From positions 1 through 21,803 of IMG/VR virus record IMGVR_UViG_3300023278_001281: 21,803 bases of DNA. The stretch is one strand, 5' to 3'. This document shows positions 1-21,803 of the stretch, one piece after another; within the stretch, counting starts at the first letter, position 1; every line of letters starts with the position of its first letter. The translations under genes were made by a program, and so were the position numbers. The DNA is from a virus. The notes under the pieces were generated by a model. The model worked only from the letters and a program-made list of their open reading frames with translations. It ran no database searches and was not told the DNA's origin.

Positions 1-227
1 GCACACTGGCGGAATATCACGACTTTTGCAGAGCTAATAATCTTTTGACTGCTAAGCTAAAACACCCTAGCATGACTGCGGACACAATGAGCAAATTCAT
101 TTTTGGTATTGACCTGCAAGACGAACCGCATACGGCGCTAGAAGATGCCCAATTTTATGAGGCTCCGATTCTGACTAAAATTCTAGAATCGGTCACACGA
201 AAGCAACTGATGGAGCTAGGACGATGA
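1..227 (+). CDS. DnaQ-like 3'-5' exonuclease, C-terminal fragment (5' end outside window)
   Basis: The frame is open from base 3 and ends at TGA 225-227, so only the last 74 residues are visible. They contain PHTALEDAQFYEAPIL, which fits the Exo III motif (HxAxxD) of DEDDh exonucleases of the DnaQ/RNase T fold. In that family the His and Asp help bind the two catalytic metals for 3'-5' hydrolysis of DNA or RNA ends. Exo I and Exo II lie outside the window, so activity cannot be judged. The stop overlaps the next ATG (ATGA, 224-227), which suggests translational coupling. The call rests on one motif and its position near the C-terminus. Confidence 0.6.
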   Translation, partial: TLAEYHDFCRANNLLTAKLKHPSMTADTMSKFIFGIDLQDEPHTALEDAQFYEAPILTKILESVTRKQLMELGR

Positions 228-442
228 AATTTTTATCCCTGAGAATGAAGGCTTTACTTGTATTACCAATCTCGCCCATATGGATTATGGGCGCTTTGAT
301 CATAGAACACTGGGATGACGTAGCCGGATGTTACGCGGATATTTTCAAGGCGATACGCGGCACACACGCCCAACAACTAAGAGACCGGCACCAGCAAGAG
401 CTAGAGAAGGTACAGCGAGAACTAAAGGAGCTGCAAAAATGA
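224..442 (+). CDS. Small membrane-anchored coiled-coil protein (72 aa)
   Basis: No family is recognised. Residues about 8-27 are hydrophobic and form one likely membrane segment after a short basic N-terminus. Residues about 46-72 are highly charged (DRHQQELEKVQRELKELQK) with heptad spacing of Leu/Val, so a short coiled coil is likely. The start is fixed by ATGA overlap with the upstream exonuclease stop, and the end overlaps the next gene by ATGA (439-442). The coiled-coil tail is nearly identical, in DNA as well as protein, to the tail of the next gene, which points to recent duplication. A membrane tether or spanin-like role is conceivable, but no lipobox or other support is seen. Confidence 0.65.
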   Translation: MKFLSLRMKALLVLPISPIWIMGALIIEHWDDVAGCYADIFKAIRGTHAQQLRDRHQQELEKVQRELKELQK

Positions 443-570
443 GCTATATTTGCTGCAAAAATTGTAATCACGGGCTAGACTGTTATTTTTACCCTAAGAA
501 AAAGGAACAACTAAAAGACCGGCACCAGCAAGAGCTAGAGAAGGTGCAGCAAGAGCTAGAGAAGGTACAG
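372..570 (+). repeat. Direct repeat encoding coiled-coil heptads
   Basis: The 40 bp at 372-411 recur at 506-545 with a single A/G difference. In the second copy the 21-bp heptad unit (about 529-549) is repeated in tandem before the sequence rejoins the pattern of the first copy. Two neighbouring genes therefore share one coiled-coil module, and the second copy has gained one heptad. Confidence 0.85.
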
Positions 571-612
571 CGAGAATTAAAGGAACTGAAGAAAAAGGAG
601 CAAACCAAATGA
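439..612 (+). CDS. Small Cys-rich coiled-coil protein (57 aa)
   Basis: No family is recognised. The start ATG at 439 overlaps the upstream TGA; an open frame runs upstream, but the ATGA junction favours this start. The N-terminus has a Cys cluster (C5, C6, C9, C15), a possible metal site. The rest is a charged coiled coil in which the seven-residue unit LEKVQQE/LEKVQRE is repeated back to back, matching a 21-bp tandem DNA repeat at about 529-570. The tail is a near copy of the tail of the preceding protein, so the two may form a hetero-coiled coil. It ends by ATGA overlap with the gene at 609. Confidence 0.6.
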   Translation: MSYICCKNCNHGLDCYFYPKKKEQLKDRHQQELEKVQQELEKVQRELKELKKKEQTK

Positions 613-734
613 ACATAATCCCTGAGACTGAAAAAGAGCTGATACGCCTAAAAACTCAAATGGAAATAATCAGAACCATTTGCCCCATTCTAGCGCTTAG
701 CCTGCAAATTTTGATTTTGGTGCGAATCTTCTAA
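609..734 (+). CDS. Tiny membrane protein (41 aa)
   Basis: Its start overlaps the previous stop (ATGA 609-612) and it ends at TAA 732-734. The first 20 residues are charged and polar (TEKELIRLKTQMEIIR) and the last 19 are a hydrophobic stretch from ICPILALS to ILVRIF, so one C-terminal membrane segment is likely. It is the last gene of a four-gene coupled run and is followed at once by a terminator. No function can be assigned. Confidence 0.55.
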   Translation: MNIIPETEKELIRLKTQMEIIRTICPILALSLQILILVRIF

Positions 735-775
735 CACAGAAAAACCAGGAAAGCAAATTTATTTTTTCCTAACAC

Positions 776-812
776 AAAAAATCCCGAAATGCAAATTTTC
801 GGGATTTTTTTT
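776..812 (+). terminator. Rho-independent terminator after the first gene run
   Basis: ATCCCGAAA (781-789) pairs perfectly with TTTCGGGAT (797-805) around a 7-nt loop. Flanking A and T runs can extend the stem, and the 3' side runs into eight T. It lies about 40 bp after the stop at 734 and closes the rightward run. Confidence 0.85.
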
Positions 813-1447
813 ATTTCCGAAAAAAAATGAAAATAAATGCAAAAAAAGCTTGACTTTGCCGAAAAAATCGGCGCGGTCGCGCCAATACCACACGACTAGC
901 ATATGCTAATGCGCCTCGAATACGAATAAAAAACCCCAAACAGGTTGCTATAGTCTATATTTTGGCGCGGGGGCGCCAGTGAAAAAGCGAGTGAAATTTC
1001 GACATGTTACCCAAAAACGTGTGACCAATTGGTGGAAGTTAGTCACAGTCTATATTTTGGCGCGCTGGCGCGCTGGCGCCAGTGCAGGAGCGAAGTGTTT
1101 TTCCGATGCTGTTGCTTGCGCCGATTATAGTGCAGTTGCGATGCGATGTCAAGTCTTTTCTGTGACCCCGAGCAAATTCGACCAAGTAAATGCCAGTTCC
1201 TGCCAAGGCGCCGATTATACAGTGCGCGAACGATTTTGTCAAGTCATATATGCGGTTTGCCCAAATTAGGTGTAGTAAGTCCTAGTCTGATAAACTTGGG
1301 CGGGGTTAGCGCAACCAGAGGTGAAGAGATTCCAGATAATTTCAGATAATTTGCTCTGATTTGGGAAAATAACTCTTGACACGCCGAGGTCGTGACCGGC
1401 CCCCCGGAATTAAAGTGCGTTTGCTTACCTTCTTTTTCCGAAAGTTG
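813..1447. other. Gene-free region with GC-rich palindromes and repeats
   Basis: I see no convincing gene here. It holds a 14-bp inverted repeat GGCGCGGTCGCGCC (870-883) overlapping a GCCGA/TCGGC hairpin (858-872), a perfect 12-bp palindrome TAGCATATGCTA (897-908), and two repeat units (952-981 and 1047-1084) that start AGTCTATATTTTGGCGCG and end GGCGCCAGTG. GCGCCGATTATA occurs at 1118-1129 and 1208-1219. Perfect or near-perfect -35 boxes at 850-855 (TTGACT) and 1376-1381 (TTGACA) lack a -10 box at 17 bp. Base composition changes abruptly from AT-rich to GC-rich. Possible roles are a replication origin, a regulatory hub, or a recombined module border. Confidence 0.6.
952..1084 (+). repeat. 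Two-copy element AGTCTATATTTTGGCGCG...GGCGCCAGTG
   Basis: Copy 1 is 952-981 and copy 2 is 1047-1084. They share the first 18 bases and the last 10. Copy 2 is longer because the unit GGCGCGCT is present twice in tandem before GGCGCC. Each copy contains a TGGCGC/GCGCCA inverted repeat, so each could form a hairpin or bind a dimeric protein. Confidence 0.75.
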
Positions 1448-1476
1448 TTGACAACCCCCTTGTACGGGCGTATAAT
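1448..1476 (+). promoter_or_regulatory. Sigma-70 promoter for the first acidic paralogue
   Basis: TTGACA 1448-1453, 17-bp spacer, TATAAT 1471-1476, a perfect consensus. The 31 bp starting one base before the -10 box (1470-1500) recur exactly at 1736-1766 in front of the second paralogue. Confidence 0.93.
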
Positions 1477-1517
1477 ACATCCATAAATTAAGAAAACAAC
1501 CAAATTGAGGAAACGAC

Positions 1518-1733
1518 ATGATCGTAACATTTGATATAGCAAACGGTAGCTTTGATTACTACACTAAGGTAAATTGGGAGAACCAACTTACAGCGTGGCG
1601 TGAAGAGCTAGAAGCAGACGGCTATGAAGGTAGCGAAGCTCTCAATGATGAAGAAGTTGTAGACATGATGTATGGTGTAGAAATGTTTTTTGAAGAAGTC
1701 CCTGAAATAGTTCTTGACAGAATACCCAGATAG
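1518..1733 (+). CDS. Small acidic protein, paralogue 1 (71 aa)
   Basis: First of three adjacent paralogues. The shared pattern is FD near the N-terminus, F-x-Y-(Y/F), W at about residue 20, a W-R-x-E-L segment at about 28-32, an acidic middle, FG/YG-VE, and a FxEE-P tail. Glu and Asp far outnumber Lys and Arg, so the protein is strongly acidic. The start has a GAGGAAACGAC spacer context and its own promoter. The last codons (VLDRIPR) contain the -35 of the next promoter, and this copy diverges most at its C-terminus. No family is recognised; an acidic DNA-mimic inhibitor is one speculative reading. Confidence 0.85.
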   Translation: MIVTFDIANGSFDYYTKVNWENQLTAWREELEADGYEGSEALNDEEVVDMMYGVEMFFEEVPEIVLDRIPR

Positions 1734-1742
1734 CCGTATAAT
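1714..1742 (+). promoter_or_regulatory. Promoter embedded in the 3' end of paralogue 1
   Basis: TTGACA 1714-1719, 17-bp spacer, TATAAT 1737-1742. The -35 box and most of the spacer are coding; the -10 lies just after the stop at 1733. The upstream box AAATAGTTCTTGACA matches other promoters in the window. Confidence 0.92.
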
Positions 1743-1786
1743 ACATCCATAAATTAAGAAAACAACAAAAATTAAGGAAACGAATT

Positions 1787-2032
1787 ATGGCTATGACACC
1801 TCCAATCTTACTGTTTGACATCGAGCAGGGATTCACTTTTTACAACGAGGAAGAGTGGGATGTAGCTGTAACAGGATGGCGTACAGAGCTAAAAGCTGCT
1901 GGCCTTGATGTAGACGAGATTACTGAAGAAGATCTAGTAGAGGCAAGGTTTGGTGTCGAGGCATTTATCGAAGAGCTTCCACGAAACGAATACACCCGCT
2001 ACAGTTCATTAGCATTTAAATACAAGAATTAA
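1787..2032 (+). CDS. Small acidic protein, paralogue 2 (81 aa)
   Basis: Aligns through most of its length with the genes at 1518 and 2045: LFD, FTFYNEEEW, W-R-T-E-L-K, an acidic EITEEDLV block, FGVEAFIEELP. AAGGAAACGAATT precedes the ATG, so the ribosome site is good. It has a short C-terminal extension after EELP (about 17 residues) that the others lack. The promoter and leader are copied from paralogue 1. Function unknown. Confidence 0.87.
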   Translation: MAMTPPILLFDIEQGFTFYNEEEWDVAVTGWRTELKAAGLDVDEITEEDLVEARFGVEAFIEELPRNEYTRYSSLAFKYKN

Positions 2033-2044
2033 GGAAATACCATT

Positions 2045-2251
2045 ATGAAAGCTCCAATAGCAATGTTTGACAAAGAACTTGATGAGTTTACTTTTTACAG
2101 CGAAGAGCAGTGGGCTGTAGCTTTAGCAGAGTGGCGTACAGAGCTAAGAGAGTATGGTCATTTCGTAGACTACTGGGACGAATACGATATAGTAAAGATG
2201 AAGTTCGGTGACGAGGTACTTATCCACGAGATTCCACAAAACATATTTTAA
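2045..2251 (+). CDS. Small acidic protein, paralogue 3 (68 aa)
   Basis: Third member of the tandem family: MFD, FTFYSEEQW, W-R-T-E-L-R, an acidic DEYDIV block, FGDEVLIHEIP. It lies 12 bp after paralogue 2 with an AAGGAAAT ribosome site and no promoter of its own, so it is probably cotranscribed with paralogue 2. Copies 2 and 3 are more alike than either is to copy 1. Function unknown. Confidence 0.87.
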   Translation: MKAPIAMFDKELDEFTFYSEEQWAVALAEWRTELREYGHFVDYWDEYDIVKMKFGDEVLIHEIPQNIF

Positions 2252-2254
2252 TTC

Positions 2255-2283
2255 TTGACAGATTGCCCAAACGAACGTATAAT
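2255..2283 (+). promoter_or_regulatory. Sigma-70 promoter for the Myb-like gene at 2331
   Basis: TTGACA 2255-2260, 17-bp spacer, TATAAT 2278-2283, immediately after the stop at 2251. The sequence after the -10 (ACATTTATAAACTTA) is a diverged form of the leader at 1470 and 1736. Confidence 0.93.
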
Positions 2284-2330
2284 ACATTTATAAACTTAAA
2301 AACAAAAAGCATTTTTCGGGAGAAAAAATT

Positions 2331-2645
2331 ATGACAGGAGCATTAAAGAACTACACAGAAGAAATGGTTGACGCTATGGTTGCAGACTACCAAGACAATC
2401 CAACTCCAGAAACAGTAGCAGCTCTTGCTACAGAGTTCAACAAAAGCTGCAGATCTATCGTTGCTAAGCTAGTGCGCGAAGGTGTCTACAAAGCTCCAAG
2501 CAAGGCTGTAAAAGCTAAGGTTGCAGTTGTTCGTAAGGCAGACCTCGTAGCCACTATCAACGAAGCACTTGGTGTAGAGCTTGAGACTCTCAGCAAAGCA
2601 TCTAAAGCTGACTTGGAAGTGCTAGTAGCGGCGATTGCTAAGTAA
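2331..2645 (+). CDS. Myb/SANT-like DNA-binding protein, member 1 (104 aa)
   Basis: Residues about 6-52 (YTEEMVDAMVADYQ, then PTPETVAALATEFNKS, then RSIVAKLVREGVYK) read as a three-helix Myb/SANT-like helix-turn-helix. The order is an acidic Trp/Tyr-containing first helix, a helix with ALA, and a recognition helix ending in K-L-x-x-x-G-V-Y. An Ala/Lys-rich linker and a C-terminal helical region (about 70-104) follow. It is clearly paralogous to the gene at 4633 and related to those at 15951 and 18915. GGGAG eight bases before ATG supports the start. DNA or chromatin binding is inferred from the fold; the target is unknown. Confidence 0.8.
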   Translation: MTGALKNYTEEMVDAMVADYQDNPTPETVAALATEFNKSCRSIVAKLVREGVYKAPSKAVKAKVAVVRKADLVATINEALGVELETLSKASKADLEVLVAAIAK

Positions 2646-2654
2646 TGAAATACT
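2637..2654 (+). repeat. 18-bp direct repeat, left copy
   Basis: GCTAAGTAATGAAATACT, identical to 3021-3038. It covers the last codons and stop of the Myb-like gene and an ATG-AAA-TAC that here runs straight into a stop (M-K-Y-stop). The two copies bracket exactly one gene. Confidence 0.9.
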
Positions 2655-2678
2655 GAGAACTAAAAGAGGAATTTGATA

Positions 2679-3029
2679 ATGGTAAACAAATTACCCTACA
2701 TATTTGATCTGCTGTGGGACGTAAAAACTTATGAACAAGTCGAACGAATAGCAAAGTTTGAAGCTACTTGCTCCGACGCTGATCCGTATGACTTAGTTGA
2801 ATTATTTCAGAAAGAAAATTTAGAGATTCCAGAGTGCCTTAAAGGATTTGTTCAAAAAGATGATTCTCTCTACTGGGATAAAGCTTGGAAAGATATGTTG
2901 AAAGAGGCTATGGTACACAACATGACTTCTTATCTTAAAGCGTTCGAGTTTAAATCATTCTATGAGTTTCGTAAAGCTATGGTGGGCTACTCAGTATCAG
3001 CGTGGACAGCATCGGAGGCTGCTAAGTAA
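2679..3029 (+). CDS. Hypothetical protein (116 aa) between 18-bp repeats
   Basis: No family is recognised. The protein is mostly helical, with aromatic and charged residues (LLWDVKTYEQVERIAKFE, YWDKAWKDMLKEAM, FKSFYEFRKAMVGYS). AGAGGA eight bases before ATG 2679 supports that start rather than the in-frame TTG at 2673. The gene sits precisely between two copies of an 18-bp repeat and ends in the same Ala-Ala-Lys-stop context as the gene before it. It looks like a cassette inserted between the Myb-like gene and the small membrane protein at 3029. Confidence 0.75.
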   Translation: MVNKLPYIFDLLWDVKTYEQVERIAKFEATCSDADPYDLVELFQKENLEIPECLKGFVQKDDSLYWDKAWKDMLKEAMVHNMTSYLKAFEFKSFYEFRKAMVGYSVSAWTASEAAK

Positions 3030-3038
3030 TGAAATACT
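3021..3038 (+). repeat. 18-bp direct repeat, right copy
   Basis: Identical to 2637-2654. Here the ATG-AAA-TAC continues into a full small reading frame (3029-3157), so the left copy looks like a cut-off version of this start. Confidence 0.9.
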
Positions 3039-3157
3039 TTATTGTCAGAGACCTGTATTGGTTCTACAAAGAAAACGAGACAGCAGTGTTGGCGGTATCA
3101 GCACTGTTTATCTTCCCACTATTGATTGGAGTAGCTAGATGCCTAGATTTAGGATAG
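3029..3157 (+). CDS. Tiny membrane protein (42 aa)
   Basis: The start ATG shares one base with the previous stop (TAATG). Residues about 19-37 (AVLAVSALFIFPLLIGVA) form one hydrophobic span after a basic/aromatic N-terminus. Its last 19 bases overlap the start of the gene at 3139 in another frame. Function unknown. Confidence 0.55.
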   Translation: MKYFIVRDLYWFYKENETAVLAVSALFIFPLLIGVARCLDLG

Positions 3158-3384
3158 ATATGCGAGTAACAGAAATACATGGCTATACTGTGGAAGCTGA
3201 GAGCATGGAAGATGCAGTAGCTAGGCTCTATGAGGAAGATCCAAAGCCTGATTATATTGCTACAGAGAGCTGGGAAGTAGAGCAGATCGACGAGATGATG
3301 ACAGACAAAGATTACTATGATGGTAGAAAGGAATTTATTGAGAGCAATGAAAAAATAGTTCTTGACGAGATGGTTAAATCTTAG
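3139..3384 (+). CDS. Hypothetical acidic protein (81 aa)
   Basis: The N-terminus (PRFRIDMRVTEIHGYTVEAESMEDAVARLYE) reads as a beta strand, beta strand, helix arrangement, like small phage proteins with a repeated strand-helix fold. GGAG seven bases before ATG supports the start. The C-terminal residues IVLDEMVKS are encoded over the -35 and spacer of the promoter at 3362. Function unknown. Confidence 0.78.
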   Translation: MPRFRIDMRVTEIHGYTVEAESMEDAVARLYEEDPKPDYIATESWEVEQIDEMMTDKDYYDGRKEFIESNEKIVLDEMVKS

Positions 3385-3390
3385 TATAAT
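3362..3390 (+). promoter_or_regulatory. Promoter for the structured RNA, overlapping the 3' end of the gene at 3139
   Basis: TTGACG 3362-3367, 17-bp spacer, TATAAT 3385-3390, with the usual AAAAAATAGTT upstream box. The stop codon TAG ends at 3384, one base before the -10. No gene follows for 630 bp, so the product should be RNA. Confidence 0.9.
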
Positions 3391-3746
3391 ATCGTTTCAA
3401 AGAGAGAAAAACCAGTATAGATGCTTGATTGCGAAGCTATTTTATAACCCACCTGATACAGGAACGGGCGTCATTTTTGACCTTATCCCGCCGGTATGAA
3501 GGAACGAGCGTCTAACTCGTGTGTAACTTAGCTTTAATATCGCGGAATGCTGGTACTGCCTACCTCTACTGAGGCAGTATAAAGTGTATGGCGTAGAGGG
3601 GCTTTATATGGTTGTGCCGAACAACCTGGGTTGTCTTATGTAGGTATTATGTTACCCCATTACCATAAAAACCATAACTGAGGTGCTGGATTGTAGTACT
3701 ATAGTCCAGTTGATTGTATAGCGAGGCGGTCTATCTTTCACTTTTT

Positions 3747-3818
3747 GTTCTGTTCGTCTAAATATAAGACATCTTGTATAACCGAGAAAATAGAGGTTCA
3801 AACCCTCTACAGAATACC
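3747..3818 (+). tRNA. tRNA or tRNA-like element, degenerate, anticodon uncertain
   Basis: Acceptor strands GTTCTGT (3747-3753) and ACAGAAT (3809-3815) pair over seven bases with one G-U. The D-arm stem is GTCT/AGAC with a 7-nt loop. The T arm is AGAGG-TTCAAAC-CCTCT, with the invariant-type loop. The anticodon arm is TCTTG/CGAGA. Odd points are that the D loop lacks the conserved GG pair, the anticodon loop is 6 nt (or 8 if the closing pair opens), and the 3' end reads A-CC-T rather than CCA. It is either a decayed tRNA or a tRNA-like domain of the surrounding RNA. Confidence 0.6.
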
Positions 3819-3849
3819 TAATTCTGAATCAGTCATTCTGAATCCTTTA

Positions 3850-3876
3850 TGCCTCCTTCTCGGGGGCATCTTTTTG
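3850..3876 (+). terminator. Rho-independent terminator of the RNA unit
   Basis: TGCCTCC (3850-3856) pairs with GGGGGCA (3862-3868) around TTCTC, with one G-U pair, followed by TCTTTTTG. Rightward. Confidence 0.88.
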
Positions 3877-3882
3877 TCTGAA

Positions 3883-3932
3883 GTATACATATATGTTGAC
3901 TATTTTTAATAATTGTATACATATATGTTGAC
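3883..3932 (+). promoter_or_regulatory. Two operator-like 18-bp direct repeats
   Basis: GTATACATATATGTTGAC occurs at 3883-3900 and 3915-3932, exactly 32 bp apart, about three helical turns. Each contains the palindrome ACATATATGT and ends in a TTGAC that has no good -10 downstream. They sit 31 bp upstream of the -35 at 3964, a natural place for a regulator. Confidence 0.7.
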
Positions 3933-3963
3933 AATCTTTTTTCAGCACCTCCTTAAAAAATTC

Positions 3964-3992
3964 TTGACAATTTGTCCAAACCTCCGTATAAT
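3964..3992 (+). promoter_or_regulatory. Sigma-70 promoter for the genes from 4023
   Basis: TTGACA 3964-3969, 17-bp spacer, TATAAT 3987-3992. The first gene starts 31 bp further on. Confidence 0.93.
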
Positions 3993-4022
3993 ACTCGTAT
4001 AAAATCTAATTAGGAGCATAAC

Positions 4023-4331
4023 ATGGGCAACGTAGTAGAATTTCCAACAGCAAAAGTAGTCAGTGAGATTATGAAAGAGGAACTGCTTTTGAGTATGCAA
4101 TCACTCGAAGAAAACTATCAACTGCTCGACCAACTGCATCAAGGACTTCATGTAATGGAAGAGGCTACCTCTAAACATGAGGAGGCGTATAACGCAGCTG
4201 TCAGTGAGTATATCGACCTAGTAGGTATTGAGAATGTTCAAGTAGACATCTTAGAGTATAGTACAGCAGCTCTAGTAGAGATTGATGGAGACGGACATAA
4301 AGTAACAGACACTAGGAGTGATGACGAGTGA
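4023..4331 (+). CDS. Hypothetical helical protein (102 aa)
   Basis: No family is recognised. After a short N-terminus (MGNVVEFPTA), residues about 12-70 look like long amphipathic helices (EIMKEELLLSMQSLEENYQLLDQLHQ and onward), probably a coiled coil, followed by a short strand-rich acidic tail. TAGGAGCATAAC gives a good ribosome site. It is first in a five-gene run and probably under the control of the operator-like repeats at 3883-3932. Confidence 0.78.
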   Translation: MGNVVEFPTAKVVSEIMKEELLLSMQSLEENYQLLDQLHQGLHVMEEATSKHEEAYNAAVSEYIDLVGIENVQVDILEYSTAALVEIDGDGHKVTDTRSDDE

Positions 4332-4501
4332 CAGCATTACAGAAGTTTTGGGCTACTATAGTAACCTTCTTTGCTATATTCTTTGTGATAGATGATAGCA
4401 ACTATGGTGAGATAATATGGATGTTTATCTGGGTTCCATTAGTAAGTGTGCTACTGAGTTATTATACTCTTAAACTTTTTGCGTGGATAGAGGATCAATA
4501 A
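4328..4501 (+). CDS. Small two-span membrane protein (57 aa), GTG start
   Basis: The start GTG overlaps the upstream stop (GTGA 4328-4331). Two hydrophobic stretches, about residues 8-21 (WATIVTFFAIFFVI) and 30-51 (IWMFIWVPLVSVLLSYYTL), flank a short acidic loop (DDSNYGE), a hairpin membrane protein. Function unknown. Confidence 0.6.
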   Translation: MTALQKFWATIVTFFAIFFVIDDSNYGEIIWMFIWVPLVSVLLSYYTLKLFAWIEDQ

Positions 4502-4502
4502 A

Positions 4503-4640
4503 ATGAGATTAAAAGATGATGTATTAGAAAGATTTGAGAAAGGCGAGACAATATATGATATTGCAGAAGATTACAACGTGACTGTGCAAGCAGTGTTAGA
4601 ATTACTAGGATTAGATGAGAACCCGTGGCACTATGATTAA
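4503..4640 (+). CDS. Mini helix-turn-helix protein (45 aa)
   Basis: The sequence RFEKGETIYDIAEDYNVTVQAVLELLGL matches the spacing of a simple helix-turn-helix: a helix, then IYDIAEDYNVT as helix-turn, then VQAVLELLG as recognition helix. Such tiny HTH proteins act as DNA-binding modules, but 45 residues leave room for nothing else. It ends in WHYD and overlaps the next gene by eight bases. The ribosome site is weak (AGAGGATCAATAA, long spacing). Confidence 0.6.
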   Translation: MRLKDDVLERFEKGETIYDIAEDYNVTVQAVLELLGLDENPWHYD

Positions 4641-4947
4641 CTATACAGAAGAACAAACAAAACTAATGGTGTACTGTTATGTAACTAAACCTACACCCGA
4701 AACAGTACAGGAATTAGCACTAGAGTTTGATAAGAGTCCTAAGTCCATAATTGGAAAACTATCAAGAGAAGGAGTATACAAACGTGCAGTTTATAAGAAC
4801 AAAAGTGGTGATGCCCCTGTCACGAAAGTGGAGTTGGTTACTAACATCGCTGAGAATCTGGGGCTTGAAGTTGAGGATATACTTGGTATCGTTAAAAGTC
4901 CGAAAGCTGCTCTCCAAGCGCTGGAACGAGCCACGGGGACAGAGTAA
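4633..4947 (+). CDS. Myb/SANT-like DNA-binding protein, member 2 (104 aa)
   Basis: Clear paralogue of the protein at 2331: NYTEEQTKLMVYCYVTKPTPETVQELALEFDKSPKSIIGKLSREGVYK against NYTEEMVDAMV...PTPETVAALATEFNKSCRSIVAKLVREGVYK. It shares the C-terminal helical domain (VTKVELVTNIAENLGLEVEDILGIVKSPKAALQALERA). An alternative in-frame ATG at 4615 would add six residues. The overlap with the mini-HTH gene suggests coupling of the two putative DNA-binding proteins. Confidence 0.8.
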   Translation: MINYTEEQTKLMVYCYVTKPTPETVQELALEFDKSPKSIIGKLSREGVYKRAVYKNKSGDAPVTKVELVTNIAENLGLEVEDILGIVKSPKAALQALERATGTE

Positions 4948-4967
4948 CAAGAGTAACAAGAGTAAGA
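4941..4967 (+). repeat. Tandem 9-bp repeat AGAGTAACA
   Basis: AGAGTAACA occurs at 4941-4949 and 4950-4958, followed by AGAGTAAGA at 4959-4967. The first unit includes the stop codon of the Myb-like gene. Probably slippage at a gene junction. Confidence 0.8.
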
Positions 4968-4970
4968 CAT

Positions 4971-5138
4971 ATGACTTTAGTGGAGACCGAAAGAAGTAAG
5001 TTAGATTGGAAGTTCTGGATATGTAGTGGAACTGGATTCATAGTAGTAGACTATGGTGGTATAACTTGGAATACTGTATGGGTTCATGAGAGGGACAGGG
5101 AATACTTTATGAATAACTATGGTAAGATTGTGAAGTAG
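4971..5138 (+). CDS. Hypothetical protein (55 aa)
   Basis: An open frame just after the tandem repeat. Trp-rich and strand-like middle (WKFWICSGTGFIVVDYGGITWNTVWVHE) and a basic end. The ribosome site is weak (AAGAGTAAGACAT). Position as last gene before a terminator and normal-looking composition support it. No family recognised. Confidence 0.5.
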   Translation: MTLVETERSKLDWKFWICSGTGFIVVDYGGITWNTVWVHERDREYFMNNYGKIVK

Positions 5139-5157
5139 CTGCGGGGATAATGCGATT

Positions 5158-5190
5158 AGCCTTGGTCTAGAGATAGATCAGGGCTTTTTA
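5158..5190 (+). terminator. Rightward rho-independent terminator
   Basis: AGCCTTGGTCT (5158-5168) pairs with AGATCAGGGCT (5175-5185) over 11 positions with wobble pairs, loop AGAGAT, then TTTTTA. It ends the operon from 3964. Confidence 0.85.
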
Positions 5191-5619
5191 TCGACTAAAG
5201 AAAGTGAGTACAAGTTGTAGTTCCACTAGTGGAAGCATATACAATTGTCATAAATTGAGGGAAAGGAATACGGGTCAGAACGACCATAAGCGAATCGGAC
5301 ACAATTTGGCCCTTAAAGCAACCGGAACAAATAATAGAGTTGTAGCAATTTGATGATTACAGGTCTCTTTAGACCCGTTGTTATTACTCGTTAGTAATGT
5401 TTGGTTATCGTTGTCATCAACAATTGATCATAGATCTCTTAGTTAAAACACAGTATATGTTAAGATTCAGATAAGTCAGTTAAATATAGAGATAACACAA
5501 TACCACCCCCTTCCACTCTGTTCCAGGGTGTCTTGTAACGTCATCTCAATTCAAACGATTATCTTTTGGAAGAGAAGAAGTGATGATTGATCTTGTTGTT
5601 GATCATAGTCATTAAATTA
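5190..5619 (-). ncRNA. Candidate leftward non-coding transcript
   Basis: The stretch has no gene on either strand. A good leftward promoter (5626-5654) would start RNA near 5619. Inverted repeats occur along it: ACGGGTC 5270-5276 with GACCCGT 5372-5378, ATTACT-CGTT-AGTAAT at about 5382-5398, TTCCACTAGTGGAA (5221-5234), TGATC/GATCA at about 5587-5605, and CACCC/GGGTG at about 5506-5530. I find no clear leftward terminator, so the 3' end is a guess and transcription could run antisense into the genes at 4023-5138. Confidence 0.35.
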
Positions 5620-5625
5620 TGGTTT

Positions 5626-5654
5626 ATTATATCACACAATTTAAGATCTGTAAA
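5626..5654 (-). promoter_or_regulatory. Leftward promoter in a gene-free region
   Basis: On the minus strand TTTACA (5654-5649), 17-bp spacer, TATAAT (5631-5626). The upstream sequence AAAAAATAGACC resembles the shared upstream box of the other promoters. No gene follows for more than 400 bases. Confidence 0.72.
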
Positions 5655-5786
5655 GGTCTATTTTTTGCCCACCTCCCTTGTTTTATAATGCTTTCAAAAA
5701 GTAGGGAATGATAGTTGGGAAATAAAATTTATTTTTCTAGCCTCATGTCCTCTGTCCTCGGACTCAGGACACTTTATCTTCGACGT
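5655..5786. other. Spacer between leftward terminator and leftward promoter
   Basis: No gene is seen. It has an AT-rich stretch and a hairpin TGTCCT-CGGACTC-AGGACA (5753-5771) preceded by another TGTCCT. Confidence 0.5.
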
Positions 5787-5830
5787 AAAAAAGCCCCCAA
5801 GGTTGCGCTTTGTGTAGAGGCGTGAGGGCT
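5787..5830 (-). terminator. Terminator of the leftward GroES operon
   Basis: On the minus strand AGCCCT (5830-5825) pairs with GGGGCT (about 5797-5792) around a large loop, and the stem is followed by a run of T (5792-5787 on the plus strand are A). It lies directly after the stop at 5837. Confidence 0.75.
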
Positions 5831-5836
5831 ATGTTA

Positions 5837-6301
5837 TTACGGTAGTGGGTCGTACTTACTTTTAATCTCTTGTTCACACTCAATGGTATAGTTCTTCCCT
5901 AATCTATCAGTGCTTGCTAGGTCAAAACCTATCCAGGGGTACCATTCAACCTTGGGTGGGTGTAAATCACTGTCTAGCCAATATCTTTCCTTTCGAGGTG
6001 CACCTTCTTCACCAAGAAACCTATCAATAAACTGCGTAGCTTCTTCGTCAAAGTTCATTTCATATTGATAAGGTTGACCAGCATCAATGTATTCTTTTAC
6101 TGCACTATGCCAAGTTTGAAAAGGCTCGTGCTTAACTCCATAGTTAATAAGTGTAACCCTTAGCTCGTCCTGAGTAGTAGCAAGTGTCTTAGCTGCAAGC
6201 CTTAGACTGCCTGCTCTCAGTACAGTTTGAAGAGCTTGTTGCTTTCTTACTTCTTTTATAGTAGCCACGTCAGCAATGCGCTGATCAATATCTCTAGTCA
6301 T
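5837..6301 (-). CDS. Hypothetical HTH-containing protein (154 aa)
   Basis: Residues about 18-60 (KEVRKQQALQTVLRAGSLRLAAKTLATTQDELRVTLINYGV) read as a helix-turn-helix with the typical LAAKTLATTQDELR core. The C-terminal half is acidic and aromatic (FDEEATQFIDRF, WYPWIGFDL) and is not recognised. ATG 6301 overlaps the GroES stop and has AAGG upstream, so it is preferred over the longer frame from 6322. Last gene before the terminator. A DNA-binding role is inferred from the HTH only. Confidence 0.75.
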   Translation of the reverse strand: MTRDIDQRIADVATIKEVRKQQALQTVLRAGSLRLAAKTLATTQDELRVTLINYGVKHEPFQTWHSAVKEYIDAGQPYQYEMNFDEEATQFIDRFLGEEGAPRKERYWLDSDLHPPKVEWYPWIGFDLASTDRLGKNYTIECEQEIKSKYDPLP

Positions 6302-6563
6302 AGATGACTGCCTTGATATCATTTAGGTCGATAAAAGTAAGGGTTTCATCGTCTACCTGAACCTTGTCAGTACCTGCATACTTGCCAAAGATAATAGTAT
6401 CTCCAACTTCGATGCCCTCAATACCAGTACCTATAGCTCTTACTTCGCCTTGAGCAGGTACGTCTTGTACGCTGTGAGTAAGAATAATACCACCAGCGCT
6501 AGTGTCCTCGACTTCTACTCTCTTAACAAGTACTCGATCTCCAATTGGTTTAACTCTCATCAT
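6294..6563 (-). CDS. groES: GroES-like co-chaperonin (cpn10)
   Basis: The 89-residue protein follows the GroES pattern: an N-terminal RVKPIGDRVLVKRVE strand, the mobile loop TSAGGIIL (about residues 22-29) that binds GroEL, then QGEVRAIGTG, VGDTIIFGKYAGT and the closing FIDLNDIKAVI. Family members cap GroEL for folding of substrates; phage versions such as T4 gp31 adapt the host GroEL to phage capsid protein. No groEL is present, so it should work with host GroEL. GGGAAG before the ATG fixes the start at 6563 (an ATG also follows at 6560). It overlaps the upstream gene by 14 bp. Confidence 0.95.
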   Translation of the reverse strand: MMRVKPIGDRVLVKRVEVEDTSAGGIILTHSVQDVPAQGEVRAIGTGIEGIEVGDTIIFGKYAGTDKVQVDDETLTFIDLNDIKAVIYD

Positions 6564-6702
6564 TTTCTTCCCATTCGTTTTTAATAAAATCAGCAAACTG
6601 GCTGATATAATCTTTCTTCGGCAGTACGGGGTCTCCTACACTGTCTCGCTCAATACAGTTCTCAATCCATAGGTGTTGAACGAAGGTATCATAGAGGTTC
6701 AT
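6550..6702 (-). CDS. Hypothetical acidic small protein (50 aa)
   Basis: Not recognised. A helical, acidic protein (NLYDTFVQHLWIENCIERDS then YISQFADFIKNEWEEN). Its ATG overlaps the stop of the upstream gene (ATGA 6702-6699) and its end overlaps the groES start, so it sits within a tightly coupled operon. Confidence 0.65.
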   Translation of the reverse strand: MNLYDTFVQHLWIENCIERDSVGDPVLPKKDYISQFADFIKNEWEENDES

Positions 6703-6965
6703 TTCAGGATCTCCAACGCCTGAGCTTTGAATTGATCAACACTCCAGCCTTGATTGTAGTTGCCTGCTACTGCTTCTTTGATGTTCTTATCATTAGCTTC
6801 CTTAGAGAGAATAATGCTATCTCCAAGATGACGCTGAGCAATCTCAAGGCCTTCACCTTCTAGAACTATATCGTGTGCCCAGGTAGGGTCATCACTGTCT
6901 TCCATAGCTACTAGGTATGTATTGTGGAAAGTGCTTACTGTATCTACCATGTAGTATTTGATCAT
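6699..6965 (-). CDS. Hypothetical protein (88 aa)
   Basis: Not assigned. A strand-rich N-terminus (KYYMVDTVSTFHNTYLVAMED) is followed by a helical region with NIKEAVAGNYNQGWSVDQFKAQALEIL. ATGA overlaps at both ends (6965-6962 with the upstream gene, 6702-6699 with the downstream one). Confidence 0.78.
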   Translation of the reverse strand: MIKYYMVDTVSTFHNTYLVAMEDSDDPTWAHDIVLEGEGLEIAQRHLGDSIILSKEANDKNIKEAVAGNYNQGWSVDQFKAQALEILK

Positions 6966-7159
6966 GTTCTTTCCTTCTCCGCTAGTTTTTTAATCGCTAC
7001 AAGAAAGTCATGCTGACCAACAAAGACGTAGCTACGGGTGATCCACATCTCGTCTGACGCTCGACGACCAGAGACACGAAGAACGAATCCGTTCTCTGCC
7101 ATCTCAAAGTCTGCCTTCTCATCAATTACTCCAAATTCTTCAAACATTGCTTCAAACAT
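6962..7159 (-). CDS. Hypothetical protein (65 aa)
   Basis: Not recognised. A short acidic N-terminal helix (MFEAMFEEFGVIDEKADFEMAEN) is followed by beta-rich sequence (GFVLRVSGRR, ITRSYVFVGQHDFLVAIKKL). AGGAG nine bases before ATG 7159 supports the start. It lies 3 bp after the MazG-like gene. Confidence 0.75.
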   Translation of the reverse strand: MFEAMFEEFGVIDEKADFEMAENGFVLRVSGRRASDEMWITRSYVFVGQHDFLVAIKKLAEKERT

Positions 7160-7162
7160 TTT

Positions 7163-7555
7163 TTAAATCTCCTGTGGTAGTATAAATTGTACTAAGTTTG
7201 GTGGCTCGTAGTTCGGGCCTTTCATTACCTTGCCGTCTGCGCGGTAAATAGGTCTGCCATCTTCGCCAAGTTTAGTCATATTGCTGCGGTGAACTTCTTG
7301 ATAGCAATCATCGAGATCAATACCAAAACTGTGTCCAGCCCCGTAAGTAACATAAAGAATATCAGTAAGTGCGTCAGCAATCTCTACAATATCTCCAGCA
7401 TCGAGAGCAGTCTGAAGCTCTTCTACTTCTTCTTGAATCAAAGCAAGTCGCAGGGATGCGAGGTTAAAACCAGGAACAGTGGGGCGGTGCAGTACTTCTT
7501 GACCGAATGCTTCCATAAAGTCACCGGCTTTCTCAAAATTGCTTATTGTAATCAT
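7163..7555 (-). CDS. MazG-like NTP pyrophosphohydrolase (HisE/MazG fold)
   Basis: The metal-binding signature of all-alpha NTP pyrophosphatases is intact: EExxE at residues 42-46 (QEEVEEL) and D-x-x-x-D at 61-65 (DALTDILY), followed by GAGHSFGIDLDDCYQEVHRSNMTKLGEDGRPIYR, the usual phage form of this family. Such enzymes split a (d)NTP to the monophosphate plus pyrophosphate and may clean nucleotide pools; lowering ppGpp through host effects has been proposed. At 130 residues the length is normal. ATGA couples it to the gene upstream. It may act with the second MazG-like protein at 7857. Confidence 0.88.
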   Translation of the reverse strand: MITISNFEKAGDFMEAFGQEVLHRPTVPGFNLASLRLALIQEEVEELQTALDAGDIVEIADALTDILYVTYGAGHSFGIDLDDCYQEVHRSNMTKLGEDGRPIYRADGKVMKGPNYEPPNLVQFILPQEI

Positions 7556-7860
7556 TCTGTTATTCTCTTTAGTAAGTCTTTGCCTTCTTGGGCAGGGTAG
7601 TCGTATAGGTGTATGTTGTCGAGGAAGTAAAGAATCTCGTACCAGAGTTCGAGGCTTACTGGCATAGCGTCCTCTGTCATAGCATCCCGCATCAAATTCA
7701 TTGAGTTGGTAAGCATTTCTGCTGCAGATTCAAGCACTTGCTCTTTCAGCAGCTCTTCTTTGTTTTCGGTCACTTTGCTAAAGATATTATCATAGTTAGC
7801 TTCAAACTTCCCTTTGTTTGTTGGGCGTTGTTTACTGCCCTTTCCACCATGTGTTCTCAT
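7552..7860 (-). CDS. Conserved phage hypothetical protein (102 aa)
   Basis: The N-terminal motif MRTHGGKGSKQRPTNKGKFE followed by YDNIF is one I recall at the start of small conserved phage proteins of unknown function. After it comes a helical domain (ENKEELLKEQVLESAAEMLTNSMNLMRDAM) and a C-terminal acidic and aromatic helix. ATG 7860 overlaps the stop of the upstream MazG-like gene (ATGA), which is better than the longer frame. The N-terminus is basic and probably disordered. Confidence 0.75.
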   Translation of the reverse strand: MRTHGGKGSKQRPTNKGKFEANYDNIFSKVTENKEELLKEQVLESAAEMLTNSMNLMRDAMTEDAMPVSLELWYEILYFLDNIHLYDYPAQEGKDLLKRITE

Positions 7861-8123
7861 CGTATTAAGTCGCTCCACTTACGTAATTTTTCATATTTAG
7901 CTGCGGCGAATTCAGCGGCACGATCAAACTCTACTAAACCATACTGGTCGAGGAGATCTGTCATGCAGAGTACGTCACCTGTTTCATGTGCAAGATCTGA
8001 CATATTCCCGTGATCTTTACCAAATCTTAGTATCTTTGAACAGGCTTGAACTAACTCACCTGCTTCTTCCATTGTAATGACGAGAAGCTCGATCTCGCCT
8101 TGTGTTAGTTTATTAGATAGCAT
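7857..8123 (-). CDS. Second MazG-like nucleotide pyrophosphohydrolase
   Basis: Carries EEAGELVQACSKILRFG (residues 19-35) and AHETGDVLCMTDLL (45-58), giving the ExxE and ExxD metal motifs of the MazG-like superfamily. It is more like the short phage MazG-like proteins than the one at 7163. Start 8123 is preferred because AAGGA lies eight bases upstream; ATG 8132 and GTG 8153 are in frame too. It overlaps the membrane protein gene upstream by 11 bp. Confidence 0.8.
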   Translation of the reverse strand: MLSNKLTQGEIELLVITMEEAGELVQACSKILRFGKDHGNMSDLAHETGDVLCMTDLLDQYGLVEFDRAAEFAAAKYEKLRKWSDLIR

Positions 8124-8274
8124 CCTTACCATCCTTATAGAGGTCGTAGACACAAAAACCTAACAGGCCAACACCTATGGCAGTGAGTATCCCAACACTA
8201 AACGTGATGCCTACTACAAGATTGAGGATACCAACGCCTGCAGTGTTCAGAATATTACGATTATAGTTGCTCAT
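8113..8274 (-). CDS. Small membrane protein (53 aa)
   Basis: Glycine-rich hydrophobic stretch from about residue 11 to 42 (TAGVGILNLVVGITFSVGI then LTAIGVGLLGFCV), long enough for two tight membrane spans, followed by a charged tail (YDLYKDGKDAI). The ATG shares a base with the stop of the gene upstream (TAATG). Function unknown. Confidence 0.6.
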   Translation of the reverse strand: MSNYNRNILNTAGVGILNLVVGITFSVGILTAIGVGLLGFCVYDLYKDGKDAI

Positions 8275-8543
8275 TAGATAGTATCCCAGATAGAGTGAGT
8301 ACAGATAGAGTCAGTACCGTCACCTGCAACTACAACTTTGCCCTCACCGTGGTCTACAATCTCAATAGATTCGGTTGCATCAAAGTGAAAGCCTACAGCC
8401 TTGAGAAAGTGCTCGAACTGCTCAAGCATCTCATTGCGTGACATATCTTTAGTAATAATAGAATGCTCAATAAGTACGTCTGGCGAGCTGCGGAATGGAC
8501 ATTCGTAAGGGTATGAAGTGAATTTATAAGATGGGTTTGACAT
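8274..8543 (-). CDS. Conserved phage hypothetical protein (89 aa)
   Basis: The segment SSPDVLIEHSIITKDMSRNEMLEQFEHFLKAVGFHFD is a pattern I recall from phage hypothetical proteins (PDVLxEHxxxTKDM...EMLEQFExFLxxxGxxFD), function unknown. The rest (IVDHGEGKVVVAGDG) is strand-like. First gene after the promoter at 8579-8607; its Shine-Dalgarno (AGAG, long spacing) is weak. Confidence 0.78.
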   Translation of the reverse strand: MSNPSYKFTSYPYECPFRSSPDVLIEHSIITKDMSRNEMLEQFEHFLKAVGFHFDATESIEIVDHGEGKVVVAGDGTDSICTHSIWDTI

Positions 8544-8578
8544 TTTTATTTTGCTCTCTTTGTTTAGTTTATGCGGAT

Positions 8579-8607
8579 ATTATACTAGCCTTTGGGTTAC
8601 TTGTCAA
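8579..8607 (-). promoter_or_regulatory. Leftward promoter of the GroES/MazG operon, inside the end of the AbrB-like gene
   Basis: Minus-strand TTGACA (8607-8602), 17-bp spacer, TATAAT (8584-8579), with AAAAAAAGTTC upstream. The -35 box is coding: it supplies the last codons Val-Leu-Asp-Lys of the gene at 8597-8770. Confidence 0.93.
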
Positions 8608-8770
8608 GAACTTTTTTTATGTCCTTCTTAAAAATAGTCCAGTCTCCGCTGTCGTTCTTATACCAAATAATTTCTGAACCAGGAATAAGTTCTAGGGTGT
8701 CACAAGCCCACTCAGGAAGCTCAATGGCTAGGTTTCCTTCTTCGTCTTTAAATACTGTTGTTAGTCCCAT
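8597..8770 (-). CDS. AbrB/MazE-like small protein (57 aa)
   Basis: The sequence MGLTTVFKDEEGNLAIELPEWACDTLELIPGSEIIWYKNDSGDWTIFKK follows the SpoVT-AbrB swapped-hairpin pattern: strand, G-x-L-x-I-x-L-P turn, then L-x-P-G-x-x-I-x-W and a final W-T-I-x-K strand. Family members bind DNA as dimers or act as antitoxins; no toxin gene is adjacent, so a stand-alone regulator is more likely. It overlaps the upstream gene by 10 bp. The C-terminal VLDK comes from the embedded promoter. Confidence 0.65.
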   Translation of the reverse strand: MGLTTVFKDEEGNLAIELPEWACDTLELIPGSEIIWYKNDSGDWTIFKKDIKKVLDK

Positions 8771-9231
8771 AGACCCTCATAGTACTTGCCAAATAGAAGG
8801 AAGCCGTTACTGATTCTGTCCTGGTATTCTTTTCGTGCATCCCAGTCACAACACCAAGTATGTTTGTCGCCCCAGACTACCTTGGAATAACCATTCCCCA
8901 TGTCTTCTGTCTGTAGATCTGTTGTACCACTAATGAACTGATCTTCCCAGTCTTCAAGTTTGCTACTGAATGCAAAGATCATTTCGTCGAGCGCCCAGTA
9001 CCACGCTTCATGATGGAACTCGTCAATGTCACCACTGCTCGGATCAGGAAGTGCAGTACCAATGAGATGATCAGGACGATCCTCAAATGCAACAATCGGT
9101 GAGCCATGAGTATTGTCACGAAGCTGAACTAGCATCGGCACAACGATGTGTGCAAGCGTTTCGTCCATTGACCACGTATCATGCTTATCAATCTTCACAT
9201 ATTGTTTATTTTTTGTAATAATTGCTTTCAT
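8761..9231 (-). CDS. Conserved phage hypothetical protein (156 aa)
   Basis: Matches a widespread phage family of unknown function that I recall by its pattern: I-D-x-x-D-T-W-S-M-D-x-T-L-A-x-I-(V/I)-x-P-M-L-x-Q-L near residues 13-38, W-x-W-A-L-D-E-M-I-F-A-F at about 78-88, and the end FGKYYEGLWD. Length is typical. ATGA overlaps with the upstream gene and a 10-bp overlap downstream place it inside a leftward operon. Function not assigned. Confidence 0.8.
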   Translation of the reverse strand: MKAIITKNKQYVKIDKHDTWSMDETLAHIVVPMLVQLRDNTHGSPIVAFEDRPDHLIGTALPDPSSGDIDEFHHEAWYWALDEMIFAFSSKLEDWEDQFISGTTDLQTEDMGNGYSKVVWGDKHTWCCDWDARKEYQDRISNGFLLFGKYYEGLWD

Positions 9232-9419
9232 AGTTTTTCTACCTCAAATGGTTTAAATGCAATACAATCAAGTATATGCGCTTCGGGGTCTTCAGTGCAG
9301 TACAACATTAGCTGTCTCTCGTTAGGCATATAATCGTATGGCCATTCATCAATATCGAGAACCTCGAACACTTTATCAAACAAAGGAGAGTATACCTTAT
9401 CTCCAACCTCTATATTCAT
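9228..9419 (-). CDS. Hypothetical protein, SH3-like start (63 aa)
   Basis: The opening MNIEVGDKVYSPLFDKVFEVLDIDE resembles a small beta-barrel (SH3-like) with a GDxV turn. The middle (NERQLMLYCTEDPEAHILDCIAF) is strand-like too. Overlaps by ATGA with the gene on each side. Function unknown. Confidence 0.75.
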   Translation of the reverse strand: MNIEVGDKVYSPLFDKVFEVLDIDEWPYDYMPNERQLMLYCTEDPEAHILDCIAFKPFEVEKL

Positions 9420-9709
9420 AGCAGGTTTGCTTCGCTGCTAAGCCATGTTTTGCTAGGTTCAAAAGTAAGAAACACGCCCTCGTCTCGACAGCTGATCTTC
9501 AGTACTTCTCTGCCGTTGATAACACTTCCAACTGTAATGTATGGGCCACCGCTTGGGTCGCACATACCGAGATCTTCCATGTCAATCTTGTCTTGTCCCT
9601 GTTTGCCCCCAAATCTCCAGTAGTCGAGATCGCCCATAATTTCAAAGACATCGTTCTCTCTCTCTTCAAACCAATACTTGTTTCCATATCTATTTACATA
9701 TTTCTTCAT
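9416..9709 (-). CDS. Hypothetical protein (97 aa)
   Basis: Not recognised. Strand-rich and acidic (KKYVNRYGNKYWFEERENDVFEIMGDLDYWRFGGK) with a later ITVGSVINGREVLKIS segment. GGAG six bases before ATG 9709 fixes the start; the longer frame from the TTG at 9721 begins inside that site. It follows a 140-bp structured spacer. Confidence 0.75.
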   Translation of the reverse strand: MKKYVNRYGNKYWFEERENDVFEIMGDLDYWRFGGKQGQDKIDMEDLGMCDPSGGPYITVGSVINGREVLKISCRDEGVFLTFEPSKTWLSSEANLL

Positions 9710-9718
9710 CTTTTTCTC

Positions 9719-9849
9719 CAATAATTAGGTGAGTAGTTTCGAGACATACTCAGGTCAGTCCTAAGGTAGTTAGGACATTAAAAGACGAGTAACGATGAGA
9801 TTGCGATTCTCAAATCGAATTACTGACACCGGGGTGTACTCTCGTCAAG
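9719..9849 (-). promoter_or_regulatory. Structured intergenic leader with weak promoter-like box
   Basis: On the minus strand AAAATAG-C-TTGACG (-35 at 9848-9843) resembles the shared upstream box, but the best -10 at 17-18 bp is only CAGTAAT. A bulged hairpin at 9788-9824 (AGTAA/TTACT, CGAT/ATCG, GAGA/TCTC arms) is followed by CGTCTTTT, like a leftward terminator for the gene at 9850. A second hairpin GTCCTA/TAGGAC lies at about 9756-9774. It could be a terminator, a weak promoter, or an attenuator. Confidence 0.45.
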
Positions 9850-10209
9850 CTATTTTGTTATGCCTGTAAACCAGTCTATTCTATGGCCAGTGGTCTTTTC
9901 AAAGCTCTGTACCAGTTCATCGTATGACTTCAACTCAGTAGTCACATAATTATCACAGTATTCGGTGAGTAGCTGCCAAGATTTGGAATTCATAACACCA
10001 AGACTGTACTCGGTTTTACCTCCCCAATACTCTTGATCGTCAAGACCGTAAATATCTATGCGACCACATGAGTATGACTCTAGAAATTCTTTATACTCAA
10101 CAGCAGGTAATATCTTACCGCTTGTCTTCTTTAGCACGTAAGGTACGTTATGTTTTTCATACCAGGCTGTAGATACCGGCCCCATCCAGTTTGTACTATA
10201 GTGTATCAT
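9850..10209 (-). CDS. Conserved phage hypothetical protein (119 aa)
   Basis: Begins MIHYSTNWMGPVSTAWYEKHNVPY, an opening I recall from a conserved phage family, and continues YSCGRIDIYGLDDQEYWGGKTEYSLGVMNSKSWQLLTEY; function unknown. ATG 10209 overlaps the upstream stop (ATGA) with GGGAC upstream and is preferred over the longer frame from 10284. The stop TAG forms part of the promoter-like box downstream. Confidence 0.82.
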   Translation of the reverse strand: MIHYSTNWMGPVSTAWYEKHNVPYVLKKTSGKILPAVEYKEFLESYSCGRIDIYGLDDQEYWGGKTEYSLGVMNSKSWQLLTEYCDNYVTTELKSYDELVQSFEKTTGHRIDWFTGITK

Positions 10210-10379
10210 ATTAAGTCCCACCCGTGGTTTGCTATGGCATTGAGTATAATGAATATGCAAGTGACCATATGAACCAGCCACCAAATAGTACGGACAACCG
10301 CAACACTGTCTGCTTGTTTATTAGTTTCTCCAACTTTCTCTCCTAGGGACTTTGCCCATATTCTCCAAAGTTTTTTCAT
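10206..10379 (-). CDS. Small membrane protein (57 aa)
   Basis: Starts MKKLWRIWAKSLGEKVGETNKQADSVAVVRTIWWLVHM and ends in a hydrophobic helix (TCIFIILNAIANHG), one membrane span at about residues 30-50 after a basic amphipathic N-terminus. I recall similar small phage proteins of unknown function. ATG 10379 overlaps the zinc-ribbon stop (ATGA), so the longer frame from TTG 10418 is not used. Confidence 0.68.
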   Translation of the reverse strand: MKKLWRIWAKSLGEKVGETNKQADSVAVVRTIWWLVHMVTCIFIILNAIANHGWDLI

Positions 10380-10522
10380 GCACTGTGTAAAGGCTTTTGA
10401 CCTTCCTCCAAATACCAAGGAATCTCAGTTCTACAATCAGTGCAGAGCTTCATATTCATACTGTGGAGTAGTATTAGATGCACGTTACCACAGTTTGGAC
10501 ACTCTTTAGTTGTCTCTTTCAT
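10376..10522 (-). CDS. Small zinc-ribbon protein (48 aa)
   Basis: Two CxxC knuckles, C8-P-N-C11 and C27-T-D-C30, separated by 15 residues, form a zinc ribbon. The tail PWYLEEGQKPLHSA is not recognised. Both ends overlap neighbours by ATGA. Proteins of this size often bind nucleic acid or a protein partner; no function can be assigned. Confidence 0.72.
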   Translation of the reverse strand: MKETTKECPNCGNVHLILLHSMNMKLCTDCRTEIPWYLEEGQKPLHSA

Positions 10523-10752
10523 ATTTTATCCCATCCATACCATTCTAGAAAATAGAGATAGTGTACTCGGCTTTCAAATCTTACAGTATCTTCATAAACA
10601 TCTGTGAATCTACTGTGTTGCCATTGTTGCTTTGATAAGTTTTTCTTACACCAGTCAAGCGCTTCTGTGCGTCTATCTGAATGTATCCGTAGGCTATATT
10701 GTGAGCCTACTACCCATCTACGTTTATAGTCTGCTATCTCTTGTGGAGTCAT
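10519..10752 (-). CDS. Conserved phage hypothetical protein (77 aa)
   Basis: Pattern MTPQEIADYKRRWVVGSQYSLRIHSDRRTEALDWCKKNLSKQQWQHSRFTDVYEDTVRFES is like small phage proteins of unknown function that I recall (H-S-D near the middle, then DWC and W...TDVYE). It ends in aromatic residues (YLYFLEWYGWDKI). Its start is directly next to the upstream stop. Confidence 0.75.
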   Translation of the reverse strand: MTPQEIADYKRRWVVGSQYSLRIHSDRRTEALDWCKKNLSKQQWQHSRFTDVYEDTVRFESRVHYLYFLEWYGWDKI

Positions 10753-10869
10753 TTAATCTTTCCGTTCTCTGTCTTTCTGCTTTTCCATCTCTAGAAATAT
10801 ACTAAAAGATGCGTAAAATATTGCTATTACAGCTGTGGTTCCTAGTATTCCTACTAAAAGGTCTAACAT
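10753..10869 (-). CDS. Tiny membrane protein (38 aa)
   Basis: One hydrophobic span (LDLLVGILGTTAVIAIFYAS then FSIFLE) followed by a charged KQKDRERKD tail. The ATG overlaps the end of the metalloprotease-like gene by 7 bp, and its TAA directly abuts the next ATG. Function unknown. Confidence 0.55.
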   Translation of the reverse strand: MLDLLVGILGTTAVIAIFYASFSIFLEMEKQKDRERKD

Positions 10870-11282
10870 TCTTTACTCCAAAATAAATCAACCAGTACAT
10901 CCTCAAGGGCGTATGCTTCAATTTCCCACGGGGTCTCAGCGTACTCAACAGCCTCGTAGTCATTCCCTTTGTAGTAATAGTTGTCTGAGTTAATCTCGCC
11001 ACGAATAAACTGACGAGCGTGAACTAGCTCATGTGCTAGGTTAGATGCAAGTATTGCGTCCGTGTAAGGTAGTTCTTCGCCGCACTCAAGTTTAAAGTGA
11101 GTCGATAGTAATATCCCCACCTCGTCTGTAGAGCCGTTACATAGCCCAGCATACCCTTCGCCAATACACCTCTGCCACTCTATCTCTATGTCTGCAGTAG
11201 GCTCATCCTTGTCAAAGAGTGCGGTTAAACAGTCTGCAATGAATGTGTCAAATTTAGTGTCTTCGTTATAATATGTAATCAA
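10863..11282 (-). CDS. HExxH metalloprotease-like protein (139 aa), TTG start
   Basis: Residues 84-88 are H-E-L-V-H, the zinc-binding and catalytic motif of gluzincin/SprT-like peptidases, in the context ASNLAHELVHARQFIRGEI. A likely third ligand is Glu120 in AETPWEIEAYALE. Such proteins may be proteases or may keep only the fold; the substrate is unknown and there is no signal peptide, so it would be cytoplasmic. The start is probably TTG 11282 (GGAG nine bases upstream); TTG 11297 would leave almost no leader after the promoter at 11309-11337. Confidence 0.72.
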   Translation of the reverse strand: MITYYNEDTKFDTFIADCLTALFDKDEPTADIEIEWQRCIGEGYAGLCNGSTDEVGILLSTHFKLECGEELPYTDAILASNLAHELVHARQFIRGEINSDNYYYKGNDYEAVEYAETPWEIEAYALEDVLVDLFWSKEC

Positions 11283-11308
11283 TGCTTGCTTCTCCAATTT
11301 ATAAGAGT

Positions 11309-11337
11309 ATTATACGGCGTTTTAAGGCAAATGTCAA
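11309..11337 (-). promoter_or_regulatory. Leftward promoter for the metalloprotease-like operon
   Basis: Minus-strand TTGACA (11337-11332), 17-bp spacer, TATAAT (11314-11309), with TTTTTAGTTC upstream. It begins 17 bp after the bS21 stop codon. Confidence 0.93.
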
Positions 11338-11353
11338 GAACTAAAAACGGATA

Positions 11354-11542
11354 TCACGGCTCCATGCTACGTCTTTTTCTTTCTCGCATTTTTGCGGAGG
11401 CTTTTCTTCTGTTTCGTTTCTGACAGGGTTTTTCGTAGAACTGCTTCTCTTTGTGCTTGAAAAGAACTCCACTCTCTGTAACTTTTTTACGAAAGAGGCG
11501 CAGTGCCCCTTCAACATTACCATTTTTAACTTTAACTTGCAT
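11354..11542 (-). CDS. rpsU: Phage-encoded 30S ribosomal protein bS21
   Basis: The 62 residues align along the length of bS21: an N-terminal strand VKVKNGNVEGALRLFRKK, the helix ESGVLFKHKEKQFYEKP with the invariant FYEKP, and the very basic RKASAKMRERKRR tail. In bacteria bS21 sits near the anti-Shine-Dalgarno end of 16S rRNA and affects initiation. Phage copies are known from aquatic phages and are thought to replace the host protein. Its ATG directly follows the stop of the tiny upstream gene, with GGAA as ribosome site. Confidence 0.93.
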   Translation of the reverse strand: MQVKVKNGNVEGALRLFRKKVTESGVLFKHKEKQFYEKPCQKRNRRKASAKMRERKRRSMEP

Positions 11543-11635
11543 TTATTCATTCCAATCATCATCATCTTCGATGCCTTGTATCATCAACCATAGGAACATG
11601 ACTGTACATACTATGTAAATTTCAAGGGTTGTCAT
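11543..11635 (-). CDS. Tiny membrane protein (30 aa) upstream of bS21
   Basis: MTTLEIYIVCTVMFLWLMIQ is a single hydrophobic helix, then GIEDDDDWNE, an acidic tail. The ATG overlaps the Myb-like stop (ATGA) and its TAA abuts the bS21 ATG, so it is a coupled link between the two. Confidence 0.5.
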   Translation of the reverse strand: MTTLEIYIVCTVMFLWLMIQGIEDDDDWNE

Positions 11636-11802
11636 TTAAAACGTACTCCTCGTTTGCGTAGGTAGGAAACCTGGTTACGAATAGATCGCTCAGATCTGTC
11701 AGGTATCATATCCATTACTTCATCTATACTAGCATTGAAGTAATATGCCCGCAGTGTATTGCGTTCAAGTTCTGTCCAAGGTTTCTTTTTATATTTTTTC
11801 AT
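11632..11802 (-). CDS. Myb/SANT-like DNA-binding protein, member 3 (56 aa), apparently leaderless
   Basis: KPWTELERNTLRAYYFNASIDEVMDMIPDRSERSIRNQVSYLRKRGVRFK has the SANT/Myb spacing: a Trp in helix 1, IDEVMDMIP as helix 2, and RSIRNQVSYLRKRGV as the recognition helix. It is a single-domain protein. ATG 11802 lies exactly six bases after the -10 box (11814-11809), so the transcript should begin at or next to the A of AUG. An upstream in-frame TTG lies inside the promoter and cannot be used. First gene of the bS21 operon. Confidence 0.75.
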   Translation of the reverse strand: MKKYKKKPWTELERNTLRAYYFNASIDEVMDMIPDRSERSIRNQVSYLRKRGVRFK

Positions 11803-11808
11803 GGGCGT

Positions 11809-11837
11809 ATTATAAACCAAAGTAGGTAGTTTGTCAA
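11809..11837 (-). promoter_or_regulatory. Leftward promoter of the Myb-like/bS21 operon
   Basis: Minus-strand TTGACA (11837-11832), 17-bp spacer, TATAAT (11814-11809). It is divergent from the promoter at 11880. The start codon of the first gene is six bases past the -10 box. Confidence 0.92.
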
Positions 11838-11879
11838 CAATTATTTCTTACACCCCTCGTCACATGCTAAAAATTATCC

Positions 11880-11908
11880 TTGACAAACTGGTGCAAATAC
11901 TGTATAAT
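11880..11908 (+). promoter_or_regulatory. Rightward promoter 1 of a tandem pair
   Basis: TTGACA 11880-11885, 17-bp spacer, TATAAT 11903-11908. The leader holds ATG 11921 opening only a 12-codon frame, and an orphan ribosome site ATTAAGGA (11932-11939) followed by ATT-TAG where a start codon would be expected. Confidence 0.9.
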
Positions 11909-11955
11909 CCCTCCTATAAAATGTTGAAATTGATTAAGGAAAATTTATTTAGTTG

Positions 11956-11984
11956 TTGACAGGGTGCTGTTTTCAACGTATAAT
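11956..11984 (+). promoter_or_regulatory. Rightward promoter 2 of a tandem pair
   Basis: TTGACA 11956-11961, 17-bp spacer, TATAAT 11979-11984. The stretch from the -10 to 12003 is nearly the same as 15921-15946 in front of the gene at 15951. Confidence 0.93.
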
Positions 11985-12017
11985 ATCTTTTTGAAATCGA
12001 GCTAATAAGGAAAAAAT

Positions 12018-12158
12018 ATGATTGAGTATGCCATTTTTATGTTTTGTTTGATTGGTGCTGGCCTAACGAGCCATCGCCTTGGTAAGCAAGAAGGCATGGA
12101 AGATGTTATTGCCCATTTAGTCGAGACAGGACAAATAGAATTAGAAGACGAACTATAA
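12018..12158 (+). CDS. Tiny membrane-anchored protein (46 aa)
   Basis: A hydrophobic N-terminus (IEYAIFMFCLIGAGLTS) is followed by a polar and acidic domain (HRLGKQEGMEDVIAHLVETGQIELEDEL). AAGG nine bases before ATG. It would sit in the inner membrane with the C-terminus in the cytoplasm or be secreted. Function unknown. Confidence 0.65.
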   Translation: MIEYAIFMFCLIGAGLTSHRLGKQEGMEDVIAHLVETGQIELEDEL

Positions 12159-12175
12159 TCAACGGAGATACAACA

Positions 12176-12385
12176 ATGCCTATTAAATACAAAGAATCAG
12201 AAGTAGTAGTAAACCGCACCACTAAGAAGAAAACAACTAAGAACTACTACATCCACACAATTGCTACAGACGAGTTACAAAAGACTTTAGCAAATGAACA
12301 CACGCGTGGTCCTCGTAAGCAGAAAATTCGTAATGAGTTAGTACGTCGAAAAGAGCCATTAGTAGAGGCAACGAGCGAAGCCTAG
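12176..12385 (+). CDS. Small basic conserved phage protein (69 aa)
   Basis: MPIKYKESEVVVNRTTKKKTTKNYYIHTIATDELQKTLAN...PRKQKIRNELVRRK resembles short basic phage proteins I recall with a R-x-T-K-K-K-x-x-K-x-Y-Y-I-x-x-x-(S/T)-T-D-E-L pattern and a KxKIRNELVRR end. Lys/Arg-rich, so nucleic-acid contact is plausible. GGAG eight bases before ATG. Function not known. Confidence 0.75.
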   Translation: MPIKYKESEVVVNRTTKKKTTKNYYIHTIATDELQKTLANEHTRGPRKQKIRNELVRRKEPLVEATSEA

Positions 12386-12460
12386 TAGGATTGGGAGAAC
12401 CCGGTCGAAGAACTCACTACAATAGAAGGTGTTTTAATACGCCAAGATACGGAGATAAAA

Positions 12461-12562
12461 GTGAAAGATCGTAATGAGGCCGCTTGCTATTTTTGCAATG
12501 TGGTTACAGCTGTAAGTTGTTTAGCCTTACCATTTATAACAATATACGCCAGCATGCAATAA
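12461..12562 (+). CDS. Tiny membrane protein (33 aa), GTG start
   Basis: GGAG six bases before GTG 12461. KDRNEAACYFCNVVTAVSCLALPFITIYASMQ has one hydrophobic helix (about residues 11-30) with Cys residues at its N-terminal side. It precedes the lysis genes, so a lysis accessory role is possible but only by position. Confidence 0.5.
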   Translation: MKDRNEAACYFCNVVTAVSCLALPFITIYASMQ

Positions 12563-12576
12563 AAGAGGATTAGCCC

Positions 12577-13029
12577 ATGATGAATATAGACAGAGTACGA
12601 AAACAGCTAGAGATTGACGAAGGCGTAGTATATGAAATCTACGAAGATCACCTTGGCTACGAAACGTTCGGTATTGGACACCTAGTATTAACAGGAGACC
12701 CTGAGTTTAACCTGCCAGTAGGTACACCCGTATCAGAAGAGCGTGTAAAAGAAGCCTTTGATCAAGACTTCACTATAGCCTTGTTTGAGTGCATGCAGCT
12801 ATATAAAGAGTGGGAGTACTTTCCAGAGGAAGTCCAAGAGATATTAGTGAATATGCTATTTAATCTTGGACGGCCTCGACTTAGTAAGTTTAAGAATATG
12901 AAAAAAGCATTGGATTCACGATGCTGGGCACTTGCCGCTACAGAAGGGAGAGACTCTCTTTGGTATCGCCAAGTAGGCAATCGCGCTGAGCGGTTGATGG
13001 GAAGACTAGAGAATGTTACAGATTCTTAG
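12577..13029 (+). CDS. Endolysin, T4-type lysozyme (GH24)
   Basis: Residues 11-37 (LEIDEGVVYEIYEDHLGYETFGIGHLV) match the catalytic E-x8-D-x5-T of T4 lysozyme with E15, D24 and T30 in place of E11, D20 and T26, followed by GIGHL. The later VNMLFNLGRPRLSKFKNMKKAL and WYRQVGNRAERLMGRL segments also fit. It cleaves the peptidoglycan bond between MurNAc and GlcNAc at lysis. There is no signal peptide, so it relies on the holin gene that overlaps its end by 17 bp. AGAGG precedes the ATG. Confidence 0.93.
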   Translation: MMNIDRVRKQLEIDEGVVYEIYEDHLGYETFGIGHLVLTGDPEFNLPVGTPVSEERVKEAFDQDFTIALFECMQLYKEWEYFPEEVQEILVNMLFNLGRPRLSKFKNMKKALDSRCWALAATEGRDSLWYRQVGNRAERLMGRLENVTDS

Positions 13030-13375
13030 TGCAGTAACGGGACTAGGACAGACCTGGCTTGAAGGAAAGAATGCCAAATCAAAAGCAAAGGCAGAAGCAG
13101 AAGCCACAGTAATGGTTCAGGCTTCTAAAAGCGTCGCAGACTGGGAAGCTATCATGGCTCGCAACTCTGGCGCTTCTTGGAAGGACGAGTGGCTAACACT
13201 GCTTTTTAGTATCCCTATGATACTATGTTTCTTTCCTCAAACAGTAGGCTACGTCTCTGCGGGGTTTAGTGCCCTCGATTCAATGCCTGGCTGGTATCAG
13301 TATACACTTAGTGTAATTGTGGGCGCATCGTTTGGTGTTCGCTCAGTAGTAGGATTTATGAACAAGAAAAAATAA
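13013..13375 (+). CDS. 3TM-type phage holin
   Basis: The C-terminal half, KDEWLTLLFSIPMILCFFPQTVGYVSAGFS and then LSVIVGASFGVRSVVGFM, matches the Holin_3TM pattern (W-K-D-E-x-x-T-L, then GxxxGxRS). Membrane spans lie at about residues 60-77 and 94-113, after a basic, Ala-rich N-terminal region. It would let the lysozyme at 12577 reach the cell wall. No spanin or antiholin is evident. Confidence 0.82.
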   Translation: MLQILSAVTGLGQTWLEGKNAKSKAKAEAEATVMVQASKSVADWEAIMARNSGASWKDEWLTLLFSIPMILCFFPQTVGYVSAGFSALDSMPGWYQYTLSVIVGASFGVRSVVGFMNKKK

Positions 13376-13378
13376 CTC

Positions 13379-13407
13379 TTGACACTCTTCCTAAACTTCG
13401 GTATAAT
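13379..13407 (+). promoter_or_regulatory. Promoter for the gene at 13434
   Basis: TTGACA 13379-13384, 17-bp spacer, TATAAT 13402-13407, box AAAAAATAACTC upstream. It begins directly after the holin stop at 13375. Confidence 0.93.
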
Positions 13408-13433
13408 AGTTATTCAAATTTTAGGAGAGTACC

Positions 13434-14027
13434 ATCAATTTATTTTACCTTGACGCAGACCTTGACAAATGTGCAGAATATCACGTTGATAAACACGTCA
13501 ACAAGATGATACTCGAAGCAGCACAACTTATCTGTACTAATCTCTGGATAGATCATCTATTCGGATATGTGCCTAGACTTATTACTAAGGAAGAGAACGC
13601 TATTCTTCAGACGACTCGCAAAGAACAGAAAGAGTTGCCTATGGAAGAGCGTATCTTTCCTTACCTTCCTACAATGCAGAACCACCCTAGTTGTGTTTGG
13701 GTGCGTTCTTCTCTCGAGAATTTTTACTGGACTCACTGCTATGCGAACGCGCTTGGCAGTGAGGCTCATTATCGCTATGGCAGCACACACAAAAGCCTAA
13801 CAATGATTAACAATCTTCCAGACCCAAAGCATATTGAAGACCACGGCTTTACTCAGTTTGCTCTTGCTATGACTGAGGAGTTGAAAGATGATGACAACCC
13901 AATACAGGCTTACCGCAACTTCTATATGCTTGACAAAGCCACCTTTGCAGGATGGAAGCATAGAGACAAACCAGAGTGGTGGGACGAAGAACTAGCAGAC
14001 TATGACAACAGGATATCAGGACAATGA
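13434..14027 (+). CDS. Conserved phage protein (197 aa) with apparent AUC start codon
   Basis: The frame is intact and the start region INLFYLDADLDKCAEYHVDKHVNKMILEAAQLICT matches a conserved phage family of unknown function that I recall opening INxFYLD...YHxDKHVxKMIxExAQLL. TAG 13422-13424 closes the frame upstream, and there is no NTG codon between 13425 and ATG 13506. An ideal AGGAG lies six to seven bases before ATC 13434, so AUC is the likely start. Beginning at ATG 13506 would remove 24 conserved residues including the YH-x-DKH motif. A further AWK-like C-terminal part (TFAGWKHRDKPEWWDE) is typical of the family. Confidence 0.75.
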   Translation: MNLFYLDADLDKCAEYHVDKHVNKMILEAAQLICTNLWIDHLFGYVPRLITKEENAILQTTRKEQKELPMEERIFPYLPTMQNHPSCVWVRSSLENFYWTHCYANALGSEAHYRYGSTHKSLTMINNLPDPKHIEDHGFTQFALAMTEELKDDDNPIQAYRNFYMLDKATFAGWKHRDKPEWWDEELADYDNRISGQ

Positions 14028-14239
14028 GAATACCAAAGTATAGAATCGTTTGTAGGGTTAATGAAGGTTCGTATTACCAGGATACGTACACAGTGCAAAA
14101 GAAAAGCTGGTTAGGTTTCTGGTATAACTTTGAAAACTACTGTTCTTGTGTAACAGGCGTTTATTATGAAATGGATAGAGCTAAGGAAGCAATTGATAGA
14201 GATCGATCGAAAACAACTAAAACCTATGAGAGTTACTAA
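14024..14239 (+). CDS. Hypothetical protein (71 aa)
   Basis: Strand-rich start (RIPKYRIVCRVNEGSYYQDTYTVQKKSWLGFWYNF), then a helix with YYEMDRAKEAIDRDRSK. The ATG overlaps the upstream stop (ATGA), and the last 14 bases overlap the thyX start. Similar small phage proteins exist in my memory without known function. Confidence 0.75.
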   Translation: MRIPKYRIVCRVNEGSYYQDTYTVQKKSWLGFWYNFENYCSCVTGVYYEMDRAKEAIDRDRSKTTKTYESY

Positions 14240-14921
14240 AATAATGAGACCAAACCAACCACAAGTAGAACTTGTATCAACATCTTCGCCAGACTTAATT
14301 GCAGACATTGCATACATGGCTAGAGTATCAAACCCTAAGAACCAGAATAACGAACTGACGTCACATAAGTTGGTAAAGTATCTCATCAAGCATAAACACT
14401 GGTCTCCCTTTGAGATGTCAGGTATTACGCTAGAGATCAACACTACTCGTGATATTGCTCACCAGATCGTGCGTCATCGTAGCTTTGCTTTTCAAGAGTT
14501 TAGCCAGCGTTATGCGGATCCAAAAGAGATGGGCTACCCTTTTGAGTTGCGTGAGTGCCGTTTACAAGACACTAAGAACCGACAGAACAGTATTAAAAGT
14601 GATGACGAGCTGCTCCACGAGCACTGGGTATCACAACAGAAGCGTGTTATTGATGCAGCTTCGGAAGCGTATTCTTGGGCTATTGAGAACGGGATTGCAA
14701 AAGAGCAGGCACGAACTGTTCTTCCAGAAGGTCTAACAAAGACTCGTTTATATATGCACGGTACTGTACGCTCCTGGATACATTACATTGATGTGCGAAC
14801 TACTCCAGGAACGCAGAGAGAACATATGGATATTGCTAGAGCCTGTGCTCATGCTATCAATCCGATGTTCCCTATGATCAAGGATTTTGTTCATGAAGAA
14901 GATGATCAACATAGCACCTAG
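14226..14921 (+). CDS. thyX: Flavin-dependent thymidylate synthase ThyX
   Basis: The ThyX motif RHRx7S is present as R83-H84-R85 to S93 (RHRSFAFQEFSQRY). The N-terminal YMARVSNP region, the helix with HKLVKYLIKHKHWSPFE, the EQARTVLPEGLTKTRLYMHGTVRSWIHYIDVRT segment and QREHMDIARACAHAI are as expected. It makes dTMP from dUMP using methylenetetrahydrofolate and FAD/NADPH, as a homotetramer. ATG 14226 (MRVTKI) gives the natural first strand; ATG 14244 is an alternative. The ribosome site is poor, so coupling to the overlapping upstream gene is likely. Confidence 0.95.
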   Translation: MRVTKIMRPNQPQVELVSTSSPDLIADIAYMARVSNPKNQNNELTSHKLVKYLIKHKHWSPFEMSGITLEINTTRDIAHQIVRHRSFAFQEFSQRYADPKEMGYPFELRECRLQDTKNRQNSIKSDDELLHEHWVSQQKRVIDAASEAYSWAIENGIAKEQARTVLPEGLTKTRLYMHGTVRSWIHYIDVRTTPGTQREHMDIARACAHAINPMFPMIKDFVHEEDDQHST

Positions 14922-15279
14922 TGGAGAACTACCTGTGTGGAAAGATGAATCAGAGATTAAGTCGCTACGGGGTATCCTCCGACAAGAGGGTGGTAGCCAC
15001 TACAAGTTAAACATTCAACCTATCGAGTATATCCATGCGAACGAGCTGGGTTTTATTGAGGGCAACATCATTAAGTATGCCACTCGACATAAGAAGAAGA
15101 ATGGCGCAGAAGATATTAAGAAAATTATACATTATTGTGAACTATTATTGGAGTTAGAGTATGGCGAAGAGAGTAAAGAAGAAGGACTACGAGAACCTAT
15201 CGAGCAGCAACATCGAGAAAGTTATAGCGCTTCTAAACCCGAATACTTCAGCCCCAGTTACGGAAAAAGCGATAACTAA
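14893..15279 (+). CDS. DUF3310-type protein (128 aa)
   Basis: RQEGGSHYKLNIQPIEYIHANELGFIEGNIIKYATRHKKKNGAEDIKKIIHYCELLLELE (about residues 31-90) is the DUF3310 domain: GGSHY, then I-E-Y-I, N-I-I-K-Y-x-x-R-x-K-K-K. It is common in phage nucleotide-metabolism clusters; some members are annotated as kinases without strong support. AAGGA eight bases before ATG 14893. The 3' 119 bases overlap the next gene in another frame, so the C-terminal 40 residues may be a by-product of that gene. Confidence 0.82.
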   Translation: MKKMINIAPSGELPVWKDESEIKSLRGILRQEGGSHYKLNIQPIEYIHANELGFIEGNIIKYATRHKKKNGAEDIKKIIHYCELLLELEYGEESKEEGLREPIEQQHRESYSASKPEYFSPSYGKSDN

Positions 15280-15886
15280 GAAGCAGGCTTGTGATATACT
15301 CAATATTGCGTATAATACAACCAGGCTAAGTGCCATCATCGAAGGGCACATAGAGCAGAAAGCATATGTTAAAAAGCGTAAGTCACAAAATCGAGGCCGT
15401 CCTGCCACTGATGCAGAGATTGGGGAAGCGGTTACAGACTATCTACAAGGTGCAAATCTTACCGATATCTCAAAGCGTCTTTTTCGTTCCGTCGGGTTTG
15501 TACGAAACATTCTTGAACTCGTTGGAGTGCCACAACGACCCACAGGTGAAGAGCGAAAAGCAATAGATTATTTCCCTGACGAGTGCGTGTCTGAGGATTT
15601 TTCTGAAGGTGAGATCGCATGGTCGGCCATCTACCATAGTGCAGTAAAGATAGGTAAACGCCTAACACAAGAATACCAAGAAAGTAAGCCCGGTCTTGCA
15701 ACTGTAGACTACGATGCCAAGTACTCAACTCCCGTGTATCAAATCTACGTTGTTCAAAAGGTTGATAGCGAGGATACCTTCTTTACGAGTGTGACCCAAG
15801 GCGGCTTCAGTGCCTACTCTAAGGCATATGATCTAGGCAAACTAGAGCATTTGAAAAAGTACGGCATAGATTTAACTAGGTTGTAA
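15161..15886 (+). CDS. Conserved phage HTH protein (241 aa)
   Basis: MAKRVKKKDYENLSSSNIEKVIALLNP, then KKQACDILNIAYNTTRLSAIIE (a helix-turn-helix at about 43-64), a basic linker KKRKSQNRGRPATDAEI, and a second HTH (VTDYLQGANLTDISKRLFRSVGFVRNILELVGVPQRP). I recall this protein type from large marine phages, function unknown. The C-terminal domain (YDAKYSTPVYQIYVVQKVDSEDTFFT) is unassigned. GGAG seven bases before ATG. It is the last gene before the promoter at 15897. Confidence 0.85.
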   Translation: MAKRVKKKDYENLSSSNIEKVIALLNPNTSAPVTEKAITKKQACDILNIAYNTTRLSAIIEGHIEQKAYVKKRKSQNRGRPATDAEIGEAVTDYLQGANLTDISKRLFRSVGFVRNILELVGVPQRPTGEERKAIDYFPDECVSEDFSEGEIAWSAIYHSAVKIGKRLTQEYQESKPGLATVDYDAKYSTPVYQIYVVQKVDSEDTFFTSVTQGGFSAYSKAYDLGKLEHLKKYGIDLTRL

Positions 15887-15896
15887 AAAATAGTTC

Positions 15897-15926
15897 TTGA
15901 CAACATGGTTATTTTTCCCGTATAAT
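15897..15926 (+). promoter_or_regulatory. Promoter for the Myb-like gene at 15951
   Basis: TTGACA 15897-15902, 18-bp spacer, TATAAT 15921-15926, with AAAAAATAGTTC upstream. This is the only strong promoter here with an 18-bp spacer. Confidence 0.9.
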
Positions 15927-15950
15927 ATCTTTTCTGAAATCGAGGAATAT

Positions 15951-16391
15951 ATGGGACAAAGATTCTACGAACAACAGCTTGCAAAACTGGGTAATTGCCC
16001 AGGAAATAAAACCCCTAACAAAAGGAAACGTAACATGGCTTGGACAGATGAGCTAAAAGCAGAAGCAGTATCACTATACGAACAGGCAGAGCCTACCCCA
16101 GAGAACAGCATGGAGATTGTAAAAGACATCGCTGACGAGCTGGACCAATCACCTAACGGTGTTCGCATGATTTTAACAAAGGCTGGCGTCTATGTTAAGA
16201 AAACCCCAGCTGCTAAAGCAGCTTCTACTGGCGGAACTACAGGCGGCACTCGTGTCTCCAAAGCAGCCGCACAAGAAGCCCTCACCGCAGCTATCACTGA
16301 TGCAGGTAAGCCTGTTGACGAAGAGATCATCTCTAAGTTGACTGGTAAAGCAGCACAGTACATTACTAGCCTACTTTCTGACGAAGGTTAA
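15951..16391 (+). CDS. Myb/SANT-like DNA-binding protein, member 4 (146 aa)
   Basis: From residue 29, MAWTDELKAEAVSLYEQAEPTPENSMEIVKDIADELDQSPNGVRMILTKAGVYVKK is a Myb/SANT-like HTH like those at 2331 and 4633. It is followed by an Ala/Gly/Thr linker and a helical C-terminal domain (AAAQEALTAAI...IISKLTGKAAQYITSLL). Two in-frame starts have good ribosome sites: ATG 15951 (GAGGA) and ATG 16035 (AAGGA). I recall both the N-terminal extension (RFYEQQLAKLG, basic KRKR) and the main domain from large marine phages, so 15951 is annotated and 16035 may be used as well. Confidence 0.83.
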   Translation: MGQRFYEQQLAKLGNCPGNKTPNKRKRNMAWTDELKAEAVSLYEQAEPTPENSMEIVKDIADELDQSPNGVRMILTKAGVYVKKTPAAKAASTGGTTGGTRVSKAAAQEALTAAITDAGKPVDEEIISKLTGKAAQYITSLLSDEG

Positions 16392-16401
16392 TAAGTAATA
16401 A

Positions 16402-16433
16402 ACCCTGCTAGGTTCGCCTAGTGGGGTATTTTT
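16402..16433 (+). terminator. Terminator after the Myb-like gene
   Basis: ACCCTGCTAGG pairs with CCTAGTGGGGT over 11 positions (two G-U pairs) around a TTCG tetraloop, then ATTTTTG. Confidence 0.92.
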
Positions 16434-16507
16434 GCACCTCCTATAATTGACCTTTGAGTATGTAAACTAGCAGTGATGATTGCTAACTACTACAAAAGGA
16501 AACTATA

Positions 16508-16780
16508 GTGAAAAAGCAAGAACTAGCACTTTTAGTGCAGGACTATGGAGACGCTATTATTACCTATCGTAGCGAACACTCCAGAAAGCTAAAATATAAT
16601 GTTTGTACCTTAGACTTTACTACTCCGTATATTCAGGGTAAGAAAAATCGAGCTAAAGAAACAGAAGATACTCTTCTCTTCTTCTGCTGGGATACAGATT
16701 CTTATAGATTGCTTAGACCTTCTAGCGTATCAAGTGTCGTACCACTGTCATCTATTCTTAAGAATGAAGGCAGACGATAA
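16508..16780 (+). CDS. Conserved phage hypothetical protein (90 aa), GTG start
   Basis: KKQELALLVQDYGDAIITYRSEHSRKLKYNVCTLDFTTPYIQGKKNRAKETEDTLLFFCWDTDSYRLLRPSSVSSVVPLSSIL matches a phage family I recall by its TYRSxxxRKxKYNVxTLDF...LLFFCWDTDSYRLLRP core; function unknown. AGGA before GTG. Only a weak -35-like TTGACC at 16447 lies upstream, so it may be read through the terminator. An inverted repeat TAGCA/TGCTA lies at about 16468-16485. Confidence 0.8.
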   Translation: MKKQELALLVQDYGDAIITYRSEHSRKLKYNVCTLDFTTPYIQGKKNRAKETEDTLLFFCWDTDSYRLLRPSSVSSVVPLSSILKNEGRR

Positions 16781-17079
16781 TGAATATACACGAGGCTCCT
16801 GAAGCCTATTCCCGTGTAATACATTATGATACAGTAAAAGAAGTACAGATTAGGTTAACAGTCAATACCTTCAGGGGTATTGAGTATTTACATTTGCGCA
16901 AATACTATATGGACTTTGATGAAGAGTGGAAGCCAACACCTGAGGGTGTAGCTATGCCGCTTGATCTAAGTAACTCTCGTGAGCTTTTTGCAGGGCTGAC
17001 AGAGATACTATCACTAGCAGAATCAAAGTCGCTTATTGAGGATAATTTTATGGATTTAATTGACGAAATCTATAAATAG
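16780..17079 (+). CDS. PC4/p15-like ssDNA-binding protein (99 aa)
   Basis: Residues about 22-73 (VQIRLTVNTFRGIEYLHLRKYYMDFDEEWKPTPEGVAMPLDLSNSRELFAGL) show the PC4 fold pattern: a strand with V-x-V, F-x-G-x-x-Y-L-x-(I/L)-R-x-(Y/W)-Y, an acidic turn, W-x-P-T-x-x-G-(V/I)-x-(L/M)-x-L, and a C-terminal helix. PC4-like proteins bind single-stranded DNA as dimers and help transcription or replication. The ATG shares a base with the previous stop. Its stop TAG lies within the promoter box AAATAGTTCTTGACA. Confidence 0.78.
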   Translation: MNIHEAPEAYSRVIHYDTVKEVQIRLTVNTFRGIEYLHLRKYYMDFDEEWKPTPEGVAMPLDLSNSRELFAGLTEILSLAESKSLIEDNFMDLIDEIYK

Positions 17080-17082
17080 TTC

Positions 17083-17111
17083 TTGACAAGGATCTGAAAG
17101 TTGCGTATAAT
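17083..17111 (+). promoter_or_regulatory. Promoter for the ligase adenylation-subunit gene
   Basis: TTGACA 17083-17088, 17-bp spacer, TATAAT 17106-17111. The upstream box supplies the stop codon of the PC4-like gene. Confidence 0.93.
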
Positions 17112-17136
17112 ATCACTTCTTACTTAGGGAAATTAT

Positions 17137-18081
17137 ATGCAAAAGTTTTTAGATCGAGCAAGCAAGTTATACTATGAGGGTACTCCACTCCTTTCGGATG
17201 AAGAGTTTGACCTCTTAGCTGTAAAACATCACTACAACTCTGTTGGCTACACTGTTACAGATGCGGTTTCGCATACGTATCAGATGTACTCTTTACAGAA
17301 ATGTTTTGATCTTGCCAAAGCTCCATTAGATATTAACGAATGTATCTGTACTCCTAAGCTAGATGGAGCAGCAGTATCTATCCTATATGTAGACGGAAAC
17401 CTAGAGTTAGCTTTAACTCGTGGTGACGGCATACAAGGTAGAGATATTACTGATAAGATGAAACACCTAGTACCTACTAAACTCCGTCGAACAGGTCGAT
17501 TTAAAGACTTATACAATGGTGTTGTGCAGATTACTGGTGAAGTAGTTGCTCCTAGCAGTATTACTAACTCGCGTAACTTCGCTTCGGGGTCGCTTGGTTT
17601 GAATGACGTTGAGGAATTCAAAACTCGTCCCTTAGAATTCGTAGCTTATGATGCTTATCCCCATTGCGTTCCTACTTATAGTAACGAAATGAGTATATTA
17701 AAGCAGATGGGCTTGAATGTTGTTACTCGATTTGATTGCACAGACTATCCTACTGATGGCGATGTATATCGTCTCATAGATACACGTGATTTCGAGAAGT
17801 TAGGATACACTGCTAAACACCCACGGGGTGCTTTCGCTCTCAAAGAGCAGAAAGCGGGTGTCGAAACAACCCTTGTTGATGTAGTGTGGCAACTAGGTAA
17901 ATCTGGTGTAGTCAGCCCTGTAGCGCTCTTAGAGCCTGTTGTGGTAGGCGATGCAACAGTATCTAGAGCTACATTGCACAACATCCAGTATATACGCGAT
18001 TTAAACCTAGAGCTAGGATGTAAAGTGGAAATTATACGTTCAGGAGAGATCATACCTCGCGTTGTAAGACGCATAGATTGA
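17137..18081 (+). CDS. ligA: NAD-dependent DNA ligase, subunit A (adenylation and OB domains)
   Basis: The 314 residues cover the Ia start (YYEGTPLLSDEEFDLL), the adenylation domain with motif I K74-L-D-G, TRGDGIQGRDIT (94-105), ITGEVVAP (132-139), NFASGSLG (147-154), and an OB fold (WQLGKSGVVSPVALLEPVVV...ATLHN...IIRSGEIIPRV). It forms the enzyme-AMP at K74 from NAD and seals nicks. Bacterial LigA continues into zinc-finger, HhH and BRCT domains; here those lie in the next gene. AGGGA precedes the ATG. A two-gene NAD ligase is known from T5-like phages. Confidence 0.92.
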   Translation: MQKFLDRASKLYYEGTPLLSDEEFDLLAVKHHYNSVGYTVTDAVSHTYQMYSLQKCFDLAKAPLDINECICTPKLDGAAVSILYVDGNLELALTRGDGIQGRDITDKMKHLVPTKLRRTGRFKDLYNGVVQITGEVVAPSSITNSRNFASGSLGLNDVEEFKTRPLEFVAYDAYPHCVPTYSNEMSILKQMGLNVVTRFDCTDYPTDGDVYRLIDTRDFEKLGYTAKHPRGAFALKEQKAGVETTLVDVVWQLGKSGVVSPVALLEPVVVGDATVSRATLHNIQYIRDLNLELGCKVEIIRSGEIIPRVVRRID

Positions 18082-18105
18082 TTGCTACCTTCGTAAAAAT
18101 AACTC

Positions 18106-18134
18106 TTGACAATAATCTTAAAACGCCGTATAAT
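18106..18134 (+). promoter_or_regulatory. Promoter between the two ligase genes
   Basis: TTGACA 18106-18111, 17-bp spacer, TATAAT 18129-18134, box AAAAATAACTC upstream. It gives the second subunit its own transcript. Confidence 0.93.
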
Positions 18135-18160
18135 ACATATTCAATTTCAGAGGAAAGACC

Positions 18161-18910
18161 ATGACGAAAATCGAAGCCCCAACTACTTGTCCATCTTGTA
18201 GCTCAGTCTTAGAAGACGTCAACTTTCTTTTGTATTGTAGAAACGCATCTTGCGGAGCTAAGATCTCAAAATTGATAGCCCATTTTGCTACTAGCCTTAA
18301 AATCAAAGGATTAGGCCCAGCTACTATCCAAAAGCTAGACATACAGTCTCTCGAAGAATTGTATGAACTAAGCCTGGAGGAGATCGTAGATGGTCTAGGC
18401 TCTGAGAAGCTAGGCGAAAAGCTATACGCTGAGATTCTTCGCTCCACAGATGCACCTCTAAATGTCCTTTTACCGGCATTTAGTATCCCTCTTATCGGGA
18501 AATCAGCTTCGGCAAAACTATCGAAGGTCTGCATAGATATAGACGAAATAGACTACGATATGTGTCGTTCTGCTGGTCTCGGTGAGAAGGCTACTGCCAA
18601 CTTACTTCATTGGCTAGAAATGGAGTTCTTTCAACTGAATATGCTACCCTTCAGTTTCGAGTTTGTAAACAACGTAGTACCCTCAGCCACGCAAGGCGTT
18701 GTATGTATCACTGGAAAGCTAGTGAGCTACAAGACTAAAGCAGAAGCACATAAGCTCTTACAGGAGCTTGGTTATGAGGTAAAAACCAGCCTGACCAAGG
18801 ATGTCACGATTCTGGTAAATGAAAGTGGCGTAGAATCCGCCAAAACTATTAAAGCCAGAAACGCTGGCGTAGAGATTATAACTAACCTAACTGAAATTAT
18901 TGGAGAATAA
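18161..18910 (+). CDS. ligB: NAD-dependent DNA ligase, subunit B (Zn finger, HhH, BRCT)
   Basis: Four cysteines, C10-x2-C13 and C26-x4-C31, form the ligase zinc finger. Residues about 35-165 are the helix-hairpin-helix region (KIKGLGPATIQKL, DGLGSEKLGEKLYAEI, SIPLIGKSASAKLSK), and about 176-249 are a BRCT domain (TQGVVCITGKLVSYKTKAEAHKLLQELGYEVK). It provides the DNA-binding half that bacterial LigA carries in one chain, so it should assemble with the product of the preceding gene. GAGGAAAGACC precedes the ATG. Confidence 0.92.
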   Translation: MTKIEAPTTCPSCSSVLEDVNFLLYCRNASCGAKISKLIAHFATSLKIKGLGPATIQKLDIQSLEELYELSLEEIVDGLGSEKLGEKLYAEILRSTDAPLNVLLPAFSIPLIGKSASAKLSKVCIDIDEIDYDMCRSAGLGEKATANLLHWLEMEFFQLNMLPFSFEFVNNVVPSATQGVVCITGKLVSYKTKAEAHKLLQELGYEVKTSLTKDVTILVNESGVESAKTIKARNAGVEIITNLTEIIGE

Positions 18911-18914
18911 AATT

Positions 18915-19643
18915 ATGTCAACTTTACCTAAGTGGACTGACGAGCGTACTGCTCAACTAACTGAATTCGTCGGTGGCGAAAGCCCCGTATCACAAGCTAC
19001 TGTTGCAGACGCAGCTGTTCAGCTTGAAACATCTACTCGTTCCATCTCAAGCAAATTGCGCAAGATGGGTTTTGACGTAGAATTAGCCTCTGCAGGCGCT
19101 GGTAAGTCTTTTACCGATGCTCAAGAAGCTACTCTTTCTGCTTTTGTCACTGACAATAGCGGTTCATACACTTATGCAGATATTGCTGGCCATTTTGAAG
19201 ATGGTGCTTTCTCTCCTAAGTCAATCCAGGGTAAGATCCTGTCTATGGAACTGACTGGCCATGTTAAGCCTGCTCCTAAAGTAGAAGCTGTACGCACGTA
19301 CTCTTCTGACGAAGAAGCCACCTTTATCGCTATGGTAAATGCTGGTGCTTTCGTAGAAGCTATCGCTGAAGCAATGGGTCGTCCAATCAACTCTGTTCGT
19401 GGTAAGGCTCTTAGCCTCCTGCGTGCTGGTGAGATCAGTGCTATTCCTAAGCAAGAAGTAACTAAAGGCGCTTCAAAAGAAGATCCATTGGCTACCTTGG
19501 GTGATCTGAGCACTCAGACTGTTGAAGCTATCGCTGAAGCGATTGGTAAAACTGCTCGTGGTGTTAAGACTATGCTGACTCGTCGTGGCCTCGTTGCTGC
19601 TGACTATGATGGCGCAGCTAAGAAAGAAAAAGCTTCTGCTTAA
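18915..19643 (+). CDS. Four-repeat Myb/SANT-like DNA-binding protein, member 5 (242 aa)
   Basis: Four divergent copies of an about 50-residue three-helix unit: 5-54 (KWTDERTAQLTEFV...RSISSKLRKMGF), 64-116 (SFTDAQEATLSAFV...PKSIQGKILSMEL), 127-177 (TYSSDEEATFIAMV...NSVRGKALSLL) and a shorter one at 191-227 (ARGVKTMLTRRGL). It ends in a Lys/Ala-rich tail. Multi-repeat architecture suggests binding of extended DNA. GGAG nine bases before ATG, just after ligase B. Two hairpins follow the stop. Confidence 0.8.
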   Translation: MSTLPKWTDERTAQLTEFVGGESPVSQATVADAAVQLETSTRSISSKLRKMGFDVELASAGAGKSFTDAQEATLSAFVTDNSGSYTYADIAGHFEDGAFSPKSIQGKILSMELTGHVKPAPKVEAVRTYSSDEEATFIAMVNAGAFVEAIAEAMGRPINSVRGKALSLLRAGEISAIPKQEVTKGASKEDPLATLGDLSTQTVEAIAEAIGKTARGVKTMLTRRGLVAADYDGAAKKEKASA

Positions 19644-19659
19644 TCTAACTTAGTATCAG

Positions 19660-19712
19660 CTACCGAGTACTCGGTAGTTCCAATGGCAGGCTCTACGGGG
19701 TCTGCCATCTTT
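19660..19712 (+). terminator. Two hairpins after the four-repeat gene
   Basis: 19660-19677 is a perfect 18-bp palindrome, CTACCGAGTACTCGGTAG. ATGGCAG (19683-19689) pairs with CTGCCAT (19702-19708) and is followed by a short CTTT. The second may be a weak terminator. The first, being symmetric without a loop, could also be a protein site. Confidence 0.6.
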
Positions 19713-19734
19713 AATATGAATCGGGAGAATTTCA

Positions 19735-21084
19735 TTGAATATCGCTAGTGCCTTAATTAAACGCACACTTGAGTTACAAGACTTTGAGACTTGGACACAG
19801 GTGCATAAGCGTTATTTGCCTAGTGAGTATCACAGTTTGCATTCAATTATTGATAAGCATTCTGAGAAGTTCCATAAGATGCCCTCGATTGAGGATCTTA
19901 AACTTGAGATTCGTGATTCTAGTACCCGTGAGAAGCTGTACGCTGTAGAAGCTGTCAAGGCAGATGCAGAACCGTATATGCTCCTTCAGTACTTGAAGAA
20001 CGAATATACTCAGAAAGAGATCCTAACCTCGCTCGAAGATTATGTCGAAAACAGTGTAGCTTTTGAAGATGCACAAGAATCGGTTGATCACCTTCATCAA
20101 ATTGTCCTCGACATCGAAGGCAAAGTTGATCTGGAGGAACCACAGGAAAGTATGCAACGTATTGAACTGTTCGAGCCTGAGGAAGATTTAGCTAAGTACA
20201 TACCACTTGGCCTCAACGAAGAGTACGACCTTGATATTCAATTCTCCCCTAGAGATTTGGTTATGGTAGGTGGTAAACGAGGTGCAGGCAAGTCGGTAAT
20301 CTGTGCTAACATTGCAAACAATGTTTATGAATCTGGAAAGTCGGCTATCTATTTCACTATTGAGATGGATAGTCGGTCTATCTTGCAACGCTGTTGCGCT
20401 ATCGCTACTAAAGTACCTTTTTCACGTCTACGCACTAAGAATCTTAGTGTTGCTGAGTGGGAGAAAGTTGCAACATGGTGGGCGAATCGTTTTGTGAATG
20501 GGCAAGACCGTTTGAAGGAATATAAAGAACATAGAGATTTTGAGAAGTTTCACTCAGCACTAAAGACAACCTGCGAGATCCTCCCGACTCAACAGTTGAA
20601 CGTAGTCTATGATCCCTCTCTCACCTTAGCCAAGATTCGAGCCGAGCTTGATAAAAAGGTTAAGGCGATGAATGTCGGAGTCGTTATTGTCGATTATATG
20701 AACCAAGTAAGGCGGTCGAACCTTCCATCACGAGGCGGTCAGTACGACTGGACTGAGCAGATCGAAGTAAGTAAAGCATTGAAGTCAATGGCACAAGAAT
20801 ACGATTGTACCGTATTCTCACCATATCAAACAGACGCTAGTGGTGAAGCGCGTTTTGCTAAAGGTATTCTTGATGCGGCTGATGCAGCCTATACTCTTGA
20901 GACCTGGGATCACGAAGATGGTTGCATGACCTTCAATTGTGTAAAAATGCGTTCTGCTTCTATGAAGTCCTTCACATCTACAGTAGACTGGGAGTCCTTG
21001 AAAATCGGACCCGACACTGCTTTGACACCTAAAGAGAAAGACGATTCTTCCCATAAGACTGGTGAAGACGTTCACGATCTTTAA
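19735..21084 (+). CDS. DnaB-type replicative helicase (449 aa), TTG start
   Basis: An N-terminal helical domain (residues about 1-150) precedes a RecA-like core with Walker A GGKRGAGKS (179-187), the IEMD region (209-212) of DnaB motif 1a, Walker B VVIVD (316-320) followed by YMNQV, and the later LKSMAQEYDCTVFSPYQ and VKMRSASM segments typical of SF4. It would unwind DNA 5'-3' ahead of the fork as a hexamer. GGGAG lies seven to eight bases before TTG 19735; there is no ATG nearby in frame. Confidence 0.9.
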   Translation: MNIASALIKRTLELQDFETWTQVHKRYLPSEYHSLHSIIDKHSEKFHKMPSIEDLKLEIRDSSTREKLYAVEAVKADAEPYMLLQYLKNEYTQKEILTSLEDYVENSVAFEDAQESVDHLHQIVLDIEGKVDLEEPQESMQRIELFEPEEDLAKYIPLGLNEEYDLDIQFSPRDLVMVGGKRGAGKSVICANIANNVYESGKSAIYFTIEMDSRSILQRCCAIATKVPFSRLRTKNLSVAEWEKVATWWANRFVNGQDRLKEYKEHRDFEKFHSALKTTCEILPTQQLNVVYDPSLTLAKIRAELDKKVKAMNVGVVIVDYMNQVRRSNLPSRGGQYDWTEQIEVSKALKSMAQEYDCTVFSPYQTDASGEARFAKGILDAADAAYTLETWDHEDGCMTFNCVKMRSASMKSFTSTVDWESLKIGPDTALTPKEKDDSSHKTGEDVHDL

Positions 21085-21092
21085 AATAGTTC

Positions 21093-21121
21093 TTGACTTT
21101 CCTCCTCATATTGCGTATAAT
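21093..21121 (+). promoter_or_regulatory. Promoter for the genes from 21149
   Basis: TTGACT 21093-21098, 17-bp spacer, TATAAT 21116-21121, with TAAAATAGTTC upstream. It starts just after the helicase stop. Confidence 0.9.
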
Positions 21122-21148
21122 TATGTTTAATAAATGGGGAGAAAGCAA

Positions 21149-21436
21149 ATGGCACACACATTCGGTAGTTTACGACACACAACCTCAGGTAGAAGACGCA
21201 AGCCTTTACCAAAGAAACGCAATACTTATACACCAAACTTTGCTCCGCTAAAAGAGTCCGACTACTATCGTAGAGATATTATAGAGTATAGCTCCGCTAA
21301 AGAATCTGGCTCTGCTACTGAAGTAGTTGACAGATCTGGCTGGGCTGATTCTTGTAGATATACTATTGCGCCTGCATATAACAAAGGTGCGTATCAAGTA
21401 ATCAGTAGAGAAAATGTAAAGGATATTGGACGATGA
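21149..21436 (+). CDS. Hypothetical basic protein (95 aa)
   Basis: The N-terminal 35 residues are very basic (RHTTSGRRRKPLPKKRNTYTPNF) and likely disordered; the rest is polar (DYYRRDIIEYSSAKESG) with an end YQVISRENVKDIGR. GGGGAG seven bases before ATG 21149 sets the start; ATG 21134 lies inside that site. Function unknown; contact with nucleic acid is possible. Confidence 0.72.
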   Translation: MAHTFGSLRHTTSGRRRKPLPKKRNTYTPNFAPLKESDYYRRDIIEYSSAKESGSATEVVDRSGWADSCRYTIAPAYNKGAYQVISRENVKDIGR

Positions 21437-21636
21437 GCGAACATAAGAAGCCAGAGGTACTCTGGTGGTTGGACGATGATTTTGATTCAAGCTCTTGGAG
21501 CTGGGTAGACGAGACAGAGTTAGAAGAACAAGAGGTAGGGCTAGTAAAATGTGGTAAGTGTAAAAAACTGATGGGATTTCATGTTCCGTCTACAATTCAA
21601 ATATGCGTAGAATGTAAAATTGGGGTGCAAAAATGA
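21433..21636 (+). CDS. Zinc-ribbon protein with acidic N-terminus (67 aa)
   Basis: C40-x2-C43 and C58-x2-C61 form a zinc ribbon in the C-terminal half; the N-terminal half is acidic and Trp-rich (LWWLDDDFDSSSWSWVDETELEEQE). ATGA joins it to the genes on both sides. Function unknown. Confidence 0.7.
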   Translation: MSEHKKPEVLWWLDDDFDSSSWSWVDETELEEQEVGLVKCGKCKKLMGFHVPSTIQICVECKIGVQK

Positions 21637-21803
21637 GTAAAGAATTAGTAATAGAAACAGGCAAATGTAAACTACAAAGCTATACGTACCCAGTAAGAAT
21701 CTATGCAACAGATGCGGGAGCCTATAATAACCACGTCCACGGGGCATACCAAGATTCTATGGGTTGGCAAGCGTGTACATGGAACAAGCATGGGCATTCT
21801 ACT
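21633..21803 (+). CDS. Hypothetical protein, 3' end outside window
   Basis: Starts with ATGA overlap and reads 57 residues to the window end (ELVIETGKCKLQSYTYPVRIYATDAGAYNNHVHGAYQD). The sequence after residue 20 is Tyr/His/Asn-rich. Not recognised in this fragment. Confidence 0.6.
   Translation, partial: MSKELVIETGKCKLQSYTYPVRIYATDAGAYNNHVHGAYQDSMGWQACTWNKHGHST

Follow-up and report, generated by a model that had tools for sequence, protein, structure and literature searches.

At which codon does translation begin in a conserved phage gene whose frame, at its conserved start, offers no ATG, GTG, TTG or CTG? Near-cognate starts are known in a handful of bacterial genes, and the locus considered here, part of a 21,803-nucleotide stretch of viral DNA (IMG/VR record IMGVR_UViG_3300023278_001281, positions 1 to 21,803; hereafter the window), carries an ATC at that position. 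Comparison with homologues makes it very probable that this gene, conserved in a group of uncultured marine phages, begins with AUC or AUU and not with AUG. The features concerned, all on the plus strand of the window, are as follows.

13379..13407 (+): consensus sigma70 promoter TTGACA-17-TATAAT, exact, with 12 of 12 positions matching
13408..13433 (+): leader, without ATG, GTG or TTG in any frame; identical to that of loci L003 and L004
13422..13424 (+): TAG stop in the reading frame, closing it 12 nt upstream of the ATC and overlapping the Shine-Dalgarno sequence (T-AGGAG)
13423..13427 (+): Shine-Dalgarno sequence (SD) AGGAG, 15 nt after the promoter and 6 nt before the ATC
13434..13436 (+): candidate AUC start codon, marked by a conserved column in homologues, a closed frame and the SD
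13434..14027 (+): gene of 197 codons plus TGA (14025-14027), with a match to PHROG 624
13506..13508 (+): ATG at codon 25, the next in-frame ATG, GTG, TTG or CTG, within the conserved motif DKHVNKMILE; an internal Met, not a start
18106..18163 (+): sister promoter-leader cassette, 79% identical over 53 bp, preceding another gene with an ordinary ATG at 18161

The start site in the window

The original prediction proposed an AUC start at 13434 on four grounds, each of which was borne out. The closure of the frame upstream of INLFYLD by the TAG at 13422-13424 was read directly (TAG, GAG AGT ACC ATC (13434-13436) AAT TTA TTT TAC CTT GAC, giving *EST-INLFYLD), and the absence of any in-frame ATG, GTG, TTG or CTG before 13506 holds in the window and in the identical loci L003 and L004. 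The AGGAG is well placed, with a spacing of 6 nt, and the promoter described as perfect is an exact TTGACA-17-TATAAT, from which the predicted transcription start lies about 19-20 nt before the ATC.

The promoter is not peculiar to the gene at ATC 13434. The window holds 14 exact copies of TTGACA-17-TATAAT, counting both strands, which makes it a genome-wide cassette; matches with at most two mismatches number 19, against 3.5 expected. Exact copies stand, for example, at 1448, 2255, 3964, 8579, 11309, 17083 and 18106, several of them with a similar leader. NAD-dependent DNA ligase is encoded in the window as two adjoining open reading frames (17137-18081 and 18161-18910, +) with a promoter cassette between them, and in 18-21 related sequences each half is conserved as a family of its own. 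A search of the window against Rfam gave no match, nor did megablast with the window or blastn with the gene against phage records, in which no close relatives were found among named phages.

Start codons across homologous loci

A scan of IMG/VR yielded 80 homologous loci with 74-100% protein identity, in which codon 1 is ATC (28), ATT (22), ATG (22), TTG (6) or GTG (2); no other codon occurs, and every variant is either ATG or one base away from it. The presence of ATC or ATT at the same column in 50 of these 80 relatives supports the AUC start originally proposed. The 50 loci, drawn from about 45 differently numbered JGI datasets, all have a TATAAT promoter immediately before them, a leader of 19-23 nt and an in-frame closure 12-69 nt upstream of codon 1, many at 12 nt as in the window. 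Their first downstream in-frame ATG, GTG or TTG lies at codon 18 or later and is mostly the ATG at codon 25. ATA was not found at codon 1 in any of the 39 distinct ATC/ATT sequences, although 45% of the gene's internal Ile codons are ATA, and codon 1 is thus not an ordinary Ile codon. Across the same 39 sequences, pN/pS was 0.064 for codons 2-24, compared with 0.142 for the rest of the gene; such strong purifying selection indicates that the stretch is translated.

The start column is also common to more distant family members, at about 30-45% identity. It was occupied exclusively by NUG codons in 189 more distant IMG/VR loci (ATG 175, GTG 12, TTG 2), a count in which ATG is favoured by the initial Met included in the peptide pattern of two of the three distant-family scans, the third having been run without it. 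Residues N2, F4, D19, H21 and K24 do not vary among 71 diverse homologues. Where the promoter is missing, as in four members of the set and in a 62% relative from a Halieaceae bin, the start is ATG or GTG. The latter (L389, ATG start) lies on a contig binned with a metagenome-assembled genome of Halieaceae, marine gammaproteobacteria; the same bin also holds a 73% relative of the helicase, a weak hint as to the host.

These comparisons bear directly on the readings that dispense with an AUC start. A sequencing or assembly error of an ATG, from which ATC differs by a single base, can be dismissed: an ATG was sought at the site in other assemblies, yet L003 and L004, the nearest and mutually independent ones, repeat the leader and the ATC of the window identically, and across many datasets the same class of codon recurs in 50 of the 80 loci. 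Initiation at ATG 13506, with the ATC being no start codon, would have the merit of using the first canonical in-frame start, but it would leave the purifying selection on codons 2-24 unaccounted for and would place relatives in the position of switching to NTG precisely at a column that initiates nothing. It would also discard the invariant N2, F4, D19, H21 and K24, which rules out a start at 13506, and homologues that begin there were sought without success, the annotated starts (ATG or GTG) of eight distant phage records falling instead on the ATC column; we regard this reading as very improbable. The same holds for an out-of-frame or upstream start followed by a frameshift or by readthrough of the TAG. 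A few relatives do keep the frame open for up to 69 nt upstream, but between promoter and codon 1 no ATG, GTG or TTG was found in any frame in any of the 50 ATC/ATT loci, and in many of them the in-frame stop lies just 12 nt upstream. A pseudogene was likewise considered and rejected, there being purifying selection throughout the gene.

The start codon has not been static. On a tree built without codon 1 it changed at least 18 times. Twelve switches were between AUC/AUU and NUG, and well-supported branches force 8 of these; separate trees for the 5' and 3' portions of the gene gave 10 and 12 such switches (6 and 7 forced). Some leaders are common to unlike genes, and some of the switching may therefore reflect exchange of the 5' end by recombination and not fresh mutation. 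The TTG variants L012, L013, L035, L036 and L039 read ACC ATTG AAT, which has one base more than ACC ATC AAT; TTG may derive from the AUC/AUU form by insertion. Across the loci compared, AUC or AUU at the start is a trait of the lineage, not a single-base oddity.

Shine-Dalgarno strength, restriction to one gene and the product

The strength of the SD was compared with the start codon it serves. Predicted pairing with the anti-SD averaged -7.5 kcal/mol for ATC, -7.2 for ATT and -8.9 for TTG, as against -4.1 for ATG, and the ranges do not overlap: all 50 AUC/AUU loci fall between -6.9 and -8.9 kcal/mol and the AUG loci between -3.1 and -6.6. Other genes of these phages follow the same trend (ATG -6.0, GTG -6.4, TTG -7.7 kcal/mol). 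Pairs controlled for relatedness split about 6 to 0 (p about 0.03) at a threshold of -7 and about 4 to 0 (p 0.125) at thresholds of -5 to -6.5; the informative independent pairs are few and all in the same direction, and the trade-off is linked with leader haplotypes. As the six TTG loci have equally strong SDs, the trade-off is graded and not special to AUC/AUU. Such a pattern would be the expected outcome of stabilising selection on output.

Start codons elsewhere in these phages were surveyed, with removal of overlaps, in 31 contigs (481 kb), from which 49 conserved gene families were built. Clear start columns were ATG, GTG or TTG, and only this family of the 49 showed a clear AUC/AUU. Of 178 distinct promoter cassettes, 101 are followed by an SD and an NTG and 13 by the AUC/AUU of this gene, the rest having no clear start; other AUC/AUU-like sites behind promoters were not accepted, as they had no clear gene or an NTG nearby. 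One start remained ambiguous between ATT and TTG, in a homologue of the gene at window 8276-8579 (-), which reads ...GGAGATACC ATT TTG; the homologues of that gene in L098 (near 1003, +) and L106 (minus-strand frame 19629-19998, in reverse-strand coordinates) read AAAGGAGATACC ATT TTG AAC. Less common starts are kept in two further genes: TTG in 17 of 17 relatives of the DnaB-like helicase gene at window 19735 (+), and GTG in 18 of 19 relatives of the gene at 16508 (+).

Searches for tRNA genes found none in the window or in the majority of related contigs, and none of the ATC/ATT contigs, whose records are all fragments, showed a phage initiator tRNA. The tRNA-Met of L102 does not have the G-C-rich anticodon stem typical of an initiator. 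Related phages differ in this respect: a 54-kb contig with the GTG form of the gene and no promoter before it carries 18 tRNA genes (L099, 12074-18512), and a 69-kb relative (L095-L098) carries none. The latter also contains highly repetitive open frames rich in Thr, Phe and Asn, two of which overlap (L096, 1594-5974).

The product matches PHROG 624 'DNA binding protein' (E 1.5e-42), and its AlphaFold2 model is confident and mostly helical (mean pLDDT 94.8); PDB sequence and fold searches with it returned no relative. Of 71 family members, 49 matched PF03013 (pyrimidine dimer DNA glycosylase), the best at 7.6e-11 and several only just under the cut-off; the window protein alone gave no match to it. 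On this evidence the product appears to be DNA-repair-like, with a distant likeness to the PF03013 glycosylases. Glycosylases with AP lyase activity can use an amino group at the N-terminus as nucleophile. The fixed position of the start column would agree with catalysis of that kind, which we offer only as a suggestion. The literature on T4 endonuclease V (DenV) concerns its amino terminus (PMC12499884). The family resembles DenV in its matches to PF03013 and in that, in members inspected singly, residue 1 falls on profile position 1, as in DenV; it differs in that the window protein itself does not match PF03013, in that no fold or profile match to DenV was found, a direct profile comparison included, and in that residue 2 is Asn. 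A DNA-cutting product would be a possible reason for keeping the dose low.

Interpretation and known systems

We consider it very likely that this gene does initiate at AUC, the weak codon being compensated by a strong SD, and that the effect is probably to hold down the dose of a DNA-repair-like protein. Initiator fMet-tRNA(fMet) would initiate at AUC 13434 with the A-U and U-A pairs formed and the third position mismatched, and a strong SD at a suitable distance, on a short leader that follows a consensus promoter, would rescue this weak start. If initiation strength is set jointly by codon and SD, the start codon would be free to move among AUG, UUG, GUG, AUC and AUU within the lineage, weak codons being paired with strong SDs and AUG with weak ones. 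The purpose, we infer, is probably low output of a DNA-repair-like (possibly DNA-cutting) protein despite the standard strong promoter cassette; given a real AUC start, we lean towards dose tuning as its most likely role. Rejection of AUC-type starts by IF3 is established for other genes, and by analogy with infC, sigR, pcnB, cvfC1 and ccpN the factor would act against the AUC/AUU start here as well.

Two other readings accept the start and differ as to its meaning. Start choice might be generally relaxed in host or phage, for instance through a phage-coded initiator tRNA, and AUC/AUU would then have no particular meaning. Several start codons are indeed tolerated at one site, but no other family of the 49 clearly uses AUC or AUU, and neither the scarcity of tRNA genes in the window and most related contigs nor the stem of the L102 tRNA-Met fits the idea, which we judge improbable. 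Alternatively, AUC/AUU might be kept for the sake of repression by IF3, expression of the gene rising in infection as initiation fidelity or the supply of free IF3 drops. The AUU, AUC and GUC starts of infC and sigR are repressed in this way (PMC5472188), and the codon class is kept across the lineage while being restricted to a single gene. Close relatives that share the promoter nevertheless use AUG or UUG, and the gene can thus do without such a switch; a search of 13 related records, all of them fragments, for an IF3-like gene (IF3_C match) found none, and the SD trade-off suggests that level rather than responsiveness is what matters. We regard this as unlikely, though it is the chief rival of dose tuning. 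Fainter still is the prospect that AUC/AUU forms an infection sensor through which shifts in IF3 availability or fidelity switch a single repair-type gene, some lineages having replaced it by AUG, constitutive and behind a weak SD.

With dose tuning as the preferred reading, the locus offers five start codons at one site in close relatives, each with its own SD, as a natural series for the trade between codon and SD and for the role of IF3. It also bears on annotation: gene callers limited to ATG, GTG and TTG drop the first 24 residues of the protein, invariant ones included. In the literature searched, no paper was found that describes conserved AUC or AUU initiation for a gene of a phage.

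Among known systems, the infC start is ATT in E. coli and ATC in Streptomyces (PMC5472188). The original comparison with infC was apt as regards the codons, which are the same; its hint at autoregulation fails, the product here not being IF3, so that there is no direct autoregulatory loop. Streptomyces sigR, whose GTC start is repressed by IF3 (PMC5472188), is similar as a gene other than infC with its dose set by a non-canonical start; the codon is different, and the effect of IF3 has been shown there. The closest precedents are E. coli pcnB and S. aureus cvfC1 and ccpN. Like infC, E. coli pcnB has an AUU start (PMC4245954), and its expression is limited by the inefficient start codon (Binns and Masters 2002, as cited in PMC13009471 and PMC9410913). 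It shares with the present gene a near-cognate start outside the translation factors, whereas here the gene is from a phage, AUC is used besides AUU, and among close relatives the codon changes in both directions. In S. aureus, the conserved starts of cvfC1 (AUU) and ccpN (AUA) lie behind extended SDs and yield about 10% of an AUG reporter (PMC13009471). The likeness lies in a conserved near-cognate start joined to an unusually strong SD; in the phage lineage, as far as its sequences tell, AUA is absent, the SD is strong but not extended, and the codon exchanges with NUG.
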